A DNA stretch of 64,000 bases from Acetofilamentum sp. GTDB taxonomy: Bacteria > Bacteroidota > Bacteroidia > Bacteroidales > DYOH01. Position 1 is the stretch's first letter. Each line of letters begins with the position of its first letter. Shown in pieces: positions 1 to 64,000 of this stretch. Made by a program: the position numbers and the translations under genes. The stretch spans positions 29,893 through 93,892 of the forward strand of contig DYOH01000003.1 in assembly GCA_020720625.1 (NCBI GenBank). Reading direction: 5' to 3'. Below the pieces are notes generated by a model that saw nothing but the letters and a program-made list of their open reading frames with translations, was not told the DNA's origin and ran no database searches.

Positions 1-1591
1 GATAATCTGCTACTTTTAATCCTTGTAGATTTCTTATTTTTATCCTCTTTATATTTTGATTGTTCGTTTCGATTTTTATGAAGTTATGAGCCGGATTTGG
101 ATAAATAGTGATTTCATGCAATAATTCATTTTCTATAGAATTAGCATTTTTTTGTAGACGAAAATTTGCTTCTACTATAGAATAATTGTCAGATAAATAC
201 ACTTCTAAGGTATCGCTAAAATATTTTTCTGCTTTGGCGATAATTTTATACGTGCCAGCAACAATAGGTCTGATATAAAATCCGTTTTGATTGGTTTTAA
301 CCTGCGAATTATCTACATCATAATCCATTATAAGTATTTCAGATTCAATGACTTGGCCTGTTTCTTGATCTGTTACAGTGCCTCTTATTCCGTATTGGGC
401 TTGTTTAATGTATGCTATAAGTGCCCTATAGCTATAGTTCCAAAAGGCAGGGAGCTCCGATGCATCGGGCATTTTTTCGGTACTAATTTCCATCGTAACT
501 TCTTTGCAATGCTCGAAATAATTGGCATAATCCTGCCTACCGCCCGAAATTGTGTACCAATCGTAGCCGTTTACAATGCCGTTTTCAAAATCGTTCATAT
601 AATTTGCGTTGTACAGATGCACTGTATCGGCATAAATTCGCGAAATAAATTGAAACCATTCATCGTCGGCATGCCTCTTATAATAGGTATCCCACGGATA
701 GTTTACCACTTCAGCACCACCATGAAAATTTGCCGACATTACAAATTGTTTGGATGCCATATACGCCATCATCAGTTTGTTTTCCGTTTGGGTCGTTTTT
801 CCATCTGGATTTTGCCCATCTTCGGGGTCGGGATAATTCCGGTTTAAGTCCACATTAAACGAGTTATATCGTGTTGCACCATAAACACTTTCGTTTCCGG
901 TTCTGTAGGTTCCGTCAGGGTTCGAAAGCGGATTTATGTAAATTTCCATGGTATCGAGTAAGCTTTTTATTTCTGCAGTAGTTTCATAATTTTTAAGTAA
1001 ATAATCTATTAATCTGAGCATTAATACATATCCTACTACTTCATCGCCATGAATAGTGGCAGAGTAAAAAAAATGTGGTTCGTTTTCGTTAGTATGCACA
1101 TTATCAGACAATTTACCAGTTAAAATGAGTCTGCCGCCCGGTGATTGGCCTAAAGTGTCTATTTTGAATAAGTTCGGATAATTTACCAAAAAGTTGCTCA
1201 TCATTTCTAAATAAACACTATAACTGGGGTAAGCATCCCAGTTTTGCATAGCGCTGGGGCTTTGGGCAGATTTTATAAGTTTTTGTCTGGAAGGTGCTGT
1301 TGCCATTTCGAAAGTTATTCCCAATTGGCGCAGTTTTATTAGTCCTGCATAATCAGTATATGCAAAATTTTGTTTATTTAGGATATACGACTCGTCAAGA
1401 GATAAAATTGTGGAGAGTTCCCACAAAGTTTTACTTTTTAAACTTGGCAATTGAATATAATATTCGTATTTTAAACTATCAATTTCAGATTCAAATGTTG
1501 TTTCCTGAGCTAAAAGACGATATTGAGAGCTAAATATTAGTAAAAAGTTGAAGATGATTAAGTAATTGTTTTTAAGGATTTTACGTATCAT
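1..1591 (-). CDS. M14-family zinc carboxypeptidase, secreted, with C-terminal T9SS sorting domain (3' end truncated by window start)
   Basis: Reverse-complement reading gives MIRKILKNNYLIIFNFLLIFSSQYRLLAQ (signal peptide), ...YSATIHGDEVVGYVLMLRLIDYLL..., NPLSNPDG..., FNVDLNRNYPDPEDGQNPDGK..., SANFHGGAEVVNYPWD..., and C-terminal ITIYPNPAHNFIKIETNN. Not in the ORF track because the stop lies outside the window. Confidence 0.9.
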   Translation of the reverse strand, partial: MIRKILKNNYLIIFNFLLIFSSQYRLLAQETTFESEIDSLKYEYYIQLPSLKSKTLWELSTILSLDESYILNKQNFAYTDYAGLIKLRQLGITFEMATAPSRQKLIKSAQSPSAMQNWDAYPSYSVYLEMMSNFLVNYPNLFKIDTLGQSPGGRLILTGKLSDNVHTNENEPHFFYSATIHGDEVVGYVLMLRLIDYLLKNYETTAEIKSLLDTMEIYINPLSNPDGTYRTGNESVYGATRYNSFNVDLNRNYPDPEDGQNPDGKTTQTENKLMMAYMASKQFVMSANFHGGAEVVNYPWDTYYKRHADDEWFQFISRIYADTVHLYNANYMNDFENGIVNGYDWYTISGGRQDYANYFEHCKEVTMEISTEKMPDASELPAFWNYSYRALIAYIKQAQYGIRGTVTDQETGQVIESEILIMDYDVDNSQVKTNQNGFYIRPIVAGTYKIIAKAEKYFSDTLEVYLSDNYSIVEANFRLQKNANSIENELLHEITIYPNPAHNFIKIETNNQNIKRIKIRNLQGLKVADY

Positions 1592-1650
1592 GGCGATGTA
1601 ATTTAACAAACTTTTAATATAAATAATTTTTCCTAAATAAGAATTATTCT

Positions 1651-1658
1651 TAACTTTG
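1651..1658 (+). promoter_or_regulatory. Bacteroidota -7 box TAACTTTG upstream of dps-like gene
   Basis: Matches TAnnTTTG about 40 nt upstream of the ATG; the -33 element is weak. Confidence 0.5.
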
Positions 1659-1697
1659 AATCAGATTTAAAAACAGTAAATAATTAAAAACTATAAT

Positions 1698-2165
1698 ATG
1701 ATGAACAAGATAGGACTCAATTTAGAAAAAGCAAAATTAATTTCAAACAAATTAAATGGATTGCTAAGCGATTATCAAATTTTTTATCAAAATGTAAGGG
1801 GTTTTCATTGGAACGTAAGGGGCGAAAAGTTTTTCGAATTACATCTTAAATTCGAAGAGTTGTATAATAATCTCCAGGTTAAAATTGATGAATTGGCAGA
1901 AAGGATTCTTACTTTGGGCGAAACTCCATTGCATAGTTTTAATGCATATTTGCAGAACAGCACCATAAAGCCTGTACAAGATATGAAACAAGGAAAAGAA
2001 TGTATGAAAAATGTGTTAGACTCCTTTGAACAGGTAATAATTAAGCAGCGCGAATTGTTGCAAATTGCATCAGAGGCCAACGACGAAGGGACAAATGCAT
2101 TAATGAGCGATTATATCCGCGAACAGGAAAAATTAGTGTGGATGTATTCTGCATTTTTAGGTTAA
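1698..2165 (+). CDS. dps: Dps/ferritin-like DNA starvation protein
   Basis: 155 aa; FHWNVRGEKFFELHLKFEELYNNLQVKIDELAERI is the Dps ferroxidase-site region. Confidence 0.9.
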   Translation: MMNKIGLNLEKAKLISNKLNGLLSDYQIFYQNVRGFHWNVRGEKFFELHLKFEELYNNLQVKIDELAERILTLGETPLHSFNAYLQNSTIKPVQDMKQGKECMKNVLDSFEQVIIKQRELLQIASEANDEGTNALMSDYIREQEKLVWMYSAFLG

Positions 2166-2220
2166 GCTTTGACAAAACTTTTTATCATAAAATTTTATAA
2201 ATAAATTAAATTCAAACAAA

Positions 2221-2874
2221 ATGGAAGAGAACAAATTTTTATTAATTGGGGACAAATTCCCGGACATGACTGTTCAAACTACGCACGGTATGAGAAATAT
2301 CCCTGGCGATTATGCAGGTAAATGGTTGGTTTTGTTTAGTCATCCGGCAGATTTTACCCCGGTTTGTACAACTGAGTTTATTGCTTTTGCAACTCGTAAA
2401 GACCAGTTTGATGCCTTGAATACTGAGTTATTGGGTTTGTCAATCGATCAAATTTTCTCTCATATTAAATGGGACGAGTGGATTGAGCAAAATATGAAAG
2501 TGCAAATTCCTTTCCCCATTGTAGCCGACCACGATGGCAGTGTTGCCGGAAGAATTGGAATGGTTCACCCAGGAAAAGGTACACAAACCGTGCGTGCAAC
2601 TTTTATCATCGACCCCAAAGGTTACGCCAGACTAATTTTGTATTATCCACAAGAAATTGGACGTAATATGGATGAAATTATACGTGCAATTAAAGCGCTT
2701 CAGATTTCTGACTTAAAATCTGTGGCTGTTCCTGCAAACTGGCCAAATAACGAAATTTTGGGCGATCGTTTAATTGTTCCGCCTGCAAAAACTGTTCTGG
2801 ATGCTAAAGCCAGATTACAAGATAAGACTATTGAGTGCTACGACTGGTGGTTTTGCCACAAAGAAAATAAATAA
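2221..2874 (+). CDS. Peroxiredoxin, Prx6/archaeal thermophile-like type
   Basis: [15 protein letters not shown] active site; C-terminal CYDWWFC motif as in Prx6-type enzymes with a C-terminal Cys pair. Confidence 0.93.
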
Positions 2875-2899
2875 TTTTGCGTAGTTGTTACTTTTTTGC

Positions 2900-2935
2900 A
2901 AGATAGATGTTTGCCTTGGGGCAGGCATCTATCTT
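2900..2935 (+). terminator. Imperfect hairpin downstream of peroxiredoxin
   Basis: aagatagatg...catctatctt, 10-bp stem extendable with mismatches; weak T tract. Confidence 0.4.
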
Positions 2936-3000
2936 ATTGTTTATCCGATTTTAGCTATATCTGGAATACGCCTTTAGGTATTTCTAAATCGAAGAGAAAT

Positions 3001-3042
3001 AAATGAAAAAGTCCGGAGATTCTTTTCCGGACTTTTTCATTT
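3001..3042. terminator. Bidirectional rho-independent terminator between convergent genes
   Basis: Perfect 16-bp inverted repeat aaatgaaaaagtccgg / ccggactttttcattt. Confidence 0.88.
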
Positions 3043-3055
3043 ATCTATAAAAAAA

Positions 3056-3607
3056 TTATAAGGTTTGAACGGTTTCAACAATTTCCATTCCTCTATTAAT
3101 GGCATCCTGATTCATTGGAACTAGTTTGTGATGTCTTTCAGGAAGCGATTTTTTAAGACCTTTTATAACATTTTCCATTTTCATGATGGGGAATATTTTT
3201 AAAAATCCGCCAAGAATTATCATGTTGAAAGTTTTGATATTTCCCATTCTCCCTGCTTCTTTTGCAGCCGGAATATGAAAAATATTGATATCTTTTCTTG
3301 TTGGAAAATGGGTAATGCCGTTACTGTCGTAGATTAAAGTACCGCCAGGTTTTACTTTAGATTCGAATTTATCCATAGATTGTTGGTTGAGGATAATGGC
3401 CGTATCAAAAATTTGTAAAATAGGCGAACTTATGCGCTCGTCGCTCAGAATAACTGTAACGTTGGCAGTTCCGCCGCGCATTTCGGGTCCGTAGGAAGGC
3501 ATCCAGCTTACTTCCATATCTTGCATTACACCGGAGTAGGCCATAATTTTACCCATAGATAAAACTCCTTGACCACCAAATCCGGCTATTATAATTTCCT
3601 GAGTCAT
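3056..3607 (-). CDS. 2-oxoacid:ferredoxin oxidoreductase gamma subunit
   Basis: MTQEIIIAGFGGQGVLSMGKIMAYSG... GGTANVTVILSDERISSPI, typical gamma domain. Confidence 0.92.
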   Translation of the reverse strand: MTQEIIIAGFGGQGVLSMGKIMAYSGVMQDMEVSWMPSYGPEMRGGTANVTVILSDERISSPILQIFDTAIILNQQSMDKFESKVKPGGTLIYDSNGITHFPTRKDINIFHIPAAKEAGRMGNIKTFNMIILGGFLKIFPIMKMENVIKGLKKSLPERHHKLVPMNQDAINRGMEIVETVQTL

Positions 3608-3627
3608 TTTCTCGTATTTTTAATTTC

Positions 3628-4398
3628 TTATTCGTCTTTTAGGGTACCTAACTTATAGTATTCCAACATATTTTCGGTTAACCATTGATTTGATTTTACT
3701 GGCGTCATTTTCCATCCCGAATTGCAATTTGAAACTATTTCGATAAAAGATAAACCTTTGTTTTCTTTCTGATTTTCAAAAGCTTTTAAAATGGCTTTTT
3801 TGGCTTTTCGAACCAATGCAGGAGTATGTACAGCATGTCGGGCCACAAATCGGGTTCCCGGCAAATTGGCAACAAGCTCAGTCATTTTTAAGGGATGTCC
3901 CATGCTAGCAACATCTCTACCGTATGGCGAAGTGCTCGAAGCCATTCCGGGTAAGGTTGTTGGTGCCATTTGTCCGCCGGTCATTCCGTAAATACCGTTA
4001 TTAATGAAGAAAATGCTAATATTTTCGCCTCTGTTGCAGGCATGTATGGTTTCGGCAGTTCCAATAGCAGCTAAATCGCCGTCGCCCTGATAGGTGAAAA
4101 CAAATTTTTCGGGATAAACTCTTTTTATACCAGTGGCTAGTGCCGGTGCTCTCCCGTGGGGAGCCTGAGCTATATCGATATTCATAAACTCGTATGCCAA
4201 CACCGAGCAACCCACAGGGGCAACACCAATGGTTTCCGATTCAATGCCAAGTTCTTCGATTGCTTCAAGAATAAGTCTGTGTACTACACCATGTCCGCAA
4301 CCTGGGCAATAGCTAAGTGGTTTATCTGTAAAAAGTTTTGTTTTTTGAAAAACCAGATTTTCAGGTTTAATTATATCTTCTAATTTAATTTCAGCCAT
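3628..4398 (-). CDS. 2-oxoacid:ferredoxin oxidoreductase beta (TPP-binding) subunit
   Basis: SYCPGCGHGVVHRLI; QGDGDLAAIGTAETIHACNRGENISIFFINNGIYGMTGGQMAPTT. Confidence 0.93.
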   Translation of the reverse strand: MAEIKLEDIIKPENLVFQKTKLFTDKPLSYCPGCGHGVVHRLILEAIEELGIESETIGVAPVGCSVLAYEFMNIDIAQAPHGRAPALATGIKRVYPEKFVFTYQGDGDLAAIGTAETIHACNRGENISIFFINNGIYGMTGGQMAPTTLPGMASSTSPYGRDVASMGHPLKMTELVANLPGTRFVARHAVHTPALVRKAKKAILKAFENQKENKGLSFIEIVSNCNSGWKMTPVKSNQWLTENMLEYYKLGTLKDE

Positions 4399-4404
4399 AA
4401 CGCA

Positions 4405-5490
4405 TTAACCTCCTATAATTTTAGATTTTAGTGCTGCAACCACTTCTTCGGGCGAATGTATAACACCACCATAACGACCAAAATGAGCAACTTTTGTTTT
4501 GCCTTCTACGGCAAGTCTTATATCTTCAATCATTTGTCCGGCACTCATTTCTACCGATAAAAAGCCCTTTACTTTTGATGCAAGTTCTTTTACTTTCTTT
4601 TCGGGGAATGGCCAAAGTGTAATTGGGCGCAAAAGGCCAACTTTAATACCTTCTTTACGTGCTATTTGCAATGCTTTGTGGCAAATACGCGCACTAGTGC
4701 CGTATGCCATAAACACATATTCGGCATCTTCGAGCGATACTTCTTCCAGGATTACTTCGTTTTCTTCAATTTCTTTGTATTTTTTTTGCAAATGAAAATT
4801 GTGGCGTTCCAGATTTTCTTGATCCAGGTCGAGAGATGTAATTATGTTGTGCTCTCTTCCGGGTGTACGTCCGGTTAATGCCCAAGAATCAAATCTATCT
4901 TTAATTTCCTGATTTGTTAGTCTGGGTTTTTGTTCATCGAGCATTACTTTTTCCATCATTTGGCCAATAGCTCCATCAGAAAGGATAAGAACCATAATCC
5001 TATATTTAAAAGCGAGATCGAAGGCCAGATTAACAAAATCGTACATCTCCTGAACCGACGATGGAGCCAGCACAATCTGGCGATAATCTCCGTGTCCGCC
5101 ACCTTTGGTCGATTGAAAATAATCAGATTGAGCAGGCTGAATATCGCCTAATCCGGGGCCGCCTCTTACAACATTTAGCACCACCGCAGGAACTTCGGAG
5201 CCAGCAATATAAGAAAAACTTTCTTGCATCAGGCTTATGCCAGGGCTTGAAGAAGATGTTACTATTTTTTTTCCTGTGCAGGCAGCTCCATAAACCATAT
5301 TGATAGCTGCTAACTCGCTTTCTGCCTGAAGAACAACCATTCCGGTTCTCTCTTCTGGTTTTTCTGCCATCAAGTACTCCATCACTTCAGATTGAGGAGT
5401 AATCGGGTATCCGTAATAGGCATCAACACCTGCCCGAATAAATCCTTCGGCAATGGCTTCGTTGCCTTTCATTAGTCTTAATTCTCCCAT
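4405..5490 (-). CDS. 2-oxoacid:ferredoxin oxidoreductase alpha subunit (Vor/Kor type)
   Basis: MKGNEAIAEGFIRAGVDAYYGYPITPQSEVMEYL; TSSSSPGISLMQESFSYIAGSEVPAVVLNVVRGGPGLG. Confidence 0.93.
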   Translation of the reverse strand: MGELRLMKGNEAIAEGFIRAGVDAYYGYPITPQSEVMEYLMAEKPEERTGMVVLQAESELAAINMVYGAACTGKKIVTSSSSPGISLMQESFSYIAGSEVPAVVLNVVRGGPGLGDIQPAQSDYFQSTKGGGHGDYRQIVLAPSSVQEMYDFVNLAFDLAFKYRIMVLILSDGAIGQMMEKVMLDEQKPRLTNQEIKDRFDSWALTGRTPGREHNIITSLDLDQENLERHNFHLQKKYKEIEENEVILEEVSLEDAEYVFMAYGTSARICHKALQIARKEGIKVGLLRPITLWPFPEKKVKELASKVKGFLSVEMSAGQMIEDIRLAVEGKTKVAHFGRYGGVIHSPEEVVAALKSKIIGG

Positions 5491-5522
5491 TATAATGGTA
5501 ATTTAATTCGTTTTTAATCTTC

Positions 5523-5753
5523 TTAATCAACTACTTTGATTCTATATACAGTAATTACCGTATCCGGACAAACGGTAGCACAATTTACACACCCGGTGCA
5601 GGCTTCCGGATTTTCCATATAGGCATAATGATATCCTTTTCCGTTAACATCAACAGCCATTCTTAAAACATCGGTAGGGCAGGAGCCGATGCATAATTCG
5701 CATCCTTTGCATCTCTCTACATCTACCACTATTGCACCTCTTACTTTTGCCAT
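5523..5753 (-). CDS. 2x[4Fe-4S] ferredoxin subunit of 2-oxoacid oxidoreductase
   Basis: CKGCELCIGSCPTDVL and CTGCVNCATVCPDTVI cluster motifs; first gene of the KOR operon. Confidence 0.92.
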   Translation of the reverse strand: MAKVRGAIVVDVERCKGCELCIGSCPTDVLRMAVDVNGKGYHYAYMENPEACTGCVNCATVCPDTVITVYRIKVVD

Positions 5754-5795
5754 AATCTTTATAATGTAATTAGATTCAACAATTTATTTATATGC

Positions 5796-5803
5796 CAAAT
5801 ATA
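5796..5803 (-). promoter_or_regulatory. -7 box TATATTTG upstream of KOR operon
   Basis: Minus-strand TATATTTG about 43 nt upstream of the ferredoxin ATG; fits TAnnTTTG. Confidence 0.5.
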
Positions 5804-6209
5804 GATATTAAAAACACATTTAGAAAACGTTTGCAGCTATTCTTCAACACTTCAAATATTTAATAATTTGTTATTAGATTTATCAATATTCAGATAATTA
5901 GTAAGTTTTCTCTTTTTTATGCTTATAATATGGTAGTATTTTTTGCCTAATATGTATTTATTATAAATAAGTGTTTTCTGATTTCTATTTTTCTGATTTT
6001 GGTGTTTGGTTTGATTTTTTGTGGATTTATTAAGCTAATTTTTTTGAAAGGATTTCGTTTCTATATATTAATCAACTTTGAAAATGAATGGAAAAACTGA
6101 ATTGGAGCATATTTCTAAGCAATAATTTTGCGTATAAAGGATTGTTTCCTCATTTTTGTCAGATAAACCAACATTGACCATTAGTTTTAAAACCATTTGC
6201 CCGATTTTT

Positions 6210-9059
6210 ATGCATACTATTTTCAGAGCTTCGCTACTTTTTATTGTTTTTGTTGCCTTTCTTTCGATTTTTGACAGGAGAGAGAATATTTGGTCCTTAG
6301 GAGAAAATACTTCTATTCCTCCGTATTTGAGTTATGAGTCGAATTGGGCAAAAAGTATGTCTGATAATTTGAATGTGAAGCAGAAAATTGGACAATCAAT
6401 ATTGCTTCCAGCATTTCCTCAGGAAGATACAGTATATTGGCATAAATTAGGAGATTTTATTGAGCAATACTACATAGGGGGTATTGTGGTGTATAAAGGC
6501 GATGCATTGCGTGTAACTCAAATGATTAATTATCTGCAATCAAGGGCAAAAGTGCCTTTACTGGTGATGATAGATTCTGATTTTGATGTTCAAAATATGA
6601 TTGGCTCGATGCTTCCTTTTTTACATCAAGCTCAGCTTGAGCAGATTTCTGATAATTCCGTTTTGTTTGAATTAGCATCAATACTTAGTTTACAATTCAG
6701 ACGAATGGGAATTCACGGCATATTTGGGCCCGACATACATTCGCTATCCTATCCCGAAAATATTTATCAGGACGAAGAATTTTGGAACCTTAAAAAGAAT
6801 AAAGTATTTAGTTTGCTGAAAGCCATGGCCGAAAATAGAATATTTGCAGTAATGGATATTCAAAAAACAGAAGCTTTGAATTTCTCGGATTCTTTGTTTG
6901 TGGCTCAGCTAAACTACTTGGTAAAGAAGGGTTTGGGAGGTGTCCGGATTTTTGAATCAAATGATTTTACAAGCGAAAATGCTTCTTGTTTTTTGCCTAA
7001 AGAGCTGGGATACAAAGGAATATCCTTCGGAAAATCAATTTTCGCCACCGATTCAATGGAAAAAACAAGCAGCATATTGCGTAAGACTATTGAAAATGGA
7101 GCCGACTTATTTGTATACGATGGGCCACATTCCGGATTCAAACTTTTTATTGATTCCATTGAAACAAATAATAAGACAGAAGAAAACCGACTTATTTCGG
7201 GATTTACAAAAATAATGCATCTTAAATATTGGTTGGGATTGCATAAATATAAAATGCAAAGTGAAGAAAATATAGTAGCAGATTTGTGTTCACCAAAAGC
7301 AGAAAGTGTAATAAGGAAAGCCACCGAAAGCTCTATTATTCTTTTGCAGAATAAAGAAAGCCAAATACCCTTGCGTGGTTTGGATAATCAAAATATTGTA
7401 ACTATTTCGTTTGGTGAGAATAACTCGGGCATATTTAATAAGCGTTTGAAGAACTACGCCCAAATTAAAGAAATGATGTTGCCCAAAATAAATTTCAAAG
7501 AAAAATTATACCACCAGTTAAAAGCTGTCGGAGATTCTGATTTAATTATGGTAGGGGTTTTCGAAACCAATCAGTTCAGTGTTGATTATGGTGTTTCTGT
7601 TGAGATACTTAAAGAAATTGAATCACTTGCCCAAACACGTAATGTAATTTACATCAACTTTGCGCCTGTTCAGGTGTTGCGAAATATCAGAAATCCAGAA
7701 AATTTTGTGGCAATTATTCAGGCTAATAACGATTTATCTTTTTCTCAGGATTATGCTGCTCAGCTTATTTTTGGTGGAATAAAAGCCGATGCACTGCTTA
7801 GTTATACGCTTGGTAATTTTCGTGGAGGAACTAGTTTTATAACCGAGAAATCGCGATTGAAATTTTCGATTCCTGAAGAATTAAATATTGATAGGAAAAA
7901 ACTATCTGCCATTGACTCTATTGTTTACGACGGGATAAAAAATAAGGCTTTCCCGGGATGTCAGATTGTTGCGGTTAAAGATGGGGTTGTATTTTTTGAA
8001 AAAAACTATGGGTACACGGAATACAATTCGAAAACAAAAATTGAATCAACGCATATATACGATTTGGCTTCACTTACCAAAATATTAGCCACTGCGCCCG
8101 TTTTGATGCATCTGTATCAAAACAAAAAATTTGATATTCAGAAGAAATTGAAGGATTATATTCAACAAACAGATACCACAAATAAAGGCGAGTTATTGAT
8201 GAACGATATTCTGCTTCATCAGGCAAGACTAAAAGCTTGGATTCCTTTTTACCTCTATACGTATGATAAAAGAAGCCGGCAACTGAGGCCTGATTTATAT
8301 GTAAAAAATCCGGATTCCTTACATTCCACTCAGGTGGCTTATCGATTGTATATTACAAATTCTTATAAAGACAGCATTTTTATTAAAATACTTGAAAGTC
8401 CATTAAATAAAGGAGATGGTTATAAATATAGCGATTTGGGTTTCTATTTATTTACAAAAATAATCGAAATTCAAAGCGGACGAACCATTAATACAGTAGC
8501 CGATTCTTTGCTATACGCACCGCTGGGAGCAAAATCATTGACTTATAATCCACTTGAAAAATTTCCGAAGGAACAAATTGTGCCAACCGAAAACGATATT
8601 TCTTTTCGCCGCCAGTTATTGCAGGGCTACGTGCACGACTATGGCGCAGCAATGCTTGGCGGGGTGGCGGGGCATGCCGGTTTATTTGGTAACGCTCTTG
8701 ATGTGGCTAAACTAATGCAAATGTATTTAAATAAAGGGGTATATGGTGGCGAACAGCTTATTTCGCGAGATGCCGTGGAACTTTTTGTTTCAAGGCCAGT
8801 GAAGAGTAATCGCAGAGCGCTCATTTTTGATATGAAACCGGTAAATGGGAATGCCGCTTCGGTGAGCCGTTACGTTTCTGAACAAAGTTACGGTCATACA
8901 GGGTTTACCGGCACAATTGTCTGGGCCGACCCCGAGAATAATTTTATATTTATCTTTTTGTCTAATAGAATTCATCCGGATATTGAAAACGACAAAATTC
9001 TGAAAATGAGCATTAGGCCAAAAATTCATAATGTGTTTTATTCGGCTATGCTAGAATAG
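6210..9059 (+). CDS. Fusion: N-terminal GH3-like domain (apparently degenerate) plus C-terminal class C beta-lactamase/serine hydrolase domain
   Basis: ORF 6156..9059; first ATG at 6210 begins MHTIFRASLLFIVFV (signal/TM). C-terminal SLTK, YSD and GHTGFTGT motifs; N-terminal NagZ-like layout. Confidence 0.85.
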   Translation: MHTIFRASLLFIVFVAFLSIFDRRENIWSLGENTSIPPYLSYESNWAKSMSDNLNVKQKIGQSILLPAFPQEDTVYWHKLGDFIEQYYIGGIVVYKGDALRVTQMINYLQSRAKVPLLVMIDSDFDVQNMIGSMLPFLHQAQLEQISDNSVLFELASILSLQFRRMGIHGIFGPDIHSLSYPENIYQDEEFWNLKKNKVFSLLKAMAENRIFAVMDIQKTEALNFSDSLFVAQLNYLVKKGLGGVRIFESNDFTSENASCFLPKELGYKGISFGKSIFATDSMEKTSSILRKTIENGADLFVYDGPHSGFKLFIDSIETNNKTEENRLISGFTKIMHLKYWLGLHKYKMQSEENIVADLCSPKAESVIRKATESSIILLQNKESQIPLRGLDNQNIVTISFGENNSGIFNKRLKNYAQIKEMMLPKINFKEKLYHQLKAVGDSDLIMVGVFETNQFSVDYGVSVEILKEIESLAQTRNVIYINFAPVQVLRNIRNPENFVAIIQANNDLSFSQDYAAQLIFGGIKADALLSYTLGNFRGGTSFITEKSRLKFSIPEELNIDRKKLSAIDSIVYDGIKNKAFPGCQIVAVKDGVVFFEKNYGYTEYNSKTKIESTHIYDLASLTKILATAPVLMHLYQNKKFDIQKKLKDYIQQTDTTNKGELLMNDILLHQARLKAWIPFYLYTYDKRSRQLRPDLYVKNPDSLHSTQVAYRLYITNSYKDSIFIKILESPLNKGDGYKYSDLGFYLFTKIIEIQSGRTINTVADSLLYAPLGAKSLTYNPLEKFPKEQIVPTENDISFRRQLLQGYVHDYGAAMLGGVAGHAGLFGNALDVAKLMQMYLNKGVYGGEQLISRDAVELFVSRPVKSNRRALIFDMKPVNGNAASVSRYVSEQSYGHTGFTGTIVWADPENNFIFIFLSNRIHPDIENDKILKMSIRPKIHNVFYSAMLE

Positions 9060-9074
9060 TTTATAGTACAATTT

Positions 9075-10040
9075 TTAGAAAAATGTTTTCCATAATGCTA
9101 ATGCCATTGGCGTTGCAAAAGAGCTAAAAATGTATGAAACCAAAATCATGGCTCCAATTTTATTGCTATCTCCGCCATAAGTTCTAAGCATAAGAATAAT
9201 GCCCGTGGCCGGTGCTACACTTGATTCTATGATAAAAAAATCTGCCATTAAGGGGTTTGTTTTGTGTAGATTTGTTATCAGTATAATAAACAATGTAATC
9301 AAAGGAAGGATAAAAAATTTTGTAACTAAAGATGCTGTAATTTCATAAAAACTAAAAACTGCCCTCATTTTAACGGTGCCTAAAGTGGCTCCAAGCACAA
9401 ATGTGGCAACAGGCACAGCCGCTGCTCCTAATAAACCCGATGCCTGAACGAGCGTTTTGGGTACATAAATATGCATGTTCGATAAAACCAGAAATAATGA
9501 AATTAGTGTTAGTACAAGTGGCGGACTGATATAATCTTTCCATGAAATTTGTTTTTCGATTTCGTGGTTGCTGCTGATAAGTATTTTTCCTACACTCCAT
9601 AAAACCGGATTAAATCCGAGAATGAATAAAAAAACATAAAGCGAAAATTCGTCGAATTGATTTGGATAGAGCAACTGACCCAATGGCAGAACTAAGTATC
9701 CTGCATTTTGCATGGAACCCAGGGGTAAAAGATTTTTCTTTTGTTTAAGTTTTCGAACAAAGAACAGAGAATTTACTCCAATGCCAACAAATACCATACA
9801 AATGGCAATAAGTGGAATAAGATACCACAAAGGAAAATTTTCGGGACGGAATTTTTCTAAAATATTCGCAAATATTAGTGCCGGAAGAAATACATAAACC
9901 GTAGCTTGCGAAAGGGCATTAATTTGGGGCTGAGTAATTACAGATTTGCGTACCAGAAAACCGGCAAAAATGACAATACTAAAAATTTGTGCCAGTGCAA
10001 AAAGCACCGACACAAAGCTATCGAAAAAAATTTCACTCAT
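9075..10040 (-). CDS. AEC family (auxin efflux carrier-like) transporter
   Basis: 321 aa, roughly ten TM segments; VYVFLPALIFANIL and the ESSVAPATG region typical of AEC permeases. Confidence 0.82.
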   Translation of the reverse strand: MSEIFFDSFVSVLFALAQIFSIVIFAGFLVRKSVITQPQINALSQATVYVFLPALIFANILEKFRPENFPLWYLIPLIAICMVFVGIGVNSLFFVRKLKQKKNLLPLGSMQNAGYLVLPLGQLLYPNQFDEFSLYVFLFILGFNPVLWSVGKILISSNHEIEKQISWKDYISPPLVLTLISLFLVLSNMHIYVPKTLVQASGLLGAAAVPVATFVLGATLGTVKMRAVFSFYEITASLVTKFFILPLITLFIILITNLHKTNPLMADFFIIESSVAPATGIILMLRTYGGDSNKIGAMILVSYIFSSFATPMALALWKTFF

Positions 10041-10045
10041 TGGGT

Positions 10046-10456
10046 TTAATTAAGCAAAGCCAATGCGGTGCTAAAGTGCTGTTTGCTTATGCTCATCTTT
10101 TTCCCGCATTGAATAAATCTGGCCTTAAAAGTATTTATTTTTTCGCAATCGATGATAATAAATTTGTCTACATCGTGTTCAAAAATAAAGTTTTCGAGAC
10201 GAGAGTTTTTTTGAGGACATAAATCCTTTACCATCGCAATGGGTTTCTTCACAAAACCATTATGCTCAAAAAAACTATCTACATGTTTTTCTAATTTTTT
10301 AAGTTCAGATTCTGAATCGGAGAGAATTATTTCTGAATGAGTAGTTTCTATGAGTTGATTTATTTGCTCAACCATTTCATTAGAAACTTTGCCTTCTTTG
10401 CCCGATTTGAGCAGAGAAACAATACTTATAAAAATAGCTTTATTTATTTCCGTCAT
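10046..10456 (-). CDS. Hypothetical protein
   Basis: 136-aa ORF, no motif recognised. Confidence 0.6.
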   Translation of the reverse strand: MTEINKAIFISIVSLLKSGKEGKVSNEMVEQINQLIETTHSEIILSDSESELKKLEKHVDSFFEHNGFVKKPIAMVKDLCPQKNSRLENFIFEHDVDKFIIIDCEKINTFKARFIQCGKKMSISKQHFSTALALLN

Positions 10457-10653
10457 AATTAATCAGTTTAAAATGAATAAATTTTGAAAAGATTCGTAAA
10501 AAAAACAGTTTTTTTTACTTTGCTAACGGAAATAGCATGAGGTGAAATTTCTTTCTTGTGTTTGCATAAATCACAAACACATGCCCAGTGGGCATCAAAT
10601 CGCATTTTTTTCATATCGGTTCAGTTTGGGGACTAAATAATATTTAACACGAA

Positions 10654-10683
10654 CAAAGATAATGAAGGACTTGGAAAAAGCAA
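10654..10683 (-). promoter_or_regulatory. Putative Bacteroidota promoter TTG-N19-TATCTTTG
   Basis: Minus strand ATTG-CTTTTTCCAAGTCCTTCAT-TATCTTTG; lies upstream of a small Cys-containing ORF and the 10456/10040 genes. Confidence 0.5.
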
Positions 10684-10830
10684 TATTTTTTTAAAAAAAT
10701 AAAATAGGTTTAGAGCATTTCATTAGCAATGCCTACAGCAAAGCATAATAAAAATAGGCTTTTCGTAAACTCAATTTTTTTTTAAAATAAAAATTTTAGT
10801 GAGATAAAAGATGGTCTTGTTTAAAATATA

Positions 10831-11382
10831 TTAGAGTTTTTTTATATTAATTTTTAAATCGGCCAATAAGTCTGAAATTGATGTCTTATTTTCTTCTAAA
10901 GTTTTCTTTATTAAAAATTTAGCTGTAACTTCAGCATCTTCGAGGGCATTATGATGGAGAAACGAAAAACCATGATACTCGGCTACAGTATTAAGTTTGT
11001 GATTAGGTAGATGAGGCCAGCATCTTCGCGCAAAAATCACAGAATCAAAATATTGTAATCGTGGTGGAGCTATATCGTATGTCTCAAGACAAGCCTTTAA
11101 CACGCGCATTTCAAAAGCCGCATTATGCGCAACAGCCATTTCGTCTTGCAAAAATGGAGAAAACCGGTGATATATTTCTTCAAATGTAGGTTCATTCTGA
11201 ACATCGTGTGCAGTAATTCCGTGAACAGCAATGTTGTATGGTGAGAAAAATAATGATGGAGGTTTTATAAGGCAGTAATATTTTTTTGAGATACAATTGT
11301 TCTCAACTCTAATTAGCCCAATTGCACAAGCACTATTCGCATAATTGTTAGCTGTTTCAAAATCAATAACTGTGTAATTCAT
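10831..11382 (-). CDS. DnaQ-like 3'-5' exonuclease (DEDDh)
   Basis: MNYTVIDFETANNYANSACAIGLIRVEN, AVHGITAHDVQNEPTFEEI, AHNAAFEMRVL, HNALEDAEVTAKFL. Start 11382 is preferred over 11403. Confidence 0.92.
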   Translation of the reverse strand: MNYTVIDFETANNYANSACAIGLIRVENNCISKKYYCLIKPPSLFFSPYNIAVHGITAHDVQNEPTFEEIYHRFSPFLQDEMAVAHNAAFEMRVLKACLETYDIAPPRLQYFDSVIFARRCWPHLPNHKLNTVAEYHGFSFLHHNALEDAEVTAKFLIKKTLEENKTSISDLLADLKINIKKL

Positions 11383-11476
11383 ATATCTTAATTGGGTGAG
11401 CAAAAATACGATGTTTTTTTTTATAATGATAATTTTTTTATACTTCTTTGAAAATTAGAGAAAATTAACTTAAATG

Positions 11477-11508
11477 TTTGTATTATAAAAACTTATTTCA
11501 TATATTTG
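11477..11508 (+). promoter_or_regulatory. Bacteroidota promoter TTTG-N20-TATATTTG
   Basis: TTTG 11477-11480, 20-nt spacer, TATATTTG 11501-11508. Confidence 0.72.
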
Positions 11509-11527
11509 TACAATAAACTATAAAGTT

Positions 11528-12052
11528 ATGAATACCATCAGTGAATACATTCTGCGCAAAAAATCGGCCACAGTTAAGCGTGCAAAAGCGTTTCACAATT
11601 TTAGTTCGGCCAAAGTGGTAGGCATTATTTTTAATGCCGCAGACGAGAATAGTTTTTTATCGTCAATTGATTTTATTAAATATCTACAAAATCAGGAAAT
11701 AAAAGTTAAAGCAATTGGTTTTGTTAAGAACAAAGAGAAATCAGCGCATTTTCCTTATTTCAAAGGAGTAAAATTTGCTGCTTACTCCGAAATTAGTTTA
11801 TGGAAAGCGATAAAAAACGACGAAGTAAATCGATTTGTAAATACTAATTTTGATATACTGATAGACATTAGTCAAAAAGACAATTTTGCAATAAAATCAA
11901 TAATTGCCCTTTCCAAATCGAAAATGAGAATTTCGCGATTTATGGAAGATTATCTTTATGATATTCAGCTAAAAATTGGCCAAGATAAACCAGTAGATTT
12001 TGTGACAAAACAAATAGTGTATTATTTGGGTAGTATTCAATCGGCAGTTTGA
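11528..12052 (+). CDS. Uncharacterised Bacteroidota protein (resembles the DUF6913 group)
   Basis: 174 aa; upstream promoter; conserved-looking N-terminus MNTISEYILRKKSATVKRAKAFHNFSSAKVVGIIFNA. DUF assignment is from memory and unverified. Confidence 0.6.
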   Translation: MNTISEYILRKKSATVKRAKAFHNFSSAKVVGIIFNAADENSFLSSIDFIKYLQNQEIKVKAIGFVKNKEKSAHFPYFKGVKFAAYSEISLWKAIKNDEVNRFVNTNFDILIDISQKDNFAIKSIIALSKSKMRISRFMEDYLYDIQLKIGQDKPVDFVTKQIVYYLGSIQSAV

Positions 12053-12101
12053 TAAATTTTCGTATTTATTTTTATCTTCGTAAAAAATATTACGAAGAAG
12101 A

Positions 12102-12995
12102 ATGAATACACAATCAATTTTTAAAGGTACCGGAGTTGCAACTATAACACCATTTAGAAAAGACGATAGTATAGATTTCAAGGCCTACGAAAGGCACATT
12201 AAAAGGTTAATTGACAATGGTGTAGATTATATTGTGGCCATGGGAACCACCAGCGAAGTAAGCACATATACTTCCGACGAAGAACTTGCAGTAGTAGAAT
12301 TTATTTTAGAAGTGGTAGATAGCAAAGTTCCTGTTGTTGTAGGGCTGGGAGGCAATAATACCCGAAAAGTTGCACTTCAGTTCAAACGATTTGATTTTTC
12401 GAGAATAGCTGCCATCTTATCTGTAGCCCCCTACTATAATAAACCAACCCAAAAAGGCATTTACGAGCACTACAAATACCTTGCATCCGAAGCACCCAAA
12501 CCGCTCATTCTTTATAACGTTCCATCTCGAACATCGGTGAATATTGATGCCGAAACTTGTATTAAGCTGGCCAGCGAATTTGAAAATATAATAGCAGTAA
12601 AAGAGGCTTCGGGCAATCTTATGCAGGTTTCCAAAATACTTGCTTCAAAACCGGCACATTTCAATGTTATTTCAGGCGACGATTTGCTTACTCTTCCCAT
12701 TATTGCCCTTGGCGGAATTGGTGTTATTTCTGTAGTAGGTAATGCATTACCTTTGCAGTTTTCTACTATGGTGAGATCCGCTTTAAATGGTAACTTTAAT
12801 CAGGCCAGTGAATTACATCTTAAACTGACTGAGTTTATTGAAGCAATTTTTGCCGAAAATAATCCCGGAGGCATAAAGGCCGCCTTAAAAGTGCTCGATG
12901 TGGTGCAAAACAATCTTAGATTGCCTTTAACAAGGGTTAGTAAAGTAAATTATCAGCAAATAGAGCGAATTCTTAAAGATAGTAATTGGATTTAA
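12102..12995 (+). CDS. dapA: 4-hydroxy-tetrahydrodipicolinate synthase
   Basis: GTGVATITPFRKDD, ILYNVPSRTSVNI, AVKEASGNL; full length 297 aa. Confidence 0.96.
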   Translation: MNTQSIFKGTGVATITPFRKDDSIDFKAYERHIKRLIDNGVDYIVAMGTTSEVSTYTSDEELAVVEFILEVVDSKVPVVVGLGGNNTRKVALQFKRFDFSRIAAILSVAPYYNKPTQKGIYEHYKYLASEAPKPLILYNVPSRTSVNIDAETCIKLASEFENIIAVKEASGNLMQVSKILASKPAHFNVISGDDLLTLPIIALGGIGVISVVGNALPLQFSTMVRSALNGNFNQASELHLKLTEFIEAIFAENNPGGIKAALKVLDVVQNNLRLPLTRVSKVNYQQIERILKDSNWI

Positions 12996-13017
12996 GCTTC
13001 CCTAAAGTCATTCAAAA

Positions 13018-15462
13018 TTGAAATATTTTGTTGATGTAGTTTTACCCTATAAGCTCAACGAGTTAACTTATTCAGTGCCGGAGGGATTAGATGGTAAAGT
13101 TTTTATTGGTCAGAGCGTAAGCGTTGGATTAGGCAAAAATAAACTACTTAACGGAATTGTTGTGCGAATTTTTTCGGTAGCCCCATCATTTGAAGTTAAA
13201 CCAATAGAATCTGTTACAAACAATATTCCTGCTGTTAATCAGCTACATATAGATTTCTGGAGATGGATTGCCGATTATTATATGTGCAGTATGGGAGAGG
13301 TGATGAATGCCGCTTTGCCTGCCTATTTGAAAATGGAGCGCGAAACCAGGGTATATGCATCAGAGTTTAAGCATTTAAACGATTTAAGCGCTGTTGAAGA
13401 AACCATTTTACGAAATGTTGAGCAGTATAAAACATTGGCAATTGCGGATTTAGCCCGCAAAATGCCTAAAAAAAATATTTATACCGTTGTGCAAGCGCTT
13501 TTAAGCAGAAAGCTGCTTTTTATTTTAGAAGATCAGCATAATGCCTACAAGGAGCTTTCGGTAAAAAAAGTATTTCTCAGCGAAGAGTATTGCAACATTT
13601 TATCAGTTAATGAATTTATAGCATTAAATCAAAAAAAAGCGCCTAAACAATCTGATTTGTTGAAAGGTATTTTTCAAATGGTAATGTCTGGAAAAAATGG
13701 CTTATTAAAATCGGATATTTCCGAAAAAGACTATTTTTCTGCTAGTTCATACCAATCATTATTAGAAAAGGGGATACTGCGTGAATCGAGCGAAATAAAA
13801 GCCAGATATGCCCAAGAAAAGGCCATCGACGAACCATTAAAACAGTTAAATGAATATCAACAAGATGCTTATGATAAGATAAACCATAACATTCAGCAAA
13901 AAAGGCCTGTATTGTTGCATGGAGTTACCTCAAGCGGAAAAACAGAGGTTTATCTGCATTTAATCAAGCAGGTAATAGGGCAAGAAAAGCAAGTGCTTTA
14001 CTTATTACCTGAAATTGGTCTAACTAGTCAGATTATTAGTAGAATAAATAAGAATTTTGGAGCCAACTCTACGGTGTATCATTCCGGATTAAGCACATCC
14101 GAAAAATATGAAATTTGGAAGGCACTGCTTGATACAAATGCAACAAATCTGAAATTGATTGTAGGAGTAAGGTCGGCTATATTTTTGCCATTCACAAACC
14201 TAGGCCTGATTATCGTAGACGAGGAACATGAAAGCACCTTTAAACAAACAGAACCTGCACCTCGTTACAATGCCCGCGATATGGCTTTGGTATTGGCACA
14301 AATGCACAAATGCGGAATTGTGCTTGGAAGTGCCACACCATCGGTAGAAAGCTATTTTAATGCCAAGACAGGTAAATTCGAATTGGTGGAAATAAGTAAG
14401 CGATTTGATTCCCAAAAATTGCCCATCGTAGAAATTATTGACATGAGGTTGAAACAAAATCAACTAAAGAACTCAGTTTTTAGTCCTATTATGCTCAAAA
14501 AAGTGAATGATGCGCTTGAAAAGAAAGAACAAATTATTCTATTCAGAAACAGGCGGGGTTTTTCGCCTATTTTGATTTGCGCAGATTGCGGTGCAATACC
14601 TAAATGCAAAAACTGCGATGTAAGCCTAACATACCACAAAGAAGACAACCAACTTGTATGCCATTACTGCGGTTATAGCCACAAAAATACGGGAAAATGC
14701 AGCTATTGCGGAAAAACAAATTTAAATACAGTAGGTTACGGTACACAGAAATTGGAAGAAGAAATTCAGTTCATATTTAAGAATGCTAAAGTAGCCAGGG
14801 TAGACACCGATTCAATGCGCAAAAAACATGCTTATAAGAAATTATTTGATGATTTTGAAGCGCAGAAAATTGATATTTTAGTGGGTACGCAGATATTGGC
14901 AAAGGGTTTGGATTTTAAGCATGTGAACACAGTGGGCGTTTTGTCGGTAGATGCTTTGAGTAGTATGGCCGATTTTAGGGCAAACGAACGGGCCTATCAA
15001 TTACTTACACAAGTAAGTGGAAGAGCCGGCCGCCATAAGGGCGAAGGCTTGGTTATTATGCAGGCCTATAGTACCGAAAACAAGATGCTTGGTTTTGTAG
15101 AAAAAGCAGATTTTATCTCATTTTATAATAATGAAATATCAGAAAGACAGGAATTTATGTATCCACCTTTCGTAAAGCTCATAAAAATTGAGGTAAGGCA
15201 TAATTTGGAAAATATTGCTCAAAAGGCAGCGCAAACCTTGGTTTTGGCATTACAACAAAAGCAAGATTGTGTGGTTTTAGGTCCAATTTATCCATATATA
15301 AAGCGGGTGCAGAACAAATATAATTTACAAATTTTGATTAAACTTAAGCGAAGCAATCACCTGCACGAAGATAAAATGTTTGTTAAAAAAATACTCAATC
15401 TAATGAGTAAAGATACTGATATTAAGTCTGTTCAGTATGTAGTGGATGTTGATCCATATTAA
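13018..15462 (+). CDS. priA: Primosomal protein N' (replication restart helicase)
   Basis: LLHGVTSSGKTEVYLHLI (Walker A), IIVDEEHESTFKQ (DEEH), zinc cysteines CADCGAIPKCKNCDVSLTYHKEDNQLVCHYCGYS; TTG start. Confidence 0.96.
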   Translation: MKYFVDVVLPYKLNELTYSVPEGLDGKVFIGQSVSVGLGKNKLLNGIVVRIFSVAPSFEVKPIESVTNNIPAVNQLHIDFWRWIADYYMCSMGEVMNAALPAYLKMERETRVYASEFKHLNDLSAVEETILRNVEQYKTLAIADLARKMPKKNIYTVVQALLSRKLLFILEDQHNAYKELSVKKVFLSEEYCNILSVNEFIALNQKKAPKQSDLLKGIFQMVMSGKNGLLKSDISEKDYFSASSYQSLLEKGILRESSEIKARYAQEKAIDEPLKQLNEYQQDAYDKINHNIQQKRPVLLHGVTSSGKTEVYLHLIKQVIGQEKQVLYLLPEIGLTSQIISRINKNFGANSTVYHSGLSTSEKYEIWKALLDTNATNLKLIVGVRSAIFLPFTNLGLIIVDEEHESTFKQTEPAPRYNARDMALVLAQMHKCGIVLGSATPSVESYFNAKTGKFELVEISKRFDSQKLPIVEIIDMRLKQNQLKNSVFSPIMLKKVNDALEKKEQIILFRNRRGFSPILICADCGAIPKCKNCDVSLTYHKEDNQLVCHYCGYSHKNTGKCSYCGKTNLNTVGYGTQKLEEEIQFIFKNAKVARVDTDSMRKKHAYKKLFDDFEAQKIDILVGTQILAKGLDFKHVNTVGVLSVDALSSMADFRANERAYQLLTQVSGRAGRHKGEGLVIMQAYSTENKMLGFVEKADFISFYNNEISERQEFMYPPFVKLIKIEVRHNLENIAQKAAQTLVLALQQKQDCVVLGPIYPYIKRVQNKYNLQILIKLKRSNHLHEDKMFVKKILNLMSKDTDIKSVQYVVDVDPY

Positions 15463-15534
15463 AATATGAGGTAGGAATACAATTTGATTTTTGCCAATAG
15501 ATACTTTGATGTATATTTGACCAAAAGCAAAAAA

Positions 15535-16275
15535 ATGGAAGTTTTAGGTATAGATATTGGTGGTTCGGGCATTAAAGGAGCACCTATAAACATAGAAAAC
15601 GGTAGCTTTGTAGCCGAAAGGGTGAGGTTTGATACACCGGAAATTTCGAATTCAGAGAATATGGCTCACGTTGTAAAACAAATTATAACATATTTTAATT
15701 GGAAAGGCCCAGTAGGAGTAGGCTTTCCGGCCATTGTTCGCAATGGAGTAGCCAAAACAGCTGCGAATATTGACAAATCGTGGAAAGAAACAAATGTAGC
15801 CGAGTTGTTTTCTTCGATATCCGGAAACAAAGTAGCCGTATTAAACGATGCGGATGCCGCCGGCTTGGCCGAATTAAGATTTGGAGATACATATCATAAC
15901 GAAGATTTGGTTTTGTTTTTAACTGTAGGCACAGGCATAGGAACGGCCTTATTTTATAAAGGTGCATTGCTGCCTAATATGGAACTTGGGCATTTAGAGC
16001 TCTTCGGAAAAGATGCAGAGCTGTATTGCTCGGATGCGGTTAGAAAACAGAAAAATCTTTCAAGAACAGAATGGGCTGTGCGTTTCAACGATTATTTAAT
16101 GCATGTGGAGAAATTATTATCTCCGGATTTAATCATTTTAGGCGGTGGTTCAAGTAAGAAGTTTTATAAGTTTAACGAAGTTTTTTCTGTTAACGCAAAA
16201 ATATTACCTGCCAGTTTGTTAAACAATGCAGGAATTGTAGGTGCAGCTATGTATGCACACGAAAACCTGGGCTAA
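15535..16275 (+). CDS. ROK-family polyphosphate glucokinase-like protein
   Basis: MEVLGIDIGGSGIKGAPINIENG; VGFPAIVRNGVAKTAANIDKSW; NDADAAGLAELRFG; LTVGTGIGTAL. Confidence 0.87.
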   Translation: MEVLGIDIGGSGIKGAPINIENGSFVAERVRFDTPEISNSENMAHVVKQIITYFNWKGPVGVGFPAIVRNGVAKTAANIDKSWKETNVAELFSSISGNKVAVLNDADAAGLAELRFGDTYHNEDLVLFLTVGTGIGTALFYKGALLPNMELGHLELFGKDAELYCSDAVRKQKNLSRTEWAVRFNDYLMHVEKLLSPDLIILGGGSSKKFYKFNEVFSVNAKILPASLLNNAGIVGAAMYAHENLG

Positions 16276-16297
16276 TAGTTTTTCAATTTGTTTTAGT

Positions 16298-16933
16298 ATG
16301 AGCCGCTATATTCGCAATCTTATTGCAGAGGGAGAACATGTGCAACAAGATTTTAAATATGCTATAAACGATTCCCGAAAAATAGCACGTAGTTTGAGTG
16401 CTTTTGCCAATACCCAAGGTGGCAGGCTATTGATTGGCGTTAAGGATAATGGCGTAATTGCTGGAGTAAGTAGCGACGAAGAAGTGTATATGGTAGAAGC
16501 TGCGGCTAATTTTTATTGTCGTCCGGCAATAGAGTTTAGTTCTAAGTTGTGGACAATTGATGGAAAAGTTGTGGTGGAAATAAAAATACAGGAGAGCAAG
16601 AATAAGCCGCATTTAGCCGAAAAAGATGGAAAGTGGATGGCTTATGTAAGGGTATTAGACGAAAACATTCTGGCCGATGTGGTTTGGATGAATTACTGGA
16701 AACTGCAACACAGAAATGAAGGCGTGTTTATGGAATATTCGCTGGCAGAAAGAAAGCTTATACAATTGTTGGAGTTGCGCAAAGAAGTTTCGCTGGAGCA
16801 TTTTATTGTAGAAGCTGCCATTACCCGCAAGGAAGCTATTGGCGTGCTTGCAAGAATGGCTGCATTAGATGTAGTAGAAATTAATTATGCAGAAGAAGGC
16901 TTTGTATATAGTTTAAAAGGACAAGAATTATAA
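16298..16933 (+). CDS. AlbA_2/Schlafen-like ATP-binding domain protein
   Basis: EGEHVQQDFKYAINDSRKIARSLSAFANTQGGRLLIGVKDNGVIAGV; start 16298 avoids overlap with the ROK gene. Confidence 0.85.
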   Translation: MSRYIRNLIAEGEHVQQDFKYAINDSRKIARSLSAFANTQGGRLLIGVKDNGVIAGVSSDEEVYMVEAAANFYCRPAIEFSSKLWTIDGKVVVEIKIQESKNKPHLAEKDGKWMAYVRVLDENILADVVWMNYWKLQHRNEGVFMEYSLAERKLIQLLELRKEVSLEHFIVEAAITRKEAIGVLARMAALDVVEINYAEEGFVYSLKGQEL

Positions 16934-17632
16934 TTGTATACTTTTTAATTTATTTCTATCGTAAATAATAAGCCATAAATTATTATATTTTGTAATAAAT
17001 TCAATTTGTTGCTGTTGTTGTTTTATTTCATCAATTCCTTTTATCAATTCCGGTGGTAAATACGATGCGGCAATGCCCGATTTGCCATAGCTTACAATCC
17101 ATTGATTCTCAAATACAATGATTTGTTTTATCTTCAAGTATTTTTTGTTTATTTCATCAATTTTTGCTTGTAAACCAATATATTGCTTATCGGCAAAAAA
17201 ATCATTGAAATTATATAGAATGATATAACTGCTATTGGACAAAAATACGTATTGAATAGAATTTTTCCGGAATTTGAGTTCATTAAATTTTTGGGTGAGC
17301 ACAGAATCGCAAGCCTTGCAAATTAATCCGTTTTGATGAAGAATAATGAGCAGTGAATCGTTTTGAATAATTTGGAAAATGCTTTGGTTTTTCTTTCCGA
17401 AATTATTCAATAGATTTATTTGGGAACTATCTAATTTTGTAGCCGAAAATTCGTTTTGACCATAAAGCATAATCCAATTAGTATCATTCTGGATGTTAAT
17501 GCTTTTAATAACCTTATCTTTAGATGACACATAATTTATCTCCTGTAAGAGCAAATCTAATTTCGATTGAGCGAAAAGAAAATCAGGCAATAAAAAAATG
17601 CCTGATATTAAAAGTTTTATAAATATTTTCAT
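16928..17632 (-). CDS. Secreted hypothetical protein with tandem repeats of about 41 aa
   Basis: N-terminal signal peptide MKIFIKLLISGIFLLPDFLFAQ; repeated W-I-x-x-Y-G-x-N pattern. Confidence 0.7.
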   Translation of the reverse strand: MKIFIKLLISGIFLLPDFLFAQSKLDLLLQEINYVSSKDKVIKSINIQNDTNWIMLYGQNEFSATKLDSSQINLLNNFGKKNQSIFQIIQNDSLLIILHQNGLICKACDSVLTQKFNELKFRKNSIQYVFLSNSSYIILYNFNDFFADKQYIGLQAKIDEINKKYLKIKQIIVFENQWIVSYGKSGIAASYLPPELIKGIDEIKQQQQQIEFITKYNNLWLIIYDRNKLKSIQL

Positions 17633-17749
17633 TTGTAAAAATCAATTATTGATTATCAAAAAAAAACAGCCAGCAAAATAATTAAGTATTTGTTAAAAAA
17701 GTAGCTATCTATAAGAAAAAAAGGCAAACAAACTTTTTTATTAAATTCT

Positions 17750-18076
17750 TTAGTCTAAAAGAAAATAAGCAGCACCAAACATTTCTTCCGAACGTTCCAC
17801 ATGGCCAATTACATTATTTCCTGTTGGCGAATCATAAAGAAAGCCATTGTAATCAATGCGTCCAACACATTTTTTCGTTCCGGTTCTGCTTTTGTAAACG
17901 CTCCCGTCGCGGTCTATTCTTCCAAGAAATTCCCCATTTTTTGCATATACAAAATTATCCGGAAAATCAATTCGGCCAATAGGTAAGCTTACATTAATTT
18001 TTTCGTAAATAATACCATCTTTGCCAACGCGCCCAAGGCAAAGCGCACCATTCCTGCCTTTATAAACATTAGCCAT
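17750..18076 (-). CDS. Small repeat protein, candidate beta-flower-like fold
   Basis: 108 aa with several imperfect repeats of (L/V)GRID-x-x-G-x-(V/L)Y-x-x-x-(T)G. Confidence 0.72.
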   Translation of the reverse strand: MANVYKGRNGALCLGRVGKDGIIYEKINVSLPIGRIDFPDNFVYAKNGEFLGRIDRDGSVYKSRTGTKKCVGRIDYNGFLYDSPTGNNVIGHVERSEEMFGAAYFLLD

Positions 18077-18330
18077 AGTCTATTGAATTTTTAGGTTTTG
18101 TTAAACAAAGGTAAAATATTTTGCGGCCTAAGTCAAGTTTTTAGCAAATAAATTATTTAGAAATGCTTGATATGATTAACAGATACTGATTTTATTTGTA
18201 TTAACAAAGTATAACTACATGATTAATAATATTTTGACTTATTTCGTGTTAAGTTAATGTGAAAAGAAGAATGATTCTTGTCGAGGAATTTGATTGTTCT
18301 ATTTTTGCCCGCCATTTGAAAGAAAGTTGC

Positions 18331-18930
18331 ATGAAAAAATTACCAAAACTTATTTTTATTCTTATTTTTACCTTCACAGTTCAGAATTCTGTCCTTGTAT
18401 CGGCCAGTACAGAGCATCATGTGAGTGAACCAATCAACTCGGTTTATGCTAAAGAGTATTTATGGAATAAAAACTACCACGAAACTCTTGAATTTATTAA
18501 ATCTCACGAAGGTTTTAGTTCTCTACCCTATCAGTGTGTGGCCGGACAGCCAACCATTGGATATGGACATCTTATTAAAGAAAATGAGCAATTTAGTGCC
18601 CCAATTTCCGAAAGAAAAGCATTAGAATTGCTGAAAAAAGATTTTGATACCGCACTAAAGCTAACCGAAAGCCTTGTTGATATAGAAGGCTCAAGAAAAT
18701 TGGCTATTGCTCATTTTGTATATTCTGTGGGAATCGGAAATTTTAGCAGGAGTCAGCTAAAAAAGTTAATCGACCAAAATAAGCCAATAGATGAGGCTAT
18801 ACTATTATGGTCGAACTATACTAGTTCCGGAGGTACAAAAATAAGAAGCGAAATGGCCTTCAAAATAAGGCAATGGGAGCTATATATGTACAATAAGGAC
18901 GAAAGTTATTTTCATCTTGCTTTGAAATAA
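18331..18930 (+). CDS. T4-type lysozyme (GH24-like), secreted
   Basis: IKSHEGFSSLPYQCVAGQPTIGYGHLI catalytic region; signal peptide MKKLPKLIFILIFTFTVQNSVLVSA. Confidence 0.87.
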   Translation: MKKLPKLIFILIFTFTVQNSVLVSASTEHHVSEPINSVYAKEYLWNKNYHETLEFIKSHEGFSSLPYQCVAGQPTIGYGHLIKENEQFSAPISERKALELLKKDFDTALKLTESLVDIEGSRKLAIAHFVYSVGIGNFSRSQLKKLIDQNKPIDEAILLWSNYTSSGGTKIRSEMAFKIRQWELYMYNKDESYFHLALK

Positions 18931-19002
18931 CGGTAAATGCTTTTTAGACACAATCTGGCTTTGTTGGGATTCAAAATCCGGCAAAGCTATTTTTGTATTG
19001 CT

Positions 19003-21099
<2,097 letters not shown>

Positions 21100-21123
21100 T
21101 TAGGGCAGATAAAAAAAGCTAGT

Positions 21124-21531
21124 ATGGAAAACAATGATTCGCGCAGAGGTTTTTTAAAAAAAATTGGTGCAACCCTTACGGCGGCTGCCATGTCTACATT
21201 TGAAGTAGGCGCTGTACAGGTAGATAAAATTGCTTCTTTGAGCCCCGAAAAACAAGAATTTCTGAAAAAATATAAAATTTGGATTGATAATTTCAAAAAA
21301 GTTGTGGAAGTTCAAAAACGCAATTTGCAAGACGTTAAAAATAATGATTATATGATGAAGCTTTCTGAAGAAGCAGAAGCCTGGAAGTCCGAATTGCAAT
21401 CTTATTTGTTAGATAAGGATTTTGCAGAAGAGTATTTGAAATTAACTGTAGAGCTTACCAATAAGATAAAAAACGATCATCCATTTGGAAATTATACCTA
21501 TCCGGAAGTTTACGAAGAAAATAAAGAATAA
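21124..21531 (+). CDS. Small hypothetical protein with twin-arginine-like signal
   Basis: MENNDSRRGFLKKIGATLTAAAMSTFEVGAVQ; ATG 21124 preferred over 20938, which would overlap ligA. Confidence 0.72.
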   Translation: MENNDSRRGFLKKIGATLTAAAMSTFEVGAVQVDKIASLSPEKQEFLKKYKIWIDNFKKVVEVQKRNLQDVKNNDYMMKLSEEAEAWKSELQSYLLDKDFAEEYLKLTVELTNKIKNDHPFGNYTYPEVYEENKE

Positions 21532-21554
21532 TATCGATATATTCGAAGATTTTT

Positions 21555-21599
21555 AAAAAGCGAATCGGCCAAAGAAACAAGCAGGCCGATTCGCTTTTT
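21555..21599. terminator. Bidirectional terminator between convergent genes
   Basis: Perfect 16-bp inverted repeat aaaaagcgaatcggcc / ggccgattcgcttttt. Confidence 0.9.
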
Positions 21600-23537
21600 T
21601 TATTTCACTCTAAGGTTTTTTGGTACAAAAATCGGCTCAATTTCTATATCCTGATTGCCTTTTTTGATAATTTTAAATTCGATTCTTCTGTTGTATTTTT
21701 GTCCTTCTGTAGTTGCATTGTTTGCTATGGGCAAGCTTTCGCCCAGTCCAACAGCTTCAATTTGTTGGGAGTTTACTCCTTTGTTGGTAAGATAATTTTT
21801 TGCGGCCAATGCTCTTTTGTTTGTTAAATCCAGATTATAAGCTTCGTCGCTGTTGGCATCCGAATGGGCTTGAATAGAAATAATGGCCTGAGGGTTCTTT
21901 TTTAAATAAGTACTCAAATTATCAAGTTCATTCTGATATGTATTGGTAATTTCAACGCTATTTGTTTCGAAAAAAATATCGTGAATTATGGTTTTATTAT
22001 TTAGCAAAAGAGTTGGTGGATTATAGAAAACAACTGGTTCCAGTTCTATTCCTTTTTTTATTTTGTAGTAGGCAGAATCTTGCGGAACCGAAAAGTAATT
22101 CACATAAGACAAATATCCTTGAGCTTCGTATAAGGCTTTGTATTCTCTTTCGGGAGGCAATAAGAATAAAAATTTACCACTCACTTTATTGGGCAAAAAT
22201 ACACCAACAAGTTCGTCGGTTTCTTTATCCGAAATGCTTATTTGAACTTTGTCGATTGGTGCTTCGTCGTCAAAACTAACTGTGCCAATCATCAGGGCCA
22301 AATTATCTTCTTCTTTTTCGGGAATAATAACAAATTTATAAATATCAGCCTTTGATTCTTGTGCATTTCTATTCGAAATTAAAAATCCATCGGCATTATT
22401 TGGATGCAGCCAGAATTGAAAATCGTCGGAAGTACTATTGAGCGGAACACCCATATTTATGGCTTCTTGCCAATGAAGGTTCTCATCCATCTCCGATTTA
22501 AAGATATCGAAACCGCCCATGTTTTTATGTCCTTGAGAGCTAAAATAGAGCGTATTTAAATCAGCAGCCAGAAAAGGAGTTATTTCGTCGTATGGAGAAT
22601 TAATCTCCGAACCCAAATTTATGGCTTCTCCCCAAGTTTCGTCCTCTTTTTTTGCAACCATGTAAAGGTCAAAGCCACCAAATCCTCCGGCACGATTACT
22701 GCTAAAAACGATAATTCTGTTGTCGACAGAGAAAACTGCATTTTTTTCTATCGCAGTTGTGTTAATTGGATTGGGCATCAGTTCAGATTTTTTCCAGAAT
22801 CCTTTTTGCCATGATGTTACAAAAATATCATTCTCAAATTCGAAAAGAAGATATCTGCTATCAACCGAAATAGAGCTTACAATGGCATCTTTGGGCAATC
22901 CGGATAAAAACATGCCCGAAGTTTTTTGTTCTATTTTTGCTACTTGGTCTTCTATTTTTTCTAAAGCATATACAAGTTTCGATTTATCGGCCGAACTGGT
23001 GAATAATATTTCGTTATTCGTACTGCTGTATTCATGGGCTATCTCTATTTTTGTTTTTGTTTTTGTTTTTTCAAATTCCTGATAATTCTGGCATAATTGG
23101 CTCTCTGATAGTATTTTGTGCTGCAAATCAATGTTGCTTCCTGCAGCTTTTTGCGCATGTTTCAAAATTTCGAAACATGAGGTTATATTTAGCTGTCTAC
23201 GGTAAATATCGTCCAATATATAATAGGTATCAAAAGGCACTGAATTTGGTTTTTCAACCGAAAAACTAGTGTCAGCAAATTGGTAAATATCCAAAAGGAT
23301 TGAATTTGCACTGTTCCAATCACCTTGTTGAAAAAGTATTTTAGCTTCCCAATACTGATAATAGAGGTGGTTGTTTTCTTTTTGCAAACTTTTTATTGAT
23401 TGAAGTGCAAAATCGAAGTTTTTCTGGTTATAATTCTTGATAACCACATCCAGATTTTTTAGCTCAGTTTTTGTAAGTTGAGCCATCAAGGAAAAATAAT
23501 ACAAAAAACATAAAAGAAGCAAGGCAAATTTCTTCAT
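21600..23537 (-). CDS. OmpA-family protein with TPR-like N-terminus and PD40/WD40-like repeats
   Basis: VFSSNRAGGFGGFDLYMVAKKEDETWGEAINLGSEINSPYDEITPFLAADLNTLYFSSQGHKNMGGFDIF; C-terminal OmpA domain ISIQAHSDANSDEAYNLDLTNKRALAAKNYL. Start 23537 (MKKFALLLLCFLYYFSLMAQ). Confidence 0.92.
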   Translation of the reverse strand: MKKFALLLLCFLYYFSLMAQLTKTELKNLDVVIKNYNQKNFDFALQSIKSLQKENNHLYYQYWEAKILFQQGDWNSANSILLDIYQFADTSFSVEKPNSVPFDTYYILDDIYRRQLNITSCFEILKHAQKAAGSNIDLQHKILSESQLCQNYQEFEKTKTKTKIEIAHEYSSTNNEILFTSSADKSKLVYALEKIEDQVAKIEQKTSGMFLSGLPKDAIVSSISVDSRYLLFEFENDIFVTSWQKGFWKKSELMPNPINTTAIEKNAVFSVDNRIIVFSSNRAGGFGGFDLYMVAKKEDETWGEAINLGSEINSPYDEITPFLAADLNTLYFSSQGHKNMGGFDIFKSEMDENLHWQEAINMGVPLNSTSDDFQFWLHPNNADGFLISNRNAQESKADIYKFVIIPEKEEDNLALMIGTVSFDDEAPIDKVQISISDKETDELVGVFLPNKVSGKFLFLLPPEREYKALYEAQGYLSYVNYFSVPQDSAYYKIKKGIELEPVVFYNPPTLLLNNKTIIHDIFFETNSVEITNTYQNELDNLSTYLKKNPQAIISIQAHSDANSDEAYNLDLTNKRALAAKNYLTNKGVNSQQIEAVGLGESLPIANNATTEGQKYNRRIEFKIIKKGNQDIEIEPIFVPKNLRVK

Positions 23538-23562
23538 AACTGGAATGCTTAAATAATCCATC

Positions 23563-23570
23563 CAAAGATA
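23563..23570 (-). promoter_or_regulatory. -7 box TATCTTTG upstream of the OmpA-family gene
   Basis: Minus-strand TATCTTTG 26 nt upstream of the preferred ATG. Confidence 0.5.
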
Positions 23571-23789
23571 ATAATAAATGTAAATATAAAATTTTAAATA
23601 TTCTATACTCATTACCAATGATTAGTTAATCAGTTTATTATATTTTAATGAAATGTGAATTGCTATTAATGTGTTGATTAAATTGATTTTATCTGAAGTT
23701 GTTTTTCAGAACGCATGCAAATTATTAGAAACAAAAATCTAGCTGCAAAATAATGATTTAAAACATTTTTAGCATCGCCCGAAAAGCTT

Positions 23790-23797
23790 TACATTTG
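23790..23797 (+). promoter_or_regulatory. -7 box TACATTTG upstream of kbl
   Basis: Fits TAnnTTTG, 18 nt upstream of the preferred ATG 23816. Confidence 0.5.
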
Positions 23798-23815
23798 GTT
23801 ACAAAACATAAAACT

Positions 23816-25009
23816 ATGTACGGAAAGTTAAAAGACCATTTAGTTAAAGAATTGGCTGCCATAAAAGAAGCCGGTTTATATAAAAACGAGCGAATTATTA
23901 CCAGTCCGCAGGCGGCAGAAATAACGCTTTCTACAGGCCAAAGCGTGTTGAATTTTTGTGCAAATAATTATCTTGGTTTGTCGTCGCATCCAAGAGTGGT
24001 AGAAGCTTCAATCAGAGCACTTCGATCTCATGGTTACGGAATGTCATCGGTTAGATTTATTTGTGGCACACAGGATATTCACAGAGAACTTGAACTGAAA
24101 ATAGCCGATTTCTTTGGTATGGAAGAAACTATTTTATACGCAGCGGCTTTCGATGCCAATGGCGGTATTTTTGAACCTTTATTTCTCGAAGAAGATGCCA
24201 TTATCTCCGATGAATTAAATCATGCATCCATTATAGATGGCGTAAGACTTAGCAAGGCAGTTCGATATAGATATAAACACGCCGATATGAACGATTTGGA
24301 AGAAAATCTAAAAAAAGCCTCGGCGCAAAGATTTAAAATTATTGTTACCGATGGTGTTTTTTCCATGGATGGAGATATTGCCAAATTGGACGAAATTACA
24401 CGCTTGGCCGAAAAATATGATGCCCTGGTGATGGTAGATGATAGTCATGCTGCCGGGTTTATCGGAAAAACAGGCCGTGGAACACACGAGCATCACAACG
24501 TAATGGATAAAGTAGACATTATAACCGGAACACTCGGCAAAGCCCTTGGCGGAGCAATGGGCGGATATACCACCGGCAAAAAGGAAATTATAGAAATGCT
24601 ACGTCAGCGTTCCAGACCATATTTGTTTAGCAACTCTTTGGCTCCTAATATTGTAGGTGCCGCACTCGAAGTTTTTAATATGCTTTCCGAAACAACATCA
24701 CTTAGAGATAAATTGATGTGGAATCGCGAGTATTTTATGGCGGGAATGCAAAATGCCGGATTCGATTTAAAACCTTCTGATTCTGCTATCGTTGCCTTAA
24801 TGCTTTACGATGCCCGATTGTCGCAAGAATTTGCTGCACAATTGCTCAAGGAAGGTATTTATGTTATTGGCTTTTATTACCCTGTGGTGGCAAAAGGATT
24901 GGCACGCATCAGAATTCAACTTTCTGCTGCACACGAAAAAGAGCATCTCGACAAAGCTTTGGCCGCTTTCATTAAAGTTGGAAAAGAATTAAAAGTGATT
25001 AAAGAATAA
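23816..25009 (+). CDS. kbl: Glycine C-acetyltransferase / 2-amino-3-ketobutyrate CoA ligase
   Basis: [76 protein letters not shown]. Confidence 0.93.
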
Positions 25010-25057
25010 AACATTATCATTTTTGTGATTCTTTTTTTATACAGATTTTAGTAAAAT

Positions 25058-25095
25058 AAAAATCTTTCAGACCCATATATTCTGAAAGATTTTTT
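25058..25095 (+). terminator. Rho-independent terminator after kbl
   Basis: Perfect 13-bp inverted repeat aaaaatctttcag / ctgaaagattttt. Confidence 0.85.
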
Positions 25096-25186
25096 CATTT
25101 TTGGTGCTTTAACAAAGTTTAACGATGCCGAAAACAACAGAATGCTTATTTTTCCTGTTTTAATAGAAACAAAAATTAATTCAGAT

Positions 25187-25903
25187 ATGAAAAAATGGGT
25201 TTTAATAATTATTGCATTTTTCTTTGCTAATGCTCTAATGGCGCAGGAAAGAACGCCTGCAATAAGTTTCGAAAAAACAGTTCACGATTTTGGAACCATT
25301 AAAGAAGCTGATGGAAAAGTACATTACAAATTTATTTTTAAAAACTCCGGTTCAACACCCTTAATAATAACCAATGTAGATGCTGCCTGCGGTTGCACCA
25401 CACCCGAGTGGTCAAAAACACCTGTGTTGCCGGGTAAAACAGGTTTTGTAGATGCAGAGTTTAATCCGGAGAATTATCAAAAATTCGACAAATCAATTGT
25501 GGTACATACCAACGGAAAACCTTCGACAGTAACGTTAAGAGTAATTGGCGAAGTAATTCCTAAGGAAAAATCTTTGACCGATATTTTTGCTTATTCATTT
25601 GGCAGTGCGCGAGTAAAAGGAAAAAATATTGCCTTTGCCAGTTTAGAGAATGAGCAAAAAGAAGTAGTATTTGAGTTTTATAATGATTCTAAAAGCGATT
25701 TAAAACTCAGTTTTAGCAATTTGCCCGGTTTTGTTTCGGTAGATAAAAGTCCAATTGTAATAAAACCACAGCAAATTTCCAGTGTAAAATTTTTGGCCAA
25801 TCCGGTTAAAGCGGCTAAAGGTTTTCATAAAGAGTTGATTCATTTGAATATTAACGGAACAACTTACGAGAATGCCCTGAAAATTGTGGCATCTGTAAAA
25901 TAA
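25187..25903 (+). CDS. DUF1573 domain protein
   Basis: HDFGTIKEADGKVHYKFIFKNSGSTPLIITNVDAACGCTTPEWSKTPVLPGKTG; signal peptide. Confidence 0.9.
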   Translation: MKKWVLIIIAFFFANALMAQERTPAISFEKTVHDFGTIKEADGKVHYKFIFKNSGSTPLIITNVDAACGCTTPEWSKTPVLPGKTGFVDAEFNPENYQKFDKSIVVHTNGKPSTVTLRVIGEVIPKEKSLTDIFAYSFGSARVKGKNIAFASLENEQKEVVFEFYNDSKSDLKLSFSNLPGFVSVDKSPIVIKPQQISSVKFLANPVKAAKGFHKELIHLNINGTTYENALKIVASVK

Positions 25904-26010
25904 AAATTTCTTCATTTTGGGAAATACACAATTGCTTGTATTTTACATTATTTGCAGGAAATGCTTATTTGTTTTTCCGCGAAACTATTTATATAATAAC
26001 TCAATTTTAC

Positions 26011-26018
26011 TACATTTG
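26011..26018 (+). promoter_or_regulatory. -7 box TACATTTG upstream of second DUF1573 gene
   Basis: Fits TAnnTTTG, 20 nt upstream of ATG 26038. Confidence 0.5.
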
Positions 26019-26037
26019 TAAAATAAAATTCTTCAAT

Positions 26038-27129
26038 ATGAAAAGTATATACATTATCATTCTGACAGTTATGCTGTCGTTTTCGATACAAGCCCAGACA
26101 AAAAGCCCAAAAATTTCGTTTGCAAAAAATACGCACGATTTTGGTACAATAAAAGAAGCCGACGGAAAAGTAAGCTATAAGTTTGAGTTTGTAAATACAG
26201 GAAATGCTTCGCTATTACTAACCAGCGTAAACGCAACCTGCGGATGCACCACACCAAACTGGACAAATACACCCATACTTGCAGGAGAAAAGGGCTATGT
26301 AGAGGTTATTTTTAATCCGCAGGGCTATCGCTCCTTTACCAAATCAATTAATGTAACTACCAACGGAGAGCCTTCGCAGGTACAATTGCTTATAAAGGGC
26401 ACTGTAGAACCGGCGCAAGCACAAGCCAATCAGGCGGCTAATTATAAATACGATATTAACGGAATAAAATTCCAAAGTTTACATGTGGGCTTTGGCGAAA
26501 TTATGCGCGAGGCTGAATCTACCAAAACCATTGATATTTTAAATTCTAATACATCTGTGGCAAAATTAGAATTTACAGGCTTGCCAGCACACATAAAAGT
26601 AAAATCGGAACCAACGGAGATAGCGCCAAATACAAGCGGAAAAATTATCATTACTTACGATGCCAAGCTTAAAAACGACTGGGATTATGTACACGATGTG
26701 CTCTTTTTGAAAGTAAACGGTGCATCTGCCGGAAATAACCGCATAAATGTTAGCGCGGTAATTAAAGAAGATTTTTCGAAAATGACCGCAGATGAAAAAA
26801 TAAAAGCCCCTGTAGCTGTTTTTGAAAAAGAAACTTTTGATTTTGGCGATATTGCCGAAGCACAGAAAGTGGATTATGCTTTTAAACTAAAAAATTCGGG
26901 CAAATCTATGCTAATTATCCGCAAAATTAGTGCTTCTTGCGGATGCACCGCAGTAATGCCCCAAACCACCACCATTAAACCCGGAGAAACTGTTGATTTA
27001 AAGGTGGTTTTTGATGCTGCCAATAAAAAAGGACCACAAAATAAAAGTATTACCGTGATTACCAACGACCCCGTAAATTCGCGCAAAGTTATATGGGTGA
27101 GAGGTAATGTACTCGAATCAAAACAATAA
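26038..27129 (+). CDS. DUF1573 domain protein with two recognisable DUF1573 modules
   Basis: HDFGTIKEADGKVSYKFEFVNTGNASLLLTSVNATCGCTTPNW and FDFGDIAEAQKVDYAFKLKNSGKSMLIIRKISASCGCTAVMP. Confidence 0.9.
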   Translation: MKSIYIIILTVMLSFSIQAQTKSPKISFAKNTHDFGTIKEADGKVSYKFEFVNTGNASLLLTSVNATCGCTTPNWTNTPILAGEKGYVEVIFNPQGYRSFTKSINVTTNGEPSQVQLLIKGTVEPAQAQANQAANYKYDINGIKFQSLHVGFGEIMREAESTKTIDILNSNTSVAKLEFTGLPAHIKVKSEPTEIAPNTSGKIIITYDAKLKNDWDYVHDVLFLKVNGASAGNNRINVSAVIKEDFSKMTADEKIKAPVAVFEKETFDFGDIAEAQKVDYAFKLKNSGKSMLIIRKISASCGCTAVMPQTTTIKPGETVDLKVVFDAANKKGPQNKSITVITNDPVNSRKVIWVRGNVLESKQ

Positions 27130-27147
27130 TTTTATTTAGATTAAGAG

Positions 27148-27186
27148 AAAAGATGCATTTATTTTTATGAATGCATCTTTTTTTTT
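27148..27186 (+). terminator. Rho-independent terminator after DUF1573 gene
   Basis: aaaagatgcatt / aatgcatctttt followed by a T run. Confidence 0.85.
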
Positions 27187-27199
27187 GAAACTATCCTAA

Positions 27200-27241
27200 A
27201 AACTGTGTAAAGTCATTTTCTGGATAAGCTTTACACAGTTT
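27200..27241 (-). terminator. Rho-independent terminator for the minus-strand C1 peptidase gene
   Basis: 13-bp perfect inverted repeat aaactgtgtaaag / ctttacacagttt; T tract on the minus strand. Confidence 0.75.
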
Positions 27242-27254
27242 ATGGGATGCTCCC

Positions 27255-28457
27255 TTATTTCTTTATTTTTTTTAGAATATCCGCTGGTACAGCATCTTTG
27301 TGCACCATAATGGCAATGGTTTTATATTGCACAAAAGCACGGGAGGCGTAGAAATAACCACCATATTTGTTGTATTCATCCCACGAATTTTTTACAATAT
27401 AATACTTAGTCCCATTCTGGTCGGTGGCTGCACCCACAATGTGCATACTGTGGTCGTCGGTGGTATACTGTCTGTCGAAAGCTGCCTGACGGTTTTCCTG
27501 TGTAATTTCCATTTCCGGCATAGGTTTAACAAACGAGTAGCGCAAATTAGCCAGTTCCTGTTCAGTTATGTTTTCCCATTTTGAGCGTTCTGTACCGGAA
27601 ACATCTTCGAGCGATTCGGCCGGAACCACTGCCACACCTTGTCTGGAAGCAAAACCCTTTTCGCTCACATCGGCCGCCCAACCTACAGTGTAACCTTTTT
27701 TTAAGGCATTGTCAATAATCATTTCCAATTCGTTAAGCGGAATATTGTGCCATTTTTCCCATAACCAATTGTCCGGAATCTCAACAATACATTCCTGATA
27801 AAAAAGATGATGCGAAAAAGAAGTAAAACTCAGGTAATCTTCAGGTTTAATTTTAAGATACTCCGAAGCTAAGCTTTTTGGAGTAAATTCCTTTCCTTTA
27901 TAGCTGAATTTTTGAGGCACAACACCAAAATAAGCATCCAAAATGCCATCCAAACCATTGATCCAGGCAGTTGAAATACCTGCATTTCCATTAGCATTAA
28001 CCTCGCTATAGGCCGATATAACTCCATCGCAATAGGTTTTAATTACTTTGTCTATTTCTGCATGCACATGGTTGTTTTCGCCGTAGTTCAATCCAGGGTA
28101 AACCTCTGTGGGCACATATCCGTAGTTGATAATGGTATGCAAAACGTCGTGCATTTCGCCGCCTGAACCTAAATTGGTTTTGTTTTGCATGCGCACATAT
28201 TTTATCGCCTTTTCTTTATACATAAGCCTAACAGCGTACATTGGCGCTAAATCGGGCACCTCCTTAATGCCCAATCTTAAAGCTTCCGACTCGAAAAATG
28301 AAGTGGCTGCCCAGCTCCAGCAGGTTCCGCTTTTGTACTGGTTTTTTACGCTTGTTGCAGCCAGCCTGTTTACTTCTTTAAACTGATAGCCCTCTTGAGC
28401 TATTACATTGTATATTAATAAACTGACAATGAGAAAAGTGAAAATAAATTTTTTCAT
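27255..28457 (-). CDS. C1-family cysteine peptidase (bleomycin hydrolase/aminopeptidase C-like), secreted
   Basis: SGTCWSWAATSFFESEALRLG (Cys), DDHSMHIVGAA (His), IVKNSWDE (Asn); signal peptide. Confidence 0.9.
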   Translation of the reverse strand: MKKFIFTFLIVSLLIYNVIAQEGYQFKEVNRLAATSVKNQYKSGTCWSWAATSFFESEALRLGIKEVPDLAPMYAVRLMYKEKAIKYVRMQNKTNLGSGGEMHDVLHTIINYGYVPTEVYPGLNYGENNHVHAEIDKVIKTYCDGVISAYSEVNANGNAGISTAWINGLDGILDAYFGVVPQKFSYKGKEFTPKSLASEYLKIKPEDYLSFTSFSHHLFYQECIVEIPDNWLWEKWHNIPLNELEMIIDNALKKGYTVGWAADVSEKGFASRQGVAVVPAESLEDVSGTERSKWENITEQELANLRYSFVKPMPEMEITQENRQAAFDRQYTTDDHSMHIVGAATDQNGTKYYIVKNSWDEYNKYGGYFYASRAFVQYKTIAIMVHKDAVPADILKKIKK

Positions 28458-28550
28458 AATAAATTATTTTATTGTTGTGCTAAGCTAAGTATTTTCAAAG
28501 ATTTATTAAAATTAAGCACCCTGTTAAAGTAGGTTAATTTTTGTTGAAGT

Positions 28551-28583
28551 TTTGGGTAGTAATGTTTTGGTGCATTAGATTTG
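28551..28583 (+). promoter_or_regulatory. Bacteroidota promoter TTTG-N21-TAGATTTG upstream of dsbD
   Basis: TTTG 28551-28554, TAGATTTG 28576-28583. Confidence 0.6.
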
Positions 28584-28668
28584 CGAAAATTATTTAGCAA
28601 GAAAATTTTTTAATTTATAAGAGAGACAGACCAGGATATAAATTGATTAAAATTTTAACGATTACAAA

Positions 28669-30840
28669 ATGAGAAAATTACAAAATGTTTTGATTTTATT
28701 ATTTCTGTTTCAAGCTTATTTGCTTAATGGACAGATGATTAAACCTGTTAGCTGGTTTTTTGAGACAAAGCAGGTGAGCGATAATGAAGTTTTGCTGATA
28801 TCTAAAGCAAAAATGCTGCCTCATTGGCATTTATACGGCCAGTTTTTTGAAGATGGTGGCCCAATTAAATTGAGCTTTAGCTTTGAGAAGTCAGCAAATT
28901 TTGGGTTGCTTGGAAAAGTGGTGGAAAGTCCTTCTCCTATAAAATCGCACGACGAAATTTTCGACATGGAGGTGCAATATTTTGATAATGAGGCCTCCTT
29001 TACTCAAAAAATAAAAGTATTAAGCGAAACCGATTTTGTTATAGATTTATATCTCGAAGGGCAAGCCTGTTTGGACGATGGACAATGTGTTCAGATAGAA
29101 GCAGAGCATAGTTTTCAGGTAAAGGGGGCCAAAAAAGCAGTTGCTCAGCAAGAAACAAACAAAACTACAGAAACAATAATTGTAGCTGATACAGCAGATG
29201 TATTGAAAAATACAGTCGAAAATGAGGATACTTTGCAGACCGTAATTCAAACAACTGAAGTAAAGCCAAATGAAGCATCAATAAAGGCAGCAACAAAATC
29301 GGAAGATGTAAAATCGCTTTGGATTTTCTTTTTCGTGGCATTTGGAGCCGGATTAATTACACTGCTTACTCCATGTGTTTTTCCTGTAGTGCCCATGACT
29401 GTTAGTTTTTTTATGCATAATCAGGGCAGCAAAGCCAAAGGAAAATTTCAGGCCTTGTTTTATGGTTTTTCAATCGTAGCCATTTATACATTACCAATAC
29501 TTGTGCTCAATATTTTAACTGCTTTTTTGGGAGCAAACTTTATCGAGGCCGACTTTGCCAATACTTTGAGCACTCATTGGTTTTTTAATATTTTGTTTAC
29601 CATCATATTTTTGATATTTGCGGCCTCGTTTTTTGGCTTGTTCGAAATTACCTTGCCCAGTTGGATGGTTGATAAAGCCGATAAGCAAGCCGATAAAGGT
29701 GGTTTATTGGGCGTATTTTTTATGGCATTTACCTTGGTGCTGGTTTCATTTTCGTGCACAGGGCCAATTGTTGGTTCAATTGTAGTGCAATCGCTTACCG
29801 GCTTACAGGTAGATGGTGGAGTAAGTTATACCTTTGGCGAATTATTTCTCAAATATGGCGAACCAACCATTGGTATGCTTGGCTTTTCTTTAGGCGTAGC
29901 AGTACCTTTTACTTTGTTTGCCCTGTTCCCATCGTGGCTTAAAAATCTGCCAAAATCCGGTGGTTGGCTTAATAGTGTAAAGGTTGTTTTAGGATTCCTT
30001 GAATTGGCGCTTGCGCTCAAATTTTTATCTGTATCAGACCAGGCATACCACTGGGGATTGCTCGACAGAGAGGTATATCTTGCCTTATGGATTGTAATAT
30101 TCACACTTATGGGCTTCTATTTACTCGGAAAAATTAAATTTTCGGGGGATTCCGATTTACAGCATGTGAGCGTATCACGCCTCATGTTTTCTATCATAAG
30201 CTTTTCGTTTGTAGTATATATGATTCCGGGTATGTTTGGCGCACCGCTAAAGGCCTTGTCGGGCTATTTACCACCCCTGACCGGACAAGACTTTGATATT
30301 CAGCGTCTGATTCGCGAAGGCGGCACTGGCATGGCGGCAGCTACTTATGGAGAGAATAAAAGTATTTGCGAAACACCCAAATATGCCGACAAGCTGCACC
30401 TGCCGCATGGAATAAAGGGTTACTACGATTTTGAACAAGGATTAGCCTGTGCAAAAAAATTGGGTAAACCTGTATTTCTCGATTTCACGGGACATGGATG
30501 TACCAATTGCCGAAAAATGGAAGAAAATGTTTGGTCGAACCCCGATGTGCTTAAACGTTTGAAAGAGAACTTTGTAGTTATTTCGTTATATGTAGATGAT
30601 AAAACAATATTGCCTGAGAATGAGTGGATAACATCTGCCTACGACGGCAAAGTAAAGAAAACCATTGGTAAAAAATACGCAGATTTTCAGATTTCCAAAT
30701 TTGGTGTAAATGCGCAGCCATATTATATCATTATGGATTCCGATGGTAATATGCTCCATCAGCCTCATGCATTTGATACAAGCATCGAAAGTTTTATATC
30801 ATTCCTTGATGCCGGATTAGCAGAATATAACAAAAAATAA
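28669..30840 (+). CDS. dsbD: Thiol:disulfide interchange protein DsbD family
   Basis: LITLLTPCVFPVVPMTVSFF membrane domain, C-terminal thioredoxin DFTGHGCTNCRKMEENVW, N-terminal DsbD-alpha-like region. Confidence 0.93.
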   Translation: MRKLQNVLILLFLFQAYLLNGQMIKPVSWFFETKQVSDNEVLLISKAKMLPHWHLYGQFFEDGGPIKLSFSFEKSANFGLLGKVVESPSPIKSHDEIFDMEVQYFDNEASFTQKIKVLSETDFVIDLYLEGQACLDDGQCVQIEAEHSFQVKGAKKAVAQQETNKTTETIIVADTADVLKNTVENEDTLQTVIQTTEVKPNEASIKAATKSEDVKSLWIFFFVAFGAGLITLLTPCVFPVVPMTVSFFMHNQGSKAKGKFQALFYGFSIVAIYTLPILVLNILTAFLGANFIEADFANTLSTHWFFNILFTIIFLIFAASFFGLFEITLPSWMVDKADKQADKGGLLGVFFMAFTLVLVSFSCTGPIVGSIVVQSLTGLQVDGGVSYTFGELFLKYGEPTIGMLGFSLGVAVPFTLFALFPSWLKNLPKSGGWLNSVKVVLGFLELALALKFLSVSDQAYHWGLLDREVYLALWIVIFTLMGFYLLGKIKFSGDSDLQHVSVSRLMFSIISFSFVVYMIPGMFGAPLKALSGYLPPLTGQDFDIQRLIREGGTGMAAATYGENKSICETPKYADKLHLPHGIKGYYDFEQGLACAKKLGKPVFLDFTGHGCTNCRKMEENVWSNPDVLKRLKENFVVISLYVDDKTILPENEWITSAYDGKVKKTIGKKYADFQISKFGVNAQPYYIIMDSDGNMLHQPHAFDTSIESFISFLDAGLAEYNKK

Positions 30841-30872
30841 AAAAAGGAAGCTCAAAAGCTTCCTTTTTTTTA
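30841..30872 (+). terminator. Rho-independent terminator after dsbD
   Basis: aaaaaggaagct / agcttccttttt hairpin with T run. Confidence 0.88.
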
Positions 30873-30937
30873 TTTTATACCGAAAATTTCTTAACTTTAG
30901 CTGCATATATTTTGTGGTTTCTCTGTAGAAATGTAAT

Positions 30938-33900
30938 ATGCGGCTAAAATTTTTGTTCTCAATATTATTTGTATTTCAGTTAAATTTTTTGTTTTCGCAA
31001 GATTTTAGCCTGCTCGGATTGCCCGAAATTAAATATTATTCATTCGAAGATTATAAAGCCGGTCCACAGAATTGGAGCATTGGTCAGGATGGAAATGGTC
31101 GGATGTATTTTGGAAATAACCATGGCTTATTGCGTTTTGACGGAGTAAACTGGGAGCTCTACCCATTAGAGAATCGTTCGATATTGCGAAGTTTAGATAT
31201 AGACAGCGCCGGAAATGTTTTTGTTGGAGGTGAAGGAGAATTTGGATTTTTTTCGCCATCTGCCGATGGCACATTAAAATACACAAAATTATCTTCTGAT
31301 ACAATTGACGTATACTTTGTTGATGTATGGTCTACTTATGCTTACAACGATACAGTATATTTCTTTGCAGGAAAGTCGAACATTTTTTATTATCATCAAG
31401 GCCTGCTAAAAAGAGTTGAAAACGATATAGAATTTAGCAATTTTAGGGGTTTTAAAACCAAGTCGGGGATATATGCCATCGATGCTAATCATGGATTAGC
31501 CAAAATAGTAAACGCCAAACTCCAAAATACCAACCAATTAAAAGATGCATCAAAATATGAAATATATACATACCTTGAGAAAAACCCTAATACTTCTCTG
31601 GCTGTTAGTTCATTAAATGGACTATATATTCGGGAAAACCAGAAAAATTGGATACGGAAAAATACCTTCTTAGACGATTATCTAATAGAAAACCATCCAT
31701 ACCATGCAATTCAGTTGAATGATGGTAACATGTTAATATCTACACTACTAGGAGGTGTTGTTTTTATAAATGCGAATTTCAATCAGGCTAGCATTCTAAA
31801 TAAAGCACAAGGTTTGCACGCAAATGGCATTTATAAAGCATTTCAGGATAAGCAAAATAATATTTGGCTTGCCACAGAAAATGGGATTGAGTATATTCAC
31901 TATTCCAGTCCAATACGCAAATTAGGCGATAAAAACGGATTAGACGGAAGTCTTAATGCCGCCATCTTTTATCGTAACAAATTGTATTTAGGAACATACG
32001 GCGGGGTTTATTATTTGGATATAGATGAACTTAAAAAAAACTTATTTCAAAATAATGCCATTAAACTTTTAGCAAACGAATATTTTTTTGGATTGGATTT
32101 TGGATTGATAAAGCTTGGAAACTCCGATACCGTTTTATTAGGTTCCACATTGCGGAGTATCATTAGAATTACAGAGAATGAAATTACAACTGTCGAAAGT
32201 TTTTATGGTGCCGAAGATATTGAACAATCCAACATCTATCCACAGTATTTTGGAGTAGCCCACGGAGAAGGAATAAATTTGTTTAAAATAAATTACGATG
32301 GTTCGAAGATTGAAAATATAGGCAAATTATTCGGCTTCAATTACAATGTAAGAAAAATTTTGTTCGACAATCACGGATACATTTGGGCTCAAACAGCAAG
32401 AGAAGGTCTGGCATTAATAGAGATTCTCGACTATGAAAAGCTGGAATTTAGAAGTTATTTTTTTGATGAAACACATGGATTGCCAGATAAGATAAAAAAT
32501 ACACCAATAATAATAGACACAAGCCTTGTTATATCTACAAATAATGGTCTTTACGACATTGTTTTGGATAAAGAAAATTTGCAAAATACAAAGTTTAAGA
32601 CATCGCGAAAATTCGGATTCGATTTTGCCAGGGATTCTCTGGTTTTTGATTTTGCCTTTATGCATGAAAACAAAGTTTGGGGACATGCCAATAATAGCTT
32701 TTTTTATAAAGAAACCGATAATTTAATATACAAAGAGCCTTTTTTTGCAATTACTGATGTGGCAGAAGAAACAACACTTTCTTTTTTAGAAAATAAAATT
32801 GTAGCCATTGGTTCGCACAATATGCTTTATTTTTTTAACGAGAAAAAGGATAAAAGCTACGAATTCTACTTCACGCCATTGCTAAACAAAATTAAAATCA
32901 ATGGAGATTTTTATCCCATTGAACCCAGCGTTGGAGGCCTCGAAATTAAATATGTAGCGAAAAATACATATTCTTTTGTACAGAAACTTAGTAGTAATCA
33001 AAATAATTTGAGTTTTTATTTTGCTGTACCCTATTTCGAATACTCCGAAAAAATAGCCTATTCATATCAATTAGAAGGATACGACAATAAATGGTCGGAG
33101 TTTTCGTCCGACAATGTTGCGCGCTACACAAATCTCGGAGCCGGCGATTATATATTTAAAGTAAAAGCCCGCAATGTATATACCCACCAAAGCCAAGAAC
33201 TATTGTTTTTATTTGCAATTAGAAGCCCTTGGTATTTAAGTGCTTATTCAATATTTGCATTTACTTCGCTTCTCCTGATACTTATTTATGTGATTATTAG
33301 ATTAAATAGTGTAAGACTAATAAATCAAAACAAGAAATTAGAGGAAATTGTAAAAAACCGAACACTAGAAATATATCAGCAAAAAGAGGAAATTCAGTCG
33401 CAAACCGAACAATTAAAATCACAGTCGGAGTTATTAAAATTGTCGAATATAGAACTAAGGCAGTTATCCCTGGTAGCCAAAGGCACATCCAATTCGGTAT
33501 TAATACTGGACGATAGAGGAAATATTGAATGGTGGAACTCCGGCTTTACAAAGCTATTCAAGTATAAATTTATGAAATATCAGGGCTCAAACTTTAATAA
33601 AATAAAAAGCAAAATCAGGCCCGATTTAGAAGAAAGTATTAACGAAATAAAGCAGACCAGGCTGCCCAAAGTGTATACAATTCAAGACGAAATATCGCCG
33701 GGAGAGTATTTGTGGTTTCAAACTTCAGTAACACCGGTTTTCGAAGAAGATGGCACAGTATTTAGGTACATTGTAATAGATTCTGATATAACACAAATAA
33801 AAATAGCCGAAAGCGAAATCAATAATCAAAAGCATCAGCTTGAAAAACAGCGCGATAAAATAGCCCATCATAACAAGGAAATGACATCCAGTATTGAGTA

Positions 33901-34642
33901 TGCCAGTAGAATACAGCAAGCCATGCTGCCATTGCCCATTTTTCTGGAAGCCATTTTTAGCGACTTTTTTGTACTAAACCTTCCACGCGATATTGTGAGT
34001 GGAGATTTTTACTGGGCCAGCAGAATAAAAAATCGAACATACATGGCCTTGGGCGATTGCACCGGCCATGGTATTCCGGGAGCATTTTTGAGTTTGCTTG
34101 GAATCTCGTTTTTAAATAATATTATTCAGCGAAACGACGATTTATTGTTAAGCCCGGCAGAAATTCTTAATCAATTGCGCGAACGATTTATTGTATCCCT
34201 ACATCAAAGGGGCAAAAATGGAGAAAGCCAGGATGGTATGGATATTTCTTTGGTGATGATAGACCAAGAGAGCAGTATTCTCGAATTTGCCGGGGCAAAT
34301 AATCCTTTTTATTTTTTTAAGGAAAATTCTAGCCTCCTACAAGAATTAAAGGCAGATAAAATGCCCATTGGAATTCATGCCAACGACCATTTGCCATTTA
34401 CGAATCATACCATTAGTGTCAGGAAAAACGATATAATTTACTTATTTACTGATGGCTATAGGGATCAATTTGGTGGTAATGAAGGAAAGAAATTTATGAC
34501 AATGCGATTTAAAAAACTATTAACCAGCGTAAAAGACCTCGAACTTAACAAGCAGAAACAAATATTAACCGAAATTTTTATGGAATGGAAGATGGGTTTT
34601 GATCAGGTTGATGATATTTTAATTTTTGGAATCAAATTATAA
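30938..34642 (+). CDS. Sensor protein: beta-propeller, triple-Y domain, TM, coiled coil, PAS, SpoIIE/PP2C phosphatase
   Basis: Periplasmic propeller repeats, YSYQLEGYDNKWSEFSSDNVARYTNLGAGDYIFKVKARN, PAS LILDDRGNIEWWNSGFTKLF, SpoIIE SGDFYWA, GDCTGHGIPGAFLS, FTDGYRDQFGG, DDILIFG. Confidence 0.9.
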   Translation: MRLKFLFSILFVFQLNFLFSQDFSLLGLPEIKYYSFEDYKAGPQNWSIGQDGNGRMYFGNNHGLLRFDGVNWELYPLENRSILRSLDIDSAGNVFVGGEGEFGFFSPSADGTLKYTKLSSDTIDVYFVDVWSTYAYNDTVYFFAGKSNIFYYHQGLLKRVENDIEFSNFRGFKTKSGIYAIDANHGLAKIVNAKLQNTNQLKDASKYEIYTYLEKNPNTSLAVSSLNGLYIRENQKNWIRKNTFLDDYLIENHPYHAIQLNDGNMLISTLLGGVVFINANFNQASILNKAQGLHANGIYKAFQDKQNNIWLATENGIEYIHYSSPIRKLGDKNGLDGSLNAAIFYRNKLYLGTYGGVYYLDIDELKKNLFQNNAIKLLANEYFFGLDFGLIKLGNSDTVLLGSTLRSIIRITENEITTVESFYGAEDIEQSNIYPQYFGVAHGEGINLFKINYDGSKIENIGKLFGFNYNVRKILFDNHGYIWAQTAREGLALIEILDYEKLEFRSYFFDETHGLPDKIKNTPIIIDTSLVISTNNGLYDIVLDKENLQNTKFKTSRKFGFDFARDSLVFDFAFMHENKVWGHANNSFFYKETDNLIYKEPFFAITDVAEETTLSFLENKIVAIGSHNMLYFFNEKKDKSYEFYFTPLLNKIKINGDFYPIEPSVGGLEIKYVAKNTYSFVQKLSSNQNNLSFYFAVPYFEYSEKIAYSYQLEGYDNKWSEFSSDNVARYTNLGAGDYIFKVKARNVYTHQSQELLFLFAIRSPWYLSAYSIFAFTSLLLILIYVIIRLNSVRLINQNKKLEEIVKNRTLEIYQQKEEIQSQTEQLKSQSELLKLSNIELRQLSLVAKGTSNSVLILDDRGNIEWWNSGFTKLFKYKFMKYQGSNFNKIKSKIRPDLEESINEIKQTRLPKVYTIQDEISPGEYLWFQTSVTPVFEEDGTVFRYIVIDSDITQIKIAESEINNQKHQLEKQRDKIAHHNKEMTSSIEYASRIQQAMLPLPIFLEAIFSDFFVLNLPRDIVSGDFYWASRIKNRTYMALGDCTGHGIPGAFLSLLGISFLNNIIQRNDDLLLSPAEILNQLRERFIVSLHQRGKNGESQDGMDISLVMIDQESSILEFAGANNPFYFFKENSSLLQELKADKMPIGIHANDHLPFTNHTISVRKNDIIYLFTDGYRDQFGGNEGKKFMTMRFKKLLTSVKDLELNKQKQILTEIFMEWKMGFDQVDDILIFGIKL

Positions 34643-34690
34643 TTCCCTAAATTTAGCCTTCAAAATAAATAAATATAAAAAAGAAGAAAA

Positions 34691-36820
34691 ATGAGAGCGG
34701 AAAGGCGAGTAATTTTGGTTCTTTTGTTTTTTTTGATTCAATCAGGTATTTCAGCTCAAATAGTTGATTCTTTGAGAGCAGAGTTGGATATGCATCTGGA
34801 AAAAGTAGGCGAGGATTCTAAGGCCTTGGATTTATTAAAACAAATTTTTGTAGAATCTTATGATAATGAGCAATTTGCCTTAGAAATTGCAGCACAGGCC
34901 ATGCTAATGGCCGCAAATCTCAGCGACAAGCAAAATGAAGCACTCATGCACGAATGGATTGCCAAGGTATATCGAAAGCAAAAAATGTATTATTTGGCAA
35001 TGGATTATTACTTAAAAGCGGTAAAATTTTATCAGGAACTTGAAATATTTGAAAGCGAAGCACAGTGCTATCTGGAATTAGGGTATACCTATATGGAGCA
35101 GAATGCCGACGATTTGGCCCTAAAACATTTCAATCTTGCAAAGAATATTTACGAGAAGAACAAAGTTAAACCGGGTTTAGCCACCGTTCAGCAAGCTATT
35201 GGTAATCTGTATTTTAAAGAAGAAAACTACGAGTTAGCAATCGAGCAATTTCAGATGGCATTAACTAATACAGAGCAAGAGAAAAGCGATTTAATTGCCG
35301 GTTTGTATTTGAATATTGCACGGGCATATATTCAGAACGAAGATTTTGAAGAAGGCATAGAATATTTGCGAAGGGCACTTGTAAAATATAAACTAGGAAA
35401 TAACCTACAACTGGTAGCCGAAGTATATGTGCAATATGGTGAGGTGTATATCGAACAAAAAGATTATAAACAAGCACTTTTAAATTACGAAAATGCCCTC
35501 TTTATAAACCGCGAAGCCCAGGATTATAACAAAATTGCCGAAAATTATAATAAAATTTCCATCATACATTATCGAAGCGGAAATTTTGTCGAAGCCGCAC
35601 TTCAGGCCGAAAACGCACTAAATTACAACAATAATAACCTTGAGGAGCTTGAAAATTCTTATCAAAATTTATCCAAAGCTAATGAAAAACTTAATAAAGT
35701 GGATTTATCTCTGGAATTTTTGAAGAAGTATCTTCGGGTGCACGATCAGATTACCGAAGATCGTGAAAACAAGCAATTTAACGAAATGCAAATTGGTTTA
35801 GAACTTTCCAGGCAGGAAAAGGAAGTAGAACTATTAAAAAGAGATCAACAAATTCAAAATGAAGAGCTAAAGAGAAGTCGCTTACAAACCTACTTTCTGC
35901 TCTTTGGAATCGTTTTGGTAATTTTGTTTGCATACTATTACTATATCAATAATAAAAGAACAAAGAAGGCTAATTTAGAAATAATCAGGCAAAAAGAAGA
36001 GTTATCTGATGCCAATAAAGCCATTTTGCAACAAAAAGAACTAATTCAGTTAAAAAATAAAGACATTGAAGCAGGCATAAAATATGCACAAAGAATTCAA
36101 ATGGCCCTATTTCCGGATGTAAATGTTTTAAAAAGAATTCTCCCGGATTCTATGGTATATTTTCATCCCAAAGACGAAATCAGTGGTGATTTGTATTGGT
36201 ACTATCAGCTTAAAGAATCTAACAAATTGCTCATAGCTGCCGTAGATTGTACAGGACATGGTGTGCCTGGAGCATTTATGTCGGTGCTAGGCAACACGCT
36301 GCTAAATCAGATAGTTGGAGCAGGAGTTTATAAGCCCGACCAGATACTCAACCAGCTTCACCAAATGGTGCGACAAGCTTTGCATCAGGATACCACCACC
36401 AACCGCGATGGCATGGATATGGCTATTTGCTCTATCGACATGTCGAGAAGAGAGATAGAATTTGCCGGAGCTAAAAATCCGTTGGTTTATTTTATCGATT
36501 TTGAAGCAATTCAGCTTAAAGGAGATATGTTTTCCATTGGCGGTATTCAGCGTGAAAGCGAAAGACTGTTTACCAAAAATACGATTGCATTACCACAAGA
36601 TAAAGAAGGCGTATTTTATTTATTTACAGACGGTTTTCAAGATCAGTTTGGTGGAGAATACAAACAAAAATATACCCGAAACCGTTTAAAAGAACTATTA
36701 AGCGATATACACGAATTATCTTTTGCTGATCAGGCTGCGCGTTTGAAAGAGCAATTTGCGGCTTGGAAAGGAGATTATGAACAATTGGATGATGTACTAA
36801 TTCTCGGTTTCAGATTATGA
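34691..36820 (+). CDS. TPR sensor protein with C-terminal SpoIIE/PP2C phosphatase
   Basis: Signal peptide, TPR repeats, TM YFLLFGIVLVILFAYYYYI, SpoIIE SGDLYWY, VDCTGHGVPGAFMS, FTDGFQDQFGG, DDVLILG. Confidence 0.92.
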   Translation: MRAERRVILVLLFFLIQSGISAQIVDSLRAELDMHLEKVGEDSKALDLLKQIFVESYDNEQFALEIAAQAMLMAANLSDKQNEALMHEWIAKVYRKQKMYYLAMDYYLKAVKFYQELEIFESEAQCYLELGYTYMEQNADDLALKHFNLAKNIYEKNKVKPGLATVQQAIGNLYFKEENYELAIEQFQMALTNTEQEKSDLIAGLYLNIARAYIQNEDFEEGIEYLRRALVKYKLGNNLQLVAEVYVQYGEVYIEQKDYKQALLNYENALFINREAQDYNKIAENYNKISIIHYRSGNFVEAALQAENALNYNNNNLEELENSYQNLSKANEKLNKVDLSLEFLKKYLRVHDQITEDRENKQFNEMQIGLELSRQEKEVELLKRDQQIQNEELKRSRLQTYFLLFGIVLVILFAYYYYINNKRTKKANLEIIRQKEELSDANKAILQQKELIQLKNKDIEAGIKYAQRIQMALFPDVNVLKRILPDSMVYFHPKDEISGDLYWYYQLKESNKLLIAAVDCTGHGVPGAFMSVLGNTLLNQIVGAGVYKPDQILNQLHQMVRQALHQDTTTNRDGMDMAICSIDMSRREIEFAGAKNPLVYFIDFEAIQLKGDMFSIGGIQRESERLFTKNTIALPQDKEGVFYLFTDGFQDQFGGEYKQKYTRNRLKELLSDIHELSFADQAARLKEQFAAWKGDYEQLDDVLILGFRL

Positions 36821-38769
36821 TATCTGTTTGCATCATTTTAGAAAGTGAAAGTGAAATAGAATTTATAAAAAAAAATCTCTGTTCAGATCTCTTTTCGCTC
36901 GAAATTATAGCGTGTGAATTAGAGATCGCTGTTAATTCTGTACAAAGTCTTGCGCCCGACTGGGTTATTTGTGATATCAGATACAAAAATCAATTAAACT
37001 TTGAATTGCCCGACTTTGTTTGCCAACAATCATCTTCTACTTCCATTATATTTTTTGTTGATGATGCAAATCCCAACATGCAAAAAAAACTTTTCTCTTA
37101 CAACCCGCTTTCAATTATTGAGAAAAAAAAATCCGAAATTCAATTTCAATATAGCATCCAAAGAGCCTTACAGCAATATATGATTAGGAAAGAGCTCGAA
37201 GAAAGAAATAGGGAAATATTGGGGAAAAAGAGAGCTTTCGAAAATACTTTGCCATTGTATGAAAAACCGGCAGCAATATTGGAAAAAAGTAGAATAGTTG
37301 CCTGTAATCAAGCTTTCCTGGATTTTTTTGATCAGCAAGATAAAGAAAAAATGCTGAACTCCTATTTATATGATTATCTTCCTGTTTATCAGATAAATAA
37401 TATACATTCTGTGGTTTATTTCGAGAATCAATTATTACAATGCGAAGAACACAAAATTTTATATTTTGAAATAAATATAAAGAAAAGCGAACTAAATACT
37501 CAATTGCTTAAATCGGGAATACTTAAACTCGATGCCAAATTGGAATCCATTCTTTTACTTTTGTTTCCGCCCGAAAATAATTCCGAAATACTTGCATCCG
37601 AAGTTTTAGATAATCATAAATACAAAGAAGCGTATTTTCAGGCACGGATAGGATACCTTATTATAGAAACATCATATTACAAAATTGTAGACGCAAATCC
37701 ATTTACACTCGATTTTTTTCAAACAGATTTTCAAGAAATAAGAAAGAAGCCTTTGTCCGAAATATTTCCCGATGAGTTGGTGCGCTTAATTCACCAAGGA
37801 AGTTTTTCTGATAAAGCTGATTTTTTTCATTTATGTATTGGCGAAAAGTTAGTAAATGTATATGCACAAGTTTCGTCATTTGAACATTTACAAAAAACAT
37901 ATCTATTACTTAGTTTTCATCAGCCCGAATTACCAAATGAGCCATCAAAAGATGAAGCGCTTAAGCAATCCTTAAAAAAAGAGCAGGATAGAAAAAAAAT
38001 AGTAGAGAAGCACCAACGCTTAAACGAAAGCCTCAGCTATGCCCAAAGAATTCAGTCAGCCCTGATGCCTTCATACGATTATTTGTCAAAATATTTAGAT
38101 AATTTTTTTGTTTTTTTGCAACCAAAAGAAATTGTAAGTGGCGATTTCTATTGGGCCAACTACCGTAACGGACATTTTTTCCTTTCCTTGGCCGATGCAA
38201 CCGGGCACGGAGTTCCGGCAGCTTTTTTATCCATTTTGGGAATGTCTTATCTCAACGAAATTACCTTAGATATGGAGAAAGGTAAGGCATCGCAAGTACT
38301 CGATATTTTTAAAGGAAAGATTGTAAAATCATTAAATCAAGAATTTACTTCGAACGAAATTCCTGACGGTTTCGATATGGCTCTGCTGATTATAAATAAG
38401 GAAAAAATGAGAATGCATTTTTCGGCGGCAAACATGTCGGCCTATATGATAAGAAATAAACATTTAGTTGAAATAAAAGGCGATAGATTATCAATAGGAT
38501 TAAACCAAAAATCAGAAATGAGTTTTACAAATCATAAATTACGACTTCAAAAAGGAGATAAAATATATTTGTTTTCCGATGGAATTACAGACCAGTTTGG
38601 CGGTACTCAAAACAAAAAACTATTTAATTCGGGCCTCAAGCAAATGATAATGGACATAGAACAACTGCCAATGAAGGAACAGCGAGAGAAATTAAAACAA
38701 TTAATTGCAGAATGGAAAAAAAATCAGGAACAAATTGATGACATACTCTTGCTCGGCATACAAGTATAA
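36817..38769 (+). CDS. Cytoplasmic receiver-like and PAS protein with C-terminal SpoIIE/PP2C phosphatase
   Basis: N-terminal PDWVICDIRYKN receiver-like region, PAS-like segments, SpoIIE SGDFYWA, ADATGHGVPAAFLS, FSDGITDQFGG, DDILLLG. Overlaps the previous gene by 4 nt (ATGA). Confidence 0.85.
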   Translation: MISVCIILESESEIEFIKKNLCSDLFSLEIIACELEIAVNSVQSLAPDWVICDIRYKNQLNFELPDFVCQQSSSTSIIFFVDDANPNMQKKLFSYNPLSIIEKKKSEIQFQYSIQRALQQYMIRKELEERNREILGKKRAFENTLPLYEKPAAILEKSRIVACNQAFLDFFDQQDKEKMLNSYLYDYLPVYQINNIHSVVYFENQLLQCEEHKILYFEINIKKSELNTQLLKSGILKLDAKLESILLLLFPPENNSEILASEVLDNHKYKEAYFQARIGYLIIETSYYKIVDANPFTLDFFQTDFQEIRKKPLSEIFPDELVRLIHQGSFSDKADFFHLCIGEKLVNVYAQVSSFEHLQKTYLLLSFHQPELPNEPSKDEALKQSLKKEQDRKKIVEKHQRLNESLSYAQRIQSALMPSYDYLSKYLDNFFVFLQPKEIVSGDFYWANYRNGHFFLSLADATGHGVPAAFLSILGMSYLNEITLDMEKGKASQVLDIFKGKIVKSLNQEFTSNEIPDGFDMALLIINKEKMRMHFSAANMSAYMIRNKHLVEIKGDRLSIGLNQKSEMSFTNHKLRLQKGDKIYLFSDGITDQFGGTQNKKLFNSGLKQMIMDIEQLPMKEQREKLKQLIAEWKKNQEQIDDILLLGIQV

Positions 38770-38882
38770 TATGTTACAGAGAATAGTGCTATATGTCAGT
38801 AAACATATATATATTAATTATGATGTATTGATAAAAAATATACCTTGCAATCATGTTTAGGTTTCATTAAATTTATAGAAAT

Positions 38883-40187
38883 ATGTCACAATTAAAAGCA
38901 CTTTTAAAACAAAAAATCGAAGAACATCGTCCAAGAACTACACGTTTGTTAAAAGAATTTCCAAACGTAAAAGTTGGTGAAGTAACTATGGAGCAACTAA
39001 TTGGTGGTATGCGTGATATTAAATCACTCGTAACAGATATCTCCTATTTAGATCCGCAAGAAGGAATCCGTTTCAGAGGAAAAACAATTCCGGAAACAAT
39101 GGATGCATTACCAAAACCACAAGGCAAAGATTATCCGTATGTAGAGGCATTTTGGTACTTTCTGCTAACCGGAGAAATTCCGAGCATGGAGCAAACAAAC
39201 GAGGTAATCGCCGATTTTAAATCAAGAAGCAAAGTGCCTCAATATGTTTTTGATATTTTAAAAGCTATGCCTGCCGACTCTCATCCAATGGTAATGCTTT
39301 CTACGGCTGTATTAGCCATGCAAAAAGAATCTAAATTTGCCAAATGGTACGAAGAAGGATTTAAAAAGCTTGATGCATGGGATACAATGTATGAAGATTC
39401 TACTGATTTGTTGGCCAAATTGCCCGAAGTTGCCGCATTTATCTATCGCTTAAAATACAAAGGTGGTGATATTATTGCTCCAGATGCAAATTTGGATTTT
39501 GGTGCAAATTTTGCCCACATGATGGGAATTAGCGCTCCTTATGACGATGTTGCCAGAATGTATTTTATTCTGCACTCCGATCACGAATCAGGAAACGTTT
39601 CGGCACATGCTACACATTTGGTCGCTTCTGCTCTTTCCGACGCTTATTACTCATTATCAGCTGGTTTAAACGGTTTGGCCGGCCCATTGCATGGCTTAGC
39701 TAATCAAGAAGTATTGCGCTGGTTGCAAGGGGTAATGGATAAACTTCACGGACAAGAGCCTACCGAAGAAATGATGGCAAAATTTGTGCGCGAAACATTA
39801 GATAGCGGACAAGTTATTCCCGGATTCGGACATGCAGTTTTGCGCAAAACCGACCCCAGATATCAATCTCAGCGCGATTTTTGCGTAAAACACTTGCCTA
39901 ACGACAAAATGTTTAAGTACGTAGATTTACTTTTCCGCGTTGTGCCCGATATTTTGCTGGAAAAAGGCAAAGCCAAAAATCCATGGCCCAATGTTGATGC
40001 TCAATCTGGTGTTATTCAATGGTATTACGGTTTAACTGAATACGATTTCTATACCGTTTTATTCGGTGTTGGACGTGCCATTGGCGTATTAGCTAATATT
40101 ACTTGGGACAGAGGTTTAGGATATCCATTGGAACGTCCGAAATCTTTAACTACCGATATGTTGGAAGCAATTGCCGGAATTAAATAA
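38883..40187 (+). CDS. Citrate synthase, eukaryotic/mitochondrial-like (Si) type
   Basis: HSDHESGNVSAHATHLVASALSDAYYSLSAGLNGLAGPLHGLANQEVLRWLQ; PGFGHAVLRKTDPRYQSQRDF. Confidence 0.95.
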   Translation: MSQLKALLKQKIEEHRPRTTRLLKEFPNVKVGEVTMEQLIGGMRDIKSLVTDISYLDPQEGIRFRGKTIPETMDALPKPQGKDYPYVEAFWYFLLTGEIPSMEQTNEVIADFKSRSKVPQYVFDILKAMPADSHPMVMLSTAVLAMQKESKFAKWYEEGFKKLDAWDTMYEDSTDLLAKLPEVAAFIYRLKYKGGDIIAPDANLDFGANFAHMMGISAPYDDVARMYFILHSDHESGNVSAHATHLVASALSDAYYSLSAGLNGLAGPLHGLANQEVLRWLQGVMDKLHGQEPTEEMMAKFVRETLDSGQVIPGFGHAVLRKTDPRYQSQRDFCVKHLPNDKMFKYVDLLFRVVPDILLEKGKAKNPWPNVDAQSGVIQWYYGLTEYDFYTVLFGVGRAIGVLANITWDRGLGYPLERPKSLTTDMLEAIAGIK

Positions 40188-40217
40188 GGCAAAAACTCCA
40201 ATTAAACAAAAATTTGG

Positions 40218-40248
40218 CCGCTCTGTTTTTTTCAGAGCGGTTTTTTTT
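40218..40248 (+). terminator. Rho-independent terminator after citrate synthase
   Basis: ccgctctg / cagagcgg hairpin followed by a T run. Confidence 0.9.
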
Positions 40249-40251
40249 CTC

Positions 40252-40320
40252 ATAAAAAAAGGCGGCTTCGAAAAGCCGCCAAAACCAAAAAATTACATAG
40301 CCATGAGAAAAAATTTCTCC
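40252..40320 (-). ncRNA. Candidate orphan small RNA (about 66-70 nt) ending in its own terminator
   Basis: Minus-strand unit: promoter TTTG-N20-TATCTTTG (40355-40324), then GGAGAAATTTTTTCTCATGGCTATGTAATTTTTTGGTTTT, then hairpin GGCGGCTT-TTCG-AAGCCGCC and T7. No minus-strand CDS nearby. Confidence 0.65.
40254..40280 (-). terminator. Rho-independent terminator of the candidate small RNA
   Basis: 8-bp perfect stem ggcggctt/aagccgcc; seven T residues on the minus strand. Confidence 0.85.
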
Positions 40321-40323
40321 ATA

Positions 40324-40355
40324 CAAAGATAAGCAATTATAAAGCCTTATGCAAA
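40324..40355 (-). promoter_or_regulatory. Bacteroidota promoter TTTG-N20-TATCTTTG for the candidate small RNA
   Basis: CAAAGATA 40324-40331 and CAAA 40352-40355 on the + strand, exactly 20 nt apart. Confidence 0.72.
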
Positions 40356-40734
40356 TATAGCATTATGTATTCCGTTTAAAAATTTAGGGATTTCACAATT
40401 TTTATCTTTTTTTTATTTTGCAAATCTACCATCCAATAGTTTGTTTATAATAATTATTGTGCTGATTAATAGCTATTTAACCAAACAGCATTATCATTTT
40501 AAATGATTTCGATAATTCCAAGGTATTCAATCATATTTTTATATATTAACGTATATTTATTGGTATTTAATTTGCATCCTTGATTTAAAATCAATGAATT
40601 GAATAAGCATTGAAGAGAATTTTTTAAAATAATTTAGAAAAGTATTCATAAAATGCTTGTAAAATGATGCCTAAAAGCTAAAAAATAGCTATCTTAATCA
40701 AAATTTTATGGCCAATTTTGGTTGAATATTAGGC

Positions 40735-43700
40735 ATGAGAAAAGCATTTCTTTTTATCAGAATATATCTATTTTTGGGGCTAATTATTAGCCCCTTAATT
40801 GGCTTTTCTCAACTTATCGACCAAGCAAATATCAACGAATATACAATCAAAGATGGTTTATCGCTGAGTTATATTACAACCGTTTTTCAGGATAAAAACG
40901 ACTTTATTTGGGTTGGAACACAAGACGGACTAAACAGATTCAATGGTTCAAAATTTACTTTTTTTCGACATAACGCATCAAATCCATTTTCCATCCCCGG
41001 CAATTATATCAGGTCAATGGCGCAGGAACACAATGGCAATTTGTGGATTGCCACCGAAAACGCTGTATGTATTTTCGAACAATCTACCTCTGCGTTTTAT
41101 GTAATTATGGATAGTCATTCGGATAATTATCAGATGGTAAGCGATATTATTGTAAACGACTCATCTGTTTATCTAAATGCATCAAATGGGATTTTTAAAA
41201 TTAGGAAATCGGATTATGCTATTCAGTATTTCGAGCATTTTAACGACCCTTTTAATTTCGAATGCAATACTTGTCTAAATCAATTGATTGAATTAGACCC
41301 TCATCTTTTGCTGATTGCGTCGAAGGATGGATTGTTTTTATTCAATAAAGATTCTGAGTCTTTCTCACGCTTTACCCATAAGAAAAATAATGTAAATTCA
41401 TTGCCAACAAATTCGACCATAAGTCTTTATATGATAAATAAAGATAGCGTGCTTATTGGTACAACTTATGGGTTAAGTCTTTTTAATCCTCAAAAATATA
41501 CCTTTAAAAATTTTTTATTGACCGATAATGAATTAAAACTTTTCAATTATCGCAATATTATTAATTCTATAAAACGAGATCAGGAAGGTTTTTTTTGGCT
41601 GGGTACAAAAATGGGTATTCTGATTTTTGATTTGCATACCGGAGTTTTTTCAACGGCATTAGACTACAATCCTGCAATTTCTAAAATTCAGGACAAAGAA
41701 ATTAATGCACTACTTCTCGATAAAACCAATTCATTGTGGGTAGCTACAGCAGGAAGTAATTTATTTAGTATTTCGCGAAATAAATCTTTTTTTAAAAAAC
41801 TGAATCACTATACCAAAACACCTGCTTACGAGATAAGGGGTGTATACCTTAGCAGCAACAATTTACTTTTTGTTGGTACAAATAATAATGGACTATTTGT
41901 GTATAATGATAAAAAAGAGTTGTTTCGATATTTTTCTCCCGATAATTCAGTTTTGAAATCATTTTCGATTTTAAGTATGGCGGAACTTCCTGATCAAAAT
42001 GTTGTTTTGGGCACAAGCGAAGGGCTTTATCTATATAATATACAAAGCAATAAAATAGAATTTTTTTCAGAAAATTGGAAGCATCTTCCCAAATTTATTT
42101 TTCAGAATAACCGTATTTTTGATATTGAAATTACGAATAAAAATCATTTTTGGCTGGCTACAGAAAATGGATTAATTTATGCGAGCGAAAGCGATTTTAA
42201 AGCTTTTTATAGCAGCCAAAATGATTCAAGCTCATTAAGCAATAATATTTGTTATACACTTGAAATCGATTCTAGCGGGCATTTATGGGTCGGCACTTTG
42301 CATGGATTAAATAAACTCATCGATTTTGAAAAGGGAACATTTAAACATTATTTTGAAGATCGAACAAATAAAGGGCTTCCGAATAACTCTATATTAAGTA
42401 TATATCAGGAAAATGCGCGCACGCTTTGGATTGGTACAGAGAGCGGATTAGCAAAATTCTATATGCAGGCCGATACATTTAAACATTACACCGTAAACGA
42501 TGGCTTGCTTAATGATTTTGTTTACTCCGTATTTACTGACAAGTACAATCGGGTTTGGTTCTCAACAAATAACGGGGTAAGCCGACTTACCCCCCAAACA
42601 AGCGAAATTTTTCATTTTGGAAAATCCGATGGCTTACAGGATTATGAATTTAACTTATGCGCAGGCCACAAAGATAAGAATGGCATAATATATTTTGGGG
42701 GTAATTCGGGCTTAAACTTTTTTAATCCAGATTCTTCGTTCGTTCAGGAGAATGTTCGTCAGGTAAAAATATATTCTATTATTGTTACACAAAATGGTCG
42801 TCAGGAAGAAATTATTGTCTACGACCAAAAAGAATTTGCATTTTTTTATAAAGGACTGCACATACAGCTTAATTTTGTGGTTCCCGATTATAATTCTATA
42901 GGAAACTATGCATATCAATACAGAATGCTTGGTATAGATGATAAATGGGTGAACCTTGGAAAAAGAAATACCGTAAGTTTTTCTCAATTGCCAGTGGGCG
43001 AGTATATTTTTCATGTAAAAGGAGCCAATAACCATGGTGTGTGGAATAAAGAAACCACATCTGTGAAAATTATTATTAAACCTGCATTTTATAACAGTCG
43101 TGTGGCTATTTTTACCTATTTATTTTTTGGTATAAGTTTTATTTTGATGTCGGTATTTTTTGTAACAAGTAGGCTTCGAAAAGAAAACTCCTTACTTAAA
43201 CAAAAGGAGAGGGATGCCCGCAAAATTGCTTTACAAAAAGAAGAATTGCAACAGCAAAACCTGAATATTCGCTCGAGCATGGAATATGCCCAACGTATTA
43301 TTTATGCCATGATGCCATCTGTGGATGATTTTAAGAAAATCCTGCCCGAATCTTTTATTATTTACGAGCCCAAAGATATTGTGAGCGGAGATTTTTACTG
43401 GATTGCCCAAAGAAATGGCTTAGTTTATTTTGCTTTGGTAGATTGCACGGGTCATGGTATTCCGGGGGCTTTTATGTCAATTATTGGGTTTGATATTCTG
43501 CGAAATGTAGTTAATAAAATGCATTTTACAGAGCCTGCCGATATTTTGAGCCATTTAAGTATGGATTTGGTTGAAGTGCTTACAAAAGAGAGCAGTAGTA
43601 AGGAATCCTTGCAAGATGGAATGGATATGTCGGTTTGCGTATTAGATACATCAAACAATACCCTGAAATTTGCCGGTGCCTATAATCCATTATATCTGGT

Positions 43701-44040
43701 TAGAAATAATAATATTATAGAATACAAAGCCGACAGGTATAGTGTGGGTGCAAGTGGTATAGCCTCGGGTCATAAATTTAGTACCAAAATTATTCAATTA
43801 CAACCCGACGATATTATCTATTTATTTTCTGATGGTTACACAGACCAGTTTGGTGGGCCTGAAAACAAAAAATTTAAACATCGCCGGTTCAGGCATTTAT
43901 TACTTAGCGTGCACAAACACCCACTCCAGATGCAGAAGAAAGCGATTTGGAATGCCCACCAAGCCTGGAAAAAAGGGCTCGAACAAGTAGATGATATTTT
44001 AATTATGGGAATTAAACCTTATTGTATTAATATTAAATAG
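40735..44040 (+). CDS. Sensor protein: beta-propeller (two-component regulator propeller repeats), triple-Y domain, TM, SpoIIE/PP2C phosphatase
   Basis: FQDKNDFIWVGTQDGLNRFNG propeller repeats; YQYRMLGIDDKWVNLGKRNTVSFSQLPVGEYIFHVKGAN; SpoIIE SGDFYWI, VDCTGHGIPGAFMS, FSDGYTDQFGG, DDILIMG. Confidence 0.92.
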   Translation: MRKAFLFIRIYLFLGLIISPLIGFSQLIDQANINEYTIKDGLSLSYITTVFQDKNDFIWVGTQDGLNRFNGSKFTFFRHNASNPFSIPGNYIRSMAQEHNGNLWIATENAVCIFEQSTSAFYVIMDSHSDNYQMVSDIIVNDSSVYLNASNGIFKIRKSDYAIQYFEHFNDPFNFECNTCLNQLIELDPHLLLIASKDGLFLFNKDSESFSRFTHKKNNVNSLPTNSTISLYMINKDSVLIGTTYGLSLFNPQKYTFKNFLLTDNELKLFNYRNIINSIKRDQEGFFWLGTKMGILIFDLHTGVFSTALDYNPAISKIQDKEINALLLDKTNSLWVATAGSNLFSISRNKSFFKKLNHYTKTPAYEIRGVYLSSNNLLFVGTNNNGLFVYNDKKELFRYFSPDNSVLKSFSILSMAELPDQNVVLGTSEGLYLYNIQSNKIEFFSENWKHLPKFIFQNNRIFDIEITNKNHFWLATENGLIYASESDFKAFYSSQNDSSSLSNNICYTLEIDSSGHLWVGTLHGLNKLIDFEKGTFKHYFEDRTNKGLPNNSILSIYQENARTLWIGTESGLAKFYMQADTFKHYTVNDGLLNDFVYSVFTDKYNRVWFSTNNGVSRLTPQTSEIFHFGKSDGLQDYEFNLCAGHKDKNGIIYFGGNSGLNFFNPDSSFVQENVRQVKIYSIIVTQNGRQEEIIVYDQKEFAFFYKGLHIQLNFVVPDYNSIGNYAYQYRMLGIDDKWVNLGKRNTVSFSQLPVGEYIFHVKGANNHGVWNKETTSVKIIIKPAFYNSRVAIFTYLFFGISFILMSVFFVTSRLRKENSLLKQKERDARKIALQKEELQQQNLNIRSSMEYAQRIIYAMMPSVDDFKKILPESFIIYEPKDIVSGDFYWIAQRNGLVYFALVDCTGHGIPGAFMSIIGFDILRNVVNKMHFTEPADILSHLSMDLVEVLTKESSSKESLQDGMDMSVCVLDTSNNTLKFAGAYNPLYLVRNNNIIEYKADRYSVGASGIASGHKFSTKIIQLQPDDIIYLFSDGYTDQFGGPENKKFKHRRFRHLLLSVHKHPLQMQKKAIWNAHQAWKKGLEQVDDILIMGIKPYCINIK

Positions 44041-44042
44041 CT

Positions 44043-47000
44043 ATGCTGCAAGTTGTTAAGGCATCTGCCGGAGCCGGAAAAACTTATTTTCTAACGAAAG
44101 AATATTTAACTTTGGCTTTTAAAAGCCCTCATTATTTTAAGACTATTTTGGCCGTTACTTTTACAAACAAAGCAGCCGAAGAAATGAAAGTTCGCATTCT
44201 TAAAGAGCTTAATATTTTGGCCAACAATAGAAAATCCGATTTTGAAGATCATTTAATTGCCGAACATCAACATATTACCAAAGAGAATATAGCTGCTTTT
44301 GCACTGCTTGTGCAACAAGAATTACTTCACGATTATTCCAGATTTGAAGTAAAAACAATCGACAGCTTTATGCAGTCTTTAATTCGGGCATTTTCTTACG
44401 AGATTGGGATTCACAAATCATACGATTTAGTTTTGGATACTAATCAGGTAATTGAGGAATTAATGGTAGCTTTGTTTGAAGATGCTTTGTCTAATGATGT
44501 TTTATATCAATGGGTTATATCCTTTATAGACCAGAAAATTGAGAAAGGGCTAACTTATAATATTCTGGCGGAAATAGCCAAATTTGCACAAAACCTGTTT
44601 AAGGAAGATTACCAGAAACTTAAAATTAATTCCGAATTTTTAACGCCCCAGCAATATGAACATATAAAACGACTTCTCGAAAATGAAATAAAAAGTTTTG
44701 AGGTTAAAATGATTGAAATCTCAGAACATGCAAGGAAATTTGTTGAAAAAAACGAAGCAATAGAATTGAAAAATGCAAAATACGTAGTAACATATCTCAC
44801 CGAAAAAATTTGTTCGAAAAAGCCTGACTATAAACCCGGCGTAAATGCCAATAATTATTTAATTGATAGTAAATGGGACGAAATTAAAGGAGATAAAGCC
44901 AGAATAAAACAATACCAAAGCGCACTGCAACCTCTGTTAAAAGAAGCCATTGCTCATTATCAGCAAAACAAAGGAGTATACTTTTCGGCCAAAGCCATCA
45001 TCAATAGTCTTAATCAGACAATAGTAATGCGTCAAATGGATGCCTATTTACCAAAATTCAGGGAGATGAATAATTCTCTAATAATTTCGGATTTAAATTT
45101 ATTGCTACATCAAATACAATCGCAAAACGAGGCATTATATATCTACGACAAAATTGGCAGCAGGTTAAACCATATTTTGATAGATGAGTTTCAGGATACC
45201 AGCAATTTTCAGTGGGAAAATTTTAAACCATTAATTGAAAATAGTTTGGCCGAAGCAAAAAAATGTTTGATTGTGGGCGATATAAAGCAGGCCATATACC
45301 GATTTAGGGCTGGCGACTGGAAATTATTGCATTTTAAAATAAAGGAGCAGTTTGCTCAATATATAAAAAGCGAAGTACTTGAGTATAATTTCCGTAGTAA
45401 TAAAAATATTATTGGATTTAATAATATGATTTTTAGTGTTTTAACCCAAAAAATTCAGAATATTGCAAACCAAAAACTAGATACTTTTTCTATTAGTGAA
45501 GAAGATAGAGCATTTTTAAATCCATTTAAAACGGTGTTGACAGATGTATATGCGGATGTAGCACAAAAATTACCAAAAAATAATAATACAAATAACGGCA
45601 GAGTAAGAATTAAATTCAATACCAAGGATGAAGCAAAGGAAAATATCGGTGAGATAATTCAATCGTTGCTCACTGAAAAAGAATACGCTCCTGGTGATAT
45701 TGCCCTTTTAGTGCGTGGTAATGCCGAAGCCGAAACTGCGGCTAATCTGCTTTATCAATATATGGATGCTAACCTGAATAGTGTAAAATATCAGATTATT
45801 ACATCAAAATCCTTGTTACTAAAAAATTCGGAGGCAGTGAATGCACTCGTTCATTGTTTACATTACGCAAACTCAGGTAAGGATAAGATTAGTTTAATTG
45901 CACTTTACCGCAATTTGCAGATTATTAAAAATTTACCCATCCTCGATTCAGATATCGCTAATCTGAGCGCAGGATTGGAGTCTGCCTATTTTTCGCCCGA
46001 ATTTTTGCAGATTTTGGAAAATAGCCAACAATATACCATCTACGAATTGTCGGAGAGAATTATTTTCGGTTTGAAACTGCAAACCGAATACGAAAATGCA
46101 TATCTTCAGACATTTCTCGATTATTTGCATAATTTTAGTTTTTCGAAAACCGGACAGTTCGATGAGTTTAAAAAGAGGTGGGAGAAGAACAGTAGCGAAT
46201 TGTCGGTTCAAATTCCCGAAAAAACTAATTCTGTGCGAATACTAACTGTGCATAAGTCTAAGGGATTGGCATTTAATGTAGTTATTATTCCGGCATTGGA
46301 AAAATTCGATAGTTCATCCTTAGCAGGTAAACATATTTGGGTAAAGAACCGATGGAATAAAATCGATGAATCTGTTTTCAATATCGAAATGAAGCAAGAG
46401 TTGCTCGATTCTTATTTTGCCGCAGATTATTTTATCGAACAAATTCAAAGTGATTTAGATTTAATCAATCTGATATATGTTGCCTTTACAAGGCCAGTAT
46501 TTGAACTAATTGTTCTGTCACAAATTTCTAATAGCGGAAACTCTTTGCAGAATACCTTGTTTGATATATTGAGTCATCCAATAGGGCTTAGTTCGCCTAT
46601 GTCGGCCGATTTTGCAAATGCATGGAATAATGAGCAAAAATGTTTCGAGCTTGGCGTTGATTTTAAGCCTGTTAGGCATGCTAAAAAAGAAAAGAGTTCC
46701 GAAATTTTTTTAGATATTAACGGTGAAAAAGCCGATTGGAGAGAGCATATTTCTTTTCGGAGTTCGATAAACGAATTTATTATTCATTCTGTGCAGGCGT
46801 TGCACGATAAAGTGGCATACGGAAAATTACTGCATCTAATTATGGCGCAGATAAAATATGCAGACGATATTGAGCATGTTTTTCAGAACTTTTATCACGA
46901 AAAAATACTTTCCAGACAATTAATGGACGAATTAAAGCCACAAATTTTTCGCTTTGTGCATTTACCCGAAGCCGCAGATTGGTTTTCGCGCAGGTGGACT

Positions 47001-47231
47001 GTAGTGAATGAGCAGGGCATTATTACCCAATCGGGGGAGCTTAGAATTCCGGATAGGGTAATGCAAAATCAGAAGCAAATGCTTGTGGTTGATTATAAAT
47101 TTGCAATTCCATCAGAGGAACACGAAAATCAAGTAAAAGAATATATTCAAATACTTAAAAATATGCAAGAATTGCCTGTTGACGGGTTTTTGTATTATCC
47201 CGACTTGGCTCTAATAAAAAAAATGGAGTAA
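44043..47231 (+). CDS. UvrD/RecB-AddA-like helicase-nuclease
   Basis: VVKASAGAGKTYFLTKEYL (Walker A), ILIDEFQDTSNFQ, IVGDIKQAIYRFRAGD, ILTVHKSKGLAFNVVII; C-terminal MLVVDYKF nuclease-like motif. Confidence 0.92.
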   Translation: MLQVVKASAGAGKTYFLTKEYLTLAFKSPHYFKTILAVTFTNKAAEEMKVRILKELNILANNRKSDFEDHLIAEHQHITKENIAAFALLVQQELLHDYSRFEVKTIDSFMQSLIRAFSYEIGIHKSYDLVLDTNQVIEELMVALFEDALSNDVLYQWVISFIDQKIEKGLTYNILAEIAKFAQNLFKEDYQKLKINSEFLTPQQYEHIKRLLENEIKSFEVKMIEISEHARKFVEKNEAIELKNAKYVVTYLTEKICSKKPDYKPGVNANNYLIDSKWDEIKGDKARIKQYQSALQPLLKEAIAHYQQNKGVYFSAKAIINSLNQTIVMRQMDAYLPKFREMNNSLIISDLNLLLHQIQSQNEALYIYDKIGSRLNHILIDEFQDTSNFQWENFKPLIENSLAEAKKCLIVGDIKQAIYRFRAGDWKLLHFKIKEQFAQYIKSEVLEYNFRSNKNIIGFNNMIFSVLTQKIQNIANQKLDTFSISEEDRAFLNPFKTVLTDVYADVAQKLPKNNNTNNGRVRIKFNTKDEAKENIGEIIQSLLTEKEYAPGDIALLVRGNAEAETAANLLYQYMDANLNSVKYQIITSKSLLLKNSEAVNALVHCLHYANSGKDKISLIALYRNLQIIKNLPILDSDIANLSAGLESAYFSPEFLQILENSQQYTIYELSERIIFGLKLQTEYENAYLQTFLDYLHNFSFSKTGQFDEFKKRWEKNSSELSVQIPEKTNSVRILTVHKSKGLAFNVVIIPALEKFDSSSLAGKHIWVKNRWNKIDESVFNIEMKQELLDSYFAADYFIEQIQSDLDLINLIYVAFTRPVFELIVLSQISNSGNSLQNTLFDILSHPIGLSSPMSADFANAWNNEQKCFELGVDFKPVRHAKKEKSSEIFLDINGEKADWREHISFRSSINEFIIHSVQALHDKVAYGKLLHLIMAQIKYADDIEHVFQNFYHEKILSRQLMDELKPQIFRFVHLPEAADWFSRRWTVVNEQGIITQSGELRIPDRVMQNQKQMLVVDYKFAIPSEEHENQVKEYIQILKNMQELPVDGFLYYPDLALIKKME

Positions 47232-47232
47232 A

Positions 47233-48555
47233 TTATTCTTTAGCATCATAATCAAGCTTATCTGAATAGCTGGGCGAATAAGCCATTAAAATATAAAATA
47301 TTAAAGAAAAGAAAATTACACCGTAACTTCTTTCTAAAATCGATTCAAAAAGCATATTAATACCTACTATGCTTAAATGAGAAAATAGTAGAAACCTTTG
47401 TTGAAAGATTGAAATAAAGAATGGTGCGCCATAAAATAATACAAATAACAAAAATCCAAAAATGCCTAAACCTAAAAAAGTTTGTAAAAACTGATTATGG
47501 GAATCAAACATGTGTACATCGTCTTTGCGTATTTGTTTAACTTCATTTTTTTCGTATAGCTCTTCTTTTACATCGCCAATGCCAACACCTGTCCAGAAAT
47601 TTTCTTTAATTGTATAGATGGCGGTTTCCCAAATAAGAAGTCTTTCGTTTTTTTGCTGAACTTCTTCTCCTGCATCAATTGCCGGTGTGTTTGTTTCTTT
47701 TAAATTCATGGGCTTACTAAATCGCGTATGGAACAGTGCAAAATAGATGAGTGTAGAAAATAACAAACTATACAATATTCCAGAAAAGTATCTTTTATAT
47801 TTAATTATCTGCAAATAGAGCGACAAAATAACTATAAAACTGAGGGTAAGAATACCTGCTCTCGAATTTAATAGAATGATAATCAGACTAAAAACTACTA
47901 TAAAGGCCTTAAAAATGATTCTCAAATAATTTTGTTTAAACGAATGGGTTTTTAAAAAATAAAACAAAATGGCCACGCTTAAAGTTAAATACATTGCAAC
48001 GTAGGCTGGATGAAAAAAATGTGATAAACTTGAATAGGTAAATTCCGATTCACCTAAACGCAAAAGTTCTAAACGGGTTTTCGAAAAATCCGCAGGATAA
48101 ACCCACGAAATTACCACAAGTTCATCTCCCCATAAATACAAACTCCTTTGCAAGGCAGCCACTAATATGTAAATAGTATTTAAAAAACTTCCAAAAACAA
48201 AGGCAAGTAATATTTTCTTAATGTTTTTTTCAACAATCGGATTTTTATACAGAAAAATTAGGGGAAATAGCAAAAAGGAAAGCTTTATTTGAACTTTAAA
48301 CCATGCATTATATGTATGCTCCGAATGTAAAGTACCCAGAATGTGCGACATAAAATATAAAATCGATAAATAGAAAACAATTCCGTACGAAGATTGATAA
48401 TCAGGAAGTTTAAAATTCTTGTAAAAACAGGGGTTAATTAGATTTACAATAAGCAGGAAAAAGGCGAATAAGGCACTTATGCTAAATGAAAATGGCAAAA
48501 CCACAATAGCTCCAAATAACAAAAAATAGCCTGATTTGTTTAAAATGTGAATCAT
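47233..48555 (-). CDS. O-antigen ligase/polymerase-like membrane protein
   Basis: 440 aa with multiple TM segments; GVGIGDVKEEL and DSHNQFLQTFLGLGIFGFLLFVLF typical of the Wzy_C family. Confidence 0.85.
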   Translation of the reverse strand: MIHILNKSGYFLLFGAIVVLPFSFSISALFAFFLLIVNLINPCFYKNFKLPDYQSSYGIVFYLSILYFMSHILGTLHSEHTYNAWFKVQIKLSFLLFPLIFLYKNPIVEKNIKKILLAFVFGSFLNTIYILVAALQRSLYLWGDELVVISWVYPADFSKTRLELLRLGESEFTYSSLSHFFHPAYVAMYLTLSVAILFYFLKTHSFKQNYLRIIFKAFIVVFSLIIILLNSRAGILTLSFIVILSLYLQIIKYKRYFSGILYSLLFSTLIYFALFHTRFSKPMNLKETNTPAIDAGEEVQQKNERLLIWETAIYTIKENFWTGVGIGDVKEELYEKNEVKQIRKDDVHMFDSHNQFLQTFLGLGIFGFLLFVLFYGAPFFISIFQQRFLLFSHLSIVGINMLFESILERSYGVIFFSLIFYILMAYSPSYSDKLDYDAKE

Positions 48556-48620
48556 CTCTTAGTCCGATTTTTTGCAAAATAAACAAATCAACTTATATTT
48601 TCAAAAAACTATCTAATTTA

Positions 48621-48628
48621 TACTTTTG
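48621..48628 (+). promoter_or_regulatory. -7 box TACTTTTG upstream of LuxC-like gene
   Basis: Fits TAnnTTTG, 18 nt upstream of ATG 48647. Confidence 0.45.
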
Positions 48629-48646
48629 TAAAATTAATTTATTGAA

Positions 48647-49708
48647 ATGATATTAACTGAAAGAATAGCTGCTTTTGTTGAATTGGAAACATTTCTGAGA
48701 CAATTTATTTTCCAAAATAAAAATAATTCTCTGGCTAAAATCAACGAAAAATATTATAATAATTTTTCAAATACTATTCAAAATGTTCAGCATAGCAATG
48801 CCTTTTTTACTCATCAAAATGTTTTGAATGCCATTGCCGGAATAAATATATTTCTTGATAAGAAGCATTTAACCGAATGGATAAGCAGGTACAATATGAC
48901 AGACGATTTTAGTCCTAAAATTGTTGGTTTAGTGCTTGCCGGAAATATCCCATTGGTTGGCTTTCACGATGTGCTTTCTGTTTTAATATCAGGACATATT
49001 GCTAAAACGAAGCTCTCTTCTAAAGACGATAAACTGATGTTTTTAATACACGAAATTTTAGTTGAGATTGAACCCCGATTTGCTCAACGGTGGATTATTA
49101 CCGGCGGTAAACTCAACGATTTTGCTGCAATAATTGCCACCGGAAGCAATAATTCGGGCAGGTATTTCGAGTATTATTTTGGCAGATATCCGCATATTTT
49201 TCGGAATAACCGAAATGCTGTGGCCGTTTTGAGTGGTAACGAATCGGATGAAGAATTAAGTGCTTTGGCCGACGATGTTTTTATGTTTTTTGGATTAGGA
49301 TGCCGAAACGTATCAAAAATTTACATTCCGCAGGATTATCATATCGAATCTTTATTCAATGCTTTTAACAAATACAGCAATCTCTTTAATCATCATAAAT
49401 ATGCTAATAATTATGAGTATCAGAGAACTATTTTGCTTTTGAACAAAATTCCCCATTTGGATACCGGTTTTTTACTTATCCGCGAATCCAATGCAATTGC
49501 ATCTCCATTAGCTGTTTTGCACTACCAAACCTACAAAAACATTCAAGCACTTAAGGAATATCTTAATTCGGAAAAAGATGCTATTCAATGCATTGTTTCT
49601 GGTATTGCTGATTTTCCCGAAGCCATTGCACCCGGTAAAGCGCAATTTCCAAATGCATGGGATTATGCCGATAATGTTGATACCATTCAGTTTTTAAACC
49701 ACTTGTAA
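48647..49708 (+). CDS. Acyl-CoA reductase (LuxC-like)
   Basis: VLAGNIPLVGFHDVLSVLISGH and YFGRYPHIFRNNRNAVAVLSGNES. Confidence 0.82.
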   Translation: MILTERIAAFVELETFLRQFIFQNKNNSLAKINEKYYNNFSNTIQNVQHSNAFFTHQNVLNAIAGINIFLDKKHLTEWISRYNMTDDFSPKIVGLVLAGNIPLVGFHDVLSVLISGHIAKTKLSSKDDKLMFLIHEILVEIEPRFAQRWIITGGKLNDFAAIIATGSNNSGRYFEYYFGRYPHIFRNNRNAVAVLSGNESDEELSALADDVFMFFGLGCRNVSKIYIPQDYHIESLFNAFNKYSNLFNHHKYANNYEYQRTILLLNKIPHLDTGFLLIRESNAIASPLAVLHYQTYKNIQALKEYLNSEKDAIQCIVSGIADFPEAIAPGKAQFPNAWDYADNVDTIQFLNHL

Positions 49709-49711
49709 GGC

Positions 49712-50626
49712 TTGAAAAAATTGAAAAAAAAATACCTGATTTTAATTGCCGGACCTACGGCAGTTGGCAAAACCGATATGGCTATACGTATTGCACAGCA
49801 TTTTCGTACATGCGTTGTTTCTGCAGATTCCAGACAGATTTATAAAGAAATGAATATTGGTACTGCTGTGCCTACCCAAGAGCAGCTTTTTGCGGTAAAG
49901 CATTATATGATTCAAAATCACTCTATTACCGAAAATTTCAACGCAAGTTCTTACGAATTCGAAGTTTTAGCCCTTTTAAATCAGCTTTTTACACATCATG
50001 ATTTGATTCTACTAACAGGCGGTAGTGGCTTGTATATCAATGCACTTTTGTATGGTATCGACGATTTGCCTACTATTTTGCCCGAAATAAGAAATTATTG
50101 GCAAAATTTTTTTGAACTACATGGCTTATCTAAACTTCAGCAAGAACTTCTACAAATTGATTCGGAGTATTACCAACAGGTAGATTTGAAAAATCCGAAG
50201 CGCATTTTAAAAGCATTGGAAGTTTTTTCTCAAACCAAAAATAAATATTCATCGTATTTAACTAATTCAAAAAAAAACAGAGATTTTTCTGTTATAAAAA
50301 TTGCCTTAAACATAGATAGAAATGAGCTTTACAATAGAATTAACAAGCGGGTTATCAATATGATTAACTTAGGATTGGTAGAGGAAGTAAAATCATTAAG
50401 CAACTATAAATATTTAACTCCATTAAAAACAGTGGGCTACCAAGAGATTTTTGAATATCTGGAAAACCGCATTTCTTTGGATGAAGCCATCGATTTAATT
50501 CAACGAAATACCCGGAAATATGCCAGAAAGCAAATCACTTGGTTTAGACGCGAGACAGATATTTATTGGTATAATCCTACCGAAACGGAAAACATTATTC
50601 AATTAATAAATTCAAAAATAGAATGA
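49712..50626 (+). CDS. miaA: tRNA dimethylallyltransferase
   Basis: LILIAGPTAVGKTDMAIRIAQHF, SADSRQIYKEMNIGTAVPT, RNTRKYARKQITWFRRE; TTG start. Confidence 0.95.
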   Translation: MKKLKKKYLILIAGPTAVGKTDMAIRIAQHFRTCVVSADSRQIYKEMNIGTAVPTQEQLFAVKHYMIQNHSITENFNASSYEFEVLALLNQLFTHHDLILLTGGSGLYINALLYGIDDLPTILPEIRNYWQNFFELHGLSKLQQELLQIDSEYYQQVDLKNPKRILKALEVFSQTKNKYSSYLTNSKKNRDFSVIKIALNIDRNELYNRINKRVINMINLGLVEEVKSLSNYKYLTPLKTVGYQEIFEYLENRISLDEAIDLIQRNTRKYARKQITWFRRETDIYWYNPTETENIIQLINSKIE

Positions 50627-51612
50627 TATACAGCATTATAGTACCCGTTTACAATCGACCTCAAGAAATTGAAGAGCTTCTAGAGTCTTTGTCGAAACAA
50701 ACGTTTAAAAATTTTGAAGTTTTGGTAATCGAAGATGGTTCTCAAGTTCCTTGTCATGAAGTGATTGAAAAATATGAGCAGCAACTTCCATTGCATTATT
50801 TTATCAAGCAAAACGAAGGGCCTGCGATGACGCGTAATTTTGGTTTTACCAAAATTAATGGAGAATACATCATTTTTCTGGATTCTGATGTTATTGTACC
50901 CCCTGATTATTTGCAAATTGTAGATAATCAGCTAAAGCAAAAGTATTCCGATGCTTTTGGAGGCCCCGACAAGGCGCATAAGTCATTTAGTGTCATCCAA
51001 AAATCAATTAATTATGCCATGACATCTTTTATTACAACCGGAGGAATTAGGGGAGGTAAGAAAAAACTCGATAAATTTTATCCCCGTAGTTTCAACATGG
51101 GAGTATCTAAATATGTTTTTCACGAAATGGCCGGTTTTTCAGAAATGCGATTTGGCGAAGACCTCGATTTTAGTATCAGATTAATCATAAATGGCTTTAC
51201 AACACAGTTAATCCCCAACGCATTTGTATATCATAAGCGAAGAGCTAATTTCCGCCAATTTTTTAAACAAGTACATAATTCCGGCATTGCCCGTATTCAT
51301 TTATATCGCTTATATCCCAAATCGCTAAAACTAGTTCATACGCTTCCGGCAATTTTTACCATCGGCATTTTATTTTGGTTTTTAATCTTATTTATTTTTC
51401 CGCTTTTAGGATTGATATTGCCTGCATTTATGACCATCATTTTTCTTGATGCAATGCTCCAAAAAAATAGTTTGTTGGTTGCTTTAAGTGCTATTATTGC
51501 TACATTTGTGCAATTAATCGGTTATGGCAGCGGTTTTATTCGTGGAGTATGGAATATCCTACTGCTGGGTAAGAAGGAGTTTCAGGCATTTAGAAAAAAT
51601 TTTTACAAGTAA
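50623..51612 (+). CDS. Glycosyltransferase family 2, membrane-associated
   Basis: YSIIVPVYNRPQEIEELLESLSKQTFKNFEVLVIEDGS; C-terminal TM segments; overlaps miaA by 4 nt. Confidence 0.92.
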   Translation: MIYSIIVPVYNRPQEIEELLESLSKQTFKNFEVLVIEDGSQVPCHEVIEKYEQQLPLHYFIKQNEGPAMTRNFGFTKINGEYIIFLDSDVIVPPDYLQIVDNQLKQKYSDAFGGPDKAHKSFSVIQKSINYAMTSFITTGGIRGGKKKLDKFYPRSFNMGVSKYVFHEMAGFSEMRFGEDLDFSIRLIINGFTTQLIPNAFVYHKRRANFRQFFKQVHNSGIARIHLYRLYPKSLKLVHTLPAIFTIGILFWFLILFIFPLLGLILPAFMTIIFLDAMLQKNSLLVALSAIIATFVQLIGYGSGFIRGVWNILLLGKKEFQAFRKNFYK

Positions 51613-52187
51613 TGGAGAATTATAGATGTCCATGGGCACAAAATAATGAGTGGAATCGGCATTACCACGATACCGAGTGGGGCGTGCCTTTGCACGATGA
51701 TAAAAACTTATTTGAATTTTTAGTGCTCGATACATTTCAGGCAGGCCTGAGTTGGCTTACTATTTTAAAGAAAAGAGAAAATTTTAGATTGGCATTTGCT
51801 GATTTTGATGCTCATAGAATAGCAGTTTTTTCGGAAGATGATGTTTTTCGATTGATGCAAAACGATGGAATTATTAGAAATCAACTCAAAATTAAAGCTA
51901 CCATTACCAATGCCAAAGCATTTTTAGAAGTGCAAAAAAAATATGGCAGTTTCGATGCCTATATCTGGCAATTTACAGATAATAAGGTAATCATTAACCA
52001 CTGGAAAGAACAAAGCCAAGTGCCCGCAAGCAGCAAAGAGTCGGATGCCATGAGCAAATCCATGAAAAAGCATGGGTTTAAGTTTGTGGGAACTACCATT
52101 TGTTATGCCTTTATGCAGGCTGCCGGAATGATAAACGACCATGTATCGGACTGTTTTAGATTTAACGAAATAATACGAAAACAATAA
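51612..52187 (+). CDS. tag: DNA-3-methyladenine glycosylase I
   Basis: RCPWAQNNEWNRHYHDTEWGVPLHDDKNLFEFLVLDTFQAGLSWLTILKKRE. Confidence 0.95.
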   Translation: MENYRCPWAQNNEWNRHYHDTEWGVPLHDDKNLFEFLVLDTFQAGLSWLTILKKRENFRLAFADFDAHRIAVFSEDDVFRLMQNDGIIRNQLKIKATITNAKAFLEVQKKYGSFDAYIWQFTDNKVIINHWKEQSQVPASSKESDAMSKSMKKHGFKFVGTTICYAFMQAAGMINDHVSDCFRFNEIIRKQ

Positions 52188-52199
52188 AAAAATAAGATA

Positions 52200-53564
52200 A
52201 TGCAGAAACCATCTATCCCCAAAGGTACCAGAGATTTTACTCCGGCAGAGGCTATTAAACGAAATTATATTTTTGATACTGTAAAATCTGTATTCTTAAA
52301 ATATGGATACGAGCCAATAGAAACTCCTGCCATGGAAAATCTTTCAACACTGTTAGGAAAATACGGCGAAGAAGGCGACAAATTGCTCTTTAAAGTACTT
52401 AATTCCGGCGATTTTTTGTCGAAAGTGAACGATGATTTATACAATCAGAAAGATGCCCAAAAAATAACTCCCGAGATTAGCGAAAAGGGCTTAAGATATG
52501 ATTTAACTGTGCCTTTTGCTCGTTTTGTGGTACAGAATTTTAACGAAATTAACTTTCCCTTTAAACGATACCAAATACAACCTGTTTGGCGTGCCGACAG
52601 ACCACAGAAAGGCAGATACCGAGAGTTTTTCCAATGCGATGTAGATGTGGTTGGCTCCGACTCTTTACTAAACGAAGTGGAACTTATACAAATTATCGAT
52701 GATGTTTTCCAATGCCTTGGAATTAATACTGTAATAAAGCTGAATAATAGAAAAATTTTGGCAGGCATTGCTGAGTTTATTGGTCAGAAAGCCAAACTTA
52801 CCGATATTACTGTGGCCATTGATAAACTTGACAAAATTGGATTGGATGAGGTGAATAAAGAACTTGCCGAAAAAGGGTTATCGCCCATTGAAATAAATGC
52901 ATTACAACCAATATTATTCCTGCAGGGAAATAATACTGAAAAATTGACAGCCTTACGAACTATTTTGCATTCGTCGGAAATTGCTTTAAAAGGGATTAGC
53001 GAAATAGCGTTCATTTTGGATTATTTAATCGACCTTCAACTTAAGTCAAACATCGAGCTGGATTTAACCTTGGCAAGAGGCCTGAATTATTATACAGGAG
53101 CCATTATTGAAGTAAAGGCTCTCGATGTGCAAATTGGCAGTATTTGCGGCGGTGGCAGATACGATGATCTTACCGGAATTTTTGGAAAGAAAGACCTTAG
53201 CGGAGTGGGCGTTTCTTTTGGAGCCGATAGAATATACGATGTATTAAATCAAATGGATATATATCCGAAAGAGGCCACTCAGACAACCCAAGCGTTAATT
53301 GTGAATTTTGGTGCCGCAGAATTAAAATTTGCCATGAAAATTGCACAAAAATTGCGTGTTGCCGGTATTAAAACCGAATTATATCCAGATGAGGCCAAAA
53401 TGAAAAAGCAAATGGGATATGCCGATAAGAAGAATATTCCTTTTGTAATTCTAATTGGCGAAAACGAACGTAAAGAGAACAAAATCAGCGTTAAAAATAT
53501 GAAATCGGGCGAACAGTTGGATATGAAAGCTGAAGATTTTATTAAACAAATGATAAACAAGTAA
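52200..53564 (+). CDS. hisS: Histidine--tRNA ligase
   Basis: [66 protein letters not shown]. Confidence 0.97.
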
Positions 53565-53577
53565 TAAGTAATTAGTC

Positions 53578-55074
53578 ATGAGTAATTTGCATTATATTAG
53601 CCCATCTAAATTAAGTTTCGAAATAATAGAAGAAATTATTTTCGAAAATAAAAAATTGGCTTTATCCGAAGAATCAAAAACAGCGATTCAGATTTGCCGA
53701 AAATATCTCGAAAATAAAATTACATCGCAAACAGAGCCAATATATGGAATAACCACCGGATTTGGGGCTTTGCATAATGTAAGTATATCAAAAGACGAAC
53801 TTTCTCAATTACAGGAAAATTTGCTCAAATCGCATGCTTGTGGCACTGGTGCTCTTGTGGATAAGCAAATTGTAAAAATGATGCTTTTTTTAAAAGCACA
53901 CGCCTTGTCATTGGGTTATTCGGGCATACAACTAGAAACAGTAGAGAGAATTATCGATTTTTATAATCATGATATTATACCGCTTGTATACGAGCAAGGC
54001 TCATTGGGAGCATCCGGAGATTTGTCGCCATTGGCGCATTTATTTCTTCCGCTGCTTGGTATGGGCGAAGTAATGTATCAGAATAAAAAAATGTCGGGAG
54101 CTGATATTTTACATAAATTCGGATGGAATCCTATCAATTTAAAAGCCAAAGAAGGCTTAGCATTGCTCAACGGAACTCAGTTTATGAGTGCCCATGGAGT
54201 AGTGGCATTGCTTAAAGCTTTTAAACTTATAAAATTGGCCGATATAACAGGCTCCATGTCGCTCGAAGCTTATGATGGCAGAATTGAACCTTTCGACGAT
54301 GATTTGCATCAAATCAGACCTCATTTCGGGCAGATTCAAACGGCCATTAATGTGCGCAAAATACTGGAAGGAAGCGAAATTGGTGCTCAAGCAAAACAAC
54401 ATGTACAAGACCCATATTCATTTCGTTGTATTCCTCAGGTGCATGGAGCATCAAAAGATGCTTTAGATTATGTGGCCAAAGTAATTCTCACCGAAATAAA
54501 TTCGGTAACCGATAATCCAACAGTTTTTCCTACAGATGATAAAATTTTATCGGGCGGAAATTTTCATGGGCAACCATTGGCACTTGCCTTCGATTTTTTT
54601 GCCATCGCCATGGCCGAAATTGGCAGCATAGCCGAACGCCGAATATACAGGCTTATTTCAGGGGCACGCAGTTTGCCAGCTTTTTTAGTGGCTAAACCCG
54701 GACTTAATAGCGGATTTATGATTCCTCAATACACAGCTGCTTCTATTGTAAGTCAAAATAAACAACTTTGTACGCCAAGTTCTGTAGATTCAATTCCATC
54801 ATCAAACGAGCAGGAAGACCATGTAAGTATGGGCGCCAATGGGGCAACAAGAATACTTAGGGTAGTAGATAACGTGGAGAGAATTCTGGCCATAGAACTT
54901 TTTAACGCCGCTCAGGGAATAGAATTTCGCCGTCCGTTAAAAACTTCTCCATATTTGGAAGAGTTTTTAGCTGAATTTAGAAATTTAGTGCCTTTTGTGG
55001 TAGACGATAAGGTGATGTATAGTGAGATACACCAAAGTATTCGTTTTATTCAGGAATATGATTTTGTAAGCTAA
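53578..55074 (+). CDS. hutH: Histidine ammonia-lyase
   Basis: GSLGASGDLSPLAH (MIO-forming ASG), LLKSHACGTG (Ser-His selectivity pair), QDPYSFRCIPQVHGA. Confidence 0.93.
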   Translation: MSNLHYISPSKLSFEIIEEIIFENKKLALSEESKTAIQICRKYLENKITSQTEPIYGITTGFGALHNVSISKDELSQLQENLLKSHACGTGALVDKQIVKMMLFLKAHALSLGYSGIQLETVERIIDFYNHDIIPLVYEQGSLGASGDLSPLAHLFLPLLGMGEVMYQNKKMSGADILHKFGWNPINLKAKEGLALLNGTQFMSAHGVVALLKAFKLIKLADITGSMSLEAYDGRIEPFDDDLHQIRPHFGQIQTAINVRKILEGSEIGAQAKQHVQDPYSFRCIPQVHGASKDALDYVAKVILTEINSVTDNPTVFPTDDKILSGGNFHGQPLALAFDFFAIAMAEIGSIAERRIYRLISGARSLPAFLVAKPGLNSGFMIPQYTAASIVSQNKQLCTPSSVDSIPSSNEQEDHVSMGANGATRILRVVDNVERILAIELFNAAQGIEFRRPLKTSPYLEEFLAEFRNLVPFVVDDKVMYSEIHQSIRFIQEYDFVS

Positions 55075-55161
55075 CTGCCAAAATTACATTCTATATGTCA
55101 ATTTCGGCATAAAACGATATATGGCATATTTTGTGATAAGCCTGTGAAAAAATGATTACCA

Positions 55162-55749
55162 ATGGCAATGATACAAGTAAATTCAAATAAGGAGTTAAAT
55201 ATTCAGTTATCAAGCAAGCAACGCAATTTTTTGCTCCTATATAAAAGTGGTTCCGAAAACAGCGAATGTGCGTTTGAATCCATAAGAAAAGCAACAGAAA
55301 ATAATTCAGCATTGGATATTTTTTATGCTGATGTAAACGTAGTTAAAGATATTCACACAGCTTATCAGATAAACTCCGTTCCAACACTGCTTGAATTTAA
55401 TCAGAGCGAGCTTAAAGGAATAGTAAAAGGCTGTCATGCAGAAAATTATTATAAAACCGTATTTGAGCAAAATGCATTTAAAGCCAGTGCCACTGATGGA
55501 AAGCCACAGAAAAATGTTACTGTGTATTCAACACCAACTTGTCCACATTGTACCACATTAAAAAATTATCTAACAAAGAATAATATCCCTTACCGGGATA
55601 TTGATGTATCAAAAGACTCAAAATCGGCCGAGGATATGGTGCGAAAAAGTGGTCAGCAGGGGGTGCCGCAGGCTGATATCAACGGACAGATTGTTGTAGG
55701 ATTTGATAAAATGAAAATTGATAAATTGCTGGATATTAGAGTTCAATAA
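55162..55749 (+). CDS. Thioredoxin-like domain (CxxC lost) fused to glutaredoxin
   Basis: N-terminal Trx-like fold LLLYKSGSENSECAFE...INSVPTLLEF; C-terminal VTVYSTPTCPHCTTLKNYL...GVPQADING. Confidence 0.85.
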   Translation: MAMIQVNSNKELNIQLSSKQRNFLLLYKSGSENSECAFESIRKATENNSALDIFYADVNVVKDIHTAYQINSVPTLLEFNQSELKGIVKGCHAENYYKTVFEQNAFKASATDGKPQKNVTVYSTPTCPHCTTLKNYLTKNNIPYRDIDVSKDSKSAEDMVRKSGQQGVPQADINGQIVVGFDKMKIDKLLDIRVQ

Positions 55750-55772
55750 CGTTAAATTTTAAATCAAAAGAT

Positions 55773-56060
55773 ATGAGAGAATTACAACCCGTTAATCAAA
55801 ATGTATTGATTGACATTACTGAAGAGAAAAAAGAAGTAAAAACAGCAAGTGGCATAATTTTGCCCGATTCAGCCAAAGAAAAAGACCCTAGCGGTAAGGT
55901 GGTTGCTATGAGTAATATTGAAAATGCCGAAGTACAAGTTGGAGATTTAGTTTTGTACAAAAAATTTTCCGGAACAGAAACCGAGTTCGAAGGAAAAAAA
56001 TATCTTCTTTTACCTTATGCTGATGTATTGGCAAAAATTGTAGAAACAGAATCTATATAA
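55773..56060 (+). CDS. GroES/Cpn10-like co-chaperonin, no adjacent groEL
   Basis: LQPVNQNVLIDITEEKKEVKTASGIILPDSAKEKDPSGKVVAMSN...VQVGDLVLYKKFSGTE. Confidence 0.88.
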   Translation: MRELQPVNQNVLIDITEEKKEVKTASGIILPDSAKEKDPSGKVVAMSNIENAEVQVGDLVLYKKFSGTETEFEGKKYLLLPYADVLAKIVETESI

Positions 56061-56189
56061 AACATTAGCATTAGCGCTATGTGGCCTTTCAATTTTATTG
56101 TAAGGCCACATTTTTTATTTAATTTTAATTTTGATTTAGATATTAGGTTTTTTTATTAACTTAGGCTCCGAAAATCTAAATGTAGGAAC

Positions 56190-58217
56190 GTGAAAAATAA
56201 TACTTCCCCAATTCAACAAAAATTAAATTGGCAATTTATTGGTCAATTATCCATTGTAGTAATATTCTTATTAATCTTGGCTTTTGGCGAATACAGTTTG
56301 GTAAAATTGCGAAATTTGAGCCAATTAACTTCATTAAATCAAGGAGTTAATATTCATTCTTATCAATTTCTAAACAAAGAAATTACCAAAGATGAGTTGA
56401 TAGCCTCAATAGACGATGTGTACGGGAAAAGCGGTAAAATGTATAAGCAATTGGTTGATTCACTTAAAAATGTTGTTAATCAAATAAATTATCTAAAATT
56501 GAAAAATGACTCTATCAAGGGCAATGTTCAATTTTTAACAAATAACTCTCTATCCTTATCCCATCAATTTCTTATAAATGTTTCTCGAAAATTAGAAAAT
56601 CCGGCCACAGCATCAAGCGTTAGTGTGTTAGAAAAGAAGGTAATAGCCGGTGCTTCAGCAAATAGTGTTTTTACAAATCAAATATGCAGATTGTTTGTGC
56701 AGTTAGAACAAAATCTGGAGAAAAAAGATTCGCTGTTGCAATTACTTGATTTTTTGGTTGAAAATAGTAAAATAGACTTCAAAAGACTTGCCGGAACCGA
56801 ATTCGCATCTTTGCCGGCTAACGCAATTAAAACCAATCAGAGCGTTAAACAGTTGGTTATAGAATATGTTGATAATAAAAAACAAGAAAAATTGCGCGTA
56901 GCCCAATTATTCTTACTGGAAAAGCAGATAAACACCAATATTAGCAGCTATGCCGGTTCCCGAATTAAATCTCTCATAATAACAATTATTACATTTGCTA
57001 TATTTGGTATCATTTTTATTTTCATTGTAGGTGGTTTCGTTATTGTATTTTCTTATCAGTTAAGAAGTTTGCTAGGGAAATATTTAGAGTCATCATTGCA
57101 TACTTATCAGAAATTGGGTCAAGGTATTTTTGATACTTCATCTCTTGAAAAGATAAAAAACAGGGAAGATGAATTAGGGCAATTGTCTTCTAGTTTGTTT
57201 AACGTAATAGAAAAATTAGGAAAAATAATAAATACCACCGGTGAAAACATCGCTGTATTTAAAACATCAGCCAAAAGCATAAGCGAATCATCTGTAAATC
57301 TATCGAAAAATACCTCTCAGGAAGCCATTTCAATGGAAGAAACATCTGCTTCGATTGAAGAAATGACTGCTAACTTAGAAGCTATGGCACATAATTCGGC
57401 ATTAATAAAATCGCAGATGAGCGAAACCAATGATAGAATAAATGTGATAGCTAAAGTAATAGACAAATTGGCACATACTTTAAGTCAGACCATCAAAAAA
57501 AGCCTTGTTATTGGGGATATTTCGCGTAAGGTAGATATTTTGGCCATTAATGCAGCCATAGAAGCCGCCAGAGCTGGCGACTCAGGTGCCGGATTCTCGG
57601 TAATTGCAGAAGAAATTAGAAAATTGGCCGATATGACGCAACAAAGTGCTGCCGAAATTCAAACCATGGCATCACAAGGCGAGAAAGATTCCCGAAATTC
57701 TATTTCCTTGGCAAATGCAATTGTTCCACAAATGAACAAGATGTACGAAGGTGTGGCAGAGTTGGCAAATTCTATAGAAGAAATTAAATCGGGAGCCGGA
57801 CAAATTAGTAGTTCTACATCCATATTAAATAATTCCACTCAAGAAAATGCCCAATTGGCCGAAGAGTTGGCTCAAACTGTAGAAGTGCTTAATTCGCAAA
57901 TTAAAGAACTGGAAATGGATACCCAGGTTTTTCAAAATCAGGAAAACGACACGCTGCAAAGTATGCTGTTTAATCAAATAGAAGATAATAATGTTGAAGA
58001 TAATAATGAAACTTATGAACAAAGCCCCGAAGAAAATACTAGAAACGAAATGAAGCTAGATTTTGATTATAACGATGTTGATGAAAATGATGGAGAAAAA
58101 ACGAAGGAAGAGGCAGCTGAAACAGAAAAACCGGAACAAAAAACAAAAACAAAGCCAAATCAAATTCATATTAATCTAAAGGATGATGTTAAAGACTCTG
58201 ATTTCGAGTCGTTTTAA
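56190..58217 (+). CDS. Methyl-accepting chemotaxis-type signal transducer
   Basis: Two TM segments, HAMP-like region, MCP tip [38 protein letters not shown] start; acidic C-terminal tail. Confidence 0.9.
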
Positions 58218-58220
58218 ATA

Positions 58221-58248
58221 AAAAAAACCGGCCTTAGCCGGTTTTTTT
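58221..58248. terminator. Bidirectional terminator between MCP gene and eno
   Basis: aaaaaaaccggc-ctta-gccggttttttt. Confidence 0.9.
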
Positions 58249-58259
58249 TATTAGTGGAC

Positions 58260-59576
<1,317 letters not shown>

Positions 59577-59669
59577 TCACGAAATTACATAATTTTTTAT
59601 GGATGATAAAATGATATGCAATATTTTATAAATCTATTAACTATTGATTTACAGTGCAATCGATTGCAT

Positions 59670-60089
59670 TTACTTAAAGCTTTCTAACGCCAGACGATAC
59701 GAATCTAGTCCGAAACCGCTTATAATACCTTTACAAACAGGCGATAAATAGCTTTGTTTGCGAAATTCTTCTCTCGAAAAGATGTTGGAGATATGCACTT
59801 CAATTACAGTGGCTTTTATCGATTTAATGGCATCGGCCAGGGCAATAGATGTGTGTGTGTAAGCTCCTGCATTTAATATTATTCCGTCTACATTAAAGCC
59901 AATTTTGTGTAGGTAATCTATTAGGTCGCCTTCTTGGTTGGATTGAAAATAGTCGAGCTCAAATTCGGTATAATCGTTCTGAAGCTGAATGTAATAATCA
60001 TCAAAACTAATATTCCCATAAATTTGGGGTTCTCTTTTTCCTATAAGATTTAGATTTGGGCCATTAATGATGGCTATTTGCTTTTTCAT
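59670..60089 (-). CDS. aroQ: 3-dehydroquinate dehydratase, type II
   Basis: IAIINGPNLNLIGKREPQIYG, ILNAGAYTHTSIALADAI, VIEVHISNIFSREEFR. Confidence 0.94.
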   Translation of the reverse strand: MKKQIAIINGPNLNLIGKREPQIYGNISFDDYYIQLQNDYTEFELDYFQSNQEGDLIDYLHKIGFNVDGIILNAGAYTHTSIALADAIKSIKATVIEVHISNIFSREEFRKQSYLSPVCKGIISGFGLDSYRLALESFK

Positions 60090-60132
60090 TGTAGTGCTCA
60101 TTTTGCACAAATATAGCATATTTTTAAAAGAA

Positions 60133-60155
60133 AAGCGCTGTTTTTGGCAGCGCTT
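60133..60155 (-). terminator. Terminator hairpin between hydA-like gene and aroQ
   Basis: aagcgctg-tttttgg-cagcgctt; on the minus strand followed by TTCTTTT. Confidence 0.6.
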
Positions 60156-60176
60156 CTCCATCATCTATCTTTTTTA

Positions 60177-61961
60177 TTAGTATCTGTTTCTTGGTCTGTA
60201 CTTGGTATGCAAGAGCTTGTGAGATAGTTCGCCCAGTGGTTTTCCCAGAAAATCGTTGTAAATCTGAATAATCTCTGGGTTCTCGTGCGATTTTCTCAGT
60301 TTTTTTCCTGCATCTTCTCTGTAAATGGCTTCCATCCGTTTTTTTCGAATTTCGTTATTTGTTGGAATGGGTTGTCCGCCGCCGCCGATACATCCACCGG
60401 GGCAAGCCATAATTTCAACGAATATATACGGACATTCGCCTGCAACAATCATGTCCATTATAACCTTTGCATTTTTTAGGCCATGTGTTACCGCAAATTT
60501 TGCTTCTACACCATTCAGAAAGCTCCATTCGGGCAAACAATTCTCAAACTTAATGCTCGTTTCTTTGATTGATTCTAATCCCCTTACCGGCAATATATTT
60601 AGATTTTTAAAGGGAACCTCCCTGCCCGTAACAATTTCGTAGGCTGTTCGCAATGCGGCTTCCATAACACCGCCTGTGGCTGCAAAAATATCGCCGGCTC
60701 CCGACGAAACTCCCATAAGGCTATCAAATTGGCCATCTTCCAGTTCTTTAAAATCAATTCCCGCAGATTTTATCATGTGGCCAAGTTCGCGTGTTGTAAG
60801 TCCTGCATCCACATCCTGAAAGCCGCTTGATTTCATTTCAACACGGTTAGCTTCGTATTTCTTTGCAGCACATGGCATTCCTGCAACAACATAGATATCT
60901 TTTGGATCTACCCCAATTTTGGCGGCATAATAAGTTTTGGCCATGGCTCCAAACATTTGTTGTGGCGATTTGCAGCTTGATAAATGTGCCAGTTTGTCGC
61001 TATACATGTGCTCAATGTATTTAACCCAGCCCGGAGAGCAAGAGGTTATCATTGGAAGTGCTACATTTTCTTTATCTACTAGGGCTTTTTTCAATCGCAT
61101 GAGCAATTCAGTACCTTCTTCCATTATGGTAAGGTCGGCGGTAAAATCGGTATCAAGTACCGAGTTGAAGCCCATTTTTTTAAGGGCGGCTACCATTTTT
61201 CCGGTAACGAGCGTGCCTGCAGGCATTCCTTGTGTTTCGCCTAACGCAACCCTTACAGAAGGTGCTGTGTTTATAACCACGTGTTTTTCAGGGTCTCCCA
61301 GGGCTTCCCAAACTTCGTCGTAATACCTTCTTTCAGTTAAAGCTCCTGTTGGGCAATGTATTACGCATTGTCCGCAATTAGTACACACTACTTCATTTAA
61401 TGGTAAATCCATAAATGTTTGAATTTCCATGTGTTCGCCTTTGTGGGCAACGGTAAGTGCATTTACGTGCTGAAGTTCCGAACATGTTCTAACGCATCTT
61501 TGGCACCTTACGCATTTGCTTGGGTCTTTTTCAATCGACCAAGATGATTTATCGATATGGTATTTATGATCTACCAGGCTTATATAAACATTATTATCTA
61601 CATTGTACTCAAATGCAAGATCCTGTAATTCGCAGTTGGTATTGCGGTAGCAGGTTGTACATTGGGTGTTGTGTTCCGAAACAAGCATTGAAACAATATC
61701 TTTTCGGGCGTTTCTAACTTTGGGCGAGAGTGTCGAAATGCGCATATTGTTTTCAACTGGTGTTGCGCAAGATGCTTCGAGTTTGTTTTTACCTTCTATT
61801 TCTACAACACAAACCCTGCAATTTCCTGCAATACATAAATCCTCGTGATGACAAAGCGTGGGAATATAAATTTTTGCATTTCGGGCTGCTTCCAGTATGG
61901 TTTGGCCTTTATCTGCCTTTACTTCCTGATTATCAATATATAAAATAATATTTTCTTTCAT
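60177..61961 (-). CDS. [FeFe] hydrogenase catalytic subunit (HydA/HndD-like)
   Basis: H-cluster motifs TSCSPGWVKYIE, MPCAAKKYE, EIMACPGGCIGGGGQP; N-terminal 2Fe-2S CHHEDLCIAGNCRVC and 4Fe-4S CVRCQRCVRTC / CTNCGQCVIHCP. Confidence 0.96.
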   Translation of the reverse strand: MKENIILYIDNQEVKADKGQTILEAARNAKIYIPTLCHHEDLCIAGNCRVCVVEIEGKNKLEASCATPVENNMRISTLSPKVRNARKDIVSMLVSEHNTQCTTCYRNTNCELQDLAFEYNVDNNVYISLVDHKYHIDKSSWSIEKDPSKCVRCQRCVRTCSELQHVNALTVAHKGEHMEIQTFMDLPLNEVVCTNCGQCVIHCPTGALTERRYYDEVWEALGDPEKHVVINTAPSVRVALGETQGMPAGTLVTGKMVAALKKMGFNSVLDTDFTADLTIMEEGTELLMRLKKALVDKENVALPMITSCSPGWVKYIEHMYSDKLAHLSSCKSPQQMFGAMAKTYYAAKIGVDPKDIYVVAGMPCAAKKYEANRVEMKSSGFQDVDAGLTTRELGHMIKSAGIDFKELEDGQFDSLMGVSSGAGDIFAATGGVMEAALRTAYEIVTGREVPFKNLNILPVRGLESIKETSIKFENCLPEWSFLNGVEAKFAVTHGLKNAKVIMDMIVAGECPYIFVEIMACPGGCIGGGGQPIPTNNEIRKKRMEAIYREDAGKKLRKSHENPEIIQIYNDFLGKPLGELSHKLLHTKYRPRNRY

Positions 61962-61979
61962 TTTTTTTTAGTCTAATGG

Positions 61980-63128
61980 TTAATAAATCATTTCTTCTCT
62001 GAAATTTTGCACAATAGAGGCAAATGAATTCCCTACCGATTGACCTAATCCGCACTTTGATGCAATTTTCATGGTATTGGTGAGTTTTATCAACTGGTCT
62101 AAATACTCAGGTGGACGGGTGCCATTTTTTACCGCCTTTAACCCTTTAAGCAATTGTTGAGTTCCGATTCGGCATGGTGTACATTGGCCGCAAGATTCTT
62201 CGGCAAAAAATTCCAAATAATTTATTAGTACTCTGTACATTGAGCGAGTACTATTAAACAACATAGTTGAGCCACCGGTTGTAGAACCCTGACCGATGAT
62301 GGCTTTTTCAAAATCTTTTCTTGGTACGCAGAATCCTGCAACTCCGCCAACTTGAACTGCTTTTGTATCGCCATCGCCGTATTCTTCAACAAAATCTGCT
62401 ACATTAAGACCAAGTTCAAGCTCGTGAACGCCTGGTTTTGATGTATCACCTGATACAGAAAATAGTTTGCTTCCGCGTTGGTCGCTTGTTCCTAATTTTT
62501 GATATTCTTCGGCGCCCATATTACAAACCATCATTGCAGATACCAAAGTTTCAACATTGTTTACAATGGTTGGTTTGCCAAATAATCCGGCTTGGGTAGG
62601 GTAGGGAGGTTTGTTTCGGGGTTCGCCTCTTTGTCCTTCTATAGATTCTATTAAGGCAGTTTCTTCACCACAAACATAAGCGCCACTGCCTAAGAAAATT
62701 TCTACCTGAAAATCGAAATTCAGTTCTTTACAAATCTTATGGAAAAGTTCGATTTCTTTGTTTAGTTCGGCTACCATAAATTTATACTCGCCACGCAAAT
62801 ATAAAATACCTTTGCTCGCACCGGTTACGTATGCTCCAACGCCCATGCCTATAAATACTTTTCGGGGTACTTTGGTCAGAATTTCGCGGTCTTTAAATGT
62901 TCCTGGCTCGCCTTCGTCGGCGTTGCATATAAAGTATTTTTGGTCGCTTTCGGTAAGATTTGCTGCTTTCCATTTTAATCCGGTAGGAAATCCTGCGCCG
63001 CCTCGGCCTCTTAATCCAGATTGTATAAGCTCTTGGATGATTTCGAGTTTTTCTCTTTTCATTATTTTTTTAAAAACTGCATAAGGTTCGCAGGTATATT
63101 CTGAGAAAATTATATCTACTTTTTTCAT
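61980..63128 (-). CDS. NuoF-like flavoprotein subunit of [FeFe] hydrogenase (HydB-like, minimal form)
   Basis: SGLRGRGGAGFPTGLKWKAA, CNADEGEPGTFKDREI, GAYVCGEETALIESIEG, SCGQCTPCRIG. Confidence 0.93.
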   Translation of the reverse strand: MKKVDIIFSEYTCEPYAVFKKIMKREKLEIIQELIQSGLRGRGGAGFPTGLKWKAANLTESDQKYFICNADEGEPGTFKDREILTKVPRKVFIGMGVGAYVTGASKGILYLRGEYKFMVAELNKEIELFHKICKELNFDFQVEIFLGSGAYVCGEETALIESIEGQRGEPRNKPPYPTQAGLFGKPTIVNNVETLVSAMMVCNMGAEEYQKLGTSDQRGSKLFSVSGDTSKPGVHELELGLNVADFVEEYGDGDTKAVQVGGVAGFCVPRKDFEKAIIGQGSTTGGSTMLFNSTRSMYRVLINYLEFFAEESCGQCTPCRIGTQQLLKGLKAVKNGTRPPEYLDQLIKLTNTMKIASKCGLGQSVGNSFASIVQNFREEMIY

Positions 63129-63181
63129 TTTTATTTCGTTTAATTTTTCTTGCTCAATTTAAAAATATCAAAATTAATGCA

Positions 63182-63652
63182 CTAATTATCTGTTGATTGC
63201 AGATATTCGAACACTATTTCTCTTACACTTTCGGGAGTTAGTTTGGTGTAAACTTTATCATTGATAAGCATAGCCGGACCTTCGGCACACCAACCCAAGC
63301 AATTGGTTTCCAAAAGCGTAAATTTTTTATCCGGACTTGTTTCGCCTACATTAATTTTGAGCAATCCCTTAATAGCTTGCATTATTTTGTCTTTATTGTT
63401 CATTTCGCAAACAATGGTTTTGCATATTCTTATTACATACTTTCCTCTTTCGTCCGTATTTAAGAAAGAATAGAACGAAGCTGTTCCGTAAACATCGGCT
63501 GGCGAAATATCTAATTCTTTGGCTATTTGCCTCATTCGGGTCTGGCTAATGAAGCTTTCTTTTTCAACTACTCCTTGTAGTATTGGAATTAAACTTTGGC
63601 GTTTATTTCCATGTCGTGTTACTAATTCTGTAATTAATGAGTTGTCTGTCAT
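63182..63652 (-). CDS. NuoE-like [2Fe-2S] subunit of [FeFe] hydrogenase (HydC-like)
   Basis: CKTIVCE ... ETNCLGWCAEGPAMLIND four-Cys thioredoxin-like ferredoxin. Confidence 0.93.
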   Translation of the reverse strand: MTDNSLITELVTRHGNKRQSLIPILQGVVEKESFISQTRMRQIAKELDISPADVYGTASFYSFLNTDERGKYVIRICKTIVCEMNNKDKIMQAIKGLLKINVGETSPDKKFTLLETNCLGWCAEGPAMLINDKVYTKLTPESVREIVFEYLQSTDN

Positions 63653-64000
63653 TGTATTATGAATATTAGGTTTTTGTAATTTTCTTTCAATAAAAGTAAT
63701 TCTTGAAGCATCCTTAGGTAATGACCTTTGCTTTTAATTATTATGAGATTTGTCATATTCTAATTTTTAAGTTTTATTCTCAAATCGATATTTTTAATTT
63801 GATTCAAGTCTGAGTAAAACATCCGAAAATGTTTTTTAAGGTGTGAATATTGTTTTTTTTGATATTTGTTTATTTTGCAACTAATTTTGAGTTGTTTAAT
63901 TTGCTCTTTTTAGAGCCTGATTAAATTTTGCAAAGAATAAAAATGATTAATGAGTTCAGTCTAAAAAGATTGAAAAAATGATTATACCCCTGCCAGCGTT

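Follow-up and report, generated by a model that had tools for sequence, protein, structure and literature searches.

Layout of the gltA downstream region

The window analysed here is a stretch of 64,000 nt from the genome of an uncultured Bacteroidales bacterium, in which a candidate stand-alone gene for a 66-nt RNA adjoins gltA, the citrate synthase gene (38883-40187). On the plus strand the next gene is 40735-44040, which encodes propeller, Y_Y_Y and SpoIIE domains. gltA is flanked on both sides (30938-38769 and 40735-44040) by genes whose large protein products end in SpoIIE-like phosphatase stretches; Pfam was run for 40735 only, and the other three were read by eye from the translations. 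The features between gltA and 40735 are listed below.

40216-40250, plus strand: gltA terminator (40216-40242 plus T tail), tail to tail with the RNA terminator
40254-40280, minus strand: intrinsic terminator with 8-bp stem, TTCG loop and seven T
40254-40319, minus strand: predicted 66-nt RNA, placed by the spacing of the -7 box and the end of the terminator
40305-40319, minus strand: 5' hairpin GAGAAA-UUU-UUUCUC, from the computed fold
40324-40355, minus strand: promoter read from the sequence, -33 TTTG at 40355-40352, N20, -7 TATCTTTG at 40331-40324

An earlier note on this DNA had described a promoter, a body and a terminator hairpin with seven T on the minus strand, and all of them are present. 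Like the promoters that the high-confidence intergenic sRNAs of the Bacteroidota (PMC7366714) carry of their own, this one is of the phylum type, an exact TTTG-N20-TAnnTTTG (consensus in PMC7366714 and PMC9723704). In Flavobacterium, promoters of this type have their -7 box at -12 to -5 (PMC9723704), which predicts +1 at 40319. The RNA body lies between promoter and terminator stem at 40320-40281 and is followed by the stem GGCGGCTT-TTCG-AAGCCGCC at 40280-40261 and seven T at 40260-40254; with its GC-rich 8-bp stem and its T tract this is a Rho-independent terminator, as expected at the 3' end of this sRNA class. From 40319 to 40254 the transcript would measure 66 nt, in agreement with the earlier estimate of about 66-70 nt. 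The 5' end, said to be foldable (GAGAAA-TTT-TTTCTC), indeed forms a hairpin in the computed fold, with its first base at the predicted +1. Folding of 67 nt gave z = -3.1, a score to which the terminator contributes much. We also observed that TTTTTTCTCAT within the RNA and ATGAGAAAAAA just past the terminator constitute an inverted repeat of about 12 bp flanking the terminator hairpin (window 40243-40314), which offers an alternative long fold on terminator read-through (z = -4.3).

The unit is well isolated. The gltA terminator faces that of the RNA, so that the back-to-back arrangement proposed earlier checks out. The nearest downstream minus-strand ORF, at a cut-off of at least 90 aa, starts at 28457 and is 11.8 kb off, in line with the claim that no minus-strand gene follows for more than 10 kb. 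Coding potential was not found either: the 9-codon frame MEKFFLMAM, whose ATG had been placed at or upstream of the start site, has this ATG at 40322-40320, i.e. at -3 to -1 relative to the predicted +1, and a peptide product is therefore unlikely.

Rarity of promoter-terminator pairs in the genome

As background, a 1.25-Mb sample of this genome was examined, in which intergenic DNA makes up 14%. Perfect promoter matches were intergenic in 43 of 92 cases and 33 of these 43 aim at a same-strand gene, whereas a reversed-motif control gave 9 of 48 intergenic matches with orientations of 4 to 5. Judged by this enrichment and orientation, the intergenic matches to the motif are mostly real. Two intergenic perfect promoters without a coding gene after them stand before tRNA genes. 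Strong terminators are located within 300 bp behind a same-strand gene in 49 of 71 cases. Intergenic promoter-terminator pairs without an intervening gene occur only twice in the 1.25 Mb, namely in the RNA unit and in a his leader, and the RNA unit is the only one without a gene to lead. Because such pairs are so rare, it is a good candidate for an orphan sRNA gene. By rough arithmetic, chance alone would produce about 0.05-0.3 such pairs in the initial sample of 655 kb, and a chance origin of the pair is unlikely.

Two further loci were noticed in the same genome. The his leader (L206:1330-1160, minus strand, contig C15) consists of a promoter, a His-rich frame MNRNFFHLHHHLHLVIQ and a terminator before hisG and is probably a histidine attenuator in a Bacteroidales genome. 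At L129:6217-6540 (contig C7) a tandem TTGTAATA(C/G)... repeat, masked in part by N, comes after a perfect promoter match, directly beside a SAM riboswitch (6097-6198) on the opposite strand.

Homologues and known RNA families

Searches through some 400 genomes of the order, run on 59, 118 (pattern), 12 and 394 genomes, turned up no homologue of the RNA unit. Inspected matches outside the own genome turned out to be gene starts, promoters, terminators or coding stretches and not the RNA unit. The genome-wide search for other copies suggested in the earlier note was run and returned none in the own genome, where the unit is single-copy. Synteny 3' of gltA was not conserved in 22 named loci or in a genome of the same genus; in a same-family locus the sequence ends inside gltA. 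The conservation in relatives on which the earlier note had set store was thus not seen, though the closest relatives compared are distant, with gltA 78% identical in the same genus and 91% in the best named locus. At such distances the absence of homologues permits no fair verdict on conservation, and no conserved seed was seen in the genomes searched.

The proposed comparison with Rfam was carried out as well: across the whole window no family, Bacteroidales-1 included, reached its gathering score, and a permissive scan gave only sub-threshold hits. The RNA unit is a member of neither ncS025 (RF02869; 33.3 bits against a gathering score of 46) nor rseX (RF01401; 26.1 bits against 50); these weak matches fall on the terminator hairpin and its neighbourhood.

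Complementarity to translation starts

The earlier note had not mentioned a further property of the RNA body, its complementarity to gene starts, among them the start of the adjacent gene. The complementary part corresponds to about +1 to +38 of the RNA. The stretches involved are the following.

40281-40319, minus strand: stretch complementary to translation starts, overlapped by the 5' hairpin; the plus strand reads start-like, with ATG at 40303 (MRKNFSIQR, then stop)
40709-40753, plus strand: predicted pairing site in the start region of gene 40735-44040, with an 11-bp helix over CATGAGAAAAG (40734-40744)

Weak cross-genome matches cluster on the RNA body, and read on the plus strand many of them are starts of secreted-protein genes. 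The context of the plus-strand ATG ranks at the 89th percentile of true starts and at the 99.6th of all ATGs, and by this score the RNA body is antisense to a start-like sequence, which hints at a mechanism and at a rival explanation alike. Of the 935 start regions in the sample, the best partner was the start of a DUF2807 secreted-protein gene (-31.2 kcal/mol), with the adjacent gene start at 40735 second (-28.7 kcal/mol). In a comparison by rank, all 60 shuffled RNAs fell short of these energies, and for the 40735 start none of 2000 shuffles of either partner paired as well; start-region complementarity therefore goes beyond chance. When 16 window transcripts were scanned end to end, the start codon of 40735 was the best site.

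Mean pairing energy over all starts was no better than over coding sequence (-13.4 vs -13.9), and for the gltA start no signal was obtained (p about 0.5), so that regulation of gltA through pairing at its start was rejected. Antisense copies of real starts reached the best energy of the RNA in only 1.7% of cases. The complementarity of the RNA hence exceeds that of ordinary start-like sequence in these target tests, all of which were post hoc. The 5' hairpin sequesters part of the seed, and the 40735 target has a fold of its own; cofolding of the RNA with this target yielded a net gain of about -18 kcal/mol. An origin of the unit as a partial duplication of the 40735 start was also considered; the similarity spans 22 bp (p = 0.044) and is not convincing.

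Interpretation and alternative explanations

Promoter, terminator, isolation and complementarity are all legible in the DNA itself. With the first three of these, no gene downstream and the peptide ATG upstream of the predicted +1, the reading as an orphan sRNA gene put forward in the earlier note gains support as an inference from sequence, and the RNA is probably an ordinary lineage-specific regulatory RNA. The explanation we prefer, with a confidence somewhat short of even, is a lineage-specific intergenic sRNA gene on the minus strand whose 5' part would pair with start-codon regions of mRNAs and thereby lower translation.

A transcript may also exist and act otherwise, at other mRNA sites or by protein binding, or be newborn and without function, with the start complementarity incidental. 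This possibility is to be taken seriously, if still doubtful: the promoter and terminator evidence is independent of the target evidence, no conservation of the unit was found, and 27 of the 49 intergenic sRNAs identified with high confidence in B. thetaiotaomicron are specific to the strain (PMC7366714). Nevertheless the complementarity to the neighbour lies far outside the shuffles and tops the window transcripts. We regard it as improbable that the plus strand holds a gene start that has decayed or been displaced (AAAACCAAAAAATTACATAGCC-ATG-AGA-AAA..., with a stop after 9 codons), whose antisense would naturally fit other starts and beside which the promoter-like sequence on the minus strand would be secondary. 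The ATG context percentiles and the recurrence of like starts of secreted-protein genes in relatives speak for it, but no promoter motif was seen upstream of ATG 40303 on that strand, as far back as the gltA terminator, the frame ends after nine codons, similarity to the 40735 start is restricted to the 22 bp mentioned, an equally good fit is rare among antisense copies of real starts, and the minus-oriented terminator would be left unexplained.

Promoter-like and terminator-like sequences might also have arisen by accident in AT-rich intergenic DNA, or the hairpin might only back up termination between neighbouring genes. Random promoter matches do occur, as the nine intergenic ones in the reversed control illustrate, and the rough expectation per 655 kb is above zero; yet the consensus is exact, the distance ideal, the long U tract minus-oriented only, and strong terminators mostly lie close behind a same-strand gene, which makes this quite improbable. 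A leader peptide or attenuator encoded by MEKFFLMAM is highly improbable. The frame is there and the sole other similar unit in the genome sample is the his leader peptide ahead of hisG, but the ATG precedes the predicted +1 and 11.8 kb without a minus-strand gene follow.

In the preferred pairing model, the RNA would be transcribed from about 40319 to 40254 and consist of a small hairpin at the 5' end, a middle part with little structure and the terminator. Its first 38 nt or so would open and pair with start-codon regions, the main target being the divergently transcribed neighbour 40735 and a possible further one the DUF2807 secreted-protein gene elsewhere in the genome. In mRNAs of this phylum an A-rich upstream stretch replaces Shine-Dalgarno sites. 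Pairing would cover the AUG and this A-rich stretch of the neighbour mRNA and lower its translation, and the sRNA would probably be repressive; we infer here that the unit is transcribed, where exactly +1 lies, that the pairing takes place in the cell and which way the regulation goes. In its most specific form, which we consider somewhat unlikely, the unit would act as a dedicated antisense switch with a locus separate from that of its target: the 66-nt RNA, made about 415 bp upstream and divergently, would open its own 5' hairpin and cover the start codons of the propeller/SpoIIE signalling gene and of a second secreted-protein gene. To our knowledge, targets have been assigned to few Bacteroidota sRNAs, and little is established about their action on mRNAs that lack Shine-Dalgarno sites. 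The candidate RNA points to one predicted target next door together with a simple mechanism, and its absence from relatives makes it a possible case of a recently born sRNA.

Comparison with known Bacteroidota sRNAs

The closest precedent is GibS (BTnc035), a trans-encoded sRNA of B. thetaiotaomicron that pairs with the start-codon regions of its targets (PMC7366714); by analogy with this pairing we propose lowered translation of 40735. Both are intergenic in Bacteroidota, end in an intrinsic terminator and have a 5' part for which pairing with start-codon regions is predicted. GibS, however, is about 145 nt long, conserved within Bacteroides, driven by a PM2 promoter and unstructured at its 5' end (PMC7366714), whereas the predicted RNA has 66 nt, a promoter of the sigma-ABfr type, a 5' hairpin and no homologues found; no sequence relation is claimed. 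MasB (BTnc201), also from B. thetaiotaomicron, is an intergenic sRNA, short and of narrow conservation, which represses a target mRNA through pairing close to the 5' end of that mRNA (PMC10994844). The RNA unit resembles it in being short, narrowly distributed and intergenic and in its predicted pairing near an mRNA 5' end; MasB, of about 100 nt, pairs about 40 nt into the coding sequence, whereas the RNA described here is predicted to cover the AUG. In Bacteroides, GibS and MasB set a precedent for sRNAs that base-pair close to a start codon, and the RNA unit would belong to an already known class, that of lineage-specific intergenic sRNAs, with one specific candidate target next door.
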